In this document: one piece after another, positions 1 through 60,679 of the stretch
Layout of the letters: each line of letters begins with the position of its first letter
Numbering within the stretch: the stretch's first letter is position 1
Notes under the pieces: generated by a model
What the model saw: the letters and a program-made list of their open reading frames with translations, nothing else
Database searches by the model: none
Told to the model about the DNA's origin: nothing
Assembly: GCA_025927685.1 (NCBI GenBank)
Contig: JAICKX010000004.1
Coordinates: forward strand, 1-60,679
Length of the DNA stretch: 60,679 bases
DNA from: Thermoleophilia bacterium
GTDB taxonomy: Bacteria; Actinomycetota; Thermoleophilia; Gaiellales; JAICJC01
Reading direction: 5' to 3'
Program-made: the position numbers and the translations under genes

Positions 1-1
1 C

Positions 2-835
2 GACCCGGGTGAGCTGTGCCTGGCGGCCGACCCGGGCTATCCGGTCTACACCTCGGGCACGCTGCTGGCCGGCGGCACGCCACACCTGATGCCGCTCACG
101 GCCGCAAACGGATTCCTGCCCGATCTCGACGCCTTTGGCCGCGACGTCACCGACCGCGCCAACCTGCTCTTCTGCAACTACCCCAACAACCCGACGGGCG
201 CCGTGGTCGAGGACGACTTCTTCGCCCGGCTGGCGGCGTTCGGGATCGAGCGCGGCGTGCCGGTCGTCCACGACAACGCGTACTCCGAGATCACCTTCGA
301 CGGCTACGTCGCGCCCAGCTTCCTCGCCGCCCCGGGCGCGCGCGAGGCGGGGATCGAGATGTTGTCGTGGTCGAAGGCCTACAACATGACCGGCTGGCGC
401 GTCGCCGCGGCTGTCGGGAACGCCGACATGATCGCGGCGCTCCTCAAGCTGAAGACCAACCTCGACTCCGGCCAGTTCGACGCGATCCAGCTCGCCGCGG
501 CGCGGATCCTCGGCCCCGAGGGCGACGCCCACGTCGAGCACATGCGCGAGGTCTACCGCCGCCGCCGCGACCTCGTGATCGAGGCGCTGGCCGCCGCCGG
601 TCTCGAGGTCGCGCCGCCGCGCGGCACGATCTACGTCTGGGCGCCCGTGCCCGACGGCCACACGTCGGTCTCGTTCGCGGAGCTGGTGCTCGAGCAGGCC
701 GGCGTCGTCGTCTCCCCGGGATCGGCCTACGGGCCGAACGGCGAAGGCTACGTGCGGCTCTCGCTGACGGTCGCGGACGACCGCCTGCGCGAGGCCGTCG
801 CCCGGATCGAGCAGCACCTGCGCGTCCCGGCCTAG
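2..835 (+). CDS. PLP-dependent class I/II aminotransferase (5'-truncated)
   Basis: The gene enters from the left edge in frame 2; 277 residues are visible and the N-terminus is missing. It is a fold-type I PLP aminotransferase. The NYPNNPTGA motif (near base 176) is the conserved Asn-Pro-Thr-Gly loop that contacts the cofactor. SKAYNMTGWR carries the Schiff-base lysine (codon 374-376) followed by the family's GWR. The C-terminal small domain ends with a VRLSLTVADDRLREAVARI-type helix. The motif spacing fits the LL-diaminopimelate/aspartate aminotransferase branch, which moves an amino group between an amino acid and a 2-oxo acid in the cytosol. The substrate cannot be fixed from this fragment. 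It ends 28 bases before hflX. Confidence 0.9.
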   Translation, partial: DPGELCLAADPGYPVYTSGTLLAGGTPHLMPLTAANGFLPDLDAFGRDVTDRANLLFCNYPNNPTGAVVEDDFFARLAAFGIERGVPVVHDNAYSEITFDGYVAPSFLAAPGAREAGIEMLSWSKAYNMTGWRVAAAVGNADMIAALLKLKTNLDSGQFDAIQLAAARILGPEGDAHVEHMREVYRRRRDLVIEALAAAGLEVAPPRGTIYVWAPVPDGHTSVSFAELVLEQAGVVVSPGSAYGPNGEGYVRLSLTVADDRLREAVARIEQHLRVPA

Positions 836-850
836 CCTCCGAGCCGTTCG

Positions 851-856
851 TATACT
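851..856 (+). promoter_or_regulatory. -10 box of hflX, probably leaderless
   Basis: TATACT ends 7 nt before the GTG start at 864, so transcription would begin at or next to the start codon. No Shine-Dalgarno sequence lies between them and no clear -35 box is visible. Confidence 0.45.
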
Positions 857-863
857 CCATCGC

Positions 864-2135
864 GTGTCCACCGCCCGCAGCGCCCCCCGCGAGCCGACGC
901 CGGAGCGGGGCGTCATCATCGCCTCCCTGCCGCCCGGTGCCGACGGCGACGAGGGGCTGGCCGAGATGCGCGAGCTCCTGCGCACGGCGACGGTCGACGC
1001 CGTCGCGACGCTCACCCAGCACCGGCGCCGGCCGGACGCGCGCACGTACCTGGGCCCCGGCAAGGTCGACGAGCTGCGCGAGCTGGTGCGCGACCTCGAG
1101 GCCGAGGTGGTGGTGTGCGACGACGAGCTGGCCCCGCGTCAGCAGCGCGCTCTCGAGGACGCGCTCCAGATGCGGATCGTCGACCGCACCGCGGTGATCC
1201 TCGACATCTTCGCCCAGCACGCGCACACCGCCGAGGGCAAGCTCCAGGTCGAACTGGCCCAGCTCGAGTACACGATGCAGCGCATGCGCGGCATGTGGAA
1301 GCACCTCGAGCGCCTCGGCGGCGTGGTCGGGACGAGAGGCCCGGGCGAGACGCAGCTCGAGTCCGACCGCCGGATCGCCCGGCGCCGGGTCGCGCTGCTC
1401 AAGTCGCGGCTGGGCGCGGTCGCCGACCGGCGCGGCGTCATGCGGCGCGAGCGGACGCGGAGCGCGATGCCGGCCGTCGCGCTGGCGGGCTACACGAATG
1501 TCGGCAAGTCGACGCTCCTGAATGCCCTCACCGGCGCCGACGTGCGCGTGGACGACCGGCTCTTCGAGACGCTCGATCCGACCACCCGCGCGTTCCGCGA
1601 GGAGGGCCGGGCCTACCTGGTCACCGACACGGTCGGGTTCATCCGCAAGCTCCCGCACGGGCTGGTGGAGGCCTTCGCGGCGACGCTCGAGGAGACGCTG
1701 GCCGGCGACCTGATCCTCGTCGTCGGCGATGCGTCCGCCGGTGAGGAGGGCCTGCGCGAGCAGCTCACGGAGGTCGAGGCCGTGCTGTCCGAGATCGGCG
1801 CCGATGCGATCCCGCACCTGCTCGTCCTGAACAAGATCGATCAGGTGGATGCGCTGTCCCGCCGCCGCCTTCGTAACCGCTTCCCCGAGGCCGTCATGAT
1901 CTCGGCGCGGACGGGCGAGAACCTGGAGGAGCTGAAACACCGGGTGGCCGAGTTCTTCGCCGACCGCTACGTCGACGTGCGCCTGCTGGTGCCGCACGAG
2001 GACGGCGGCGAGCTCTCGGCGCTCTACCGCACCGGCGCGCCGATCACGGCGCGCGAGGACGCGGCCGAGGGGGTCCTCGTGACCGCCCGCCTGCCGCGCG
2101 AGCTGATCGGAAGATTCGCGGCCTACCGCATATGA
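864..2135 (+). CDS. hflX: Ribosome-associated GTPase HflX
   Basis: This 423-residue protein is a normal-length HflX, a GTPase that binds stalled or heat-damaged ribosomes and splits them into subunits. The N-terminal HflX domain carries the typical ARTYLGPGKVDEL stretch. The GTPase domain shows G1 GYTNVGKST (about residue 210), G3 DTVGFI, and G4 NKID. The start is GTG at 864, right after a -10-like TATACT. Its stop overlaps the dut start as ATGA, so hflX, dut and the NUDIX gene are probably co-translated. Among translational GTPases the GFI after the DTV of G3 is specific to HflX, so the assignment is firm. Confidence 0.95.
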   Translation: MSTARSAPREPTPERGVIIASLPPGADGDEGLAEMRELLRTATVDAVATLTQHRRRPDARTYLGPGKVDELRELVRDLEAEVVVCDDELAPRQQRALEDALQMRIVDRTAVILDIFAQHAHTAEGKLQVELAQLEYTMQRMRGMWKHLERLGGVVGTRGPGETQLESDRRIARRRVALLKSRLGAVADRRGVMRRERTRSAMPAVALAGYTNVGKSTLLNALTGADVRVDDRLFETLDPTTRAFREEGRAYLVTDTVGFIRKLPHGLVEAFAATLEETLAGDLILVVGDASAGEEGLREQLTEVEAVLSEIGADAIPHLLVLNKIDQVDALSRRRLRNRFPEAVMISARTGENLEELKHRVAEFFADRYVDVRLLVPHEDGGELSALYRTGAPITAREDAAEGVLVTARLPRELIGRFAAYRI

Positions 2136-2578
2136 CCGAGCTCCTCGTCCGGCGCCTGCATCCCGATGCCGCGATCCCGGCGGCCGCCTACGACGGCGAC
2201 GCCGGCCTCGACCTGGCGAGCGTCGAGGATGCCGAGCTGGGCCCCGGCGAGCGGCGCACGATCGCGACCGGCATCGCCGTCGCGATCCCGCCGGGGCACG
2301 CCGGCTTCGTCCAGCCGCGCTCGGGGCTCGCGGCCCGGCATGGGATCTCCGTCGTGAACTCGCCCGGCCTGATCGACTCCGGCTACCGGGGCGAGGTCAA
2401 GGTGGTGCTGCTGAACACCGACGCCGCGGAGTCGTTCCACGTGGCGCCCGGCGACCGCATCGCCCAGCTCGTCGTCCTCGCGCTGCCGCAGCTGCGGGTC
2501 GCGGTCACCGACGAGCTCCCCGGCTCCGAGCGCGCGCACCGCGGCTTCGGCTCCTCCGCTGTGGGCTCGCCGCCGTGA
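2132..2578 (+). CDS. dut: Deoxyuridine 5'-triphosphate nucleotidohydrolase (dUTPase)
   Basis: This 148-residue trimeric-type dUTPase hydrolyses dUTP to dUMP and pyrophosphate, keeping uracil out of DNA and supplying dTMP synthesis. All five motifs are present: motif 1 AYDGDAGLDLAS, motif 2 PRSGLAARHG, motif 3 SPGLIDSGYRGEV with the catalytic Asp, motif 4 GDRIAQLVV, and the flexible glycine-rich motif 5 RAHRGFGSS near the C-terminus. The ATG overlaps the hflX stop (ATGA), and its own stop overlaps the next GTG (GTGA), indicating translational coupling in a nucleotide-sanitation operon. Confidence 0.96.
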   Translation: MTELLVRRLHPDAAIPAAAYDGDAGLDLASVEDAELGPGERRTIATGIAVAIPPGHAGFVQPRSGLAARHGISVVNSPGLIDSGYRGEVKVVLLNTDAAESFHVAPGDRIAQLVVLALPQLRVAVTDELPGSERAHRGFGSSAVGSPP

Positions 2579-3030
2579 GCGGCGCGCCGCGGATCCGGGT
2601 CGCCGCGCTCATGCGCCACGGCGATTCGGTTCTGCTCTGCGAGCAGCACAAGGGCGAGCGCGCCTACTGGCTTCTGCCCGGGGGCGGGGTGGAGGAGGGC
2701 GAGTCGCTCCACGTGGCGCTCGCGCGCGAGCTGACCGAGGAGTGCGCGCTCGAGGGCGTCGCGCTGGACGGGCCGATTGCCATCGTCGAGTCGATCGCGC
2801 CGGCGGGCCTGCGGCCGCGCAAGCATGTCGTCCACATCATCTTCCACGGCGACGTGTCCGGCCGCAGCCTCGAGACCGTGGCGTCGGCCGACGGCGCCGT
2901 TCGCGGCCACCGGCTGATCCCGCCCGACGAGCTGGCGGCGATCGACCTGCGCCCGCCGATCCACCGCTTCCTCGAGCGCTGGCAACCGGGTGATCCGTTC
3001 GTGCACCTGGGCGAGCTGTGGGTACGGTGA
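2575..3030 (+). CDS. NUDIX hydrolase
   Basis: This 151-residue protein has a full Nudix box starting GGVEEGE and ending RELTEE, matching Gx5Ex7REUxEExGU, which binds Mg2+ and cleaves nucleoside diphosphates linked to another moiety. It starts at GTG 2575, overlapping the dut stop as GTGA. Following dUTPase directly, a house-cleaning role on non-canonical nucleotides is plausible. The substrate cannot be read from the sequence, and Nudix enzymes on ADP-ribose or other compounds are equally possible. A HAD phosphatase follows after 19 bases. Confidence 0.85.
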   Translation: MSGAPRIRVAALMRHGDSVLLCEQHKGERAYWLLPGGGVEEGESLHVALARELTEECALEGVALDGPIAIVESIAPAGLRPRKHVVHIIFHGDVSGRSLETVASADGAVRGHRLIPPDELAAIDLRPPIHRFLERWQPGDPFVHLGELWVR

Positions 3031-3049
3031 CCCGGCGGGGTCGCGGCGC

Positions 3050-3847
3050 GTGACCGAGGCGATCCTCTTCGACCTCGACGACACGCTGGTCGTCGAGGAG
3101 CCGGCCGCTGCGGCCGCGTTCCTCGCGACGGCCCATGTTGCGGCCCGCCGGTACCCGGTCGATCCCGCCGAGCTCGCGCGCACGGCCCGCACGCGGGCCC
3201 GCGATCTGTGGCGGGCCGGACCGGCCCACGCGTACGGCGAGGACACGATCGGGATGAGCTCGTGGGAGGCCCTGTGGTGCCGCTGGGAGGGCGACACCGC
3301 GGAGGTGCGAGCCTGCCGGGAGTGGGCGGCCGGCTACCGCGCGCAGGCCTGGCGCGCCGCCCTCGCGGAGCACCACATCGTCGACCCGGCCCTCGCCGAG
3401 CTCCTCGGCGAGCGCTTCGGGATCGAGCGCCGCCTGCGCCACGAGGCCTTCGCCGACGCCCGGCCGGCGCTCGACGCGCTCCGGCGCACGCACGCCCTGG
3501 CGCTCGTGACCAACGGAGCGTCCTGCCTCCAGCGCGAGAAGCTCGCCGGGTGCGGGCTCACCGAGACGGACTTCGACGCGGTCGTCATCTCGGGGGATCT
3601 CGGGACGGCCAAGCCGGACGCGGCGATCTTCGCCCACGCGCTCGACCGGCTCGGCGTCACCGCCGCAGATGCCGTCATGGTGGGCGACAGCTTCGAGCGC
3701 GACATCCGCGGTGCGCATGCGGCCGGCATCCGCGGCATCTGGCTGAACCGCGACGGCGCGCAGCCGGCCCCGGAGCCGAACGGGCATCTCGAGATCGCGG
3801 CGCTCACCGAGCTGGCGCCGCTCATTCGGGGCTCGACGAGCGGTTAG
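3050..3847 (+). CDS. HAD-superfamily hydrolase (YjjG/phosphoglycolate phosphatase-like)
   Basis: A 265-residue phosphatase of HAD subfamily I. Motif I is DLDDTL close to the N-terminus (first Asp is the nucleophile). Motif II is VTNGAS, the lysine of motif III is in the TAKPD segment, and motif IV is VGDSFERDIRGAHAAG. The alpha-helical cap lies between motifs I and II. I chose GTG 3050 because it places motif I at residues 8-13, the normal position; an upstream start at 2990 would run into the NUDIX gene. Likely substrates are small phosphorylated metabolites or nucleotides. Its 3' end overlaps the gatD 3' end by 4 bases, so the two are convergent. Confidence 0.85.
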   Translation: MTEAILFDLDDTLVVEEPAAAAAFLATAHVAARRYPVDPAELARTARTRARDLWRAGPAHAYGEDTIGMSSWEALWCRWEGDTAEVRACREWAAGYRAQAWRAALAEHHIVDPALAELLGERFGIERRLRHEAFADARPALDALRRTHALALVTNGASCLQREKLAGCGLTETDFDAVVISGDLGTAKPDAAIFAHALDRLGVTAADAVMVGDSFERDIRGAHAAGIRGIWLNRDGAQPAPEPNGHLEIAALTELAPLIRGSTSG

Positions 3848-4575
3848 CCCGCAGCGGCGATCCGCTCGGCGACCCGGTGCGCCTCGCTCTCGAGCGCGTC
3901 GTCGAGCGGATCCAGCGCGACCGTGCCGTGGCGTCGCTCGAGCGACGCACCCACGAGCCAGTCCGCCAGCCACGGGTTCTTGGGGAGGAGCGGCCCGTGG
4001 ATGTACGTCCCCAGGACGCGTCCCGTCCTCACGCCCTCGCCGCCGTCGGCGCCGTTGTTGCCGTGACCGTGGAGCACCTGGCCCAGCGGCTCGACGCCCT
4101 CGCCGAGGTGGGTGCGCCCGGCGTGGTTCTCGAAGCCGACGACCGTGCGCGGCCTGCCCGGGTCGAGCTCGCAGCGGATCGCGATGTTGCCGATCATCCG
4201 CGTCGGTCCGGCCTCGGTGACGAGGTCGACGAGCCCGGTGCCGGGCATGTCGTCGCCGGCGTGGCCCCGGTAGCCGTGCCCGAGGAGCTGGTAGCCGCCG
4301 CACACCGCCAGGACGGCCGCCCCGCCGTCGACGGCCGCCCGCAGGTCGCCGGACCTGGCGACGAGGTCGCCCGCGACGGCGACCTGGTCGCGATCCTGCC
4401 CGCCGCCCAGGTAGTAGAGGTCGGCCTCCGGCAGGGGGTCGCCCGGCCCGCAACCCCTCACCGCGAACGCGATGTCGCGCCGCTCGCAGCGGTAGCGCAG
4501 GACTGCGATGTTGCCGCGGTCGGCGTAGATGTTCAGGTGCTCCGGATAGAGGTGGCAGATGCGGAGGTCGGTCAC
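3844..4575 (-). CDS. gatD: Lipid II isoglutaminyl synthase, glutaminase subunit GatD
   Basis: A 243-residue class I glutamine amidotransferase of the cobyric-acid-synthase-like (CobB/CobQ) type. The nucleophile is Cys92 in AVCGGYQLLG and the catalytic histidine is His193 in TYIHGPLLPKNP. GatD supplies ammonia to MurT, and the complex amidates the D-Glu alpha-carboxyl of lipid II to D-isoglutamine in the cytosol before the precursor is flipped. The GTG start overlaps the murT stop (GTGA), as expected for subunits made in fixed ratio. The adjacent murT separates it from the cobalamin-pathway paralogs. Confidence 0.92.
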   Translation of the reverse strand: MTDLRICHLYPEHLNIYADRGNIAVLRYRCERRDIAFAVRGCGPGDPLPEADLYYLGGGQDRDQVAVAGDLVARSGDLRAAVDGGAAVLAVCGGYQLLGHGYRGHAGDDMPGTGLVDLVTEAGPTRMIGNIAIRCELDPGRPRTVVGFENHAGRTHLGEGVEPLGQVLHGHGNNGADGGEGVRTGRVLGTYIHGPLLPKNPWLADWLVGASLERRHGTVALDPLDDALESEAHRVAERIAAAG

Positions 4576-5921
4576 GCCGCCTCCCAGTACGGCGGGACGA
4601 CGCCCCGGCGGGTGAGGGCGCCGCGCAGCTCGAGCATCGCCGTGTAGGTGGTGAGCACGTACGCCGGGCCGTCGCCGGCCGCGACCGCCGTGTCGAGCGC
4701 GGCGGCCAGGTCGGGCTCCACCCGCATCACGTCCGGATCGACGCCCGCGTACTTGAGCCGCATGGCCATCTCGGCCGCCCGTGTCCCCGACGTCACGACC
4801 GACTCGACGCCCGGCGCCAGGAGCTCGAAGTCGACGTCCCAGATCCAGGACACGTCGCGCCCGTCGGCGATCCGGTCGTTCAGGGCGACGACGAGCCGCT
4901 TCGGGGCGGGGTCGTGGGCCAGGGTGCGGATGACCTCGTTGGCGCCGGCCGGGTTCTTCGAGAGGACGAGCACCGCCTCGCCGGCGCCGGTCGCGACGCG
5001 CTCGAACCGGCCGAAGGCCGGCCCGAACGCCTCCAGCCCTGCCGCCATCCGCCCGAGCGGCACGCCGCCCGCGGCGCACGCCATGGCGACGGCCGCGAGC
5101 GCGTTGTAGACGTTGTAGAGGCCCGGGAGCGGCATGCGCACGCGCCGCGCGCCGAGCGGCGTCGCGACCGTGATGTCGGTGCCGGCGAGGCCGTCGAAGC
5201 GCACGCTCGTCGCGGCGACGTCGAGCGGCGGGCGCGCGTTCCCGCACGCCGGGCACCTCCAGGCACCCAGGTGCCCGAGGTAGACGGCGTCGTAGTGGAG
5301 GCGCTCGCCGCAGGCGGCGCACCATTTGGAGTCGGCGGCGTGGGGCAGCTCCGGGAGCGCGACGGCCGGATCGTCGATGCCGTAGGAGAGCGACCCCGCC
5401 CCGGCCGGGAGCGCGGCGACGAGCGGGTCGTCGGCGTTTCGAACGATCCGCCACGGGCCGTCGGAGATCCGCCGCCACCGCGCCGCCACGAGCTCCAGCT
5501 CGCCGTAGCGGTCGAGCTGGTCACGGAACAGGTTCCCGAGCCCGAGAACACGGGGACGGAGGGCCGGGGCCAGCTCCTCGAGCGCGGCCTCGTCGACCTC
5601 GAAGACCCCCAGCTCCGCGTGGCGGCAGCCGATCAGCGCGGACGCGACTCCCGACGCGAGGTTGGCACCGGCAGCGTTGCGGCACAGCCGGTGCTCGGGC
5701 TCGAGCATGGAGGCGAGCATCTTTGCGGTGGTCGTCTTGCCGTTCGTCGCCGAGAGCGCAATCACGCCGCCCGCGAGGCGGCTCGAGAGCCGGGTCACGG
5801 CGTCGGGCGCGATGCGCAGGAGCAGCTTGCCCGGCAGGCTCGTTCCCCCGCCGGCGCCCGCACGGCGCGAGAGGCCGGCGGCCGCTCGGGCTGCGGCCAC
5901 CTTGGCGGGGAAGGGGATCAT
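4572..5921 (-). CDS. murT: Lipid II isoglutaminyl synthase, Mur ligase-like subunit MurT
   Basis: This 449-residue Mur-ligase-family protein has the ATP-binding P-loop ATNGKTTT at residues 58-65. A four-cysteine zinc ribbon (CAAC, then CPAC about 20 residues later) lies in the middle domain and is a hallmark of MurT. The C-terminal DUF1727-type domain docks GatD. With GatD it amidates peptidoglycan stem D-glutamate, a modification typical of Gram-positive and mycobacterial walls. I chose ATG 5921 (MIPFPAKV) over an upstream in-frame start because a TAGGAT box ends 8 nt before it. A divergent gene begins at 6051. Confidence 0.93.
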   Translation of the reverse strand: MIPFPAKVAAARAAAGLSRRAGAGGGTSLPGKLLLRIAPDAVTRLSSRLAGGVIALSATNGKTTTAKMLASMLEPEHRLCRNAAGANLASGVASALIGCRHAELGVFEVDEAALEELAPALRPRVLGLGNLFRDQLDRYGELELVAARWRRISDGPWRIVRNADDPLVAALPAGAGSLSYGIDDPAVALPELPHAADSKWCAACGERLHYDAVYLGHLGAWRCPACGNARPPLDVAATSVRFDGLAGTDITVATPLGARRVRMPLPGLYNVYNALAAVAMACAAGGVPLGRMAAGLEAFGPAFGRFERVATGAGEAVLVLSKNPAGANEVIRTLAHDPAPKRLVVALNDRIADGRDVSWIWDVDFELLAPGVESVVTSGTRAAEMAMRLKYAGVDPDVMRVEPDLAAALDTAVAAGDGPAYVLTTYTAMLELRGALTRRGVVPPYWEAA

Positions 5922-5929
5922 CCGTCCGA

Positions 5930-5935
5930 ATCCTA
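5930..5935 (-). promoter_or_regulatory. -10 box of murT-gatD, probably leaderless
   Basis: Read on the minus strand, TAGGAT ends 8 nt before the murT ATG, so the transcript would start at or next to the start codon. No ribosome-binding site is visible in the gap. Confidence 0.45.
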
Positions 5936-5990
5936 TCGGCGGCCGTTCCACCGTCCGGATTTGACGGTGAGGCAGGGCGCGGGCGTTCAC

Positions 5991-6018
5991 TTGCAGTCGT
6001 GGGAACATATGCTATAAG
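5991..6018 (+). promoter_or_regulatory. Promoter of the repeat protein at 6051
   Basis: TTGCAG (5991-5996), a 16-nt spacer and TATAAG (6013-6018) give a good sigma70-type promoter. A GGGGAG ribosome-binding site at 6041-6046 precedes the ATG at 6051, so unlike many neighbours this gene has a leader. Confidence 0.6.
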
Positions 6019-6050
6019 CTGCCACCGGCCCGACGAGCCAGGGGAGCCTT

Positions 6051-6743
6051 ATGAGACGCAAGACGGTGTACCGCGCGATCGAGGGCATCGATCGCGAGCA
6101 GCTGGAACAGTTCCAGGCCGGGATGCGCAAGCGGTACAGCGACGAGCACATCCTGGACGAGCTGCGCGCCTGTGCGAAGCGGCTCGGCAGGTCGCCCACG
6201 ATGCGTGAGTTCGAGGCCGACTCGGGCACGACCGTGCACCCGCAGACGGTCATCGAGCACTTCAAGTCGTGGAACCGCGCCAAGCGGCTGGCCGGGCTCG
6301 TCCCGCGGCGGTTCGCCACGCAGGAGGAGCTCCTGAAGCTGCTGCGCGATCTGGGCGACGACCTCGGACGCGTGCCCACGGCCAAGGACATCGAGGCCCG
6401 CAAGGGCGCGATGCCGTCCAAGTCGCTCTACTGGCACACGTTCGGATCGCTCAACAACGCGCTGAAGCAGGCCGGCTTCGACGTCCCGGTGGGGGAGGAG
6501 CGGCTCGAGCGGGCGGTCGAGCAGGGCGCGATGCTTGCCATCCGAAGCGGGCGGCTCCCCAAGTTCGCCGACTGGGCCCAGGCGCGCCGCGGCGACCCGA
6601 GCATGCTCACCGAATGGCAGGTCTACCGGATGTTCGACGCCCGCCGCGGCGCGTGGTCGACGTTCCAGTACCTGATCCGCAGCCGGCTCGAGGAGCGCGG
6701 CGTGCACATCTCGCCCGAGGGGCGAGTGCTGCCGACGAGCTGA
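6051..6743 (+). CDS. Protein made of homing-endonuclease-associated (HNH) repeats
   Basis: This 230-residue protein has three units of roughly 50-55 residues. Two are clear: one begins YSDEHILDELRACAKRLGR and ends SWNRAKRLAGL, the next begins ATQEELLKLLRDLGDDLGR and ends SLNNALKQAGF. A third weaker copy spans roughly 155-215. Each unit has a helix, an LGRxPT turn, a second helix and a W/L-N-x-A-x-x-x-AG ending. This matches the repeat found beside HNH and homing nucleases, thought to bind DNA. No nuclease motif (HNH, GIY-YIG, LAGLIDADG) is present. A stand-alone DNA-binding or regulatory role is inference. It has its own promoter and ribosome-binding site. Confidence 0.65.
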   Translation: MRRKTVYRAIEGIDREQLEQFQAGMRKRYSDEHILDELRACAKRLGRSPTMREFEADSGTTVHPQTVIEHFKSWNRAKRLAGLVPRRFATQEELLKLLRDLGDDLGRVPTAKDIEARKGAMPSKSLYWHTFGSLNNALKQAGFDVPVGEERLERAVEQGAMLAIRSGRLPKFADWAQARRGDPSMLTEWQVYRMFDARRGAWSTFQYLIRSRLEERGVHISPEGRVLPTS

Positions 6744-6766
6744 CCGACGCGTGGCATCCTGTTGCG

Positions 6767-7216
6767 GTGGCCATCCCATCCGCAGCGCCACAGCACCTGG
6801 ACGACCTCGCGCGCTTGCGCCGCGTGCGCGACCGGATGGACAGGGAGTACGCGCAGCCGCTGGACGTCGAGGCGCTCGCCCGCGGCGCGCACATGTCGGG
6901 CGGGCACCTCAGCCGCCGGTTTCGGCTCGCCTACGGCGAGTCGCCCTACAGCTACCTCATGACGCGCCGGATCGAGCGGGCGATGGCGCTCCTTCGCCGT
7001 GGCGACCTGACCGTCACGGAGGTCTGCTTCGCGGTCGGCTGCTCATCACTCGGCACGTTCAGCACGCGGTTCACCGAGCTCGTCGGCGTGCCGCCCAGCG
7101 TCTATCGGGCCCAGGCCGCCGGCCCGATGGCGGGAATCCCGCCGTGCGTCTCCAAGCAGGTGACGCGACCGGTCAGGAATCGAGAAGCGCCAGCCGCCGG
7201 GCCGCCGCTACGGTGA
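6767..7216 (+). CDS. AraC-family transcriptional regulator, HTH domain only
   Basis: A short 149-residue protein consisting mainly of the double helix-turn-helix of AraC regulators. It contains LARGAHMSGGHLSRRFRLAYGESPYSYL (first HTH; read in two parts LARGAHMSGGHLSRRF and RLAYGESPYSYL) and the family signature VCFAVGCSSLGTFSTRF. There is no N-terminal sensory domain, so ligand control is not obvious. The GTG at 6767 is supported by a CATCCT box ending 6 nt upstream. It sits 5 bases before a VOC protein and then a UvrA paralog; this three-gene cassette recurs in actinobacteria and suggests the regulator controls those two genes. Confidence 0.85.
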   Translation: MAIPSAAPQHLDDLARLRRVRDRMDREYAQPLDVEALARGAHMSGGHLSRRFRLAYGESPYSYLMTRRIERAMALLRRGDLTVTEVCFAVGCSSLGTFSTRFTELVGVPPSVYRAQAAGPMAGIPPCVSKQVTRPVRNREAPAAGPPLR

Positions 7217-7221
7217 CGGCC

Positions 7222-7628
7222 ATGGACATCACCATTCACGCCAGCTTCCTCCCGCAGGACGACCCGGACGCCGCGGTGGCCTTCTACCGCGACACGCTCG
7301 GCTTCGAGGTCAGAAACGACGTCGAGTACGGCGGAAGGCACTGGATCACGGTCGGCCCCGCCGGCCAGCCCGGGACATCGGTCGTGCTCTATCCACCGGA
7401 CGCCACGCCGGGCATCACCGACGAGGAGCGGCGTACGATCGGCGAGATGATGGCGAAGGGCACCTACGGCACGCTGCTCCTGGCGACGGCCGATCTCGAC
7501 GGCGCCTTCGAGCGGCTCCAATCCGGCGAGGCAGAGATCGTGCAGGAGCCGACCGAGCAGCCGTACGGCGTTCGCGACTGCGCCGTCCGCGACCCCGCCG
7601 GGAACCTGATCCGCATCCAGGAGCGGGC

Positions 7629-7632
<4 letters not shown>
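7222..7632 (+). CDS. VOC-superfamily (glyoxalase/bleomycin-resistance fold) protein
   Basis: A 136-residue single VOC module with the usual paired beta-alpha-beta-beta-beta units: FYRDTLGFEVRNDVEY in the first half and the terminal RDCAVRDPAGNLIRIQE in the second. The ending DPAGNLIRI is the standard metal-ligand glutamate/hydrophobic strand, although this copy ends IQE. Members range from dioxygenases to drug-sequestering proteins. The ATG at 7222 follows a TACGGT box by 7 nt, so it could also be expressed independently of the AraC gene. Its stop overlaps the next GTG as GTGA. Confidence 0.8.
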
Positions 7633-10019
<2,387 letters not shown>

Positions 10020-10026
10020 GCCACGG

Positions 10027-10446
10027 CTACGCCGTGCAGAGCGGGCAGCCGGTCGGCTCGAGGATCTCGAGCGCCGCGAGCTCCTCGAGCGCGTCGCCGA
10101 GGAGCGTCGCCCACGGGCCGGAGCACAGCTCGACGTCGAGCAGGCCGCTCCACGGGATCGTGTTCACGTCGATCGACACCGACGCGCGCGCGATGCCCGG
10201 GGCGCCGCGCTCGGCCTCGTCGCCGGACGTCGTCTCGATCGGGGCGTGCAGCATGATCGAGCCGGTCTGGCGGCCGGCGGTCAGGCGGCGGACGTAGAAC
10301 GGCGGCTCCTCGCCAACGAGATCGACGTACCGGTATCCGCGCGCTGCCGGGGCGGAGGGGACGCGGACGTGGCCGCATCCGGTGCGGATCCGCTCGACGT
10401 CGACCACCGTCAGGCCTTCGAGGGCACGGGCAAGGGCGGTTCGCAT
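10027..10446 (-). CDS. Unknown protein with C-terminal CPLC motif
   Basis: A 139-residue acidic soluble protein (start ATG 10446, [13 protein letters not shown]; a longer form to 10482 is possible). I recognise no family. It has no membrane segment or signal peptide. It ends GCPLCTA, a CxxC two residues from the end, and has single cysteines at RTGCGHV and VELCSG, so a metal or redox site is conceivable. It is convergent with the UvrA paralog, whose stop is 7 bases away, and divergent from the sigma factor at 10620. Confidence 0.55.
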
Positions 10447-10619
10447 GCCCTGGTCTTCGGCGGCTCCGGCCCGCCGGATCATCCCCCACCGGCGCTAACT
10501 CACAACCGACAGTTTGCAAATCGCCCGAGCAGTGCTCAAGAGATGCCGGTCTGCGGCCGATCCTGTGGACACACGGGATTTCTCGTGTGACACCCCTGCG
10601 ACACGAAGGACGCCACCGC

Positions 10620-11552
10620 GTGAGCTCTGCTCCTCAGCCGATCGACGACGCCTCCCAGCCCGATCCGTTCGACCTCGCGGCGGCCGCTGAGCCGGCCGAG
10701 GTGGAGGACGGCGAGACCCAGGCGGCCTCCGTCGACCTCCTTCACACCTACGTCCGCCAGATCGGGGACGGGGCGCTGCTCACCCGCGCCGAGGAGCTCG
10801 AGCTGGCCCGCCGCAAGGACCTCGGCGACGAGGAGGCCAAGCGGCGCCTCGTGGAGTGCAACCTGCGCCTCGTGATCGCGATGGCGCGGGCCTACTCGTC
10901 CTCCGGCGTCCCGCTCCTGGACCTGATCCAGGAGGGGAACATGGGCCTCATGCGGGCGGTCGAGAAGTTCGACTACCGCCGGGGCTACAAGCTTTCGACG
11001 TACGCGACGTGGTGGATCCGCCAGTCGATGACGCGCGCGATCGCCGACCAGGCCCGCACGATCCGGCTCCCGCTGCACGTCCTCGACCTTGTGAAGAAGC
11101 TGCACCGCGCGAACCGCACGCTGGCGCAGAAGCTGGGCCGCGACCCGCTTCCCAGCGAGATCGCCGCCGAGCTCGAGATCCCGATCGACCGTGTGCTCGA
11201 GCTTCAGCGGACGATCGAGGACCCGGTGTCGCTCGAGGGGCCGGTCGGGGACGGCGAGTCGAACTTCGCCGACCTGGTCGAGGACACAAACGCCCGCCAG
11301 CCGGAGGCCGCGGTCACGCGCCGCCAGCGCGAGCTGGAGCTGCGGTCGGCGCTCGAGGAGCTCGGCGACCGGACCCGGCTCGTGCTCGAGGCCCGCTTCG
11401 GCCTGAACGACCGCGAGCCGGCCACGCTGGAGCAGGTGGGCGCCGAGATCGGGGTCACCCGCGAGCGCGTCCGCCAGATCGAGACGCGCGCCCTTCGCGA
11501 GCTGGAGGCCAGGAACCCGGGCCTGCGCGACTTCCTCCGCGGCGTCGAGTGA
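10620..11552 (+). CDS. RNA polymerase sigma factor, RpoD/SigA-type (group 1/2)
   Basis: This 310-residue sigma70 factor has region 1.2 ([16 protein letters not shown]), region 2 with [18 protein letters not shown] and [14 protein letters not shown], region 3, and region 4 with [20 protein letters not shown]. The short acidic N-terminus lacks a long region 1.1, so it may be a compact principal sigma or a HrdB/SigB-like group 2 factor. I prefer GTG 10620, which has an AAGGA ribosome-binding site about 10 nt upstream, over GTG 10587. It would direct RNA polymerase to the TTGACA/TAnnnT promoters seen here. Confidence 0.9.
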
Positions 11553-11573
11553 TCCCCCGGCCACCGGTGGTGG

Positions 11574-11579
11574 CAGACT
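11574..11579 (+). promoter_or_regulatory. Candidate -10 box (CAGACT) before 11587
   Basis: CAGACT ends 7 nt before the GTG at 11587, following the spacing seen for several other genes here. It is weaker than the TAnnnT examples. Confidence 0.25.
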
Positions 11580-11586
11580 TCGTCAC

Positions 11587-12537
11587 GTGAGCTCCCTCGA
11601 GTCGTTCTGGGACGCCACGGTCGCCTTCTGGGACGATCTGGCCCGCGTCCACTGGAGCATCCTGCTGATCGCGGTCGCCTGCTACGTGGCGAACCTGGTC
11701 CTGCGGGCCACCGCCTGGCGGACCATCCTCCAGGCCGCCTATCCCGAGGGTCGCGTGCGCTGGCGCAGCATCCTGGCCGCCTACCTGGCGGGCGTCGGCA
11801 CGAACGCGGTCGTCCCGGCCCGCGGCGGCGACGTCATGAAGGTCTACCTGGCGCACCGGGCGATGCCGGGCGCGGCGTACACGACGATCACCTCGAGCCT
11901 GCTGGCCGAGACGCTCCTCGACATGTTCATCGGGCCGCTCGTGCTCCTCGCCGCCTACTTCGACGGCAAGATCCCGCATCTGCCGGCGCTCGGCCACCTG
12001 GCCGCGTTCGAGTGGAGCTTCTTCGCCTCGCACGCCCAGTGGTTCGCGCTGGTGCTGGCGGCGATTCTGATTCTGGCCGGCGTCTTCTTCACCTACCTCG
12101 AGCACCACGTCGTGTCATTCTGGTCGCGCGTCAGCCTCGGCCTCGCGATCCTGCGCACGCCGCGCCGCTACCTGCGCCGGGTGGTGCCGCTCCAGCTCGT
12201 CGGCTGGGTCATGCGCGCGCTCGCGATGTACTTCTTCCTCCGGGCCTTCCGCATCCCGGCCGGCCTGCTCGACGCCACGCTCGCGCTCTCGGCCCAGAGC
12301 GCCTCGACGCTGTTGCCGTTCACGCCCGGCGGCCTCGGGCCGCAGCAGGCGCTCCTGGGCTACATGTTCCGGAATGCGGCCCCTGCGAGCACGGTGCTCG
12401 CGTTCTCGGTCGGCATGCAGTTCGCGGTCACGCTGACGAGCGTGGTGGCCGGCGGGGCGGCGATCTGGATCACGCTCAGGCGGCTCCCGTGGCGCGCCCA
12501 CCGGCACGTGGCGGCCACGCCGGCCGAGACGCCGTAG
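11587..12537 (+). CDS. Lysylphosphatidylglycerol synthetase/flippase-like (UPF0104, AglD) membrane protein
   Basis: A 316-residue polytopic inner-membrane protein with about eight hydrophobic segments. It has the family hallmark RGGDVMKVYLAHR after AGVGTNAVVPA, and the late TPGGLGPQQALLGYMF motif. UPF0104 proteins resemble the flippase half of MprF and archaeal AglD. They are thought to move lipids or lipid-linked sugars, but there is no soluble aminoacyl-transferase domain here, so it does not itself make lysyl-lipids. The substrate is unknown. The GTG start lies close to the sigma gene's stop (35 bases). Confidence 0.8.
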   Translation: MSSLESFWDATVAFWDDLARVHWSILLIAVACYVANLVLRATAWRTILQAAYPEGRVRWRSILAAYLAGVGTNAVVPARGGDVMKVYLAHRAMPGAAYTTITSSLLAETLLDMFIGPLVLLAAYFDGKIPHLPALGHLAAFEWSFFASHAQWFALVLAAILILAGVFFTYLEHHVVSFWSRVSLGLAILRTPRRYLRRVVPLQLVGWVMRALAMYFFLRAFRIPAGLLDATLALSAQSASTLLPFTPGGLGPQQALLGYMFRNAAPASTVLAFSVGMQFAVTLTSVVAGGAAIWITLRRLPWRAHRHVAATPAETP

Positions 12538-12556
12538 CGCAAGTTCCCCGCGCAAC

Positions 12557-12584
12557 TTGACAAGCCGCGAGCGGACCGTAGGCT
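12557..12584 (+). promoter_or_regulatory. Promoter of the response-regulator gene
   Basis: TTGACA (12557-12562), 16 nt, TAGGCT (12579-12584). The predicted start near 12591 leaves a short leader containing GAGGGGA, which could serve either the TTG at 12606 or the ATG at 12630. Confidence 0.6.
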
Positions 12585-12629
12585 CGAATCGAGGGGAACC
12601 ATTACTTGGAAGGGGCCGGCTCGCCCGAC

Positions 12630-13301
12630 ATGGACGGTCAAGCGAAGCTCATCACCGTCGGCGTCTGCGACGCCGCCGAAATCACACGTGTGGGGATCGC
12701 CCGCGCGCTCGCGCGGCATGGCGTGGACGTCGTGGCGGAGGCAGGCGACCGGGCCGGCGCGCTTCAGATCGCCCGGTCGGCTCGCGCCTCGGTCATGCTC
12801 GTCGACCTGAACCTGCCGCCGGCTCCAGAGTCGGCGTTCGCGGTCATCGGCGCTGTCCGAGATGCGGGCACGATCCCGATCGCGGTCGGGATCGAGGGAG
12901 CGCCCGAGGGCCTCTTCACGGCCCTGCGTGCCGGCGCCGCGGGCTACCTCACCAAGGACCTCCCGTCGTCGGCATGGGCGGGTGCGATCGCGGCCGCGGT
13001 GCGCGGAGAGACGCCGATCTCCCGCGCTATGACGGCGCTCCTCGTCGAGCGATACAGGCAAGAGGCGGTGCGCACACCCGTGGCGGCGATCATGCCGTCG
13101 GACTGCCGCCTCACCCGCAGGGAGCTCGACGTGCTCCGATGCGTCGCCCAGGGCCTCACAAACCGGCGGGTGGCAGCCGAGCTGTCGATCTCGGTCGAGA
13201 CCGTGCGCAGCCACGTCTCGAACATCCTGGCGAAGCTCGAGGCGCCCAGCCGCACCGCCGCGGCCGCCCGGTATCACGAGCTGACCGCCGCGGCGCGCTG
13301 A
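12630..13301 (+). CDS. Orphan NarL/FixJ-type response regulator
   Basis: A 223-residue two-domain regulator. The receiver domain runs to about residue 120, with phosphoacceptor Asp in VMLVDLNLPP and the conserved Lys in GYLTKDLP. The first acidic pocket is reduced to a single Asp in GVCDAAE, so phosphorylation may be weak. The C-terminal LuxR-type HTH is LTRRELDVLRCVAQGLTNRR followed by VAAELSISVETVRSHVSNIL. No kinase is adjacent; a NarL-type kinase lies at 39362. A TTG at 12606 is an alternative start. A C-rich/G-rich inverted repeat lies just after its stop (13303-13318). Confidence 0.88.
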   Translation: MDGQAKLITVGVCDAAEITRVGIARALARHGVDVVAEAGDRAGALQIARSARASVMLVDLNLPPAPESAFAVIGAVRDAGTIPIAVGIEGAPEGLFTALRAGAAGYLTKDLPSSAWAGAIAAAVRGETPISRAMTALLVERYRQEAVRTPVAAIMPSDCRLTRRELDVLRCVAQGLTNRRVAAELSISVETVRSHVSNILAKLEAPSRTAAAARYHELTAAAR

Positions 13302-13302
13302 C

Positions 13303-13318
13303 CCACCCGTAGGGGTGG
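13303..13318. promoter_or_regulatory. Inverted repeat CCACCC-N4-GGGTGG
   Basis: A perfect 6-bp inverted repeat with a GTAG centre, directly after the response-regulator stop and upstream of the small membrane protein gene. It could be an operator or a small hairpin. A like-shaped site lies before the histidine kinase gene (39171-39186). Confidence 0.3.
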
Positions 13319-13380
13319 TGCGGCACCGCCGGGCGGGGTGTTTGGGCCATCGTTCGCTGGGCGCCCGCCGCCGGCACTCG

Positions 13381-13386
13381 TACGCT
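13381..13386 (+). promoter_or_regulatory. -10 box (TACGCT) before 13396
   Basis: TACGCT ends 9 nt before the ATG at 13396 with no ribosome-binding site between, suggesting a leaderless transcript. Confidence 0.35.
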
Positions 13387-13395
13387 CACGGCATC

Positions 13396-13719
13396 ATGGC
13401 TCTTGAGCTCGTCCGGATCCTTTCGCAGTGGGCCGGTGTGATCGCGTTCCTGGCGCTCTTCGGCTGCTTTCTCGCTGCGACCGCCGCCGTCGAGCTGTCC
13501 CGCGCCATGGTCGACACCGCCGACGAGGCCTTCCGGCTGGCGCGGAGAATGGCCCTCCTCGGTGGCGCCTGCGTGCTGCTCGCCGGGCTCACCTCCACGC
13601 TCTATTGGTGGGGAGTCGGCGTCGCCTCCGCCGCAGCGGCGCTCGGAATGGCCACCGGGCTGGGACTGGCCACGGCCGCGTTTGCGGTCGCCGCGCGGAA
13701 GCTCTGCCGGACCTTCTAG
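13396..13719 (+). CDS. Small membrane protein, unknown
   Basis: A 107-residue protein with about three transmembrane segments: IAFLALFGCFLAATAAVEL near the N-terminus, MALLGGACVLLAGLTS in the middle and a glycine/alanine-rich hydrophobic C-terminal segment. A short charged loop (MVDTADEAFRLARRM) separates the first two. No family recognised. The start ATG 13396 gives a compact membrane protein; an upstream in-frame start would add a basic, non-conserved-looking tail. Its position between a response regulator and the Tad pilus locus may be relevant, but nothing in it resembles a Tad component. Confidence 0.55.
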   Translation: MALELVRILSQWAGVIAFLALFGCFLAATAAVELSRAMVDTADEAFRLARRMALLGGACVLLAGLTSTLYWWGVGVASAAAALGMATGLGLATAAFAVAARKLCRTF

Positions 13720-13735
13720 CGCCCGGGGTGATGGG

Positions 13736-13758
13736 GCGGGGGAGAAAAAATCCCCCGC
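13736..13758. terminator. Hairpin after the small membrane protein gene
   Basis: Stem GCGGGGGA/TCCCCCGC (8 bp, perfect) around a GAAAAAA loop, 17 bases after the stop at 13719. There is no U-tract, so termination efficiency is uncertain. Confidence 0.4.
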
Positions 13759-13813
13759 GGAATCCGTCAAGTGGACGATTCCCGCACCGCGCTGCGGAGC
13801 GCAGACTCACTCC

Positions 13814-14221
13814 ATGCGATTGCGCTCAGCCCGACGGAACCGGCCGGCACCTCACCGCCGGCGCGTGCTCCTCGTCGGGTTGCCTCCGCTGTCACTGAAC
13901 GCCCTCGAGCCGGCGCTTCGGCGTTCGGCCGAGGTGCTCTCGGTGCCGTTCCCCGGGTCGTCGTTCGACCGGGCGGCGGAGGAGTTCGACGCCGACATGG
14001 TCGTCGTCGACGTCACGTACCTCGACGAGTCGCGCGTCCGTCCGTTGATCCTCAGCCGCTTCGTCCACCGGAAGCCGGTCGTGGTCTTCGTGTCGGACGG
14101 GGGCGGCGCTTGGCTGCATGACCTTGCAGCCGAGCGCTCCCAGCCCCTCAGCGACCCGAGCATCTCGGGGCTCGTGGCGCTCGCCTCGGCTTCCCCGCTG
14201 CGACTGGCGGTCGAGCGGTGA
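13814..14221 (+). CDS. Pseudo-receiver (CheY-like fold) protein upstream of the Tad locus
   Basis: A 135-residue protein with alternating beta/alpha pattern like a response-regulator receiver. Beta-1 RVLLVGLPPLS lacks the acidic pair, beta-3 ADMVVVDVTYLDE puts an Asp at the phosphoacceptor position, and beta-4 KPVVVFVSDGG has no clear switch Thr/Ser-plus-Lys arrangement. It is therefore probably a non-phosphorylated pseudo-receiver. It is encoded 78 bases before the pilin genes in the same direction. CpaE/TadZ proteins carry a similar atypical receiver, so a pilus localisation or regulatory role is a reasonable guess, not a demonstrated one. Confidence 0.5.
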   Translation: MRLRSARRNRPAPHRRRVLLVGLPPLSLNALEPALRRSAEVLSVPFPGSSFDRAAEEFDADMVVVDVTYLDESRVRPLILSRFVHRKPVVVFVSDGGGAWLHDLAAERSQPLSDPSISGLVALASASPLRLAVER

Positions 14222-14247
14222 CACGGGAGCGGCGCAATCCGGTCGTC

Positions 14248-14264
14248 GCCGGCACTTCGCCGGC
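14248..14264. other. Small hairpin before the pilin operon
   Basis: GCCGGC-acttc-GCCGGC forms a 6-bp stem in the 78-base gap before the first pilin. It may end the upstream transcript or lie in the pilin leader; there is no U-run. No clear promoter is visible in this gap. Confidence 0.25.
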
Positions 14265-14299
14265 TGAGTCATCCGACCTGATGAAAGGAGGGGAGACGA

Positions 14300-14479
14300 A
14301 TGCTGGATCTGTACACGTGGATCCTGTCCCGCGCGCGGCGCGAGGACGGGCAGACGATGGCCGAATACGCCGTCGTCCTGGGCGTGATCACGCTGATCGT
14401 GCTCGCGGCGCTGCAGGCGCTGTCGGGGGCCATCACCAATGCGCTGCAGGCGGTCGTCGGCGTGCTCGGACAGGCCTAG
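14300..14479 (+). CDS. flp: Flp-type class III prepilin 1
   Basis: This 59-residue small pilin has a basic leader (about MLDLYTWILSRARREDG) followed by the prepilin cleavage site G|QTMAEYAVV. Glu5-Tyr6 of the mature pilin are the Flp hallmark. The mature part is one hydrophobic helix of about 40 residues. It would be processed at the membrane and polymerised into the Tad/Flp fibre. A strong AAAGGAGGGG ribosome-binding site (14283-14292) suggests high expression. A perfect hairpin follows immediately (14491-14520). It is the longer of two tandem pilins and probably the major subunit. Confidence 0.92.
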   Translation: MLDLYTWILSRARREDGQTMAEYAVVLGVITLIVLAALQALSGAITNALQAVVGVLGQA

Positions 14480-14490
14480 AGCTCCCGCCT

Positions 14491-14520
14491 CTCGGGGAGC
14501 CGCTCCGGCGGCTCCCCGAG
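14491..14520 (+). other. Perfect 13-bp hairpin between the two pilin genes
   Basis: CTCGGGGAGCCGC and GCGGCTCCCCGAG pair perfectly around a TCCG loop. It lies 11 bases after the stop of pilin 1, with no U-tract behind it. This suggests partial termination or 3'-end protection that keeps pilin 1 mRNA more abundant than the rest of the operon. Confidence 0.6.
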
Positions 14521-14545
14521 CCGACCTTGACTGATGGAGGTATCC

Positions 14546-14695
14546 ATGCCCGCTCGCGACACGCGGGAGGCGGGACAGACGCTCGCAGAGTACGCCGTCG
14601 TCCTTGCCGTCATCACGCTTCTGATCATCGGTGCCATCGGTGCGCTGAGCAACCAGATCGCAGGGATCATCGCCGGCGTGGCCGCCGGGATCTGA
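14546..14695 (+). CDS. flp: Flp-type class III prepilin 2
   Basis: A 49-residue pilin with a short leader MPARDTREAG and cleavage site G|QTLAEYAVVLAV, again with Glu5-Tyr6. The rest is a hydrophobic helix ending GVAAGI. An ATGGAGG ribosome-binding site lies at 14534-14540. It resembles pilin 1 over the first 14 mature residues, so the two probably arose by duplication. It may be a minor pilin or a specialised variant. Its TGA stop overlaps the presumed CTG start of TadE (CTGA). Confidence 0.9.
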   Translation: MPARDTREAGQTLAEYAVVLAVITLLIIGAIGALSNQIAGIIAGVAAGI

Positions 14696-15096
14696 ACAGA
14701 GAGGGCGGCCAGAGCCTTGTCGAGTTCACGCTCGTCCTCATGCCGCTGCTCCTCATCCTGTTCGGCATCGTGGAGCTCGGGCTCGTGATGTTCGACAAGG
14801 TCACGGTGGTCCACGACGCCCGTGAGGCAGCGCGCCTCGCCGCGGTCAACGACCCCTCGGGGAAGACGATCCTCAGCGACGCCCCCGCCGGCAGCACGCT
14901 CACCTTCACCTGCCAGACCGATCCCAACAGCGGCAACGCGGCCGGGGCGTACAACGTGGGCGACAAGGTGATCGCGCACGTCACGTATGTCCATCCGTTC
15001 ATCACCCCCCTGATCGGCGACCTCTTCGGCGGCTCGATCGACCTCTCATCGAACGCGACCATGACTCTCGAGAGTCAGCCGACCAACTTCTGCTGA
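14692..15096 (+). CDS. tadE: TadE-like pseudopilin
   Basis: A 134-residue TadE-family protein. The N-terminus has the prepilin-like motif G|GQSLVEFTLVL followed by a hydrophobic helix MPLLLILFGIVELGLVMF, then an extracytoplasmic domain with one disulphide-capable Cys pair. No ATG, GTG or TTG exists in frame between an upstream stop and the motif. CTG at 14692, overlapping the pilin stop as CTGA, is the only sensible start; the later ATG at 14740 would delete the cleavage motif. TadE is thought to prime pilus assembly. It ends in a 1-base overlap with tadG (TGATG). Confidence 0.8.
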   Translation: MNREGGQSLVEFTLVLMPLLLILFGIVELGLVMFDKVTVVHDAREAARLAAVNDPSGKTILSDAPAGSTLTFTCQTDPNSGNAAGAYNVGDKVIAHVTYVHPFITPLIGDLFGGSIDLSSNATMTLESQPTNFC

Positions 15097-16832
15097 TGAG
15101 CCGCCGGCGCGAAGACGGAGCTGTACTTGTCCTGGTCGTCCTGTCGCTCGTCGTGCTGCTCGGCATGGCCGCGCTCGTGATCGACGGCGGCGGCTTTCGC
15201 TCGCATCGCCGCCAGCTCCAGACCGCCGCCGACGCAGGCGCGCTCGCCGGGGCCCAGAAGCTCATCAATCATCCGGACCAGGCATGTTCGACCGCGGAGT
15301 ACTACCAGCGCCAGAACGACGACGGCACCGACCCGCGCAACGCGGTCGTGGACGCCAACCTGGACACGAGCTTCTGCGAGATCCTGACGTCGCCCGGATG
15401 CAGCCAGCCCTGCGCGGTGCGCGTCCAGCCCACTGAGGCGGACGTGCCCTACATCTTCGGGCGGGTCCTGGGGTTCATCAACACGGACATCAGCGCGCGA
15501 GCCCGGGCCCGGATCGTGTACCTGACGAAGTCCAAGGGCCTCCTTCCGTTCGGGGTCGAGGATCTCCGGCCGACGTCGGTGACGGTCGTCGTCGACAAGA
15601 CCGGCCAGCAGATCTCGCTCGCGCAGTCCGGCTGCTTCGCCGCCACGCCGGAGGGCTACCCCTACTGGTGCTCGGGCGCGTACGTCAACAACCTGCCGGC
15701 CGGCGGGTCGACCATCTCCGTCCAGGCGGTCGACTCGACCGGGCAGACGATCACCTGGAACCAGATCGGCTATCTCGGCAGCGACCAGTCCATCGCCGGG
15801 GGCACTTGCACGGCCGGGGTCGTCTGCGTCAAGGACGTGAACCTCTCGCCGCTCGGCGACCCATATCTGTACTACACGTCCACCTCGTCGCCGAAGTCGT
15901 TCACGGTCCTCGCGCACCTCACCAACGTGAACGGCCTCGCCGTCAAGATGTCGTATGCGACCGGCGGAGGCGCGCCGGGGAACGGCGCGTTCCAGGACGC
16001 GAGCCTCGTCTCCGGAACGCAGGCCGACGGCACGTGGTCGGTGTCGTTCTCGAGCGCGACCACCGAGCAGCCGCCGGGGCAGGACATCTACATCAAGGTC
16101 GGGACCGGGGGAGGCGCACAGACCACGGCCGTGCCGGCGCAGCATGCCTACGCCCGCGACGACGGCGACATCCTCCAGCAGTACGTCCAGGACCGCCACT
16201 ACATCGATCCCGCCGCCGCCGCGAACACCGCGACCAGGTTCGTCAACTTCAACCTCGCGTTTCAGGTGCTCGTGAAGGGGCGGATCATCACACTGAAGCT
16301 CGGCGGAGGCGGCGCGCAGGGGAACTCGGGCAACTACCAGGGGCTGGATCTCGACACGAACTCGAGCTGGCCCACGTACGCGTGCTATGCGAACGGCGGC
16401 ATTCCCAACACCGCGGACGAGGTTCAGCACGGGTCCTGCACGCCCTACGCGATCGGTGACTCGGTCTCGACGCAGACCGGCAACTTCGCCGGCCAGGTCG
16501 ACAGCGGGCTCCAGAAGCGGATCGGCAGCTCGCCGAACCAGTGGAACCCGAACAACCCCCCGCCCGATGGAGATCCGCGGTGGATGAGCCTGATCCTCGT
16601 GCCGCCGCTCACCTTCTCGAGCTGCAACGGCACGTGCACGACGACGGTGATCGGCTTCGGCGGGTTCTACATCACCGAATGGTCGGGCCAGGCCGGAAGC
16701 ACCTTGAAGCCGGGCGAGGTCCGCGGCATCTTCTGGGATCGCCCGAGCGCCATCAACCAGTACGCCACCAGCTGCAACGAACCGAACGGCATCTGCCTCG
16801 AAAGCGTCGCTCTCGAGCCGTGGGACGGATAG
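15096..16832 (+). CDS. tadG: TadG-like pilus assembly protein (Tad domain)
   Basis: This 578-residue protein has an N-terminal Tad domain, DGAVLVLVVLSLVVLLGMAA (membrane segment), followed by LVIDGGGFRSHRRQLQTAAD and AGALAGAQKL, the characteristic TadG start. A long extracytoplasmic region follows. It is rich in Gly, Thr and Ser, contains several cysteines (for example QPCAV, ANGGI after CYANG, SCNGTCTTT), and has no recognised domain. TadG anchors pili or works with TadE in assembly. The start ATG overlaps the TadE stop. The large C-terminal part may be surface-exposed and adhesin-like, which is inference. A ribosome-binding site and gap of 25 bases precede cpaB. Confidence 0.82.
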   Translation: MSRRREDGAVLVLVVLSLVVLLGMAALVIDGGGFRSHRRQLQTAADAGALAGAQKLINHPDQACSTAEYYQRQNDDGTDPRNAVVDANLDTSFCEILTSPGCSQPCAVRVQPTEADVPYIFGRVLGFINTDISARARARIVYLTKSKGLLPFGVEDLRPTSVTVVVDKTGQQISLAQSGCFAATPEGYPYWCSGAYVNNLPAGGSTISVQAVDSTGQTITWNQIGYLGSDQSIAGGTCTAGVVCVKDVNLSPLGDPYLYYTSTSSPKSFTVLAHLTNVNGLAVKMSYATGGGAPGNGAFQDASLVSGTQADGTWSVSFSSATTEQPPGQDIYIKVGTGGGAQTTAVPAQHAYARDDGDILQQYVQDRHYIDPAAAANTATRFVNFNLAFQVLVKGRIITLKLGGGGAQGNSGNYQGLDLDTNSSWPTYACYANGGIPNTADEVQHGSCTPYAIGDSVSTQTGNFAGQVDSGLQKRIGSSPNQWNPNNPPPDGDPRWMSLILVPPLTFSSCNGTCTTTVIGFGGFYITEWSGQAGSTLKPGEVRGIFWDRPSAINQYATSCNEPNGICLESVALEPWDG

Positions 16833-16857
16833 CACACACCTGATTGGAGGAACTCTC

Positions 16858-17673
16858 ATGATGACCCGCGTTCTCACATCACGATTCGGCGCGTTCGGCG
16901 CAGCGATAGTGCTGGCCCTGACAGCCGCAGCCCTCGTGGTGGTGTATCTGCAGAACCACGACTCGAGCCTGAAGAGCTCCAGCGGCGAGGCGACGGTGCT
17001 GGTCGCAACTCGCACGATCCCGCAGTTCACACCGGGCAACCAGGTGGTCGACGGGAAGATGTTCCGGGAGGACACCGTGTCGGCCGACGCGCTCGCCGAC
17101 GGTGCGATCACCGACCCTGACACGCTGAAGGGTCTCGTGGCTCGCAACGATGTGTATCCCGGCGAGCAGCTGACGACGAACCAGTTCCAGAAGTCGGACA
17201 CGACGAGCGTCGCCGTGAAGTTGCAGCCCAACCAGCGCGCGATCGCGTTTCCGGTCGACCCGGCCTCGGGCCTGATCGGCCAGCTGCAGGCGGGAGACCA
17301 CGTGGACGTGGTCGCCACCTTTGACGTGCTTCCCCTAGGGCCGAACGGCATTCCGCTGACCGGTGCACAGGCGATCCCGCTGACCCGCACGATCGTCTCG
17401 AACGCACTCGTCCTCACCGCCCCGCAGCCGGTGGCCACGGGCTCTGCCAGCGCCGGCGATTCGTCGCACGGGCCGTCGCTGACCCTCGCGATCGATACCG
17501 ACCAAGTGAACTCGGTACTCTTCGCGCAGGAGAAGGGCTCGGTCTGGTTCGCCATGCGGCCGCCCGGCTCGTCGCAGGAGGTCGGGACGCGCATCGTGGA
17601 CGTCGATGCGGTGCTCCGCGGCGTGAGCCAGGCCCGCGTCAACGTGCTTCGCCTGACGGGAGCGAACCGATGA
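16858..17673 (+). CDS. cpaB: Flp pilus assembly protein CpaB/RcpC
   Basis: A 271-residue protein with an N-terminal membrane anchor (FGAAIVLALTAAALVVVYLQ) followed by a SAF domain (VLVATRTIPQFTPGNQV) and the RcpC/CpaB core (DPASGLIGQLQAGDHVDVVATF). The SAF-like fold binds sugars. In diderms CpaB works with the secretin CpaC, but no secretin gene is present, as expected for a monoderm where CpaB may guide the pilus through peptidoglycan. GGAGGAACTCTC precedes the ATG. The stop overlaps cpaE as ATGA. Confidence 0.88.
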   Translation: MMTRVLTSRFGAFGAAIVLALTAAALVVVYLQNHDSSLKSSSGEATVLVATRTIPQFTPGNQVVDGKMFREDTVSADALADGAITDPDTLKGLVARNDVYPGEQLTTNQFQKSDTTSVAVKLQPNQRAIAFPVDPASGLIGQLQAGDHVDVVATFDVLPLGPNGIPLTGAQAIPLTRTIVSNALVLTAPQPVATGSASAGDSSHGPSLTLAIDTDQVNSVLFAQEKGSVWFAMRPPGSSQEVGTRIVDVDAVLRGVSQARVNVLRLTGANR

Positions 17674-18836
17674 CGACGGCGGTCGACACCCGCCTCAGCA
17701 TCGCGGCCCATCGGGACTTCCCGGGGAACCTCCTCGACGGAGCGATGCCGAACGGCGACAGCGGCGTGCTGATCGCCTCGGGGTTGTCCGACTTCAGCGG
17801 AGCGCTGATGGCGGCGGAGCGCGACAACAGCGAGGTGCTGCTCGCCTTCACCCCGACGGTGCCCGACGTGCTGGAGCTCTTGATCCAGAGCCGGAAGAGC
17901 CGGCCCGACATGGGGCTCGTGGTTGCGATCCCGGGCCCCGCGAACGGCTCCCTTGGGGAAGCGCTGGTCGCGGGCGCACACGAGATCGTCATCCTGCCCG
18001 CCGAGCGTACGGTCGTCGCGGCCGCCGTCCAGAAGGCCATGGCGCGCGTGTCGACGGCGGCGAAGATCGAGGCCACCACCGACACGCGGTGTCCGCTCGT
18101 CGTGGTGCTCGGCCCGAAGGGCGGCGTCGGCAAGACGACGGTCGCGACGAACCTGGCGACAACGCTGGCGGCGAAGGGGCACCGCACGCTGCTCGTCGAC
18201 ATCGATCTCCAGTTCGGCGACGTCGGGCTCGTCCTCGGCATCCAGCCGGATCGCACGATCCATGACCTGGTCACGGCCCAGGGCCACCTCGACGGCGAGC
18301 GGCTGCGCGGCTTCGTCAGCCAGACGGTGGACGGAGTGGACGTCCTCCTCGCTCCCGCTCGGCCGGATCAGGCGGATGCGGTCACGGCGGAGAAGCTCAC
18401 GGCGGTGCTGGACACCGCCCGGGCCGAGTACGACGTCGTCATCGTCGACACGCCGCCGGCGTTCACGTCGACCACCATCACCGCGATCGACCATGCGCAA
18501 CACGTGGTGATGGTCGGAACGCTCGACCTGCCGGGTCTCAAGAACATGAAGGTAGGGCTCGAGACGCTGGCGCTCATGGGGTTCGACCGTGACCGCATCG
18601 TCACGGTGTTGAACCGGGCCGACTCGAAGGTGGGCCTGATCGCCCATGACGTGAAGAAGATCCTGGCCGCGAGCCCGGACATCAACGTGCCGTCCGACCG
18701 GTCGGTGCCACGGAGCCTCAACGCCACCCGGGCGATCATCGCATCCGAGCCGAAGGCCGCGCCCGCGAAAGCGCTGCGAGCGCTCGGAGAGCGCGTCGCG
18801 GCCGCAATCTTCAAGCCCGACGAGAAGGGTGGATGA
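17670..18836 (+). CDS. cpaE: CpaE/TadZ-type ParA-like ATPase
   Basis: This 388-residue protein has an N-terminal atypical receiver domain (about residues 20-130, with VLIASGLSDFSGALM and VVAIPGPANG) followed by a ParA/MinD ATPase. The deviant Walker A is GPKGGVGKTTVATNLA (signature lysine before the second G), with VDIDLQFGDVG and the VDTPPAF switch also present. TadZ proteins localise the Tad machine, often to a pole, and recruit CpaF. It starts at ATG 17670 in an ATGA overlap with cpaB. cpaF begins five bases after its stop. Confidence 0.9.
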   Translation: MTTAVDTRLSIAAHRDFPGNLLDGAMPNGDSGVLIASGLSDFSGALMAAERDNSEVLLAFTPTVPDVLELLIQSRKSRPDMGLVVAIPGPANGSLGEALVAGAHEIVILPAERTVVAAAVQKAMARVSTAAKIEATTDTRCPLVVVLGPKGGVGKTTVATNLATTLAAKGHRTLLVDIDLQFGDVGLVLGIQPDRTIHDLVTAQGHLDGERLRGFVSQTVDGVDVLLAPARPDQADAVTAEKLTAVLDTARAEYDVVIVDTPPAFTSTTITAIDHAQHVVMVGTLDLPGLKNMKVGLETLALMGFDRDRIVTVLNRADSKVGLIAHDVKKILAASPDINVPSDRSVPRSLNATRAIIASEPKAAPAKALRALGERVAAAIFKPDEKGG

Positions 18837-18840
18837 GCCA

Positions 18841-20156
<1,316 letters not shown>

Positions 20157-20160
<4 letters not shown>

Positions 20161-22016
20161 AGCGGTTCGTCATCCTCGCCCTCACGGTCGCTGTCGCGGG
20201 ACTCACGGCTTCGGCGGCACCTGCCGCCGCGGGCGTCACGTCCGTGCGCCTCGCCCTCTCACCGGACGCGTCGTTCCCCCAGCGGCAGTTCACGCTCGTC
20301 CTGCCCCCGAAGGTCAAGCCGTACAACATCAGGCTCACCGAGAACGGGATTCCGGTCATCGCTCATCTGTCGCCGATCGTACAGCGGCGCGTGCCACTGA
20401 GCGTCGCCGTGCTGCTCGACACCAGCAACAGCATGCGCGGCCCTGCGCTGTCCGCTGCGGTCGACGCGGCCGAGACCCTGATCGCCGACAAGCCCGCGCG
20501 CGCCGAGGCCGCCGTGTTCGGTTTCGCCGAGCGGCCCTACCTGATCCACGGGTGGGCGTCGTCGCCCTCGACGTTCGATGCGTCCCTGGCGGCGATCGAG
20601 CCGTCCCAGGGGACGGCGATCTGGGATGCCGTCGGATTGGCAAGCCAGAGCGTGGGGGACCGTGACGGCGCAGCACGCGCGCTCGTGCTCCTGACGGACG
20701 GCAGTGATACGACCAGCGCCGCGACCGTCGACGAGGCAGCCCAGGCGGCGCGGAGCGCCCAGGCCCGCGTGTACGTCGTCGGGCTTCCGGGCGCGGAGAC
20801 GAACGAGGCCGGCCTTCGGCGACTGGTCGCCGAGACCGGTGGGGAGCTCATCCAGGTGCGATCGTTGAGCCAGCTGCGCCGCGTGTACGCCGGCGTGGCC
20901 GCCGAGCTGGCACAGCAGTACGTGCTCACCTACACATCGCAGCTGCGCGGCACGGGCCGCCCGGTGACGGTGAAGCTGAACGTCGACGGTCAGGCGGCCG
21001 AGGTGCACTATCGCATCCCTCCGACGTCGGCTGCTCCTGCGCCCTCGTCCACCGGCTGGTGGACGACGCAGCAGGCCTTGCAGGCGATCTCGGCGGGGGT
21101 CGGGCTGATCGTGCTCCTGAGCGCCTACCTGCTCATGCGGCCGAAGCGCACGAGCCCCATCCGCCGCATGCGAGGCTACATGCTCGGCGGGGCGGCCGAA
21201 GGTGCGCCGGACGTGGCCGCGCTGCTGCCGCCTCGGCCGCGCCGGAGCCTGCCGCGGCCGGGGCCGGGGAACGTCTGGGGCCGGTTCGCCGCGGACGTCG
21301 ACCGTGGTGACCTGAAGGCCCACCCGGTTGCGGTCCTGCTCCTCGGTATTGCGGCGGGCACCGCCGCGGCAGCGGTCGCCGGCTTCGCAGCCGGTCAGCC
21401 TCTGGCCATCGCCGCCGGGCCGATCGTGGGTGCCGTGGGCGTGTGGGTGTACGTCACGCACCGTGCATCCGCCTGGTACGCGCACTTCGACGCGTCGCTG
21501 CCGGACGCCCTTGCCGTGCTCGCCTCCTCGCTGCGAGCGGGACACTCGCTGCTTCAGGCCGTCGACCACGTCGCCGACGAAGCGGACGAGATGACGGCCC
21601 GTGAGTGGGGCGAGGTGGTGCGTCAGACGCGCCTCGGGATACCGGTCGAGGACGCGCTGGACGAGATGACGCACCGCGTGGCGAACACCGACCTGCAGTG
21701 GATCTCGCTCGTCGCCCGCGTCCAGCGGCAGATCGGCGGCAACATGGCCGAGATGTTCGACATCGTGGCGACCACGGTGCGCGACCGTCACCGCCTTCGC
21801 ACCCAGGTGCGGACGCTCACGGCACAGGGTCGCATGACCCGGTGGATCCTGACCCTTGCCCCGGTCGTGCTGGCCGGCCTCATGATGCTGGTCTCGCCGC
21901 TGTACATCAGCGGCTTTCTCAACAGCACGACCGGCCGTGCCCTGCTGGGGATCGCAGCCGTCCTGATCGTCATCGGCTCGATCTGGCTCAAGAAGATCGT
22001 CGAAATCGAGGTCTGA
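20157..22016 (+). CDS. tadB: Signal peptide-von Willebrand A domain fused to TadB (T2SSF platform protein)
   Basis: This 619-residue protein joins two domains usually on separate chains. Residues 1-25 are a signal peptide (KRFVILALTVAVAGLTASAA). Residues about 75-250 form a VWA domain with the MIDAS motif DTSNS, a Thr in GTAIWDAV and the late Asp in LLTDGSD. A membrane segment (about 310-330) is followed by a TadB/T2SF domain: paired hydrophobic segments, SLPDALAVLASSLRAGHSLL, IGGNMAEMFDIVATTVRDR, and two terminal membrane helices. Topology puts the VWA domain outside and TadB in the membrane. A metal-dependent adhesive or assembly-sensing part built into the pilus platform is my inference. 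Confidence 0.85.
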
Positions 22017-22021
22017 CGCTC

Positions 22022-22942
22022 ATGGTTGCCATCTCGTTCGTGCTTGCAGTGCTCGTCGGATCTGTGGTGCTCCTGATCGCGCACGCCGTTCGCCTCAGCC
22101 GAAGGGCCACGAGCGATGCGGTCAGCTCGTTGGCGCAGTACGGATACGGGGCCGAGACGGCGCCCTTGACGACGCAGCGCAACGCTCGGCGCGCCGAGGG
22201 GAACCTGGCGCTCGAGCGAACGCTCGCCCGAGTGGCCGGAAGGCTCAGCCCGGCGGACTACGAGCAGCGGTTGCGCCTGCGCCTGCTGCAAGCCGGTCTC
22301 TACACGTTCCGACCCAGCCGCTTCCTCATGATCCGGCTGCTGGCAGCGCTCACGCTCGGCGCCCTCGGGCTGCTGTACGCCGGCGGTGTCGCGAACCCGG
22401 TCATGAAGCTCGCGGCGCTGTTCGGCGCTCCGTTCCTGGGGTTCATGCTGCCGGACACGATGCTCTCCATGCGGATCAAGGGGCGCCATCGCCAGATCGA
22501 GCGGGCCTCGGCAGACCTCATCGACCTCCTGGCCATCACGGTACAGGCCGGGCTCGGCCTCGACCAGGCGCTGAAGGTGGCGGCCGAGCGCCTCGAGGGC
22601 CCGCTGGCCCAGGAGACGCGGCTGATGCTGAACGAGATCCGCGTCGGGCAGGGGCGCCAAGACGCGCTCAAGCGGCTGGCTGAGCGAGCCGACACGCCGA
22701 CGGTGCGGTCGTTCGCGAGGACGATGGCCCAGAGCGAATCCATGGGCGTGCCGATCGGGCAGACGCTCAAGGCGCTCGCCCAGGACGCGCGCCTTCGCAA
22801 GCGCCAGTACGCCGAGGAGCGCGCCCAGAAGGCGCCGATCCACATGGTGTTTCCGCTGGCAACGTGCTTCTTCCCGGCCATCCTGATCGTGGCCGGCGGC
22901 CCGGGCATCATCGCGCTCACGAAGGCGCTCGCCGTCGGATGA
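22022..22942 (+). CDS. tadC: TadC (T2SSF platform protein)
   Basis: A 306-residue type II secretion F-domain protein, partner of TadB. It has an N-terminal membrane helix, a linker rich in Arg, a pair of central hydrophobic segments, the conserved cytoplasmic block ASADLIDLLAITVQAGLGLDQ, then MAQSESMGVPIGQTLKALA and the terminal membrane segment with MVFPLATCFFPAILIV. The start ATG 22022 lies five bases after the VWA-TadB stop. The stop overlaps the following gene as ATGA, which ties the methyltransferase-like gene into the same transcript. Confidence 0.9.
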   Translation: MVAISFVLAVLVGSVVLLIAHAVRLSRRATSDAVSSLAQYGYGAETAPLTTQRNARRAEGNLALERTLARVAGRLSPADYEQRLRLRLLQAGLYTFRPSRFLMIRLLAALTLGALGLLYAGGVANPVMKLAALFGAPFLGFMLPDTMLSMRIKGRHRQIERASADLIDLLAITVQAGLGLDQALKVAAERLEGPLAQETRLMLNEIRVGQGRQDALKRLAERADTPTVRSFARTMAQSESMGVPIGQTLKALAQDARLRKRQYAEERAQKAPIHMVFPLATCFFPAILIVAGGPGIIALTKALAVG

Positions 22943-23631
22943 CGGTCGTCTGGCGGATCCTCGGACGCGCTCTTCCCGCGTCGGGCTTCGCGTTCGCGGC
23001 CGTCGTCGTGACGCTCGGGGCGATCCACCGGCTCGCGGAGGGCGGCGCCGTGTCCGAGCAGCTGCGGGCCGCGCCCCTCGTGCTGAACGCGTTCCTCTGG
23101 TGTGGCTTCGCGGCGCTCGCCGTGGTCCGTCACGAGCCGGTCCGGCACGGCCTGCGGACGCCGGGTGCGCTGCTGTTCGTCCTAGCATCCGTGTCTGCCG
23201 GCCTCGTCGTCCCGCCGGCGGCGCGCGCCGAGGTGCCACTCCCGCAGCTCATCGCCTCGAGCGCCGTCTCGCTCGCCGCGATCCTCCTCGCACTCGGTTC
23301 GCTGGGGAGGCTCGGCCGGTGCTTCGGAGTCCTGCCCGACGCGCGCGGCGTCGTCACCGGCGGGCCGTACCGGATCGTCCGCCACCCGCTGTACCTCGGC
23401 GAGGTCGGCGGGATCGTCGGGGTCGTGATCGCCGCCCCGGCCCCACGGAACTGGCTGGCCCTCGCGCTGATCGTGGCGGCCCAGCTCGGCCGTGCCCGAC
23501 TCGAGGAACGGACTCTCCGGGCGGCGTTTCCCGCCTATGCGGAGTACGCGGCGCGGACGCCGATGCTCATTCCGCTTCGACGGCCGCGCCGCCTCAGCGC
23601 AGATGGCCGAGCGCCCGCTGCGCCAGCCTGA
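22939..23631 (+). CDS. Isoprenylcysteine carboxyl methyltransferase (ICMT)/PEMT-family membrane protein
   Basis: A 230-residue polytopic membrane protein with about five hydrophobic segments. The C-terminal motif GGPYRIVRHPLYLGE and the later EERTLRAAFPAYAEYAARTP are diagnostic of the ICMT/phosphatidylethanolamine methyltransferase fold, in which S-adenosylmethionine is bound at the RHPxYxGE segment. It is the last gene of the Tad operon, coupled to tadC by ATGA. The target is unknown; methylation of a lipid, a quinone or a processed pilin end are candidates. Its last 38 bases overlap the convergent gene at 23594. Confidence 0.8.
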   Translation: MTVVWRILGRALPASGFAFAAVVVTLGAIHRLAEGGAVSEQLRAAPLVLNAFLWCGFAALAVVRHEPVRHGLRTPGALLFVLASVSAGLVVPPAARAEVPLPQLIASSAVSLAAILLALGSLGRLGRCFGVLPDARGVVTGGPYRIVRHPLYLGEVGGIVGVVIAAPAPRNWLALALIVAAQLGRARLEERTLRAAFPAYAEYAARTPMLIPLRRPRRLSADGRAPAAPA

Positions 23632-23899
23632 TCGTCCACAGCGCGGCGAGAGCCGCGTAGACGACGAGCGGGAAGATCACGCCGATTGCAGCCACGAGGC
23701 GGCTGTGGGGCAGCGACGACGCTGCGACGCGCCCTCCGATCGAGCCGTCGAGGAGCTGGTTCGCCAGGCAGGCCACGAACAGATGGATGAGCGCCGTCTT
23801 GAGATCGCCCGGAGCGATCCGTGGAACGCGGTAATCGATCCACACGGCGATCGCCGCCGCACCGGCCAGGAACATCACTAGGTAGACCGCAATCAGCAC
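23594..23899 (-). CDS. Small membrane protein, unknown
   Basis: A 101-residue protein with three hydrophobic stretches: LIAVYLVMFLAGAAAIAVWI, LKTALIHLFVACLANQLL and LVAAIGVIFPLVVYAALAAL. No family recognised. The GTG at 23899 has a strong AGGAGGAG ribosome-binding site just upstream on the minus strand, which supports it being a real gene despite its small size. It is convergent with the methyltransferase-like gene and overlaps it by 38 bases. Confidence 0.6.
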   Translation of the reverse strand: MLIAVYLVMFLAGAAAIAVWIDYRVPRIAPGDLKTALIHLFVACLANQLLDGSIGGRVAASSLPHSRLVAAIGVIFPLVVYAALAALWTIRLAQRALGHLR

Positions 23900-24017
23900 G
23901 AGGGCTCCTCCTACGTGAGGGCATCATATCGCCCTTCTCCCGACGCCCGATAATGCCGGTTATGTCAAGTTGAAGCGAGAGGGCGGAAACCGGCGCACCG
24001 GGGCCGCTCCCCCCGGC

Positions 24018-24755
24018 TCAGCCGGCGAGCGGCTGGGTGGGATCGGTCGGGGCCGGGAAGTAGGCCCGCCGCCGGGCGAGCGAGAGGCGCTCGCGGGCGT
24101 CGGCCAGAAGCTCGGCGCCGGACGTGTGGCCGCCGAGCTCGGCAAAGCCGGCGGCGCCGCACACGATCCCGCCCGTCACGAGCTCGCTCCCCGCGAGCGA
24201 CGCGCGCACGCGCTTGAACGCAGCCCGGGCCTCGAATTCTCCGGCGCGCGGAAAGAGCAGCGCGAACTGGTCGGCGCCGAGATGGCCCACGCGGTCGTCG
24301 TGACGGACGGCCGAGCGCGCCAGCGCGCCCACGTGCAGGATCAGGTCGCGCTGGTCGACCGGGCGCGGCCCGAGCTCGAGACCGTGCACCGTGAAGACCG
24401 CGATCGCCACCGCCTGGCTGCGCCAGCGGGCCGTGGCCACCGCGCGCTCCAGCTCGACGGCGAAGGTGGCGCTGTCGAGCAGCACCTCGTCGCCGGCGAC
24501 GCCGGCCGCCAGCGCCAGGGCCACGCAATGGCCGAGCGCGTCGGTGAACGCCTCCTGGTCGCGCGACGGCTCCCCGTCCCACTCCGCGACGAGCCCCTCG
24601 GGCGCGAGGCGCAGACGGCACGCCAGGCTCGCCTCCCGAGGCGCGGACTCGAGGATCCGGTCGATGACGCCCGCCTCGGCCTGCGGCGCGGCGAGTGCGG
24701 CCGCGGCGCGCGAAAGGACGTCCATCAGGATGTGGGCGTCATCCATGGCTCCCAT
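24018..24755 (-). CDS. Degenerate GGDEF-domain protein
   Basis: A 245-residue soluble protein whose C-terminal half follows the diguanylate cyclase fold, but the signature GG(D/E)EF reads GADQF (in RVGHLGADQFALLFPRAG). Several Mg2+/GTP contacts are therefore lost and it is probably not a cyclase. It may bind nucleotide as an effector or act as a scaffold. The N-terminal half is helical with no recognised sensor domain. The start is ATG 24755 or 24746. It lies 43 bases downstream of an HD-GYP gene on the same strand, so the two are probably co-transcribed. Confidence 0.7.
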   Translation of the reverse strand: MGAMDDAHILMDVLSRAAAALAAPQAEAGVIDRILESAPREASLACRLRLAPEGLVAEWDGEPSRDQEAFTDALGHCVALALAAGVAGDEVLLDSATFAVELERAVATARWRSQAVAIAVFTVHGLELGPRPVDQRDLILHVGALARSAVRHDDRVGHLGADQFALLFPRAGEFEARAAFKRVRASLAGSELVTGGIVCGAAGFAELGGHTSGAELLADARERLSLARRRAYFPAPTDPTQPLAG

Positions 24756-24798
24756 ATCGGGCGTGGACGCCCGCGGCTTGAGTCCCCGCTTCGTCGTA

Positions 24799-26157
24799 TC
24801 AGGCGACAGCGGCGCCCCAGGTGCGCCCACCGGAGGCATCCCCCTCAGCGGACACCACGCTGTGGTGCTGGGCCTGGATGGAGAAGTCGAACCCGCGCCC
24901 ACGCTGGTAGCGCACCGTCTCGGCCTCCAGGATCTCGATGAACGCATCGACCACCGGCGCCTCGAACTGGGTGCCCTTCCCCAGCACGAGCTGCTGGATT
25001 GCGCGCTCGGTGCTCATGGCGGCCCGGTACGGCCGGTCTGAGGTCATCGCGTTGTAGGAGTCCGCCACGGCGATGATCCTGGCCAGCCGCGGGATGCCGT
25101 CCCCGGCGAGGCCGTCGGGGTAGCCGGCGCCGTCCCAGCGCTCGTGGTGGCTTCGAACGACCAGCGCGATGTCGCTGTAGTCCTCCACCTCGGCCAGGAT
25201 GCGGGCGCCGATGGCGGGGTGCTCGCGCATCTCGGCCCACTCGTCGTCGTCGAGCGCCGAGCGCTTCTCGAGCAGCTCCGCGCGGAGCCCGATCTTGCCG
25301 ATGTCGTGGACGAGCGCCGCGAGGTGGATGCGCATCACCTCGTCCCGGGGCAGCCCCAGCGCCCGGGCGATGTCCCGCGAGTAGACGGCCACGGCGGCGG
25401 AATGGCCGGCGGTGTACTTGTCGCGCTCGTCGAGCGCCCGCACCATCGCCCCGGCGAAGCTGATGTTGACGAGGCGCAGCTGCTCGTTGGCCTCCTCCAG
25501 CCGCTCGTTCGCCTCCTCCAGCTCCTCGATCAGCTGCGCCTGGCGGGCGTGCATTCCGAAGCTCAGGTGGGCCGCGATCAGGGGCACGATGAAGAACGCC
25601 AGCACCTCGACGCCCACACGCCCGTACGTGAACGCGATCAGCGCCGTCACCGGCGCGTACAGGGCGACGCACACGGCCATCGACCCGCGCAGGAGCCGCC
25701 ACAGCTCGAGCGGGCGCGTGCCGTGGCGGATGAGGAGCGTGATGGCGGTGACGAAGAACTCCACCCCGGTCCCGACCACCGACGCGATCGCCGCGATGGC
25801 CACGAGCGCCACCAGCGACTTGGCGTCGAGGCCGCGCTCGGCGACGAGCGCCGTCCACCCCGCCGCGCAGCCCGCGAGCGACTTGCCCGAGAAGTAGATC
25901 AGGAACCGCTCGAGCGGCCCCTCCCGGTGCAGCATGGCGGCGCCGCCGACCAGCGCGGCCGCGGCCGGCCCGAAGAGCACCGCCGCGAGGGCGATCGCCA
26001 TGAACGAGACCGACACCTCCACACGCGGCGAGACGCGCATGCTGCGGCCCTCCGCCACCTGCGCGACGACCGCCAGCACGAGCACGACGTCCCATCGCCC
26101 CAGGCCGTGCAGGGACCACGATGCGGCCACGAGGCCCATCGCGAGCCCCGCGAGCAA
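24799..26157 (-). CDS. Membrane HD-GYP phosphodiesterase (c-di-GMP degradation)
   Basis: A 452-residue protein. Residues 1-210 hold about six hydrophobic segments forming a membrane sensor. A short coiled coil (LIEELEEANERLEEANEQLR) links it to an HD-GYP domain with HSAAVAVYSRDIARALGL, the metal-binding LVHDIGKIGLR, SHHERWDGAGYPDGLAG (the GYP motif), and RIIAVADSYNAMTSDRPYR. HD-GYP enzymes linearise cyclic-di-GMP to pGpG or GMP. All metal ligands appear intact, so it is probably active. The start is uncertain: TTG 26157 or ATG 26139. The degenerate GGDEF gene follows. Confidence 0.88.
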   Translation of the reverse strand: MLAGLAMGLVAASWSLHGLGRWDVVLVLAVVAQVAEGRSMRVSPRVEVSVSFMAIALAAVLFGPAAAALVGGAAMLHREGPLERFLIYFSGKSLAGCAAGWTALVAERGLDAKSLVALVAIAAIASVVGTGVEFFVTAITLLIRHGTRPLELWRLLRGSMAVCVALYAPVTALIAFTYGRVGVEVLAFFIVPLIAAHLSFGMHARQAQLIEELEEANERLEEANEQLRLVNISFAGAMVRALDERDKYTAGHSAAVAVYSRDIARALGLPRDEVMRIHLAALVHDIGKIGLRAELLEKRSALDDDEWAEMREHPAIGARILAEVEDYSDIALVVRSHHERWDGAGYPDGLAGDGIPRLARIIAVADSYNAMTSDRPYRAAMSTERAIQQLVLGKGTQFEAPVVDAFIEILEAETVRYQRGRGFDFSIQAQHHSVVSAEGDASGGRTWGAAVA

Positions 26158-26221
26158 CGCTGCATAGACACGAACGGTTGTCAGATTGTGCTCCCGACCG
26201 TCACCATCTTGTGGTCAAGAC

Positions 26222-26250
26222 TTGACATAGCGCGTTCGAGTAGCTAGTGT
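26222..26250 (+). promoter_or_regulatory. Strong sigma70-type promoter
   Basis: TTGACA (26222-26227), exactly 17 nt, TAGTGT (26245-26250). It is the best-spaced promoter I see in the window. The predicted start near 26257 falls at a CCCC-GAAA-GGGG hairpin with a GNRA-type loop (26254-26265). Confidence 0.7.
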
Positions 26251-26296
26251 CTCCCCCGAAAGGGGTACAGGCGTGACGCAAGAGGAGAGGATTTCC

Positions 26297-26317
26297 ATGG
26301 GTATCAAGGGCTGGTAG
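26297..26317 (+). CDS. Six-codon leader ORF (MGIKGW)
   Basis: The sequence ATG-GGT-ATC-AAG-GGC-TGG-TAG is preceded by a good AGGAGAGG ribosome-binding site at 26283-26290, 6 nt away, and by the promoter at 26222. It is too short to be a protein in its own right. It may be a translated leader peptide controlling what follows, or a chance ATG after a purine-rich stretch. No repeats of a regulatory codon are visible. Confidence 0.35.
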   Translation: MGIKGW

Positions 26318-26790
26318 GGACAAAGGTCGGCATCGGCGTTATCGGTATGCCGGGGGCGGAGGTTGAGGCCCAGTGCATGCCGAGGGATTCCGGGCAGGGG
26401 CTCGGAATCCCCGCCGCCAGCGGATCTGATCGCGCCCCTGCGAGACGGCAGCGCCCAAGGCGCCGCCTCGCGGGGGCGCGGTGCGTTTGGAAAGAAGCCG
26501 GTGAGCGCCTGGAGCGAGCGCCCACCGGAGGACGGAAAACGCCGGCTCGAACGCCGGTGGAGCGCGATGCGCCGGCACCTCGCGCGCGGGCGCGGCGGCA
26601 ATCGCTGTTTCCAGTCTCGGTATCGGTGTCCGGGCGTGCCCGCGCATCCCCCGCAGGGGTGGCGCCGGAGTGCTCAAGCCGGGCACCGTACGCGCCGATA
26701 TCAGCTTGGGGCGACAATCACGCCGCCGGCACGCCCATCGCCCGCCCGGTGGCTCCATCCCGGTTCTCTTCCCTTCACGAGGTCTGACAC
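26318..26790 (+). ncRNA. Structured non-coding stretch, candidate RNA leader or ncRNA
   Basis: This 473-base gap lies downstream of a strong promoter and has no convincing gene on either strand. It can fold into several consecutive hairpins. These are GGCAT/ATGCC (26329-26351), GGGATTCCG/CGGAATCCC (26384-26411, 9 bp perfect) and a 14-bp stem of 26431-26444 with 26467-26480 (one G-U). Next come an 11-position stem of 26498-26508 with 26518-26528 (one mismatch) and GGTG-ga-GCGC/GCGC-cgg-CACC (26556-26579). I checked it against what I know of RNase P RNA, tmRNA, SRP RNA, cobalamin and c-di-GMP riboswitches and saw no match. It ends at the coiled-coil gene. Confidence 0.4.
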
Positions 26791-28959
26791 ATGAGCGACG
26801 CCGAGGCACAGCCGGAACAGCCCGCCCGCGACGAGTCCGCAAGCGGGCTCCGCAGGGCGATGGAGCACCGGATGGCCGCGCTCCAGGAGGCCGAGGAGCG
26901 CCTCCAACGCGAGCAGGCGGCGCTCCAGGAGCAGGCCAAGGTCGTCTTCGCCGAGCGCGAGGCCCGGCTGGCCCGGCGCGAGCGCGAGCTCGCAAAGCGC
27001 GAGGCCGCGCTGGCCGTCAGCGAAGGCATCGCCTCCTCCAACACCGCCGGCGACGTCGGTGCGGCCGAGCGCGCCCGGCTCGAGGCCGGGGAGGCCCGCG
27101 TCTCCGAGCGCCAGACCGAGCTCGACCGGCGCGAGCAGGAGCTCGCACAGCGCGAGCGCGACCTCGCGGCGGCCGCCGCCGCGGCGCCCTCCCCCACGTC
27201 GGCCGGCGACTCGTCTCCTGTTGACAACCGCCGCGTGCAGGAGCTCGAGGAGTCTGTCACCACGCTCGAGCGCCAGGTCGAGCACATGAAGAGCCAGCGT
27301 GAGCAGGTGGAACGCGAGCGCGACTCGCTGGTCGATCAGCTGCGCGACCGCGGCGCCCTCGGATCGGCCGAGCTGGCCGAGCGGGAGGCCCGCCTGTCCA
27401 CGCTCGACCAGGAGCTGGCCGACCGCGAGCACCGCGCCAAGAAGGTCGAGAAGGTCATCAGCCAGAAGGAGCTCCACGTGGACGGCGTCCGCGCCGACCT
27501 GGAGCAGCGCGCGGCCGAGATGACCGAGAACGAGCAGGCGCTGGCCGAGCGGGCCGCCGCCGTCGAGGCCCGGGCCACCGCCGCCGAGGCGTCCGAGGCC
27601 GAGACCCGCGCCCGGCTCGAGCAGCTCGAGGCGCGGGAGGCCGAGATGGCACGCTCGTTCGACGAGCTCGCCACCGCGCAGACGTCGCTCAAGGAGGCCA
27701 CCGAGGCCCTCGAGCGCCGCTCCAGCATGATCGAGGCCGCGGAGTCCAAGGTCGCGGCCATGCACGCCGACACCGACCGCAAGGTCGCCGACGCGGAGCA
27801 GAGGATCGCATCGCTGGCCGATCGCGAGAAGGAGCTCCGGCACGTCGAGGAGCGCCTGGCCGAGCTCGACGCGCGCGAGCGCGAGGTGAGCGAGGCCGTG
27901 GCGAAGCTCGAGGAGCTCGAGCGCGAGCTGCGTGACATCGACGGGCGCCGCCAGGCGGCGGAGCGCGCCGCCGAGCGCGCCGAGGCCGCTCAGCGCCAGC
28001 TCGAGGAGCGCCGGGCAGAGGCCGAGGCGCGGATCGCCGAGTGCGACGCCCGCGTCGTCGAGCTCGCCGACAAGGAGCGCCGCCTGAGCGAGATCAACGC
28101 CCGGCTGGCGGAGTTCGACGTCCGCCAGGAGAAGCTCCAGCGGGCCGAGGCAGAGATCGCGTCCGACCGGTCGAGCGCCGAGACCATGGAGCGTGAGGCG
28201 AGCCGGCTCCACAAGCAGGCCGAGCGCATGCTGGCCGACGCCGAGCAGCACGCCGCCCAGCAGGTCGAGCGGCTGGCCGCCGACCTCCGCGAGCGCGAGG
28301 CCCGGCAGTCGGTCGCCGAGGCCGACCTCGAGCGCCGCGAGGCCCGCCTCGACCGCCGCCAGGACACCCTGGACGAGCGCGAGCGCGACATCGACAACCG
28401 TGCCGACGCCGTCGAGCTGCGCGACGAGCAGCTCAAGGAGCGCGAGGCAGACGTGGCCCGGCTCACGGTGCGCGCCGACCGGGTCGAGGCCGAGCTCGAC
28501 GCCCAGCGCTCGGCCCTGGCCGACGCCGAGGACGCGGTCGCCCGCGAGCGGGCCGTCCTCCAGCGGCGGATGGCCGAGATCGAGCAGCGCGAGGCCGCCC
28601 AGCGCACCGAGCTGGAAGAGGCGGTGCGCAGCGCCGCCGAGGCCGGCAGCGGGCGCAAGGGCCTGCTCGGGCGCGGCGGCGGGAAGTCGGTCGAGGAGGT
28701 CCACCAGGCGCTGCGGACCAAGGAGGCCGAGCTTCAGGCCCAGGAGCGGCGCCTCTCCGAGCTGAGCAGCGCGCTCCAGCGGCGCGAGTCGGACCTCGAC
28801 GCCTACGCCCGGAAGCTCCAGCGCAGCGCGGCGGTGGAAGCGGCCGGCGTGTCGGTGCGGCCGTCGGACTTCACCGTCGAGGAGCCGGGGGGGCGCGACG
28901 CGCCCCGGGGCGACGACGACGATCCGACGGGCAAGCGCCTCCAGTTCTGGTCGCGTTAG
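26791..28959 (+). CDS. Long coiled-coil (filament-like) protein
   Basis: A 722-residue protein that is almost entirely alpha-helical coiled coil, dominated by Glu, Arg, Ala and Leu. Recurring units such as EREARLARRERELAKREAAL and ERDIDNRADAVELRDEQLKE occur throughout. A break at about residues 615-635 (GRKGLLGRGGGKS) precedes a final helical stretch and an acidic tail (DDDDPTGKRLQFWSR). There is no signal peptide or membrane segment. The architecture is like bacterial intermediate-filament-type proteins such as Scy or FilP, but I cannot claim homology. A cytoplasmic scaffold role is inference. It follows the structured leader. Confidence 0.65.
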   Translation: MSDAEAQPEQPARDESASGLRRAMEHRMAALQEAEERLQREQAALQEQAKVVFAEREARLARRERELAKREAALAVSEGIASSNTAGDVGAAERARLEAGEARVSERQTELDRREQELAQRERDLAAAAAAAPSPTSAGDSSPVDNRRVQELEESVTTLERQVEHMKSQREQVERERDSLVDQLRDRGALGSAELAEREARLSTLDQELADREHRAKKVEKVISQKELHVDGVRADLEQRAAEMTENEQALAERAAAVEARATAAEASEAETRARLEQLEAREAEMARSFDELATAQTSLKEATEALERRSSMIEAAESKVAAMHADTDRKVADAEQRIASLADREKELRHVEERLAELDAREREVSEAVAKLEELERELRDIDGRRQAAERAAERAEAAQRQLEERRAEAEARIAECDARVVELADKERRLSEINARLAEFDVRQEKLQRAEAEIASDRSSAETMEREASRLHKQAERMLADAEQHAAQQVERLAADLREREARQSVAEADLERREARLDRRQDTLDERERDIDNRADAVELRDEQLKEREADVARLTVRADRVEAELDAQRSALADAEDAVARERAVLQRRMAEIEQREAAQRTELEEAVRSAAEAGSGRKGLLGRGGGKSVEEVHQALRTKEAELQAQERRLSELSSALQRRESDLDAYARKLQRSAAVEAAGVSVRPSDFTVEEPGGRDAPRGDDDDPTGKRLQFWSR

Positions 28960-29008
28960 CGCGTTCTGGTCGCGCTGAGCTGCGCCGGAGTCCGTCCGGG
29001 AGCGTGAG

Positions 29009-29014
29009 TAGCGT
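29009..29014 (+). promoter_or_regulatory. -10 box (TAGCGT) before 29021
   Basis: TAGCGT ends 6 nt before the GTG at 29021, with no ribosome-binding site between; probably leaderless. Confidence 0.4.
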
Positions 29015-29020
29015 CCGGCC

Positions 29021-29842
29021 GTGCTTCGGCCGAACGAGCGCCAGCGCCGCCGACCCGCGATCGCGGTCGCTGCCGTCGCCGCGTACGGAGCCGCGTGGAT
29101 GCTCCCGGCCTCCAGCCGGCCCGGATGCCTGGCCGTCGCGGTGGGGCTGGCGTGGCTCGCCGGCGCCCGCCTGGGCGGGCTCCTCATGAGCGCCGCGGTG
29201 CTCATCGCGCCCGTCGGGGTCCCGGCCCGGATCGGGCTGGCGGTCGCCTCGGCGCTGGGCGGCGAGCTCCTGGAGCACGAGGCCCGGGCAGGGCGCGAGC
29301 TGCGCACCCGGTCGTTCACCGACCGGCTGACCGGGCTTCGCAACTACGACTTCTTCTCGGAGGCCCTCGATGCGGAGCTGGCGCGTGTGCGCCGCTACGG
29401 AGGCTGCACGACGCTCGTCCTCATCGACCTCGACCGGTTCAAGGCCTACAACGACCGCCACGGCCACGGAGCCGGGAACCGGCTCCTGGCGTCCGTCGGC
29501 CGGGCCCTGCTCTACGAGAAGCGCGACGCCGACATCGCCGCTCGCTTCGGCGGCGAGGAGTTCGCCGTCCTGGTACCCGGCCGCGCGGCCGACGGCGTCG
29601 TCCTGGCCGATCGCCTGCGGCGGGCGATCTCGGAGGTGCCGGCGTCCCGACTCGACCGGCACGAGATCCCCGACATCGTGACCGCCTCGGCGGGCGTCGC
29701 AACGTTCCCGCTCGACGCACGCGACGGTACGGAGCTCTTCGAGCTCGCCGACCGGGCGCTCTACGAGGCCAAACGCCGGGGGCGCGACCGGGTCGTCACC
29801 GCGGCCGAGCTCGGCTCGGGCCGCCTGACCCGCGCCGTGTAG
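29021..29842 (+). CDS. Membrane-bound diguanylate cyclase (GGDEF)
   Basis: A 273-residue protein with two or three N-terminal hydrophobic segments (to about residue 80) and a GGDEF domain. It has the DxLTGLxN opener DRLTGLRNYDFF, the metal Asp in LIDLDRFKAYND and the active-site loop RFGGEEFAVL. The product-inhibition I-site RDAD lies exactly five residues before GGEEF, so the enzyme is expected to make cyclic-di-GMP from two GTP under feedback control. It lies between an HD-GYP protein and an RsiG-type c-di-GMP sensor. The GTG start at 29021 follows a -10 box by 6 nt. Confidence 0.9.
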   Translation: MLRPNERQRRRPAIAVAAVAAYGAAWMLPASSRPGCLAVAVGLAWLAGARLGGLLMSAAVLIAPVGVPARIGLAVASALGGELLEHEARAGRELRTRSFTDRLTGLRNYDFFSEALDAELARVRRYGGCTTLVLIDLDRFKAYNDRHGHGAGNRLLASVGRALLYEKRDADIAARFGGEEFAVLVPGRAADGVVLADRLRRAISEVPASRLDRHEIPDIVTASAGVATFPLDARDGTELFELADRALYEAKRRGRDRVVTAAELGSGRLTRAV

Positions 29843-29885
29843 TCCTTAGGGAGGGGCTCGCGGGGGAACCCAGGGTTCCGCCGCG

Positions 29886-30506
29886 TTACAGGAGATCCGC
29901 GCGCTCGGCGTCGAAGCGAGCCGAGTGGAGCTGGTGGTGGAAGGCGTCGACGGTGAGGTCGCGGGCGTCGCCGAACGGACGGTCGACGTAGCGGACGATC
30001 CGGTCGTGGTAGAAGGGTACGTCGAGGTGGGCGCCCGACACGAGGTTCAGCGACACCGCACCGCAGCTCGGGCATGTCACGGCCACGCCGATGAACTCGT
30101 CGCTTCGCTCCTGCGCGGGCGCGACCATGGCGAGGCTCGACGGCCACACCGGCTTGAGGCGCGCCTCGCGGCTGCAGTAGAGCCGCCATGGCCAGTTGCC
30201 GCGCTGCACCTCGCTCCGGGCGATCTCGGCCAGCTCGTCGCCGACGGGCTCGGAGCGCCCGGTGAGGAGGTTCCGGAACTCGATCTCGACCGGCGCCAGC
30301 GGCCCGTAGTCGAGGTCGGCGTGCGTCACGAGGCCCTGGTGCGCCTCGCCGCAGGCGCAGTCGTACGTCACGCGGTAGACGGCCGGGTGGGCCGCGCCGG
30401 GCAGCCGCTCGAGGCGCCGGAACGCCGAGAGCCGCACGCGCGTGAGCTCGCCGCCGGGGTTTCGCGGGCAGTGGAACCGGTAGCTCGCTCGTAACGTGTC
30501 GTACAT
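29886..30506 (-). CDS. Unknown zinc-ribbon protein
   Basis: A 206-residue soluble protein with putative zinc-binding cysteines in four places: FHCPRNPGGE near the N-terminus, CACGEAHQG, LYCSREARLK and a late CPSCGAVS. No family recognised. It has no catalytic motif I can name. The start is uncertain: ATG 30506 (MYDTLRAS) leaves room for the divergent apt promoter, while ATG 30545 would leave only 9 bases between the two start codons. The tail carries a GDARDLTVDAFHHQLHSARF stretch. Confidence 0.6.
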   Translation of the reverse strand: MYDTLRASYRFHCPRNPGGELTRVRLSAFRRLERLPGAAHPAVYRVTYDCACGEAHQGLVTHADLDYGPLAPVEIEFRNLLTGRSEPVGDELAEIARSEVQRGNWPWRLYCSREARLKPVWPSSLAMVAPAQERSDEFIGVAVTCPSCGAVSLNLVSGAHLDVPFYHDRIVRYVDRPFGDARDLTVDAFHHQLHSARFDAERADLL

Positions 30507-30539
30507 CTGCTCGTTATCGACCCCGAACACCGATCCTGT

Positions 30540-30545
30540 TAGCAT
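30540..30545 (+). promoter_or_regulatory. -10 box (TAGCAT) of apt
   Basis: TAGCAT ends 9 nt before the GTG of apt at 30555 and no ribosome-binding site is visible, consistent with a leaderless mRNA. Confidence 0.4.
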
Positions 30546-30554
30546 CGCCGCGCC

Positions 30555-31085
30555 GTGCCGCGCATCGACCTTCGCAGCAAGGTTCGCGACGTCCCTGATT
30601 TCCCTCGTCCGGGCATCGTCTTCAAGGACATCATGCCCCTCCTGGCGGACGCCGGAGCGCTGCACCAGGCGGTGGACGAACTGGCGGAGTGGGCCGAGCC
30701 GCGCAACGTTGACGTCGTGGTCGGCGCGGAGGCCCGCGGCTTCATCCTGGGGGCGGCGGTGGCGTACAAGCTGGGGTGCGGGTTCGTCGCTGCACGGAAG
30801 CCGGGGAAGCTGCCCTACCTCACCGTCGGGGCGAAGTACGCGCTCGAGTACGGCTTCGACGCCCTCGAGATGCACGTCGACGCGCTCAGGCCCGGAACGC
30901 GCGTTCTGGTGCACGACGACCTGCTCGCGACCGGCGGCACCGCGCGAGCCAAGATCGACCTCGTGGAGCAGCTGGGCGCCGAGGTGGTCGGCGTGGCGTT
31001 CCTGGTCGAGCTCTCGTTCCTGAACGGCCGCGACAAGCTCTACGGCCACGACGTCCACTCGCTCATCCAGTACGAGAGCGAGTGA
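30555..31085 (+). CDS. apt: Adenine phosphoribosyltransferase
   Basis: A 176-residue type I phosphoribosyltransferase that makes AMP from adenine and PRPP in purine salvage. The N-terminal hood has KVRDVPDFPRPGIVFKDI, the adenine-binding region typical of Apt. EARGFILGAAVA and KPGKLPY are conserved, and the PRPP-binding motif is VLVHDDLLATGGTA. Length and order fit the family fully. In many bacteria apt lies beside relA or secDF, which is not the case here. A perfect palindromic terminator follows the stop. Confidence 0.95.
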   Translation: MPRIDLRSKVRDVPDFPRPGIVFKDIMPLLADAGALHQAVDELAEWAEPRNVDVVVGAEARGFILGAAVAYKLGCGFVAARKPGKLPYLTVGAKYALEYGFDALEMHVDALRPGTRVLVHDDLLATGGTARAKIDLVEQLGAEVVGVAFLVELSFLNGRDKLYGHDVHSLIQYESE

Positions 31086-31112
31086 AAACACGGGGTCAGA
31101 CCCCGTGTTTTC
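31084..31112. terminator. Bidirectional terminator, GGGGTCAGACCCC palindrome
   Basis: A perfect 14-bp stem (GAAAACACGGGGTC on the left, GACCCCGTGTTTTC on the right) around a single A separates convergent apt and the MerR gene. The A-tract on the left and T-tract on the right make it usable on both strands. Its core GGGGTCAGACCCC recurs elsewhere in the window. Confidence 0.75.
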
Positions 31113-31114
31113 GG

Positions 31115-31810
31115 TCAGCGGGCGACGTCGCGCAGGTCGCGCACCAGGAGCAGGTGGGCGAGCTGGCTTGTGAGCTCCGCGAGCTGCTCGAGCTCCTGGA
31201 GGCCCGCTTCGCGCCGGTCGGCGTTCGAGGAGCGAAGCGACGGAGCCAGGATCTGCTCGAGCAGGCCGGCCTCCCGGCCGACGGCTGAGCGGAACGCCTT
31301 CAGGTGCCGCGCCGCCACGCCGTAGCGGGCCAGTCGCTGGCAGATGACGACGATGTCGACGTCGGTGCGCGTGTACGGCGCCCCGCCGCCCTTCCGCCGG
31401 CCGTCGAGGAGCTGGTACTCCTCGAGCTCGCGCACGAACCCCGCGTCGGCATCCGCGGCCGAGAGCAGCTGCTCCAGGCTGAGCGCGTCCTCCCCCGCCC
31501 CGACGAGCCGCGGCCGCCGCCCGGTGCCCGCGGTCGAGCGGCCCTGCCCGATCACCTGCCGGATCACCCGGAGCGGCAGGAACTCGTCGCGCTGCATACG
31601 CAGGATCTCGCGCAGCTGCGAGACGTCGTCGTCGGAGTAGAGCCGGTAGCCGCCCGGCGTCCGCCGGGGCGTGATCAGCTTCTGGTCCTCGAGGAACCGG
31701 ATCTTCGAGATCGAGACGTCCGGGAACTCGTCGTGCAGGAGCTTGCACACGGTCCCGATCGTGAGCCGCGACGGGCGCGGGGCCTTGGCCGGTGCGGGCT
31801 TGGCGCTCAC
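31115..31810 (-). CDS. MerR-family regulator, FtsR/Rv1828-type
   Basis: A 231-residue MerR-type regulator with a winged HTH: RLTIGTVCKLLHDEFPDVSI, SKIRFLEDQKLITPRRTPGG, YRLYSDDDVSQLREIL, then a long C-terminal effector/dimerisation region. The insertion DEFPDVSISKIRFLE is typical of the actinobacterial Rv1828/FtsR group, which activates ftsZ and growth genes. It is coupled by GTGA to an FHA protein of the GarA type, and the same FHA-MerR pair is conserved in mycobacteria (Rv1827-Rv1828). An ortholog is therefore likely. No ligand-binding cysteines are present. Confidence 0.85.
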   Translation of the reverse strand: MSAKPAPAKAPRPSRLTIGTVCKLLHDEFPDVSISKIRFLEDQKLITPRRTPGGYRLYSDDDVSQLREILRMQRDEFLPLRVIRQVIGQGRSTAGTGRRPRLVGAGEDALSLEQLLSAADADAGFVRELEEYQLLDGRRKGGGAPYTRTDVDIVVICQRLARYGVAARHLKAFRSAVGREAGLLEQILAPSLRSSNADRREAGLQELEQLAELTSQLAHLLLVRDLRDVAR

Positions 31811-32265
31811 GGCGCCCGCTCGATGTAGGTGAGCCGGTACTTGCCGATCTGGAGCTCGTCACCGTCGGCCAGCCGGGCGGTCTCCACGCGGTGGCGGTTC
31901 ACATACGTGCCGTTCAGAGAGCCGCGGTCGGTCAGGTGCAGGCCGTCGGCCTGCCGCTCGAGCACGGCGTGCTCGCGCGAGACGGTGATGTCGTCCAGGA
32001 AGACGTCGGACTGCGGCGCCCGGCCGATCGTCATCCGCTCGCGGTCGACCGCGTACTGCTCTCCCGCCCTGCCGCCGCCCGCGCGGATGACGAGGGTGGC
32101 GCCCTCCCCGGGCTCGGCCGCGGCGCCCGCATCGGCGCCCTCCTCCTCGACGGCCTCGAAGCTCATCGTCGGCTCGCCGGCGTCGGGATCGAGCAGGCTC
32201 GCGCCGCAGCGTCCGCAGAAGCGCGCGGCCTCGCGGTTGTGGTGTCCGCACTCGGGGCAGTACAT
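31807..32265 (-). CDS. Zinc-ribbon + FHA protein (GarA/OdhI-like)
   Basis: A 152-residue protein with an N-terminal double-CxxC zinc ribbon (MYCPECG, then FCGRCGASLL) followed by a linker and an FHA domain at about residues 55-150. Phosphothreonine-binding residues are in IGRAPQSDV, SREHAVLER and LNGTYVN. GarA/OdhI switches 2-oxoglutarate metabolism after phosphorylation of an N-terminal Thr. Here the linker has EPTMSFEAVEEE, a possible phosphorylation site in a comparable place, though the classic ETT pair is missing. The zinc ribbon is an addition relative to mycobacterial GarA. It sits between the RsiG-like gene and the MerR gene. Confidence 0.82.
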   Translation of the reverse strand: MYCPECGHHNREAARFCGRCGASLLDPDAGEPTMSFEAVEEEGADAGAAAEPGEGATLVIRAGGGRAGEQYAVDRERMTIGRAPQSDVFLDDITVSREHAVLERQADGLHLTDRGSLNGTYVNRHRVETARLADGDELQIGKYRLTYIERAP

Positions 32266-32269
32266 GCCG

Positions 32270-32542
32270 TTACCCGGGTGGCGGGGCCTCGTCCAGATCC
32301 GGCGGCGGCCCGCGGTGCGCCAGGATCTCGGTCAGCCGCTCGATGTCGACCTCGGAGAGCGACGACTGCTCCCCCGCATGGCGCCGCTTCACGCGGTCGA
32401 CCAGCTCCGCCCGGAGGATGTCGATCTTGCCGTGCAGGAGCCGGCGGCGGTACGAGACCTCCTCCTCCTCGTGGACGTAGCGCTCGATGAGCGCCTTCAG
32501 GTCGTCGTCGGAGATCGTGGTGAAGTCGGGAAGGACGTCCAT
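32270..32542 (-). CDS. RsiG-type c-di-GMP-responsive anti-sigma protein (single-motif form)
   Basis: A 90-residue helical protein with one copy of the c-di-GMP-binding signature E(x)3S(x)2R(x)3Q(x)3D. It reads EEEVSYRRRLLHGKID, with His at the Gln position, followed by ILRAELVDRVKRR. Streptomyces RsiG has two motifs in an antiparallel helical hairpin and holds sigma-WhiG inactive when bound to c-di-GMP. Rubrobacter has a single-motif homodimeric form, and this protein fits that pattern. The sigma target is not in the window. It starts the operon with the FHA and MerR genes; a GGATAC box ends 6 nt before its ATG. Confidence 0.72.
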   Translation of the reverse strand: MDVLPDFTTISDDDLKALIERYVHEEEEVSYRRRLLHGKIDILRAELVDRVKRRHAGEQSSLSEVDIERLTEILAHRGPPPDLDEAPPPG

Positions 32543-32604
32543 GGGTCGGTATCCGATCGTTCGGTGACTGCGGTCAGTCTACTGCGCGCACGCCGAATCC
32601 TCAA

Positions 32605-32645
32605 GCTTTGGTTGAGGGTTGAGGGCCGAGAGAGCGTTGAGGGTC
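32605..32645. repeat. Three copies of (G)TTGAGGG after the sugar-nucleotidyltransferase gene
   Basis: The octamer GTTGAGGG occurs at 32611-32618 and 32636-32643, with a TTGAGGG in direct continuation at 32619-32625. On the minus strand CCTCAA and TTGAGG can form a 6-bp hairpin shortly after the stop of the long minus-strand gene. It may be a weak terminator or slippage product. Confidence 0.3.
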
Positions 32646-35145
32646 AGACGGCCGCCGCGACGAACTCGTCGAGCATCGCGCGGTACTTCGCCTCGAGCGC
32701 CAGCGAGTCCTCCCGCGTGGCCCCCTCCGCGTAGATGTGGAAGACCGGCTGGTCGGGGTCGGGGATGATCTGCGCCCAGCCGGAGTCCTCGAACACCTTG
32801 ATCCCGTCCGTGTCGTCGACCTCGAGCCCCTTGACCGCCTCGATGACCTGCCGCATCGCCGTGCCCTTGGCCGACCAGGGGCAGTGCGCCTCCTCGTGGA
32901 CGAGCGTGCTCGCGGGCAGGCCGTGGACGAGCTCCGAGAGCGCCCGGCCCGAACGGGAGGCGATCTCGAGGATCTTGCCGACCGACATGACGGCGTCGTA
33001 GGCGAGCAGGAAGTCCGGGAACACGTACCCCCCGCCCGACGCTCCGGCGAACACGACGTCGTCGGACGCTGCGGCCGTCGCCAGGAGGTCGCCCTGCGAG
33101 GCCTTCGTGCGCCGCACGACGATGCCGTTCCCGCCCGCCACCTCCTCGACCATGCGCGTCTCGGTGACGGGGACGAGCAGCGCCCCTTCGCTCGCGGACT
33201 GCGACAGCTCGCGCACCAGGAGGAGGAGCGTCGTCTCGGCCGGGATCGGCACGCCGCCCTCGTCGATCAGCCACACCCGCTCGGCGGCGTTGTCGATGAC
33301 GGCGCCGAGGTCGGCCCCCACGGCCCGGACGAGCCGGCCCGTCTCGTCCAGCGCGCCCGCGATGTCGAGCCCGCGCAGGCTGGGGCTGGCATCGACGAAG
33401 GCGTTCAACGAGATCATCTCGACGCCCAGGTCGCCGACCAGCGACGGCATGACGAGCGAGGCGGCGGAGAAGCTGTAGTTCAGGACGATGCGCAGGCCGC
33501 GCTCGGCGATCGCGTCGCGGTCGAGCGACCCGAGCAGCTCCTGCACGTAGCTGCCCGTCGACCGGGTCGGGTAGGTCAGCGTCCCGATGTCGCCGGGGCT
33601 CGTGCGGCGAAACTCCTGCCGGGAGAACGAGCGGGCGATGCCCTTGATCGTGTCGTCGCCCGCCAGGATCCCCGGCGGCTCGAAGAAGACGACCTGCGCG
33701 GTGTCGGGGTCGCCGGCGGCCACCCGGACGTGGATGCCGCCCGTCCGGTCTTCGACGCGCATCTCGTGGCGGTTCACGGCCGGCAGCGAGACGCGCAGGT
33801 CGGACACGCCGATCCCGGTCGAGACCAGCCCGGACAGGATCGCGCGCTTGATCATGCGCGAGGCCGGGTGCGCGTCGCGGCTCGCCACCACCGACGCCCC
33901 CTTGGCGAGCGTCGTCCCGTACGCCGCGCCGATCCGCGCCGCCACCTCCGCCGTGATGTCGACGTTCACGAGGCCGGTCGCCCCGTCGCGCCCGAAGATC
34001 GTCGTGATGCCGCGCGACTCCCAGATCAGGTTCGTGTGGATCGTCGCCCCGGCCTCGATCGTCTTGAACGGGTACACCTTGACGTGCGGGTCGAGCACCG
34101 CCTCGGCGCCGATCGAGCACTCGTCGCCGACGGCCACGCCCTCGTTCAGGAGCGCGTGCGGACGCACGTCGACGCCCTTGCCCAGGATCGTGCCCTCGAT
34201 ACGGGCGCTCTGGCCGATGTAGCAGCCCGAGTCGACCACGGAACGCTCCGTCGTCGCGCCCTCCTTCACCACCACGTTCTGGCCGAGCACGGAGTAGGGC
34301 CCGATCCGCGCCCCGGCGTCGATCTGGCAGTAGTTCCCGATCACGGCGGGGCCCTCGATCTGGTGCAGGTCCGGGAGCTGGACGCCCTCGCCCAGGACGA
34401 CGTTGTCGCGCAGGCGGATCCCGGCGACGTCGAGCTGGACGCGGCCGTCCAGGGCGTCGAAGTTCGCCTTGCGGTACTGGTCGAGGTTCCCGATGTCCTG
34501 CCAGTAGCCCTCCACCAGGTGGCCGAACACGGGCTTTCCCCGCCGCAGCAGGTCGGGGAAGAGCTGTTTCGAGAAGTCGTACGAGGTGCCGTCGGGGACC
34601 GCCGCCAGCACCTCCGGCTCGAGCACGTACACGCCGGTGTTGATCGTGTCCGAGAAGACCTGCCCCCACGACGGCTTCTCGAGGAACCGCTCGACGCGCC
34701 CGTCCGCGTCGGTGATGACGACGCCGAACTCCAGCGGGTTCTCGACCGAGTAGAGCGCGAGCGTCGCGACGGCGCCGCGGCGGCGGTGGGCGTCGACCAG
34801 CGCGTCGAGGTCGAAGTCGCAGAGCGCGTCGCCGGAGATCACGAGGAACGTCTCGTCGAGGAGCTCGGCCGCGTTCTTCACGCTGCCGGCGGTGCCGAGC
34901 GGCGTCTCCTCGACGGAGTAGTGCATCTCGACGCCCATCTCGCCGCCGTCGTCGAAGTAGCCGCGGATGACCTGCGGCAGGTAGGCGACGGTGACGACGA
35001 TGTCCGTCATACCGTGCCGGCGCAGCAGCTCCACGATGTGCTCCATGCACGGCTTCCCGACGACCGGGACCATCGGCTTGGGCTGGTTCGAGGTCAGCGG
35101 GCGGAGCCGGGTGCCCTCGCCGCCGGCCATGACGACCGCTTTCAT
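32644..35145 (-). CDS. Mannose-1-phosphate guanylyltransferase/phosphomannomutase fusion
   Basis: An 833-residue three-part protein. Residues 1-230 are a nucleotidyltransferase with [16 protein letters not shown]. Residues about 240-370 are a left-handed beta-helix of hexapeptide repeats ([14 protein letters not shown] onward). Residues 380-833 are a phosphomannomutase-like domain with the active-site serine region [17 protein letters not shown] and a terminal phosphate-binding part. It is co-linear with cyanobacterial and actinobacterial fusion pyrophosphorylases that make GDP-mannose or another sugar nucleotide. The usual TASHNP of phosphomannomutases is changed, so the second activity may be altered. 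It follows pgsA by one base. Confidence 0.85.
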
Positions 35146-35146
35146 C

Positions 35147-35659
35147 TCAGGCGGCCTCCTTGGGCCGGAGCGAGTAGAGGGCGCCCGCCGCCAGGGAGAC
35201 GGCCACGCCCATGGCGAAGATCGCAAGCGGCCACGACGCGGTGGTCACCATGAGGAGCGCGAGCGACAGCATGATGAGCGCCGTCGCCCACTTCCCCGCC
35301 GCGTTCACGGCGACGCGCGTCTCTGCGTGGCGCCTGTGGAAGAGCGCCATGAGCCACACGTCGCGCGTCAGCACCGGCAGCGCAAGCCACCACGGCAGCC
35401 GGCCCGCCCACCAGAGCAGGATGAGCGCCATGTTGATCAGCAGGCGGTCGGCGATCGGGTCGGCGATGCGCCCGAACTGGGACGGCTCGTGCGCCCGCCG
35501 GGCGAGCACGCCGTCCAGGTAGTCGGTCAGCGAGGCGACCGTGAAGATCGCCGCCGCGGCCAGGCTCCGCCCGTCCTCTGCGGTCGCCAGGAGCACCGTG
35601 AACGGCAGCACCGCCAACAACCGCGCGAGGGTGAGCGCGTTGGCGATCGGTCTCAGCAA
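35147..35659 (-). CDS. CDP-alcohol phosphatidyltransferase (PgsA-like)
   Basis: A 170-residue membrane protein with four to five hydrophobic segments. It carries the family signature D(x)2DG(x)2AR(x)8G(x)3D(x)3D as [10 protein letters not shown] followed by [10 protein letters not shown], the metal and CDP-lipid site. It is probably a phosphatidylglycerophosphate or related phospholipid synthase. The exact alcohol (glycerol-phosphate, inositol-phosphate) is not determinable from the motif. I chose TTG 35659 ([13 protein letters not shown]), since no ATG or GTG begins near the conserved N-terminus. It ends one base before the start of the downstream sugar-nucleotidyltransferase gene, so they probably form an operon. 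Confidence 0.8.
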
Positions 35660-35798
35660 TGGAGGCAATTCTACCGGCCCGGCGGCGTCGCCCGGCCTCC
35701 CCCGCCCCCGGCCCGCGTTTGTAAGCGATTTGGAAGGACTCGGCCGCCCGCCTTCATCTCGACGCGCGGCCGACGATCTCACGGCTGGGTCACTGAGG

Positions 35799-36122
35799 AT
35801 GCGACTGGGGGTCATCATCTTCACGCTGGGGACCGCGTTTGTGGCCGGTGGGATCACCGCGCCGGCCACAGACGCTTCCGCTCCGCCGCCCGCCCTCTTC
35901 GGCGCGTGGGTGCAGCAGGGATCCGCACCGACGCACGCCACGCCCAGACCTTCTATCCCGGCAACCGCTACGTCGACTGGACCGGCGCAGACGGCTACGA
36001 CCGGTACCCGGGCCGTCTCGTACTTCGACGGCATCTCGCCGAAGCGCTACGACTTCCGCGTCGACACGTCGAGCCAGGCGTTCGCGGCGTGGCGGGCCTT
36101 CGGCCTCGAATCGGGGGGTTAA
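35799..36122 (+). pseudogene. Remnant of a secreted glycoside hydrolase (GH26-like)
   Basis: Three pieces of one coding sequence lie in different frames. First comes an N-terminal signal-peptide-like stretch in frame (MRLGVIIFTLGTAFVAGG, then PPPALFGAWVQ). Next, about bases 35945-36010 in another frame, FYPGNRYVDWTGADGYDRY looks like the conserved YPGxxYVDWxGxDGY segment of GH26/related hydrolases. Finally, back in the first frame, YDFRVDTSSQAFAAWRAFG is a typical C-terminal end of these proteins. The catalytic core is missing. Frameshifts plus a large internal deletion are the simplest reading. A 107-residue open frame remains, so an expressed small secreted protein cannot be excluded. Confidence 0.55.
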
Positions 36123-36150
36123 CCCCACTGCCGGACGTGGAGGCGGCCGC

Positions 36151-36156
36151 TAGGGT
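36151..36156 (+). promoter_or_regulatory. -10 box (TAGGGT) of the MMPL gene
   Basis: TAGGGT ends 8 nt before the ATG at 36165. No ribosome-binding site is present in the gap. Confidence 0.45.
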
Positions 36157-36164
36157 GCGGCGTC

Positions 36165-38459
36165 ATGTCCAACCACGCTCCCTCTGATCGCCTCGAGGAG
36201 GAACGCCGAATCGCCCATTCCGGCGGGCTCGCGCGCATCGCCGGCCATTGCGCCCGCCACCCGTGGCGCATCGTCTTCATCTGGATCGGCATCTTCGTCG
36301 CTCTCATCGGCCTGAACGCCGCATTCCACGGCTCCCTCGTCAACGAGTTCAAGGTGCCGGGGACGGACTTCCAGAAGGCGACCGACCTGATCGATTCGAA
36401 GTTCAAGGGCCAGAAGGGCGCCGCGCTGCGTGTCGTCCTCGCAGCCCCCCCGGGCGAGCGCATCGACACCCCCGACCGCAAGGCCGCGATCGCGAGGATG
36501 CTCACGGTCGGCGAGGCCGCGGAGAAGTCGCTCGACGAGAGTCGCGCCGACGCGAGCAGCATCACGGATCCGCTCGCGAAGAGCGCCCACCAGCTCTCGA
36601 ACACGGGCCGGATAGCGTTCTTCGACATCCAGTTCGACAGGACCGGCTTCGAGCTGCCGCGCTCCGACGTCGTCAAGGTCGAGGACAACCTGCGCTCGAT
36701 CGGCGAGCCGGCCGGCATCCAGGTCGAGTACACGGGCGACGCGGAGGCTCCGCCGCCCGAGCAGGGCGCGAGCGACATCATCGGGATCGTCGCCGGGTTC
36801 TTCGTGCTGATCATCCTGTTCCGGGCGCTCGTGCCGACGGCCATCCCGCTGATCTTCGCGATCGTCGCCGTCGCAGGGGCGTTCATGCTGCTCTTCCTCG
36901 CCGCCCGGGTCACGAACTTCAACACGATCACCGAGATCCTGGTGCCCATGATCGGCCTGGGCGTCGGCATCGACTACACGCTGTTCATCGTCACGAGGTT
37001 CAGACAGCTGCTCCACGACGGCCTCACGCCGCAGGACGCGGCGGCCGCGGCCGGCGCCACGGCCGGGCGGGCGGTCGTGTTCGCGGGCACCACGGTCGCG
37101 ATCTCGATCACGGGCCTCGCGATCATCGGCATCGACTTCATCACGAAGCTCGGCATCGGAAGCGCGCTCGGCGTCCTGACGGCCGTGCTGCTCGCGAACT
37201 CGATGCTTCCGGCCGTGCTCTCGCTCCTCGGCCACAAGATCGACCGCGGCCGGCTCGGCATGAAGCCGACGGACGACTCGCGGGCCGGCCAGGCGCGCAC
37301 GCCTGTCGCGGCCTGGGGGCGGCTGGTCTCCGGCAAGGCGAAGATCTTCCTCCCCCTCTCGATCGTGCTCCTCCTGGCGCTCGCCTCTCCCGTCCTGCAG
37401 GTACGGCTCGGCCTGGCCGACTCCAGCACGGCGCCGAAGGACCAGTCGACCCGCAAGGCGTACGACCTGCTCTCGTCCCCGGACGGGTTCGGTGCCGGCT
37501 TCACGGCCCCGATCCCGGTCGTCGTCGACCTGCGAAACGACCACCAGGCGGCCACGCGGCTCGAGACTGCGATGCGCAAGGTGCCGGGCGTGAAGACGGT
37601 CGTCGCGCCGATCTACAACGCCAAGACGCCCGACCAGGCGTCGGTGGCGATCATCAACGCCAACTCGCGGTACGCCCCGCAGGACGCGCGCACCGACGAC
37701 ATCGTCTCGGAGCTCCGCGACCGCACGATCCCGCGGGTGCTCGACGGATCCCCGGCGAGGGCGTACGTCTCCGGCGCCAATGCGGCGTTCACCGACATCG
37801 GAAACATCATCTTCGACCGCGCGCCGTACTTCCTGCTCTACATCATCGGCGTGACGTTCATCGTGCTCGCGATGGCCTTCCGGTCCGTCGTGATCGCGAC
37901 GAAGGCTGCGCTGACGACGCTCACCTCGGCGCTGGTCGGCTTCGGGGTGCTGACGCTGGTCGTGCAGCTCGGGCACGGCATGGGCGTGATCGGGCTCGAC
38001 CAGACCGGCCCGATCGAGAGCTTCGTGCCGCCGATCGCGTTCGCCATCCTGTTCGGGCTCTCGATGGACTACGAGGTGTTCCTGATGAGCCGCATCCGTG
38101 AGGAGCACATCCACGGCGAGGACACGATCTCGGCCGTCAAGGACGGGATGGCCGGCGTCGGCCGGGTCATCCTGGCGGCCGCGCTCATCATGTCGAGCGT
38201 GTTCTTCTCCTTCCTGCTCACGCCCGACCGCGTGTCGAAGGAGTTCGGCCTCCTGCTCGGCATCGCGATCCTGACCGACGCCATCATCATCCGGCTGACG
38301 CTCGTCCCGGCGCTCCTGACGCTCCTGGACGACCGGTCGTGGAGCATGCCCGCCTGGCTCGACAAGATCCTGCCGAACCTGACGATCGAGCCGCCCGGCC
38401 AGCGCGACGCGGCCCGTGAGGCCCGCCGGCGGAGCGAGCCGGCTCCCGCCATCGACTGA
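36165..38459 (+). CDS. MMPL-family RND transporter
   Basis: A 764-residue inner-membrane transporter with two repeats. Each has an extracytoplasmic domain (about 45-190 and 410-540) followed by a cluster of five to six membrane helices. Conserved MMPL elements include GVGIDYTLFIVTRFRQL in helix 4 of the first half, with the proton-relay Asp-Tyr, and FGLSMDYEVFLMSRIRE in the second half. These Asp-Tyr pairs are typical of MmpL proteins and energise lipid or lipid-linked substrate export by proton motive force. The substrate is unknown. A long palindromic hairpin follows the stop. Confidence 0.92.
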   Translation: MSNHAPSDRLEEERRIAHSGGLARIAGHCARHPWRIVFIWIGIFVALIGLNAAFHGSLVNEFKVPGTDFQKATDLIDSKFKGQKGAALRVVLAAPPGERIDTPDRKAAIARMLTVGEAAEKSLDESRADASSITDPLAKSAHQLSNTGRIAFFDIQFDRTGFELPRSDVVKVEDNLRSIGEPAGIQVEYTGDAEAPPPEQGASDIIGIVAGFFVLIILFRALVPTAIPLIFAIVAVAGAFMLLFLAARVTNFNTITEILVPMIGLGVGIDYTLFIVTRFRQLLHDGLTPQDAAAAAGATAGRAVVFAGTTVAISITGLAIIGIDFITKLGIGSALGVLTAVLLANSMLPAVLSLLGHKIDRGRLGMKPTDDSRAGQARTPVAAWGRLVSGKAKIFLPLSIVLLLALASPVLQVRLGLADSSTAPKDQSTRKAYDLLSSPDGFGAGFTAPIPVVVDLRNDHQAATRLETAMRKVPGVKTVVAPIYNAKTPDQASVAIINANSRYAPQDARTDDIVSELRDRTIPRVLDGSPARAYVSGANAAFTDIGNIIFDRAPYFLLYIIGVTFIVLAMAFRSVVIATKAALTTLTSALVGFGVLTLVVQLGHGMGVIGLDQTGPIESFVPPIAFAILFGLSMDYEVFLMSRIREEHIHGEDTISAVKDGMAGVGRVILAAALIMSSVFFSFLLTPDRVSKEFGLLLGIAILTDAIIIRLTLVPALLTLLDDRSWSMPAWLDKILPNLTIEPPGQRDAAREARRRSEPAPAID

Positions 38460-38464
38460 CGATC

Positions 38465-38515
38465 CCACCGGGGTCAGGCCCACAGCCTTCGCGCTCCGGG
38501 GCCTGACTCTGGTGG
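38465..38515. terminator. Hairpin of the GGGGTCAG family after the MMPL gene
   Basis: A 17-bp stem (38465-38481 with 38499-38515, two G-U pairs) around a 17-base loop, starting 5 bases after the stop. Both arms carry the GGGGTCAGgCC / ggCCTGAC core related to the palindrome at 31084. No U-run follows. Confidence 0.5.
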
Positions 38516-38553
38516 TGCTCAAGGACCGGTATCGCCGGCCGATTACGAGGGCG

Positions 38554-38997
38554 ATGCAGATCCCTCCCGTCGACGCCAGGACCGCCGCGACCCGGGGGAC
38601 GGAGCCGGCCCGCCGACACGTCTATCCCACCAGCCGCCCGCCGGTCGCCGCCGCGTCCACGGAGCCCGAACCGACCGCCGCTCCCAGCCCCACCTCGGGT
38701 CGCGCGACGGCCCAGGCCACCCCGGCCAGGTTCTCGCACCGCCTCGCGGAGGCGCTGCATCGCGACGGCCGCCTGGCCGACCTGAAGGGCGGGCTGACGC
38801 GCACCCAGGTCGACCGCATGCTCGCGGGCCTTCCGCCCGGCGGCTTCGGCGGGGACTTCGCGCACATGAGCCCCGCCCACCTCAAGGCGCTCGGCCAGCT
38901 GATGCGAGGTGAGTCCGGCCCCGTCACCCCGGGTGAGCCGCGGCGCTACACGTTCGACCCGTCGAACCCGGTCGACACGACCACCCGCCCGGCCTGA
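38554..38997 (+). CDS. Unknown low-complexity protein
   Basis: A 147-residue protein starting at ATG 38554 (MQIPPVDARTAATRG). The first 60 residues are Pro/Ala/Thr/Arg-rich and probably disordered. Residues about 65-120 may be a small helical domain (RFSHRLAEALHRDGRLADLK then GGLTRTQVDRMLAGL), and the tail is disordered again. No signal peptide, membrane segment or known motif. No homology recognised. A weak ribosome-binding site (ACGAGGG) precedes the start. It stands alone between the MMPL terminator and a 360-base gap. Confidence 0.4.
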   Translation: MQIPPVDARTAATRGTEPARRHVYPTSRPPVAAASTEPEPTAAPSPTSGRATAQATPARFSHRLAEALHRDGRLADLKGGLTRTQVDRMLAGLPPGGFGGDFAHMSPAHLKALGQLMRGESGPVTPGEPRRYTFDPSNPVDTTTRPA

Positions 38998-39361
38998 GCT
39001 CTCCGCGCGGCTGATCTCGGCGTCCCGCCGCACGGCGCGGCGAACGTCGCAAATACCACGTTCCGGGGATGACGCCCCGAGACGAACGGCGTAGCGTCTT
39101 CGGGCCGCGTCCCGCCCGCCCCCCACCGACCCACCGGCGCGAGCGTCTGGACGTGCGTCAACGAGTCGTACTCCCCACGAGGGGAGGCGGGACGCGGCGT
39201 CCCACGGTCGCAGGACGGCCCCGCTTGCCCGTGTCATCTCGTGGTCGTCGCTACCACAATCCGGGGAGGCTCGCAGGCTGCGGGAGCGGCTACCATCGCG
39301 GGCGCGTGCCGGGTGGTATCTGCAGTCAGCCCCAGGCGGCGCGCGAGGTGCGCGCGGTGTG
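38998..39361. other. Intergenic gap before the histidine kinase
   Basis: No gene is supported in this 364-base stretch. It contains an inverted repeat CTCCCC-ACGA-GGGGAG at 39171-39186, described separately, and a TACCAT at 39291-39296 that could be a -10 box. I see no other structure. Confidence 0.4.
39171..39186. promoter_or_regulatory. Inverted repeat CTCCCC-N4-GGGGAG
   Basis: A perfect 6-bp inverted repeat with a 4-base centre about 175 bases before the kinase gene. It resembles the site at 13303-13318 after the orphan response regulator in size and base pattern. A shared operator is possible. Confidence 0.3.
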
Positions 39362-40798
39362 ATGCCCCGGTATCCGCCGCAATCGCCGGCCGCGGCGCTG
39401 CCGTCTGACCTGTCCACGGCGACCCAGGCGGTGGCCGTCGCGCGGGCGAGCGACGCGGTGCTCGTCGATGTGAGCGACGCCTTCTGCCAGCTCGTCGGCC
39501 GCACCCGGGCGGAACTCCTCGGACGCACGGCCGCCGCGCACGGCATCAGCGATCAGGAGCGGCTCGACTGGCTGATCTCGCGCTTCCCGGAGCGGGGCCG
39601 CAGCCACCGCCAGCAGCGCGTCTTCGAGACGCCGCGCGGACACGTCCTCGCCGACCTCGAGATGCACGGGATCGAGCTGGGCGGCGAGCGCCTGATCGTG
39701 TCGGTGGTGACGCCGGTCGCCGACACGGCGGCCAGCCGCGACGAGAGCGTCCTCGGCGCGGTGCTCGAGGCCACGCCGCTCGGCGTCGTCCTGTACGACC
39801 ACGAGCTGCGCATCGTGCGTGTGAACCGCGCGGTGGAGCGGCTGGGCCGGATCCGCCCGGAGCACATCGGCATGCGCCTCACCGACGCCGTCCCGGATGC
39901 GGACCCCGCCGTCGTCGCAACGATCCGTGAGGTCTTCGCCACGGGCCGGCCCGTGATCGCGATGGAGGTGCCGGGCCGAAACGGCGACGCATACCTCATG
40001 TCGATGTTCGCCGTCCGCGACACCGAGGACCGGGTCGACAGGGTCGGTTGCATGTTCATGGACGTGACGGACCGCGTCGCCGCCGAGAGAGCGCTGGCCG
40101 AGAGCGAGCACCGTCGCCGCGAGATCCTCGGCCACATGCTCCAGGCTGAAGAGGTGGAGCGAAGCCGTATCGCGACGGAGCTCCACGACGACACGGTGCA
40201 GGTGATGGCGGCCACGCTGCTCGCCCTCGACCGGGTGGCGCTGGTCGCGTCGCGCACGGCTTCCAGCGACCTGGCGGACGCGGTGTCCGTCGCCCGGGCC
40301 ACGCTCGAGGAGGCCACCGACCGGACCCGCCGGCTGATGTTCGAGCTGCGTCCGGCGATCCTGCACGACCACGGCCTCCTGCGGGCGCTGCACGTGCTGG
40401 TCGGGCAGGTCGCGCGCGAGGTCGGGGGCGCTGGGGACGTCACCGGCACCTCGCAGCGCTACGACCCCGCCGTCGAGGAGCTGGTCTACCGGTCGACCCA
40501 GGAGGCGCTCGCGAACGTGCGCAAGCACGCACGCGCGCGGACGATCGACGTCCGGATCGCCGAGGATGACGGCATGCTCGTCGTCGAGGTGACCGACGAC
40601 GGCTGCGGGTTCGAGCTCGACGACGTCCGGGCCCGCGCCGACGCCGCCCTCCACTTCGGCCTCGACACGATGATCGAGCGCCTGCGTGCTGCGGGAGGCG
40701 ACGCGACGATCGATTCCGGCCTGGGCCGCGGGACGACGGTGCGCATGGCCGTCCCTGTGGGGGATCCACAGCCGGCGGCCTCGCACAGCGCACCCTGA
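39362..40798 (+). CDS. NarL-type sensor histidine kinase with two PAS domains
   Basis: A 478-residue soluble kinase. Two PAS-like domains occupy about residues 20-110 and 130-245 (LYDHELRIVRVNRAVERLG is the second PAS start). The dimerisation/phosphoacceptor helix is of the HisKA_3 type, with His in SRIATELHDDTVQ. The HATPase domain has an N-box EALANVRKHA, G1 DDGCGFELDD and G2 SGLGRGTTV. HisKA_3 kinases partner with NarL/LuxR regulators; the only such regulator in the window is at 12630. No membrane segment is present, so it senses something cytosolic. The ATG 39362 and GTG 39359 are equivalent starts. Confidence 0.88.
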   Translation: MPRYPPQSPAAALPSDLSTATQAVAVARASDAVLVDVSDAFCQLVGRTRAELLGRTAAAHGISDQERLDWLISRFPERGRSHRQQRVFETPRGHVLADLEMHGIELGGERLIVSVVTPVADTAASRDESVLGAVLEATPLGVVLYDHELRIVRVNRAVERLGRIRPEHIGMRLTDAVPDADPAVVATIREVFATGRPVIAMEVPGRNGDAYLMSMFAVRDTEDRVDRVGCMFMDVTDRVAAERALAESEHRRREILGHMLQAEEVERSRIATELHDDTVQVMAATLLALDRVALVASRTASSDLADAVSVARATLEEATDRTRRLMFELRPAILHDHGLLRALHVLVGQVAREVGGAGDVTGTSQRYDPAVEELVYRSTQEALANVRKHARARTIDVRIAEDDGMLVVEVTDDGCGFELDDVRARADAALHFGLDTMIERLRAAGGDATIDSGLGRGTTVRMAVPVGDPQPAASHSAP

Positions 40799-40870
40799 TC
40801 GAACCGATTCCGGGCCGGGGACGAATCACGCGGTCGGACGTCGTCAACCGCCGTTCCCGACGTCCGGCCT

Positions 40871-40887
40871 GACCCCACGGCGGGGTC
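40871..40887. repeat. Small GACCCC/GGGGTC hairpin between kinase and cyclase genes
   Basis: GACCCC-acggc-GGGGTC, with GGCCT before it, looks like a decayed member of the GGGGTCAGACCCC palindrome family. It lies in the 179-base gap between two co-directional genes. Confidence 0.35.
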
Positions 40888-40965
40888 CGCGTCGCGAGAC
40901 ACCGACCCCGCCACACCGGTTCGGCGCGCACGTGGGGCCGCCCCGCTCCGGCAGCCGCAGCCGGA

Positions 40966-40971
40966 TATGCT
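40966..40971 (+). promoter_or_regulatory. -10 box (TATGCT) of the cyclase gene
   Basis: TATGCT ends 6 nt before the GTG at 40978, with no ribosome-binding site between. Confidence 0.45.
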
Positions 40972-40977
40972 CGGACG

Positions 40978-43971
40978 GTGGAGCGGAAGCTGGCGACGAT
41001 CCTGTTCGCCGACCTCGTCGGCTCTACCGCGATCGGCGGCGAGCTCGATCCCGAGCACACGCGCGACCTCCTGGAGCGGTTCTACGACGCGATGGAGCAC
41101 GAGATCGCGCTCGGCGGCGGGACGGTCGAGAAGTTCATCGGCGACGCGGTCGTCGCGGTCTTCGGGGCGCCGGCGGCCCAGGAGGATCACGCCGAGCGAG
41201 CGCTCCAGACGGCGCTGTGGATGATCGAGCGCCTGCACGAGCTCTTCGGCGACCGGCTCGCGCTGCGGATCGGCGTGAACTCCGGCGAGGTCGTGGTCGG
41301 CCGGCCGCGCGAGGGGAGCTCGTTCGCGACCGGCGACCCCGTGAACGTCGCCGCCCGGCTGGAGCAGGCGGCGGCGCCGGGACGGGTGCTCGTCGGCGAG
41401 CGGACGGCCGCGCTCGTCGGCGCCGCCTTCGAGCTGGGCGACCCGCACACGGTGGAGGCGAAGGGCAAGGCGGGCGGCGTCGTCGCGCACGAGCTCGGGC
41501 GGATGGTCGCGCCGCGCCGTCCCCGCGGTGGCCACGGCCTCGCGAGCGCCTTCGTCGGCCGCGCCTGCGAGCTCGACCGGCTGCAGCAGGTGGCGTCGAC
41601 CGATGCGCCGCGCCTGGCCATGCTCATCGGCGAGCCGGGAGTCGGCAAGACGGCGCTCGTGCGCGAGCTGCGCAGCCGCCTGCCGGAAGGCACGACGTTC
41701 CGGATCGGGCGCTGTCTCTCGTACGGCCGCAGCGTCGCGTACAGCCCTCTCGCCGACGTGCTGCGGCAGGAGCTGGGCCTGCGGGAAGAGGATCCCGCGC
41801 TGGAGCGGCTCGCCGGCCGCGAGATCCTCGGGCTGACGCTCGGGCTGGACGTCGCCGGCGAGCTCGAGCCGCGGGCGGCCGTCCTCGCCCTCCAGGATGC
41901 CTGGGTGCGGATGGTCTCGGAGATCGGGTCGCGCGGCCCGGCGGTGCTCGTGCTCGAGGACCTGCACTGGGCCACGGCTCCGTTGATCGAGCTGCTGACC
42001 CGGGTCCTCGCGGACGCCACCGGGCCGGTCCTGATCCTGGGAACGACGCGGCCCGACCGGGACGGGCTGCCCGCCGGCGAGGCCCTGACCCTGGAGCCGC
42101 TGGGCGACGGCGAGGCGGCCGAGCTGATCGACCGTGCCCTGGCGGCGCCGCTCGATGCGCCTGCGCGCGATCTCGTCGTCCGCCGTTCGGAGGGGAACCC
42201 GTTCTTCGTCGAGGAGCTGCTGTCGGACCTGCTCGACCGCGGCCTTTTGGTCCGGAGGAACGGCGGCTGGGTGCTTCGAGGCGACGGGCTGGCGGTCCCC
42301 GGATCCGTCCACGCACTGCTCGCCGCACGCATCGACCTCCTCCCCCCGGCCGCGAAGGAGGCGCTGCAGGCGGCCGCCGTGATCGGCCGGTCCTTCTCGA
42401 CGGCCGGGCTATCCGCGCTCGTCGGATCAGCGGCGGAGGTGCGCACGCTCGTCGAGCGCGGCTTCGTCCGCGCCACCGAGCCCGAGCTCGTCTTCAAGCA
42501 TGCGCTGACTCGTGACGTCGCATACGGCAGCCTGCCGAAGGCCGAGCGCGCGCGGCGCCACGCCGCGCACGCCGAGTGGCTGGAGAGCGTCGACGCGCGC
42601 GACTCGCGGGCGGGCACGCTCGCCTACCACTACGCGGAGGCCGTGAATCCTGAGATCGCCGGCCTCGCCTGGCGCGACCGCGCCGAGGACGCCGCGCGGC
42701 TCCGCGCCTCGGCGCTGCGCTGGCTTCGTCGCGCCGCCGAGCTGGCGGTCAGCCGGTTCGACGTCGACGACGCGCTCGCGCTTCTCGAGCGAGCCGCCGA
42801 GCTGACGCCGACTGACCCGGAGCTCTGGCACTCGATCGGCCGCGTCAACGCGCTGAAGTTCGACGGCGAGGCGTTCTGGGAGGCGATGCTGAAGGCGGTC
42901 GAGCTCACGTCCGAGCCGAAGGAGCTCGGCGAGCTGTACGGCGAGCTGGCCTGGGAGTCCACGATGCGCGGTGCGATGTGGAAGGTCGCTCCCGATGACG
43001 CCGTCGCCCAGGACTGGATCGAGCAGGCGCTGCGGCTCGCGCCGCCCGACAGCCGCGCGTTCGGATACGCCCTGATGGCGAAGGCGATGCGGGAGGACGA
43101 CCTCCCGGCGGCCCAGCGCGCCGTCGCGATCGCCGAGGTGCTCGGCGACCTCGAGCTGCTCTCGTTCGGCCTGTTCGCGCACGCCGGACTCGCGCAGCAG
43201 GAGGCTGACTTCGCCGCCGCCTCGGAGTGGGCGCGACGGCGGCTCGAGCTCGGCCAACGCCTCAACGATCCCGACCACCTCGCGCTGATCCACTGGGGCT
43301 CGGCGACGGCCGAGCTGGGGCTCGGGCATCTGGAGGCCGCCCAGGAGCACGCGCTCCGCCACGATGCGATCGCGGCCCGGTTGACCCCTCACCACGCGGT
43401 GCATGCGCTCGGCGCCCTGCTGTCGCTCGACGAGGCCGCCGGCCGGTGGGACCGCCTGCACGAGCGCACCGGGCGGACCGAGCAGGCGGTCGCAGCCAAC
43501 GCCGCGACGCCGTGTGTCTACAACGCGTACTCCCTGCTGGCCTGTGCCGCGGCCTGCGCGGCTCTGGGGCAGGACGCGGAGGCCGGCCGGCTGGAAGCCG
43601 AGGAACGGGCGCTGGGCTTCGAAGGGTACGAGCTCTGGCTCGATCCGCTCCGGGCGCGGCTGGCGCTGATCCGCGGCGACCTCGACCGTCTCGACGCACT
43701 GCTCCCCGGCTCGGAGAGGTGGCGCTGGGTGGTATGGCACTACGTCACCGGCGTCGCCATCCGTCTGGACGCGCTCGTCGCCCTGGGCCGGGCGGGCGAG
43801 GCCGTCGAGGACGCCGAGCGCCACGCGCGTCCCGGCACCTACCTCGAGCCGTTCGCGCTCCGGGCTCTCGGCATCGCCCGGGGCGACCCGGCGCTCGTCG
43901 CGCGGGCCCAGGAGCGGTTCAAGGCGATGGGCCTCGAGTGGTATGCCGCGCAGACCAGGCTCGTCTCATGA
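40978..43971 (+). CDS. Class III nucleotide cyclase-STAND ATPase-TPR regulator
   Basis: A 997-residue multidomain protein. Residues 1-160 form a class III adenylate/guanylate cyclase domain with metal Asp residues in LFADLVGST and FIGDAVVAVFG, a substrate Lys in VEKF, and Asn/Arg in GDPVNVAARLEQ. The key residues are intact, so it could be active. Residues about 185-470 form a STAND/AAA-type ATPase with Walker A GEPGVGKTA and Walker B VLVLEDLHWA. The remaining 500 residues are TPR-like helical repeats. Unlike many relatives it has no C-terminal LuxR HTH. Signal integration coupled to cAMP production is the usual guess. Confidence 0.88.
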   Translation: MERKLATILFADLVGSTAIGGELDPEHTRDLLERFYDAMEHEIALGGGTVEKFIGDAVVAVFGAPAAQEDHAERALQTALWMIERLHELFGDRLALRIGVNSGEVVVGRPREGSSFATGDPVNVAARLEQAAAPGRVLVGERTAALVGAAFELGDPHTVEAKGKAGGVVAHELGRMVAPRRPRGGHGLASAFVGRACELDRLQQVASTDAPRLAMLIGEPGVGKTALVRELRSRLPEGTTFRIGRCLSYGRSVAYSPLADVLRQELGLREEDPALERLAGREILGLTLGLDVAGELEPRAAVLALQDAWVRMVSEIGSRGPAVLVLEDLHWATAPLIELLTRVLADATGPVLILGTTRPDRDGLPAGEALTLEPLGDGEAAELIDRALAAPLDAPARDLVVRRSEGNPFFVEELLSDLLDRGLLVRRNGGWVLRGDGLAVPGSVHALLAARIDLLPPAAKEALQAAAVIGRSFSTAGLSALVGSAAEVRTLVERGFVRATEPELVFKHALTRDVAYGSLPKAERARRHAAHAEWLESVDARDSRAGTLAYHYAEAVNPEIAGLAWRDRAEDAARLRASALRWLRRAAELAVSRFDVDDALALLERAAELTPTDPELWHSIGRVNALKFDGEAFWEAMLKAVELTSEPKELGELYGELAWESTMRGAMWKVAPDDAVAQDWIEQALRLAPPDSRAFGYALMAKAMREDDLPAAQRAVAIAEVLGDLELLSFGLFAHAGLAQQEADFAAASEWARRRLELGQRLNDPDHLALIHWGSATAELGLGHLEAAQEHALRHDAIAARLTPHHAVHALGALLSLDEAAGRWDRLHERTGRTEQAVAANAATPCVYNAYSLLACAAACAALGQDAEAGRLEAEERALGFEGYELWLDPLRARLALIRGDLDRLDALLPGSERWRWVVWHYVTGVAIRLDALVALGRAGEAVEDAERHARPGTYLEPFALRALGIARGDPALVARAQERFKAMGLEWYAAQTRLVS

Positions 43972-45255
43972 CCCTCCCGACAGCTGCGGATGCGTATCCG
44001 GGTCGAGATGCGGTTCCGCCTCGCCCGGCAATGCCTCGAGCCGCCGCACCGGCGCGAGGAACGGGATGACGAGGCAGATGATCGTGCCGGCGGCGATGAA
44101 GCTCGCGAGCCCGCGCGTCGCTCCGACGTCCGCGACGAGGACTCCGGCCGCTCCGAACCCGATCGGCTGCGCGACCAGCGAGGAGAACCAGTCGTACGCC
44201 GTGACGCGGGAGAGGACCTCGGCGGGGACGCGGGCCTGGAGCGTGGTCTCCCAGTAGACGTTGCCGGCGATCCCCCCGGCGGACGCAGCCAGGTAGGTGG
44301 CCGCCACGAGCCAGGCGGGCACGGCAAGCGCGAGAAGCGCGCCAGGGATGGCGAACGCGGCGAAGAGCAGCGTCGCGACGAACATCGGCCGCCGCGGCCG
44401 GCCCCGGAGCGCGACGACGCCGCCGGCCAGGTCTCCCACACCTCCCGCGGCCACGATCAGTCCCCAGGCGGACGCGCCGCCGAGGTGCTGACGCGCGATG
44501 ACCGGCCCGGCGACGAAGAACGGCGCGCCAAGGAGTGCGTTCGTGGCCGCCGCCTGGATGTTCGAGATCCAGAGCCATGAGCGGGACGAGAACTCCTGCC
44601 AGCCTTCGATCAGCTGGCGGAGCAGCGGCGCCTCGCGTGCGCGCGTCGTCTTCGGGAGCGAGAGCATCGCCAGCACCGCCGCGCTCCCGGCGAAGGTCAC
44701 GCTGTCCCCGGCGATCGCCCAGGCCGGAGAGGCGGCCGCGAGGATGACTCCGGCGGCTGCCGGACCGGCCACGCCACCCGCGGCGTCCGCCCCCCACCGA
44801 AGCGCGTTCGCCTGCTGCAGCTGCGACTGCGGCACGAGCTGCGGCGCCAGGGCGGAGACGGCCGGATAGAAGAACCCGCTGCACGCACCGTGGATCGCAT
44901 ACAGGACCAGCATGTGCCAGAGCTGGGCTGTTCCGGTGAACAGCAGCGCCGCGAGCGCCGCCTGGCTGGCAAAGCGGATCACGTCCGCGGCAACCATCAC
45001 CGGACGCCGCGAGAAGCGATCAGCCACAGCACCGCCCAGGAGCAACGCGCCGATCGTGAAGGCCGACCGGATGCCCAGCACCCACCCCAGTGCCGCCGTC
45101 GACCCGGTGACGTCGAGCACCGCGAACGCGAGCGCGACCGCCACCATCCCGTCCCCGAACGCCGACGTCAGCTGGCCGACGAAGAACCGGCGGTACGTCA
45201 CCGACCGAAGCGGCGCGAGGCTCCCGGGCAGGATCACGCGCCGGACGCTAGCCAT
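43966..45255 (-). CDS. MFS transporter (EmrB/MFS_3-type efflux-like)
   Basis: A 429-residue polytopic membrane protein with twelve predicted membrane helices and the major-facilitator motif A (GGAVADRFSRRPVM) between helices 2 and 3. The N-terminal part FFVGQLTSAFGDGMVAVALAFAVLDVTGS is typical of the MFS_3 (enterobactin exporter/macrolide efflux-like) group. Export of a small molecule is likely; the substrate is unknown. It starts at ATG 45255 and overlaps the cyclase gene's 3' end by 6 bases, convergently. The start region is divergent from the exoprotein gene at 45343. Confidence 0.88.
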   Translation of the reverse strand: MASVRRVILPGSLAPLRSVTYRRFFVGQLTSAFGDGMVAVALAFAVLDVTGSTAALGWVLGIRSAFTIGALLLGGAVADRFSRRPVMVAADVIRFASQAALAALLFTGTAQLWHMLVLYAIHGACSGFFYPAVSALAPQLVPQSQLQQANALRWGADAAGGVAGPAAAGVILAAASPAWAIAGDSVTFAGSAAVLAMLSLPKTTRAREAPLLRQLIEGWQEFSSRSWLWISNIQAAATNALLGAPFFVAGPVIARQHLGGASAWGLIVAAGGVGDLAGGVVALRGRPRRPMFVATLLFAAFAIPGALLALAVPAWLVAATYLAASAGGIAGNVYWETTLQARVPAEVLSRVTAYDWFSSLVAQPIGFGAAGVLVADVGATRGLASFIAAGTIICLVIPFLAPVRRLEALPGEAEPHLDPDTHPQLSGGS

Positions 45256-45342
45256 GCGCGCGGATCGGTGGCTGCTGGCGAGTTCACTCGGTTGAGGGAC
45301 GGCGCGAGGTCCGTTCCGGACGACTATTCGAGTAAGGCGCGT

Positions 45343-46437
45343 TTGCCACCCCCACGTTCTGCCCCTCCTCGTTCGACCCCCCGAGGACACGCCATCTCCC
45401 GAACCAGACATGCGCGCTGCCGTACAGGCAGCGACCGCGCTCAGACTCTGCCGCTCATCGTGTTGGCGATGTTCGGTGTCCTGGGGATGTGCGCGCTGGC
45501 CATCGACGTCGGCAGCTGGTACCAGCAGAAGCAGGCGTTGCAGGCCGCGGCGGACGCGGCCGCGCTGGCGGGCGCGTCGCAATTGCCGGCCGGCTGGGCG
45601 GCCGCTCAGGGCGCGGCCGACCACTCCTACCTGCAGAACGGGAGGACTTCCGACACCGTGACGGTGTCGCAGTCGAGCAACCTGGCAGCGAACGACTCGG
45701 TCACGGTGACGGCGCGCCGACAGGCGTCCGGATTCTTCGTGCGGCTGTTCGGGATCACGAGCGTGAACGTCTCCGTCTCCTCCCGCGCCACCGTCGAGTC
45801 GTACACGACCTTCTCCAGCACGGGCAACGTCATGCCGTTCGCCGTGATGCAGAACCAGTACACGCTCGGCACCTCGTACACCATCTTCGGGGACGGCAGC
45901 TCATCGAACAACGGCTCGATCTCGCCGGACATCCACGCGGGATCCGCATGCGCGACCGCCAACGGCGCCAACGACCTCAGCGACACCATCTCCGGGGCGG
46001 ACATCGCCTGCGCCATCTCCGTCGGCGACACCGTCGAGACGAAGACAGGCCTCAGCACCGGCAAGGTGTCACAGGGCTTGAACGACCGTATGTCCGGCGG
46101 CTGGAAGACCTTCGACCAGATCGTGCGGTCCGACGGCAACGGGCACTACACGCTGCTCGACCCGACCAGCCCGCAGCTCGTGGTGATCCCCGTCGTGCTG
46201 AACACCAGCGGCGGCACCACGTGGCCGACAGGTCACAGCTCGGTCAGGATCGTCGGCTTCGCCTGGTTCGTCATCACCGGCTGCGGCGATCCCTCGAAGC
46301 TCGGCCCGTGCGACAACAGCGACGGGAAGTGGGTCAACGGCACGTTCGTCGACCTCATCAACGCGAACACCGAGGGCACGACGGGCGCCTGGGACCCGAG
46401 CAGCAACAGCACGTCCGAGATCGAGCTCACCGCCTGA
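45343..46437 (+). CDS. Orphan TadG-like exported protein
   Basis: About 364 residues. After a basic N-terminal tail comes a Tad domain, DRAQTLPLIVLAMFGVLGMC followed by ALAIDVGSWYQQKQALQAAA and DAAALAGASQ. The remainder is an extracytoplasmic Ser/Thr/Gly/Asn-rich region with Cys pairs (SACATANG, DIACAIS, TGCGDPS, LGPCDNS). It resembles the TadG at 15096 in layout but has no Tad genes next to it. The start is uncertain: no ATG or GTG lies in frame before the Tad motif, and TTG 45343 is the nearest canonical option. It may be a surface protein using the Tad-type sorting region. Confidence 0.65.
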   Translation: MPPPRSAPPRSTPRGHAISRTRHARCRTGSDRAQTLPLIVLAMFGVLGMCALAIDVGSWYQQKQALQAAADAAALAGASQLPAGWAAAQGAADHSYLQNGRTSDTVTVSQSSNLAANDSVTVTARRQASGFFVRLFGITSVNVSVSSRATVESYTTFSSTGNVMPFAVMQNQYTLGTSYTIFGDGSSSNNGSISPDIHAGSACATANGANDLSDTISGADIACAISVGDTVETKTGLSTGKVSQGLNDRMSGGWKTFDQIVRSDGNGHYTLLDPTSPQLVVIPVVLNTSGGTTWPTGHSSVRIVGFAWFVITGCGDPSKLGPCDNSDGKWVNGTFVDLINANTEGTTGAWDPSSNSTSEIELTA

Positions 46438-46784
46438 TCTCCGGCAGCCCGTCGCGGTCGGGCGGTCTGTCGAGCGCGACTCGCATCGTGACGCCGCCCG
46501 TCTGGATGAACGGTGCAAGACCGCAACCTTGGCGTGGCCCTCGTTCCGCCCTGGTCGCAGCGCAAGCCCGCGCGGCGAAGTCCGACCGCTAGCGCCCGGA
46601 ACCTGGCGCGGCGGCATTGATCGGGCGCGCGCATCCTCCCCGTCAAGTGCGTTCCTCACCTTGGGCGGATTTCTGAGTTCGATGTCGGCGAAACCGGGTG
46701 ATGCGCGCGACCGCCCGCCGTCGTAGGCTGAGACCACGGCAGCGCACATGCCTGTCCGACCCTTTCCCGACCGATGTTCGTGCT
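46438..46784. other. Intergenic gap before the broken membrane gene
   Basis: No gene, RNA or clear hairpin is visible in these 347 bases. TAGGCT at 46723-46728 could be a -10 box for the following pseudogene. Confidence 0.4.
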
Positions 46785-47590
46785 ATGAACCAGCCGAACT
46801 CAGATCAGGCGACCGGTTCGCTCACCACCGTATCGCTGGCGCGTGCATACGGCGCCGTTCTGGCGAGCACGCCGATGGTCGTCGGGGTCTTCCTCGGGGC
46901 GTCTTCTGGCGGCCGCTGGCGGCGGGATGGGCCGGGGTGCTGTTCCCGCTGCTAGTCGTCGCCACTGGCGAATCGGCGAGGCGGGTGCTCGGCGAAGTAT
47001 GTGCTCGGCGGGTCGCACTCGTTGGCGCGTACGGGCTCTCCGCGCCAGCGGTTGGCGTCGCGGCGATCGTCGTCGCCACAGTGAATCCGTTCGCGATCAT
47101 CGCGTGGCTTGGATGCCTCCCGGCATGGGCTGCGATCGGACATCACCGGCTCCACATGGAAGCACGACGGCCTCGGCCGCGCGTGCCTAGCGTGGGTTGG
47201 CGGGATATGTTGATCGCCTTGGCACTCGGCTTGGGTGCCGGAGCCCGGCTGCGGTGCTGGCCGGTGTCGGCGTGCTACTGGTCGCCTTCGCGGGCACCGC
47301 AGGCGGCGGGCCGAGCAATGGGGCGATCGGCCTCGGGGTGGCAGTGCTCGAGCTGCTTGTGGTTGCGGCCGTGACCGGCGGGTGTCGTATTCACCCTCCG
47401 CCACTTCGCCAGCAATGGCGCGGCGGCGATCGCCGGCGCGGCGCTCGGCGTCGGCACCAGTACGTGTGCGATCGCCTACTGGCTAGTCGACTCACGCCGA
47501 CCGCTAGTTGTCCTCGCGACCGCCTGGTTCGTCGTCGTCTGGCTCGCTGCCGCGCGCTCGTGGCTCAGCAGACACGGCACACCCGAGCCT
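46785..47590 (+). pseudogene. Membrane protein gene broken by multiple frameshifts
   Basis: A multi-pass membrane protein can be followed by switching frames. It starts MNQPNSDQATGSLTTVSLAR, then ASTPMVVGVFLGASSGG (ATG 46785, frame 0), and continues in another frame with GWAGVLFPLLVVATGESARR and VALVGAYGLSAPAVGVAAIV to about 47240. A third frame has PAAVLAGVGVLLVAFAGTAG and LGVAVLELLVVAAVTG. From about 47381 a fourth piece has FTLRHFASNGAAAIAGAALG and RPLVVLATAWFVVVWLAAAR. Each piece is hydrophobic with helix-length segments. At least three frameshifts are needed, so I call it a decaying gene; the family is unknown. Confidence 0.6.
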
Positions 47591-47872
47591 AGCCACGCGC
47601 CGCCGGCAGGTCGTACGGGCGACACGACGACGGGCGCGCCGAGCTTAGTCGACTTTGGCCGCCGATCGGCCGGCCATCGAACGAGTGGCTGCCCGCGCGG
47701 TCCCAACGCCAAGCGTTCACCATCGACGGGCGACCGAGGTGACGGTTCCGATCTGGCAACGCCAGCGGCACTCCACAGTCAACTCACCTATAGGGGGGTT
47801 GTGGCTCCAGCTGCCTTATCAATAAGCTTGCATAGAGTCCAGTATGGCATCTTTATTGTAGGAAGGTCAAAA
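47591..47872. other. AT-richer gap upstream of the exoprotein gene
   Basis: The last 80 bases are noticeably AT-rich for this genome (TTATCAATAAG, CTTTATTGTAGG). They hold the ribosome-binding site AGGAAGG for the gene at 47873 and probable promoter elements I cannot place firmly. The rest shows no gene. Confidence 0.4.
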
Positions 47873-50800
47873 ATGAGTGCTTCGGAAACTGACAGACCGG
47901 AGCGCCGCTGGCTCCGCTACACCCTGCGGTTCGTTGTGCTCATCGTCGTCGCTGCAGGCGGCGCGGCGTCTGGCGCGACTGCCGCTGCTCGCACTCCGTT
48001 GACTGCTCCTGACGTTGCCTCAGCTCTGGCGCTTGCGGAATCCGCGCAGCAGCCGGTGATCGTCATCTCGAAGCTGTCGAAGCAGCTGGAAGTGCGCGCG
48101 AATCCCGATGGCACTCTGACGGCCGACGTGACCAGCGGTCCTGCACGGGAACCTGATGGGAGTTCGCCCACAGGCTGGACGCGGATCGACACCACGCTGG
48201 CCGACACAGGGCCGGTCGTGGAGCCTGCTGTGGTGGATGCTCCGATGCAGTTCTCCGACGGTGGCCAGGGTGCCGTCGCGGAGCTGTCGGCCGGCTCGGC
48301 CACGGTGACCGAACCCTGGTCGGGCTCGCTGCCAAGCCCGTCACTTGACGGCAACACGGCCACCTACCGCGACGTGTACCCCGGAGTTGATCTCGTCCTG
48401 ACCGCGCAGACGGGCGGGTTCGAGCAGAGCTGGGTGATCACCCAGAAGCCGACCGGGCCGCTCACGCTGGAGCTGCCGCTGGCGCTCAAGGGCCTCTCGG
48501 CGGTGATGCAGCAAGACGGCAGCGTCGGGCTCGTCGACCGCTCCGGCGATCTTCAGGCCGAAGCGGCGCCCGCGGTCATGTGGGACGCCACCGTCGACCC
48601 CCAAACGGGCGGCTCGGCCCACCAAGAGACGCTTGCGACCACGCTGGTCAAGAACGGCGCCGGCGACTACGAGCTGCAGGTGACGCCCGACCGAAACTTC
48701 CTGGACGCGGCCACCTACCCGGTCACGGTCGACCCCACGTCCTCGCTTACGGTCACGACCGACACCTACATCGACGACTCGCACCTGACCGGCACCTTCC
48801 AGAACAACGCCCAGCTCAAGGCGGGCAAGAGCGGCTTGGACACGAGCCAGCAGCTGCAGCGCTCCCTGCTTTCCTTCCCGACCGGCTCCCTCGCCGGCGC
48901 GACCATCCAGTCGGCCACACTTTCCTTGTTCGAGGAGTACTCCGGCTCCTGCACCCCGACCCAGACGGACGTCTACAACGTGACCGCGTCCTGGGACGGC
49001 ACCGTCACCTGGAACTCCCAGCCCGCGATCGGCGAGCTGTATGCCGCCTCGGCGACCGGCGTCGGCTTCGGCTCCGCCTGCCCGGATGCCACCGTCACCT
49101 TCTCGGCCGGCGGCGCCGGCTCGAATACGCTCACCAGCCTGGTGCAGGGATGGGCGGACGGCTCGATCCCGAACAACGGCGTCGAGATCCGCGCCCACAA
49201 CGAGACGTCGACTGCGTCCTACAAGCGCTTCACCTCCACTGACGCGGGCGCCAACCAGCCCAGCCTGACCGTCACCTACCAGCCGATCACGCTTGACTAC
49301 TTCGGCCCGGCGGACGGCCCCGCGATCGACGATCCGCAGCCGCTGTTCCTGGCCGCCGTCTCGACGCCGGGCGGCAGCGACTCGGTGTTTGCCGACTTTC
49401 GGCTCATGAACGCAAGCTGCACGCAGACGATCGCCTCCGGCACTGGCACCACCGTGAGCCAGGACGCCGACAGCGTGTGGCAGACGCCGGCCGGCGTCAC
49501 GCTCACCATCGGCCAGCCATACGGCCTTCAGGTGCAGGCGGAGACCACCGCCGGGCTCTCCAGCGGATGGAGCTCCTGCCAGACCTTCCAGGAGGGCGCG
49601 CAGCTCACGGCGACCGGTCCCGCCTCCGCGGCGGTTTCTACCAACCTGCGCCCGACGCTGCAGGCGACGCTCGGCTCCGACTCGGCGGTGAGCGTCGCTC
49701 CCACCTTCACCATCTACAACGAGGCCGACGACTCGGTCGTCGCCTCCGGCACCGGCACGCTGGCCGCCGCCGGGCAGGCATCGTCGTGGACGGCGCCGCA
49801 GGGCGTACTCTCGGCCGGTGGGCGCTACTACTGGCTCGTGTCGGCGTCCAACGCGCTTCCCAGCCTGGCCAGTTCGTACTACCCGGTCGGAAGCGGCGCC
49901 AGAGCTGTCCTGACCGCACCCACATCCAACTCTGCGCTCGGCTTCAGCGAGACGCTGACCGCGGACACGAGCGGCTTTGACGCCGGCAGCATCACCAGTG
50001 CCACCTTCTCCGCAGATGCAGCCACGATCGCCACGGCGACCACCGCGCCCTACAGCGCAGACTTCGTCCCGCCGACCGCGACCGGAACCCACACCCTGGC
50101 CGTGTCCGTGACCGGGAAGGTGAACGGCTCCACCACCACCGTCACCTCACCCGGCGTCTCGGTCACCTACGGCGGCGAGCACGGCGCCGACGCGCCGGTC
50201 TACACCGGCGACGTCGCCCCCGCCGAGCCGACCACGACCCCGCCGCCGGCGGGCGTTGCGGCAGCGGCGGTGTCGGTGTCCAAGACGAAGATCGTGAATT
50301 ACGCGCTCAAGTACGCGCTCACGAACAACCCGGCCTACCACCACTACTCAAACGACTGCACCAACTTCGTCAGCCAGTCGATGTTCGCCGGCGGGTGGGG
50401 GATGCGGCTGTCCTCGCCGATGTGGTTCTACAACATTCGCGGCAACGTCCACCTGCCGCTGAACAGCAAGTCGTGGTCGGTGGTACCAGACTTCGCATCC
50501 TTCGGCACGTCCAGCGGCCGCGCGAACCTGACCAACCAGAACATCCCCTGGGCTGCAAACCTGGGCGACGTGATCGTCGTCGACTGGCGCGGCAACTCCG
50601 GGCCGGTGCAGATGAACCACGCCGTCCTCGTCACCAAGATCACGGCGTCCAACGTGTTCGTCTCCTACCACACCACCAACACGAAGAACCTGCCGTTCTT
50701 CCCACCCGCCGGCGGCGGACCGTCATTCCTGGGCCGGGCAGCCGCGCAGGGCTTCCCGCACCCGACGTTCTGGATCCTCCACATCCACGGGAGCTACTAG
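47873..50800 (+). CDS. Large secreted protein with DNRLRE-type domain and C-terminal amidase-like domain
   Basis: A 975-residue protein. A signal peptide or anchor (RYTLRFVVLIVVAAGGAASG) is followed by a beta-rich region with DVYPGVDLVLTAQTGGFEQS. A DNRLRE-like domain of cell-surface proteins follows (DTYIDDSHLTGTFQNNAQLK, SLLSFPTGSLAGATIQSATL), then several fibronectin-like repeats. The last 170 residues form an Amidase_6-like domain with NDCTNFVSQ (catalytic Cys) and QMNHAVLVTK (catalytic His). This N-terminal arrangement is seen in actinobacterial secreted peptidases and polymorphic-toxin-like proteins. A target in peptidoglycan or peptide amide bonds is inferred. The gene lies in an accessory region. 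Confidence 0.75.
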   Translation: MSASETDRPERRWLRYTLRFVVLIVVAAGGAASGATAAARTPLTAPDVASALALAESAQQPVIVISKLSKQLEVRANPDGTLTADVTSGPAREPDGSSPTGWTRIDTTLADTGPVVEPAVVDAPMQFSDGGQGAVAELSAGSATVTEPWSGSLPSPSLDGNTATYRDVYPGVDLVLTAQTGGFEQSWVITQKPTGPLTLELPLALKGLSAVMQQDGSVGLVDRSGDLQAEAAPAVMWDATVDPQTGGSAHQETLATTLVKNGAGDYELQVTPDRNFLDAATYPVTVDPTSSLTVTTDTYIDDSHLTGTFQNNAQLKAGKSGLDTSQQLQRSLLSFPTGSLAGATIQSATLSLFEEYSGSCTPTQTDVYNVTASWDGTVTWNSQPAIGELYAASATGVGFGSACPDATVTFSAGGAGSNTLTSLVQGWADGSIPNNGVEIRAHNETSTASYKRFTSTDAGANQPSLTVTYQPITLDYFGPADGPAIDDPQPLFLAAVSTPGGSDSVFADFRLMNASCTQTIASGTGTTVSQDADSVWQTPAGVTLTIGQPYGLQVQAETTAGLSSGWSSCQTFQEGAQLTATGPASAAVSTNLRPTLQATLGSDSAVSVAPTFTIYNEADDSVVASGTGTLAAAGQASSWTAPQGVLSAGGRYYWLVSASNALPSLASSYYPVGSGARAVLTAPTSNSALGFSETLTADTSGFDAGSITSATFSADAATIATATTAPYSADFVPPTATGTHTLAVSVTGKVNGSTTTVTSPGVSVTYGGEHGADAPVYTGDVAPAEPTTTPPPAGVAAAAVSVSKTKIVNYALKYALTNNPAYHHYSNDCTNFVSQSMFAGGWGMRLSSPMWFYNIRGNVHLPLNSKSWSVVPDFASFGTSSGRANLTNQNIPWAANLGDVIVVDWRGNSGPVQMNHAVLVTKITASNVFVSYHTTNTKNLPFFPPAGGGPSFLGRAAAQGFPHPTFWILHIHGSY

Positions 50801-50801
50801 G

Positions 50802-51170
50802 ATGACCGGCTCCAGGATGCTCAAGCGAGTCGGACTGGTCCTCGGCGCTGCCCTGGTCGCGATCGCGATCTGGGGCGTCGTCGCGGTGACCCAGATCGGC
50901 TACCTGTGGCCGGCACCGCTCGTCCTTCCGGACACGATCTCCTTCGACGGCGGCCCCTACTACAAGCAAGCGGGCTGCCACACACGAGCGTGGTATAACC
51001 AGCACGGAGGCGTGAGCGGCGCCGAGACCGCGCAAAAGGTGGGCACACTCACGAGTGCGTTGCTGGTCGGCGGGCAGCCGCAGTACGGCCCGAACCTCCA
51101 CGCGCACAACGGCTACCTGCTGGTTCCCTCGGGCGACTGCTTCGTGATGTACCAGTCAAACGCCGGATGA
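50802..51170 (+). CDS. Small membrane-anchored protein, partner of the exoprotein
   Basis: A 122-residue protein with an N-terminal membrane segment (VGLVLGAALVAIAIWGVVAV) and an extracytoplasmic domain with cysteines in QAGCHTRAW and SGDCFVMYQ. No family recognised. It starts one base after the exoprotein stop and is certainly co-transcribed. It may anchor, assist or inhibit the secreted amidase-like protein, in the manner of an immunity or chaperone gene; this is inference from position only. A truncated nuclease-like fragment on the other strand abuts its stop. Confidence 0.55.
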   Translation: MTGSRMLKRVGLVLGAALVAIAIWGVVAVTQIGYLWPAPLVLPDTISFDGGPYYKQAGCHTRAWYNQHGGVSGAETAQKVGTLTSALLVGGQPQYGPNLHAHNGYLLVPSGDCFVMYQSNAG

Positions 51171-51174
51171 CCGT

Positions 51175-51446
51175 TGGCGGAGGCCGCACACTCCCGGATT
51201 GGCTCGTGGAGTGTGCGGCCGACGCCTGCGAAGACGCGATATTCGACTCGGGGTAGAACTCTTGGCCGGACGGCGGCGTCTCACGATCGTGCCAGTGGAT
51301 CGCGTGGCTCTGGAAATAGGCGAGGGCCTCGATTCGGAAGCCCTCGAAGATGGTGCCGGCCCTGCGATCAGACCGTAGGTAGCCAAGCCGCGTTCGTTCG
51401 GTGTCTAGGCTGTCGGGTCCGAACAGCTCCTCGGCTATCGCGGCCT
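51175..51446 (-). pseudogene. N-terminal fragment of a nuclease-like protein
   Basis: Reading minus from just after an in-frame TAG, LFGPDSLDTERTRLGYLRSD is followed by FEGFRIEALAYFQSHAIHWH and SNIASSQASAAHS, a protein-like sequence. The FxGFRxEALxYFxxHxIxWH and SSQAS patterns remind me of the N-terminal region of PGN_0703-type putative restriction endonucleases. The similarity is from memory and weak. The frame is cut off at about 51175 by the neighbouring gene and interrupted upstream. It is most likely a leftover of a defence gene. Confidence 0.35.
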
Positions 51447-51544
51447 ACCGAGCCATCTTGTCGCGTTGGAAGCTCACGGAGCCGAGAATAAGACGGCAAG
51501 CGGCGCCCGGGCGCAACCTGGTCGGCGGCGCCAGAAGCCGCGGT

Positions 51545-52128
51545 TCATACCCCGAGGAACCGCATCCACTTGCCGTGGCGGTCGCCGGGCGTGATCGGGC
51601 TGCCCGCGGCTTCCCACAGCATCCGGTAGTGTCCAGTTAAGCCGTCCCAGTCGGTATCGGGGATAGGCTCGAGCGTCCATCCGAGCACCGAGAGCAGGTA
51701 GTGCGGCTTGAGCGTATTGCAGGCGGCGCAGGACGTGACCAGGTTCGACTCGTCCAGCCAGTCGCCCCCGCGTCACCCGGGGACGACGTGGTCCGGCTCT
51801 GCGATGACGAGGGGCTCGACCGGATGGGTCGACCCACCCTTCCAGTTGGGGTGAAATGGGATCACCGTCGGATAGACGGCGCCGAGGAGCTCGAAGACGG
51901 CCTCCGGCACGGTTCGCAGCCCGCAGTACCGGCAGGTGAAGCGGTCGCGGGCGAAGATCTTCGCCCGCGTTGCGATATCGAGCGTCGCCACTTCAGCACT
52001 TCGGCTGGCACGAACGCGATCGGCTCCAGGACGTGGGCTCCCACCACGACGCCGTCCGTCGCCAGCGCGTCGAGAGCGGCGCCGACAGCATCGAGGAAGT
52101 GCGGCTCGACAGTATGCGGTCGTCCCAC
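51545..52128 (-). pseudogene. HNH endonuclease gene with frameshift and internal stop
   Basis: An HNH nuclease can be followed across three segments. MGRPHTVEPHFLDAVGAALD and IAFVPAEVLK come from 52128 in one frame. ATLDIATRAKIFARDRFTCR and CGLRTVPEAVFELLG in the next frame (from 51991) hold the first zinc/metal CxxC and reach DHVVPG. After a single in-frame TGA (51773-51775) the same frame continues GGDWLDESNLVTSCAACNTL and ends at 51545-51547. The HNH core (DHVVP, N in SNLV, CAACN) spans the stop. One nonsense change plus one frameshift inactivated the gene. Confidence 0.7.
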
Positions 52129-52385
<257 letters not shown>

Positions 52386-52492
52386 CGAACGCCGAGTATA
52401 TCGGGAACCCGCACGCCCCCCGGCCCGTCCTAGAGGGCGACATGCAACAGGCGATCGCCCTTCCGCTCCCGCGCGGCGCCCGCGTGGGTGCG

Positions 52493-52498
52493 TACCAT
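52493..52498 (+). promoter_or_regulatory. -10 box (TACCAT) of the ECF sigma gene
   Basis: TACCAT ends 6 nt before the GTG at 52505; the upstream ATG at 52442 would lie inside the promoter. Confidence 0.4.
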
Positions 52499-52504
52499 GA
52501 GCCG

Positions 52505-53029
52505 GTGCAGATCGGGTCCGACGAGGCACTCGCGCGTCGTGCTGCCCGCGGTGACGAGGGCGCGTTCGAAGAGCTGGTGGTGCGCCATCAGGACAAGCTC
52601 TACACGCTCGCCCTGCGCGTGACGCTGTCGGAGGCCGACGCCTACGACTGCGTGCAGGAAGGGCTGATCGCCGCCTGGCGGGCCCTCCCCCGCTTCCGCG
52701 GCGACGCCCGCTTCTCGACGTGGATGTACCGCATCGTCGTCCGCAAGGCCTACGACTCCATCGATCGCCGCAGGCGCACACCCGAGCCGGTGGAGGAACT
52801 GCACGCGGTCGCGCCCGAGGCGCAGCCGGAGGCGCGGCTCGACCTGATCGCCGCGCTGGAGCGGCTCGAGCCCGACTTCCGCGTCGTCGCCGTCGCGTGC
52901 GACATCCTCGGGATGTCCATGGAGCAGGCCGGCGCGATGCTCGAGCTTCCGACCGGAACGGTGAAGTCGCGCCTGCACCGGGCCCGCGGGCAGCTCGCCC
53001 AGTCCCTCGAGCCGGACAGGACAGGATGA
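52505..53029 (+). CDS. ECF-type RNA polymerase sigma factor
   Basis: A 174-residue group 4 sigma factor. Region 2 has GAFEELVVRHQDKLYTLALR and DCVQEGLIAAWRALPRFRG, then FSTWMYRIVVRKAYDSI. Region 4 has MSMEQAGAMLELPTGTVKSR and LHRARGQL, and the short linker between them is normal for ECF factors. It is followed, with an ATGA overlap, by a membrane anti-sigma-like protein, the usual partner. GTG 52505 is my choice because of the -10 box 6 nt upstream; ATG 52442 would give a longer unconserved tail. Confidence 0.9.
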   Translation: MQIGSDEALARRAARGDEGAFEELVVRHQDKLYTLALRVTLSEADAYDCVQEGLIAAWRALPRFRGDARFSTWMYRIVVRKAYDSIDRRRRTPEPVEELHAVAPEAQPEARLDLIAALERLEPDFRVVAVACDILGMSMEQAGAMLELPTGTVKSRLHRARGQLAQSLEPDRTG

Positions 53030-53562
53030 CCGAGCACGACCACGACGAGGTCGCCCGCAGGCTGCGCGAGACCGGCACCGTCTCTGCGCCTGAGCGACTG
53101 CGCGCCGAGGTGATGGACCAGGTGCGGGCCGAACCGCGCCTGCGGCCCTCCCGGCGCTCGTTGCTGATGCCGGTCCTCCCCTACGCCGCCGCGGCGGCGG
53201 CCGTGCTGGCTGCGCTCGTGCTCGCCGTCTCGCACCTGGGCGGGTCCGGGTCGAGCGGAGGCGCTGCGGGCGGCGGCGGGGCGTCAGGGGCGAACTTCTC
53301 GCGATCGTCGCCGTCTCCGAGCAAGGACGCGACAGGCGGCGCTGAGGCGTTGGGTGCCCAGAAGGTGTTCCGCGTCCCTGCGGGAGCGCTCCAGAATCCC
53401 GCCCTCGCGCCGTTCGTCAAGGCTCACACCGCTTCACAGAACACGGTGGTCATTGCCGTCCCCTCCACGCGACTTCACCAGTACCGGCAGCGGCTCAGCG
53501 CGATCGAGAAGCGGACACGCGGCGACGACACGGTCCGTGTGATCTTGCAGCCGAAGCGCTAG
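53026..53562 (+). CDS. Membrane anti-sigma factor-like protein
   Basis: A 178-residue protein starting ATG 53026 (ATGA overlap with the sigma gene). It has a cytosolic N-terminal region of about 50 residues (RLRETGTVSAPERLRAEVMD), one membrane segment (AAAVLAALVLAVSHL, residues about 60-75), a Gly/Ser-rich linker and an extracytoplasmic domain ending VIAVPSTRLHQYRQRLSAIE. No zinc-binding HxxxCxxC motif is present, so it is not a classic ZAS anti-sigma. The pair arrangement still suggests it holds the ECF sigma at the membrane and releases it on an envelope signal. Confidence 0.7.
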   Translation: MTEHDHDEVARRLRETGTVSAPERLRAEVMDQVRAEPRLRPSRRSLLMPVLPYAAAAAAVLAALVLAVSHLGGSGSSGGAAGGGGASGANFSRSSPSPSKDATGGAEALGAQKVFRVPAGALQNPALAPFVKAHTASQNTVVIAVPSTRLHQYRQRLSAIEKRTRGDDTVRVILQPKR

Positions 53563-53861
53563 GAGCAGAGCTGGCCGTACACGCGGTCGGCGCGGCGCGG
53601 GTCGCCCTGGAGCGCCTCGCCGATCCGGCGGATCCGGTACTCCAGGAACCGGTCGGGCGGCACGTCGAGCGCGCTGGCGATCCGCTCGATCACGGGATCG
53701 GCCGGAGGCGGCCGGTTGCCGTGGGCGAGGTGGTTCAGGTAACCGGCCGAGAGCTCGGTCAGCTCGGCCAGGCGGCGATACGACACGCCCGCTTGGATCA
53801 TCAACTCACCCAGCCCAGGGTCGAACGGAACACTCCTGGCAGCCGATGCCGTTTTCGCCAT
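53559..53861 (-). CDS. Small HTH (XRE-type) protein
   Basis: A 100-residue protein with a Cro/C1-type helix-turn-helix (ELMIQAGVSYRRLAELTELS, AGYLNHLAHGNRPPPADPVI, ERIASALDVPPDRFL). An N-terminal tail of about 15 residues and a C-terminal basic tail complete it. It is a DNA-binding regulator of unknown target. Start ATG 53861. It overlaps the 3' end of the anti-sigma gene by 4 bases (convergent) and lies 20 bases after the proS stop on the same strand. Confidence 0.75.
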   Translation of the reverse strand: MAKTASAARSVPFDPGLGELMIQAGVSYRRLAELTELSAGYLNHLAHGNRPPPADPVIERIASALDVPPDRFLEYRIRRIGEALQGDPRRADRVYGQLCS

Positions 53862-53880
53862 CAGTACCCCCGCGCGGATA

Positions 53881-55581
53881 TTACGCCTCGGACAGGACCG
53901 CCTGCACGGTCGCCGCCACCTCTGCAACCGCGACGGGGCGCTGCTCGCGCCCGCGCCGGACCTGGACGTCCGCCGAGCCCTCTGTCGCCGTCCGCTTGCC
54001 GATCGTGACCCGCACGGGGCACCCGATCAGCTCGGCGTCTGCGAACTGGGCACCCGGCCCTGACGCGCGGTCGTCGAAGAGCACCTCGCCGCCGGCGTCG
54101 ACCAGCTCCGCGCGGAGCTCGTTCGCCACGGCCCTTTGCGGCTCGGACTCGTCGCCGATCACGACCATGTGCACGCCGAAGGGTGAGATGGACGCCGGCC
54201 AGATGATCCCCGCGTCGTCGTGGTGCTGCTCGACGGCGGTCGCGGCGATGCGGGCCGGCCCGATTCCATAGCACCCCATCTCGATCGGGTGCTCCTTCCC
54301 AGCTTCATCCAGATAGGTCGCGTTCAGCGGCACCGAGTAGTACGTGCCCAGTTTGAAGATGTGGCCAACCTCGATTGCCGGCTCGACGTGGAGCGTGCCC
54401 TCGCCGCAGACGTCGCAGGTGTCGCCCTCGGCGACCTCCCGCAGGTCGTGGAACTCCGCCTCGTAGTCGCGCCCGGCCTCGAGCCCGCGCAGGTGCCAGC
54501 CCGTGCGATTGGCGCCGCCCACGTACTGGCCCTCGCGCAGCGACTCGTCGGCGATCACGCGCACCTTCGTCCCGGCCGGCCCGATCGAGCCCGGGTCTGC
54601 GCCGAAGGCCTGGCGGATCTCCTCGGGCTGCGCCGGTCGGGCTGCGCGGCCGAGCGCCCTCTCGAGCTTCATCTCGTGCAGGCGCTGGTCGCCGCGGACG
54701 AGCGCGAGGACCACCTCGCCGTCGGCGACCACCGGCATCGCCTTCGCGGTCGCGGTCGCGTCGATGCCGAGCATCTCGGCCAGGCCGTCGATCGTCGTCG
54801 CCCCCGGGGTCTCGACCTCGTCGGGGGCATCGAGCGCGGCCGGCAACTCCGGCCGGCGTGCGCGCGAGCGGGCGACCTCGACGTTGGCGGCGTAGTCGCA
54901 GTTCGAGCAGCGCACGAGCTCCGCCTCCCCGTTCGGGCTCGGGGCCAGGAACTCCTCCCCGCCGTGGCCGCCCATCATCCCGCTCTCCGCCTCGACCGGA
55001 TAGGTCTCGAGACCGCAGCGCTCGAAGATGCGCACGTACACGTCGCGGTGCTTGGCGTACGACTCCTCCATCCCCGCCAGGTCGCGGTCGAAGCTGTAGG
55101 AGTCCTTCATGATGAACTCGCGCGTCCGCAGGATGCCGCCGCGCGGGCGCGGCTCGTCGCGCTCCTTCGTCTGCTGGTGGTACCAGATCTGCGGCAGCTC
55201 GCGGTACGAGCGGATCTCGCGGGCGGCATGGAACGTGACGCACTCCTCGTGGGTGATCGCCAGCGCGTACGGCTTGCCCGACGAGTCCTGGAGCTTGTAC
55301 AGCACGTCCAGGTCGTAGCGTCCGGTCGGGTACCACAGCTCGGCCGGCTGGAGCACCGGCATCAGCATCTCGAAGCCGATGGTGTCCATCTCCTCGCGGA
55401 TGACCCCCATCGTCTTGCGCAGCACCCGCCACCCCAGGGGCATGTAGGTGTAGAGACCGGCGCCGACCTGGCGCACGAAGCCGCCCCGGACCAGCAGGCG
55501 GTGGCTGATCGCCTCCGCGTCGGCCGGGTCGTCCTTGAGCGTCGGGATCGGGTACTTCGAGGCGTCGACGGTGCGGCTCAC
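53881..55581 (-). CDS. proS: Prolyl-tRNA synthetase (bacterial type)
   Basis: A 566-residue class II aminoacyl-tRNA synthetase. Motif 1 is in the MPLGWRVLRKTMGVIREEMD region. Motif 2 has RTREFIMKDSYSFD. An editing (INS, YbaK-like) domain lies in the middle (DGLAEMLGIDATATAKAMPV onward). Motif 3 has MGCYGIGPARIAA, and the anticodon-binding domain is at the C-terminus. Editing of misactivated alanine or cysteine is therefore expected. The GTG start overlaps the lpd stop (GTGA), an unusual partner. The 20-base gap after it leads to the HTH gene. Confidence 0.94.
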   Translation of the reverse strand: MSRTVDASKYPIPTLKDDPADAEAISHRLLVRGGFVRQVGAGLYTYMPLGWRVLRKTMGVIREEMDTIGFEMLMPVLQPAELWYPTGRYDLDVLYKLQDSSGKPYALAITHEECVTFHAAREIRSYRELPQIWYHQQTKERDEPRPRGGILRTREFIMKDSYSFDRDLAGMEESYAKHRDVYVRIFERCGLETYPVEAESGMMGGHGGEEFLAPSPNGEAELVRCSNCDYAANVEVARSRARRPELPAALDAPDEVETPGATTIDGLAEMLGIDATATAKAMPVVADGEVVLALVRGDQRLHEMKLERALGRAARPAQPEEIRQAFGADPGSIGPAGTKVRVIADESLREGQYVGGANRTGWHLRGLEAGRDYEAEFHDLREVAEGDTCDVCGEGTLHVEPAIEVGHIFKLGTYYSVPLNATYLDEAGKEHPIEMGCYGIGPARIAATAVEQHHDDAGIIWPASISPFGVHMVVIGDESEPQRAVANELRAELVDAGGEVLFDDRASGPGAQFADAELIGCPVRVTIGKRTATEGSADVQVRRGREQRPVAVAEVAATVQAVLSEA

Positions 55582-56999
55582 CGAGCCGCGGCCTTGGCCC
55601 GCGGGCGCGCCGGCGGCAGGTGGATGGGCCGCCCCAGCGCGACCAGGGCCGCCTCCTTCACCGCCTCGGCGAGCGTCGGATGGGCCGCGATGGAATCGGC
55701 CACCGTCTCGATCGTGGCCTCTGCCGTGATGCCCACGACGCCGGCGTTCACGAGCTCCGTCGCCTGCACGCCGACGATGACCAGGCCCAGGAGCTCGCCG
55801 TAGCGGGTCTCGTGGATGGTCTTGGCGAAGCCGGTGCGCTCGCCGTACATCTGGGCCCGGCCCGACGCGCTCATCGGGAACCGCCCGATCGCGACGTCGT
55901 CGCCGTGGGCCCCTCGCGCCTGCGCCTCCGTCAGCCCGACCGCCGCGACCTCCGGGTCGGTGTACACGCACCGCGGGACGGCCGAGTAGTCCATCGTCGC
56001 GTCATGGCCGAGCGCGTTCTCGGCCGCCACCTCGCCCTCCCGGAACGCGGTGTGGGCGAGCTGGTAGACGCCCGCCGCATCGCCGACGGCGTAGATGTGG
56101 CCGACGTTCGTGCGCATGTGGCGGTCGGCGATGACACCGCGGCGGGGGTCGTACTCGACCCCGGCGGCCTCGAGCCCGATCTCGCGCACGCGCGGGCCGC
56201 GGCCTGTCGCGACCAGCACCAGATCCGCCTCGACGCTCGCGGCGTTCCCGTCCTTGCCCTCGAAGTGCAGCGTCGCGGCCCCGCCCGAGTCCTCGATCCG
56301 GGTCGCCTTCGCGCCGAGGTGCGCCGCGATCTTGCGCTTCTTGAACGCCCGCTCGAGCTCCTTGCTCGCGTCCTCGTCCTCCATCGGGATAAGGTGGTCG
56401 AGCATCTCGACGATCGTCACCTCGGTGCCGAAGTGGGAGAAGATCGACGCGAACTCGACGCCGATCACGCCGCCGCCGAGGATGGCGAGCCGCTGCGGCA
56501 CCTGCTCGACCTCGAGCAGGCCGGTGGAGTCGACGCAGCGCGGGCCGTCGATCCCGTCCACCGGCGGCCGCAGCGACTGCGAGCCGGTGGCGATGACGGC
56601 GGACTGGAACTTCACCTCCTCGCCGCCCTCGACCGCGATGGTGTTGGCGCCGATGAACGTCCCCTTCCCGGAGACGATGGCGATCTCGTTGGCCTGGACG
56701 ACGCCGGTGATGCCCTTCACGAGCCCGTCGACGATCCCCTGCTTGTTGGCCTGGGTCTGCGCGAAGTCGAGCTCCGTGCCCGACACCTTGACGCCGAGCT
56801 GGCCGAAGAGGCTGTTGGCCTCCTTCAGGGCGTGCGCGGTCTGCACCCAGGCCTTCGTCGGGATGCAGCCGACCGTGATGCACGTGCCGCCCACCCGGTC
56901 GGCCTCGATCAGCACCACGCGGGCGCCGAGCTGCGCGGCGCGGATGGCCGCGGGGTAGCCGCCCGGCCCGCCCCCGAGTACGGCGACGTCACATTCCAT
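55578..56999 (-). CDS. lpd: Dihydrolipoamide dehydrogenase (E3)
   Basis: A 473-residue flavoprotein disulphide reductase. The FAD-binding GGGPGGYPAAIRAAQLG is at the N-terminus. The redox disulphide is C-x4-C in GGTCITVGCIPTK. The NAD(P) motif is GGGVIGVEFASIF, a second FAD site is IYAVGDAAGVYQLAH, and the interface His-Glu lies in HPTLAEAVKEA. It reoxidises lipoyl groups of the 2-oxoacid dehydrogenase complex encoded just to the right (E1, E2). ATG 56999 is preceded by a TAGGAT box ending 9 nt upstream. proS follows in GTGA overlap. Confidence 0.94.
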   Translation of the reverse strand: MECDVAVLGGGPGGYPAAIRAAQLGARVVLIEADRVGGTCITVGCIPTKAWVQTAHALKEANSLFGQLGVKVSGTELDFAQTQANKQGIVDGLVKGITGVVQANEIAIVSGKGTFIGANTIAVEGGEEVKFQSAVIATGSQSLRPPVDGIDGPRCVDSTGLLEVEQVPQRLAILGGGVIGVEFASIFSHFGTEVTIVEMLDHLIPMEDEDASKELERAFKKRKIAAHLGAKATRIEDSGGAATLHFEGKDGNAASVEADLVLVATGRGPRVREIGLEAAGVEYDPRRGVIADRHMRTNVGHIYAVGDAAGVYQLAHTAFREGEVAAENALGHDATMDYSAVPRCVYTDPEVAAVGLTEAQARGAHGDDVAIGRFPMSASGRAQMYGERTGFAKTIHETRYGELLGLVIVGVQATELVNAGVVGITAEATIETVADSIAAHPTLAEAVKEAALVALGRPIHLPPARPRAKAAAR

Positions 57000-57008
57000 C
57001 GGACGCTG

Positions 57009-57014
57009 ATCCTA
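57009..57014 (-). promoter_or_regulatory. -10 box (TAGGAT) of lpd
   Basis: On the minus strand TAGGAT ends 9 nt before the lpd ATG, with no ribosome-binding site between. Confidence 0.4.
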
Positions 57015-57092
57015 GCAACGCGGGCCCCACCGTCTGCTCAGGGGCGCCTCGGTGCAATGCTCTCGCCATGATGCGCGACGAAAGGAGCAGCG

Positions 57093-57497
57093 ATGGCAAC
57101 CGTAAGCGTCCGCTACATCGTGGACGACGTCGACGCGGCGATCGAGTTCTACGCCCAGCGGCTCGGGTTCGAGGAGGTGATGCACCCGGCACCAACCTTT
57201 GCGATGCTCGAGCGCGGCGGCCTCCGACTCGTCCTCAGCGCTCCGGCAGGCGGACCCGGCGGTGGGCAGGCGATGCCTGACGGGACGCTGCCCGCGCCGG
57301 GGGGATGGAACCGGTTCGTGCTCGAGGTGGACGACCTCGAGGCCACCGTCGACAGGCTCCGCCGCCACGGGATCCGCTTCCGGAACGAGATCGTGGTCGG
57401 AGTCGGCGGGAAGCAGATCCTCGTCGACGACCCTGCGGGAAACCCCGTCGAGCTGTTCGAGCCCACGCGACAGGAGGCCAGGCTGGACGGGTCCTGA
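57093..57497 (+). CDS. VOC-superfamily protein
   Basis: A 134-residue single VOC module: VRYIVDDVDAAIEFYAQRLG and FEVLEVDDLEATVDRL-like halves (actual RFVLEVDDLEATVDRLRRHG), ending KQILVDDPAGNPVELFEP with the usual metal-ligand Glu. An AAAGGAG ribosome-binding site lies 6 nt before ATG 57093. The function is not specified by the fold. It is divergent from lpd. The convergent neighbour is also a VOC protein, but the two are only distantly similar. Confidence 0.85.
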   Translation: MATVSVRYIVDDVDAAIEFYAQRLGFEEVMHPAPTFAMLERGGLRLVLSAPAGGPGGGQAMPDGTLPAPGGWNRFVLEVDDLEATVDRLRRHGIRFRNEIVVGVGGKQILVDDPAGNPVELFEPTRQEARLDGS

Positions 57498-57511
57498 TCG
57501 AAGCAGGGGCG

Positions 57512-57895
57512 TCAGGCCGGCGTGCCCACCTCGACCAGGTTCCCGTCCGGGTCGCGGAAGTAGATCGATGAGAGCGCTCCGGTGGCGCCCTCACGCTCGA
57601 CGGGCCCCAACTCGACGGCCACGCCGCAGGCCTCCAGGTGCGCGACGACATCGGACGAGGGAGCCTCGGTGAGGAGGCACAGGTCCGCCGACCCGGGAGC
57701 AGGCATTGCGGCGTGCGGCTCGACCTCGGCGCCGGCCTCGTGCAGGTTCAGCTTCTGGCTGCCGAACCGCAGCGCCCGGCGGCCGCCGGCGAACGTGACC
57801 GCCTCCATCCCGAGCACCCGGCTGTAGAACCGGCACGTCGCTTCCACATCGCGCACGGTCAGCACGAGGTGGTCGATCGCCGAGACCTGGATCAG
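57512..57895 (-). CDS. VOC-superfamily protein, CTG start
   Basis: A 127-residue VOC protein (virulence-protein/dioxygenase-like branch). It starts IDHLVLTVRDVEATCRFYSR (first metal His in DHLV) and continues VLGMEAV, ending SSIYFRDPDGNLVEVGTPA with the final Glu ligand. Glutathione S-transferase or extradiol-type roles occur in this branch. No ATG, GTG or TTG precedes the conserved DHLVLTV, and CTG at 57895, overlapping the stop of the lipoyl gene as CTGA, is the only in-frame start candidate I find. Coupling to a lipoyl carrier is unexpected. Confidence 0.75.
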   Translation of the reverse strand: MIQVSAIDHLVLTVRDVEATCRFYSRVLGMEAVTFAGGRRALRFGSQKLNLHEAGAEVEPHAAMPAPGSADLCLLTEAPSSDVVAHLEACGVAVELGPVEREGATGALSSIYFRDPDGNLVEVGTPA

Positions 57896-58149
57896 GCCGG
57901 TGGCTCCTCGCCCGGCTCGCCGATCCAGCCGATGGTCGCGCCGACGAGGTAGTCGACCCCGGCTGTGCCGGTCACCGCCAGGAGCACGCCGTCGGCCTCG
58001 GCCTCGACCTCCTGCGTCACCTTGTCGGTGTCGAGCTCGTAGAGGGCGTCGCCGCGCCTCACCGGCGCGCCCGGCTCGACCAGGAAGCGGATCAGGACGG
58101 CCGACTGGACGTCGTCGCCCAGGCTGGGAACGGTGACCGGCGTCGCCAT
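57892..58149 (-). CDS. Free-standing lipoyl/biotinyl-domain protein
   Basis: An 85-residue protein that is a single lipoyl domain: VPSLGDDVQSAVLIRFLVEP, then the lipoylation site YELDTDKVTQEVEAEADG (Lys in DTDKVTQE) and an acidic tail. No catalytic or subunit-binding domain follows. It is divergent from E1alpha, sharing a 38-base region. It may serve the neighbouring 2-oxoacid dehydrogenase as a swinging arm or a lipoyl store; alternatively it could be a lipoyl carrier for an unrelated enzyme. A TACGCT box ends 6 nt before its ATG. Confidence 0.8.
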   Translation of the reverse strand: MATPVTVPSLGDDVQSAVLIRFLVEPGAPVRRGDALYELDTDKVTQEVEAEADGVLLAVTGTAGVDYLVGATIGWIGEPGEEPPA

Positions 58150-58155
58150 GCAAAG

Positions 58156-58161
58156 AGCGTA
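58156..58161 (-). promoter_or_regulatory. -10 box (TACGCT) of the lipoyl-domain gene
   Basis: Minus-strand TACGCT ends 6 nt before the ATG at 58149. Confidence 0.35.
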
Positions 58162-58172
58162 CCCGCCCGTAC

Positions 58173-58178
58173 TACAGT
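58173..58178 (+). promoter_or_regulatory. -10 box (TACAGT) of the E1alpha operon
   Basis: TACAGT ends 9 nt before the ATG at 58188; no ribosome-binding site is visible. The divergent lipoyl gene's -10 box lies within 12 bases of it. Confidence 0.4.
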
Positions 58179-58187
58179 TCCGGGTCG

Positions 58188-59264
58188 ATGGCGGAACCTG
58201 CGGTTACACGGACCGCGGTGCTGGACGACCGCGAGCACGCCCTGCGCCTCTTCCGGCAGATGGCGCTCGTCCGCCGCTTCGAGGAGCGCACGGAGGAGCA
58301 GTACACCCGCGCCCGGATCGGCGGCTACTGCCACCTCGCGATCGGGGAGGAGGCGGCCTCGATCGGCGCGATCGACGCCCTCGACGAGGGCGACGCGCTC
58401 TTCGCGAGCTACCGCGATCACGCGACGGCGCTCGCGGTCGGAAGCCCGCCCGCAGCCGTCATGGCCGAGCTCTTCGGCAAGGACACCGGCGTGGCCCGCG
58501 GCCGCGGCGGCTCGATGCACCTGCTCGACGTCGAGCGGCGGTTCTTCGGCGGCTGGGGCATCGTCGGCGCCCACCTCCCCATTGCCACCGGAGCGGCGCT
58601 GGCCTTCACCTACCGCGACGAGCCGCATGCCGTCCTGTGCCAGTTCGGCGACGGGGCGATGGCGACCGGCGCCTACCACGAGGCGCTCAACCTGGCCTCG
58701 CTCTGGAACCTGCCCATCGTCTTCCAGGTCATCAACAACCAGTACGGGATGGGCACGCGCGTCGACCAGTCGAACGCCGAGCCGGAGCTCGCCAAGCACG
58801 GCGCCACCTACCGGATCCACGGCGAGCGCGTCGACGGCAACGACGTGCTGGCGGTGCGCGAGGCCGCGGCCCGGCTGCTCGCCCAGGCCCGCGAGGAGCG
58901 GCGTCCGTCCCTGTTCGAGACGGTCACGTACCGCTACCGCGGCCACTCGGTCGCCGACGCGGGCAAGGTGTACCGGACGCCCGAGGAGGTGCAGTCGTGG
59001 CGCGAGCGCGACCCGATCACGCGCTACGGGCTCCTCCTCGGCGAGCGCGAGATCGCCACCGGCGCCGACCTCGAGACGATCTGGGACGAGGTGGCGGCCG
59101 AGGTCAAGGACGCGATCTCCGAGGCGCTGGCGGCGTCGTTCCCGAGCCGGGACAGCCTCTACGAGCACCTCTACGGCGACGACGAGTGGCGGGAGCAGTT
59201 CGGCCGGATGGCGGCCGGCGCCCCGTTCGGCGAGCGCGGCGAGGAGCCCGAATGGCAGACGTGA
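58188..59264 (+). CDS. 2-oxoacid dehydrogenase E1 component, alpha subunit
   Basis: A 358-residue thiamine-diphosphate enzyme subunit. It has VRRFEERTEEQYTRARIGGY, the substrate-binding RGRGGSMHL, and the TPP motif GDGAMATGAYHEALNLASLW ending with NNQYGMGT. It decarboxylates pyruvate (or a branched-chain/acetoin substrate) and transfers the acyl group to lipoyl E2. RGGSMH with the GHLPIA-like VGAHLPIATGAALA fits the pyruvate/acetoin group. ATG 58188 follows a TACAGT box. Its 3' end overlaps the beta-subunit gene by 13 bases. Confidence 0.92.
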   Translation: MAEPAVTRTAVLDDREHALRLFRQMALVRRFEERTEEQYTRARIGGYCHLAIGEEAASIGAIDALDEGDALFASYRDHATALAVGSPPAAVMAELFGKDTGVARGRGGSMHLLDVERRFFGGWGIVGAHLPIATGAALAFTYRDEPHAVLCQFGDGAMATGAYHEALNLASLWNLPIVFQVINNQYGMGTRVDQSNAEPELAKHGATYRIHGERVDGNDVLAVREAAARLLAQAREERRPSLFETVTYRYRGHSVADAGKVYRTPEEVQSWRERDPITRYGLLLGEREIATGADLETIWDEVAAEVKDAISEALAASFPSRDSLYEHLYGDDEWREQFGRMAAGAPFGERGEEPEWQT

Positions 59265-60241
59265 CCTACCGCGAGGCGCTGCGGCGCGCGCTCGACGAGG
59301 AGCTCGACCGCGACCGCGACGTCTTCCTGATGGGCGAGGAGATCGGGCGGTTCGAGGGGTCGTACAAGGTGACCGCCGGCCTGTGGCAGAAGTACGGCGC
59401 CGAGCGGGTGCGCGAGACGCCCATCTCCGAGGAGGGGTTCGTCGGCGCCGGGATCGGGGCGGCCATGATGGGCCTGCGGCCGGTCGTCGAGATCATGACG
59501 ATCAACTTCATCCTCGTCGCGATGGACCAGGTCGTGAACCACGCCGCCAAGATCCGCTACATGTTCGGCGGCACCGTGGGCGTGCCGCTCGTCATCCGCA
59601 CCCCGGGCGGCGCGGGCGCCCAGCTCACCGCGCAGCACTCCCAGTCGCTCGAGGGCTGGTTCGCGGGCTGCCCCGGCCTGAAGGTGGTCGCGCCCTCCAA
59701 CCCGGCCGATGCATACGGGATGCTGAAGACCGCGATCCGCGACGACGACCCGGTGATCTTCTGCGAGAACCTCGTCCTCTACAACGTGACCGGGACGGTG
59801 CCCGACAACGGCGACCACACGGTGCCGTTCGGTGTGGCCGAGGTGGCGAAGGAAGGCGACGACCTCACGATCGTCGCCCACTCCTACACGGTGCAGCGCG
59901 CCCTGCGGGTGGCCGACCGGCTCGGGCAGGACGGGATCTCGGTCGAGGTGATCGACCTGCGCTCGCTGCGGCCGCTCGACGTCGACACCGTCGTCGAGTC
60001 GGTGCGCAAGACCAACCGCATGCTCGTGGCGGAGGAGGGCTGGTCGACGTTCGGTGTCGGCGCGGAGTTGGCCGCCCGCATCCAGCGGGCCTGCTTCGAC
60101 GACCTCGACGCGCCGGTCGAGCGGGTCGGCGCGGCCGAGGTGCCGATGCCGTACTCCAAGCCGCTCGAGCTGGCGGCGCTGCCGCTCGAGTCCAAGATCG
60201 AGGCCGCCGCGCGCTCCCTGCTTCGGGAGTGCGGGCTGTGA
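59252..60241 (+). CDS. 2-oxoacid dehydrogenase E1 component, beta subunit
   Basis: A 329-residue transketolase-like subunit. The pyrimidine domain carries MGEEIGRFEGSYKVTAGLWQ, then RVRETPISEEGFVGAGIGAA (the active-site Glu region), MTINFILVAMDQVVNHAAKI and RTPGGAGAQLTAQHSQSLEG. The C-terminal transketolase domain has VIDLRSLRPLDVDTVVESV and VAEEGWSTFG. Together with E1alpha it forms an alpha2beta2 pyruvate-dehydrogenase-type E1. ATG 59252 overlaps the alpha gene. An E2 gene follows 10 bases later. Confidence 0.93.
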   Translation: MADVTYREALRRALDEELDRDRDVFLMGEEIGRFEGSYKVTAGLWQKYGAERVRETPISEEGFVGAGIGAAMMGLRPVVEIMTINFILVAMDQVVNHAAKIRYMFGGTVGVPLVIRTPGGAGAQLTAQHSQSLEGWFAGCPGLKVVAPSNPADAYGMLKTAIRDDDPVIFCENLVLYNVTGTVPDNGDHTVPFGVAEVAKEGDDLTIVAHSYTVQRALRVADRLGQDGISVEVIDLRSLRPLDVDTVVESVRKTNRMLVAEEGWSTFGVGAELAARIQRACFDDLDAPVERVGAAEVPMPYSKPLELAALPLESKIEAAARSLLRECGL

Positions 60242-60251
60242 GGGAGGTGCC

Positions 60252-60679
60252 GTGTCCGAGGAGCTGACGATGCCCCGCCTCTCCGACACCATGGAGGAGG
60301 GCCGTATCGGCCGCTGGCTGAAGCGCGAGGGCGAGAGCTTCCGCGAGGGCGACGTCATCGCCGAGATCGAGACCGACAAGGCGACGATGGAGTTCCAGGC
60401 ATACGACGACGGCACCGTCCTCCGCATCATCGTGGACGACGGCGAGACCGCCGCCCTGGGCGCCCCGATCGCGATCGTCGGCGAGGCCGGCGAGGAGGTC
60501 GCCGAGGCCCCGGCCGAGACGCCCGCCGAACCAGAGCCCGCAACATCGGGGTCAGACCCCGATGTTGCGCCTGAAAAAACGGGGTCAGACCCCAATTTTT
60601 CACCCGCCGCACCAGCACCGCAGGGCAACGGCAAGACCGACGTGCTTCGCGTGAGCCCGATCGCTCGCCGCATGGCCGA
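60252..60679 (+). CDS. 2-oxoacid dehydrogenase E2 component (3'-truncated by window edge)
   Basis: The first 142 residues are visible. They form a lipoyl domain (MPRLSDTMEEGRIGRWLKRE) with the lipoylated Lys in IETDKATMEF, then a Pro/Glu/Ala-rich linker, and the start of a peripheral subunit-binding domain (VSPIARRMA). The catalytic acyltransferase domain lies beyond the right edge. Two palindromes of the GGGGTCAGACCCC family sit inside the linker (60539-60569 and 60573-60601), where they add SGSDPD and TGSDPN to the protein. GTG 60252 has a GGGAGGTG ribosome-binding site. Confidence 0.93.
   Translation, partial: MSEELTMPRLSDTMEEGRIGRWLKREGESFREGDVIAEIETDKATMEFQAYDDGTVLRIIVDDGETAALGAPIAIVGEAGEEVAEAPAETPAEPEPATSGSDPDVAPEKTGSDPNFSPAAPAPQGNGKTDVLRVSPIARRMA
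60539..60569. repeat. GGGGTCAGACCCC palindrome in the E2 linker, copy 1
   Basis: A perfect 15-bp stem around a single A, within the coding sequence and kept in frame. The core is the same as that of the terminator at 31084-31112. Confidence 0.75.
60573..60601. repeat. GGGGTCAGACCCC palindrome in the E2 linker, copy 2
   Basis: Core GGGGTC-A-GACCCC flanked by A-tract on the left and T-tract on the right; the arms pair except for two positions. It lies 3 bases after copy 1 and is also in frame. As RNA it would look like an intrinsic terminator inside the gene. Confidence 0.7.

Follow-up and report, generated by a model that had tools for sequence, protein, structure and literature searches.

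The window analysed here is a stretch of 60,679 nucleotides from a contig of a Thermoleophilia bacterium. The region of interest is bounded on one side by an HD-GYP gene of the c-di-GMP phosphodiesterase type (24802-26157, minus strand), whose true start may lie nearer 26184, and on the other by a gene for a 722-residue coiled-coil protein (26791-28959, plus strand), followed by a GGDEF diguanylate cyclase gene (29021-29842, plus strand). Head-to-head with the HD-GYP gene stands a six-codon micro-ORF, ATGGGTATCAAGGGCTGGTAG (26297-26317, plus strand), which reads MGIKGW-stop. The order HD-GYP, coiled-coil, GGDEF is retained in the relatives of the window's family (f1, five genomes), except that in G001 the contig stops before a GGDEF gene could be recovered. 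Among the genomes tested, the coiled-coil gene is restricted to this family. The RsiG c-di-GMP motif is absent from its product. Elsewhere in the window (20157-22942) lie two T2SSF pilus genes (TadB/TadC-like), the first of which, the only one submitted to Pfam, has an additional von Willebrand A domain fused at its N-terminal end.

The micro-ORF is preceded by a sigma-70-type promoter (26222-26250, plus strand) comprising TTGACA (26222-26227), a 17-nt spacer, and TAGTGT (26245-26250), as reported by the initial annotation. Alignment of the five intergenic regions of the family shows TTGACAT to be unchanged in all five genomes, with TAGTGT, TATGCT, TAAGCT, TATCTT, and TATCTT as -10 elements, and the promoter scores above chance in G001, G003, and G004. 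Immediately 3' of the -10 comes the palindrome CTCCCCCGAAAGGGGTAC (CTCCCCC-GAAA-GGGGTAC; 26251-26268, no strand assigned), which had been described as a GNRA-capped hairpin. The palindrome itself is kept in 5/5 genomes with the consensus TCCCYC-N4-GGGG, but its loop is variable (GTTC, ATTC, or AATC in relatives) and is of GNRA type only in the window's genome. In f3, a sister family of the same order, the palindrome is located in most loci between the -35 (TTGnnn) and the -10 (TATAC), ahead of where the transcript should begin. Since both positions suit a DNA-binding site better than an RNA hairpin, the palindrome is probably an operator; that the LuxR-type regulator next door binds it would be a guess. 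The five-region alignment also contains a second CCCC-N4-GGGG palindrome, GCATCCCCCGCAGGGGTGGC (26644-26663, no strand assigned).

The Shine-Dalgarno sequence GAGGAGAGG (26283-26291, plus strand) is purine-rich in the five family genomes, whose ORFs read MGIKGW, MPIKGW, MPIKGW, MSSKVW, and MSSKIW. The good ribosome-binding site and the six-codon ORF noted initially are therefore both present and conserved, and the whole 5' block (TTGACAT, N17, TAnnnT, TCCCYC-N4-GGGG, Shine-Dalgarno, ORF) is retained in 5/5 genomes. The pattern GGGGNAC-N15-40-ATG-N6-AAR-N3-TGG-TRR returns one match in each of them and none in the 124 other genomes of the order (129 in total), while a control pattern returns no match. 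Pfam and NCBIfam profiles report no match for the micropeptides, the long members being those queried (20-residue minimum, one query padded by two residues), and we found no description of the micropeptide in the literature. This conservation indicates that positions 26222-26317 hold a real tiny gene, the shortest form of its family.

That family, whose members mostly share a [K/R]-x-Trp-stop end, extends across the order, in which 45 micro-ORFs of 6-28 codons stand head-to-head with the same HD-GYP gene. In f3 the micro-ORF lies at the same place upstream of the HD-GYP orthologs and is usually longer, as exemplified by MRKSVVRLVSRATIAGGLKGW, MRIAPRVIAALSAAVSVATVAGQLKAW, and MQRAGKIW, whereas the short forms count 6 residues in f1 and 8-10 in g7. 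An additional candidate, MHRSIIKLITYASTRGGGVLW, is found in G031 (L038), outside the 45. Next to the f3 micro-ORF comes a convergent, highly conserved LuxR-type (GerE) gene in 38/38 loci with that flank, ending 60-220 nt past the micro-ORF stop; in f1 this position is occupied by the coiled-coil gene, and no GerE gene accompanies the ORF. The f3 GerE product (minus strand, as in L022) is a small regulator with 83-98% identity over its DNA-binding part, always convergent to the micro-ORF. In L014-L033 and L115-L142, clusters of TTATCCACA, TTGTCCACA, and TTTTCCACAG, often as inverted pairs, occur about 15-100 nt past the micro-ORF stop; they resemble DnaA boxes and may be DnaA sites or merely the arms of 3' hairpins.

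In these 45 micro-ORFs, which come from genomes related to one another, every peptide terminates in Trp, followed by UAG (29) or UAA (16) as stop. Position -3 is Lys in 30 and Arg in 9, the two being exchanged among members and Lys being encoded by either of its codons, and is neither in six sister-family members; this 39/45 is biased, as the first-found loci were partly chosen by a KxW search, and the unbiased figure is 18/24 in a new set. Conserved C-terminal residues in a conserved stop context (TGG-TAR in 45/45) are what is expected of a ribosome-arrest peptide. The new set was obtained with a sequence-only model of 14 f3 promoters and 5'UTRs, from which the ORF was excluded to avoid circularity, run on 399 genomes of the class. 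Its strong matches are confined to this order, one per genome, and 24/24 new loci with readable downstream sequence display, where one is expected, a micro-ORF that terminates in Trp-stop (L110, interrupted by a contig end, is outside the 24); six weak matches have no micro-ORF. In the compared pairs, differences by codon position amount to.28/.16/.43, third positions differing most, which indicates that selection acts at the peptide level. TGA is used as stop in 0/45 micro-ORFs, versus 14/35 for the adjacent HD-GYP gene and 4/38 for GerE; given shared ancestry and the low TGA use in GerE, this avoidance is only moderate evidence.

Downstream of the micro-ORF, the remaining ~470 bases were initially described as a chain of stable hairpins, devoid of any convincing gene or known RNA class, and possibly forming a new structured non-coding RNA. 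The hairpins do exist, although most are lineage-specific. The one at 26384-26411 (plus strand, 12-bp stem) is not found in relatives in the five-region alignment. The strong, long-stemmed hairpin at 26429-26482 (plus strand) has counterparts at about this position throughout the five genomes, its upper stem being rewritten with pairing kept in G001/G002. By its position it resembles a terminator, but it is only terminator-like since it has no canonical U-tract. A hairpin pair at 26498-26557 (no strand assigned) is common to G003/G004 and scores on the minus strand as intrinsic terminators with tails CTTCTTTCCA and CGTTTTCCGT; its identification as a multicopy element was discarded, as it is single-copy in G003 and G004 and the G003 query returns no significant match in G000-G002. 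Folding is modestly better than in shuffles for the region (z of -2.0 to -2.2; about -2.2 for the 473 nt from the stop to the coiled-coil gene), and the best 120-nt window, 26317-26436, reaches a z of -3.3 (control mean -0.06, sd 1.06). ORFs of 128-146 codons in this stretch have no counterpart in relatives, so that the micro-ORF is its sole coding part. Rfam analysis of the window and 19 related loci reports nothing above the gathering score except tRNA elsewhere in the window, and only chance-level matches on the window up to E=10. The whole stretch yielded no sequence homolog, relatives giving only 27-65-bp matches (E ~1e-4), and much of it aligns poorly among the five genomes. The absence of a convincing gene and of a known RNA class is thereby borne out, but a single new structured RNA across these ~470 bases is not, as they have no homolog as a whole and most of their hairpins are lineage-specific. 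The 5' block with its micro-ORF is conserved in 5/5 genomes, whereas the hairpin-rich remainder mostly is not. This remainder is a mixture of promoters and terminator-like hairpins with GC-rich sequence peculiar to the lineage.

Taken with its own sigma-70-type promoter, operator-like palindrome, and ribosome-binding site, the micro-ORF is best read as a stand-alone gene of the [K/R]-x-Trp-UAG/UAA family whose peptide probably acts mainly while being made. The ribosome would pause with Trp in its P site and UAR in its A site, and the pause would set the folding or the stability of the micro-ORF's own short transcript, without the micro-ORF leading the coiled-coil gene. We infer action at termination from the invariant Trp-UAR, from the survival of KxW-stop alone in the six-codon forms, and from the precedent of hexapeptide arrest (PMC10314930); the shrinkage of the ORF to six codons with only KxW-stop retained fits a role of the nascent chain. 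A structured element with covariation, which begins ~15 nt past the stop in sister-family loci, also speaks for this reading, although it cannot be recognised in the window. The product is likely a termination-linked regulatory micropeptide of a c-di-GMP/pilus locus. What points to stalling is the conservation of residues and stop codon, and a free peptide could also need a fixed C-terminus.

The main rival to action at termination is a peptide that is active in its free form, as a signal or effector in the cytoplasm or after export; its C-terminal GxxKxW would be recognised by a partner, for instance the f3 LuxR-type regulator. Conservation at the amino-acid level with synonymous change agrees with this, as do the very conserved GerE regulator nearby and the make-up of most long members, which are cationic and exhibit a hydrophobic stretch before their conserved G-x-x-K-x-W end. 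Yet the f1 and g7 forms have no export segment, the stop is limited to UAR, and the f1 ORF is not accompanied by a GerE gene, which makes a free peptide a serious but rather unlikely candidate. Type I toxin peptides and other small amphipathic membrane peptides are a known class for comparison. Part of the micropeptide family, cationic peptides of 20-28 residues with a hydrophobic stretch, resembles them, whereas members of 6-10 residues cannot span a membrane and no antisense RNA pair was identified.

Unlikely as well is a trans-acting dual-function RNA, a short transcript that would be a small RNA also encoding the peptide. In f3 a different 3' structured element begins ~15 nt after the micro-ORF stop, the 3' flank is in several close pairs as conserved as the ORF, with covarying helices, and classic terminator sequences follow further on in some loci. 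However, the covariation is modest and uncorrected for relatedness (16 pairs, score 0.186 versus 0.131 in shuffles, 0/500), no targets are known, and neither the window nor its family has a recognisable form of the element.

The initial annotation had also proposed a translation-coupled attenuator, in which stalling on MGIKGW alters the downstream hairpins and allows read-through into the coiled-coil and GGDEF genes. The short ORF with its ribosome-binding site, its location on the same strand as the coiled-coil gene in five family members, the strong hairpin that separates the two in every family genome, and the precedent of msrDL (PMC10314930) would all suit such a leader. As to mutually exclusive terminator and antiterminator structures, competing helices are possible in the f3 3'UTR and are not conserved in the window's family. 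However, the sense gene expected directly downstream is missing in f3, where the micro-ORF is kept although the sole nearby downstream gene is convergent (38/38), and in f1 the coiled-coil/GGDEF pair has its own putative sigma-28/FliA-WhiG-type promoter, CTCAAG-N15-GCCGATA (26673-26700, plus strand, no mismatch), with CTCAAG-N15-[GT]CCGATA ahead of the coiled-coil gene in 5/5 genomes. The micro-ORF is therefore not a conserved leader, and, the gap hairpins not being conserved as a set either, the attenuator is quite improbable. As for a functionless short ORF, six codons are few and GC-rich DNA readily folds and opens ORFs, but Trp-stop at the predicted place in 24/24 independent loci, the 5/5 conservation in the family, and the codon-position signal make chance hardly credible.

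Action at termination has known counterparts. TnaC, a 24-residue leader of tnaAB ending in Pro-UGA, shares with other termination-stalling leaders a C-terminus-dependent pausing at the stop, which is the type of mechanism proposed here, whereas neither its length, its Pro-UGA end, nor its position ahead of tnaAB holds for the micro-ORF. Closer in size, the msrDL leader peptide MYLIFM is a hexapeptide that leads msrD; in the presence of macrolides it blocks release factors and thereby stalls at its stop codon (PMC10314930). Both are six-codon ORFs, and activity at the stop codon is documented for msrDL and proposed here; the present locus differs by its sequence ending in Trp and by having neither a resistance gene nor a conserved downstream sense gene.

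The locus is linked to WhiG/sigma-28 and c-di-GMP, and probably related to pili. The type IV pili of Rubrobacter are driven by WhiG, itself controlled by c-di-GMP, through promoters of the same type (PMC8325347). Shared with that WhiG-RsiG-c-di-GMP switch and its pilus regulon are the -35 (CTCAAG/CTAAAG), the 15-nt spacer, the -10 (GCCGATA), a FliA/WhiG sigma factor (above cut-off in 9/9 genomes tested), c-di-GMP enzymes, and apparent CpaB and TadE-type pilus genes, named by eye, which in the window's family also follow a sigma-28/WhiG-type promoter. The f3 GerE gene is preceded by the same promoter type in most loci. Unlike the WhiG regulon promoters, that of the micro-ORF is of sigma-70 type, and we found no mention of a micropeptide in the Rubrobacter study (PMC8325347).

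Genes of six codons escape annotation, and comparison shows here one that is under selection, a gene of 20-28 codons in relatives being reduced to its essential few residues and stop codon. If it does act at termination, a short arrest motif would be added, in an uncultured actinobacterium-like lineage, together with a peptide-level input beside the c-di-GMP/WhiG pilus circuit. It is conceivable, although we advance it tentatively, that [K/R]xW-UAR represents a new termination-arrest motif for which six codons can suffice and which, unlike known leaders, is untied to a downstream gene; it might adjust a short regulatory RNA within this circuit. The window would then hold a protein-coding gene among the smallest for which selection has been shown.

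Altogether the window contains six sigma-28/WhiG-type sites with up to 2 mismatches, as compared with ~1 expected in shuffles. A weak reverse promoter is directed toward the HD-GYP gene (26340-26367, minus strand, 2 mismatches), with a similar site in 5/5 family genomes; if it is real, the HD-GYP message would start within the micro-ORF transcript, with ~70 nt of antisense overlap (26262-26333). A sigma-28/WhiG-type site with one mismatch (24755-24782, minus strand) ends ~9 nt short of an ATG (near 24746) that is in frame with the minus-strand ORF 24018-24947, and could yield a near-leaderless transcript.
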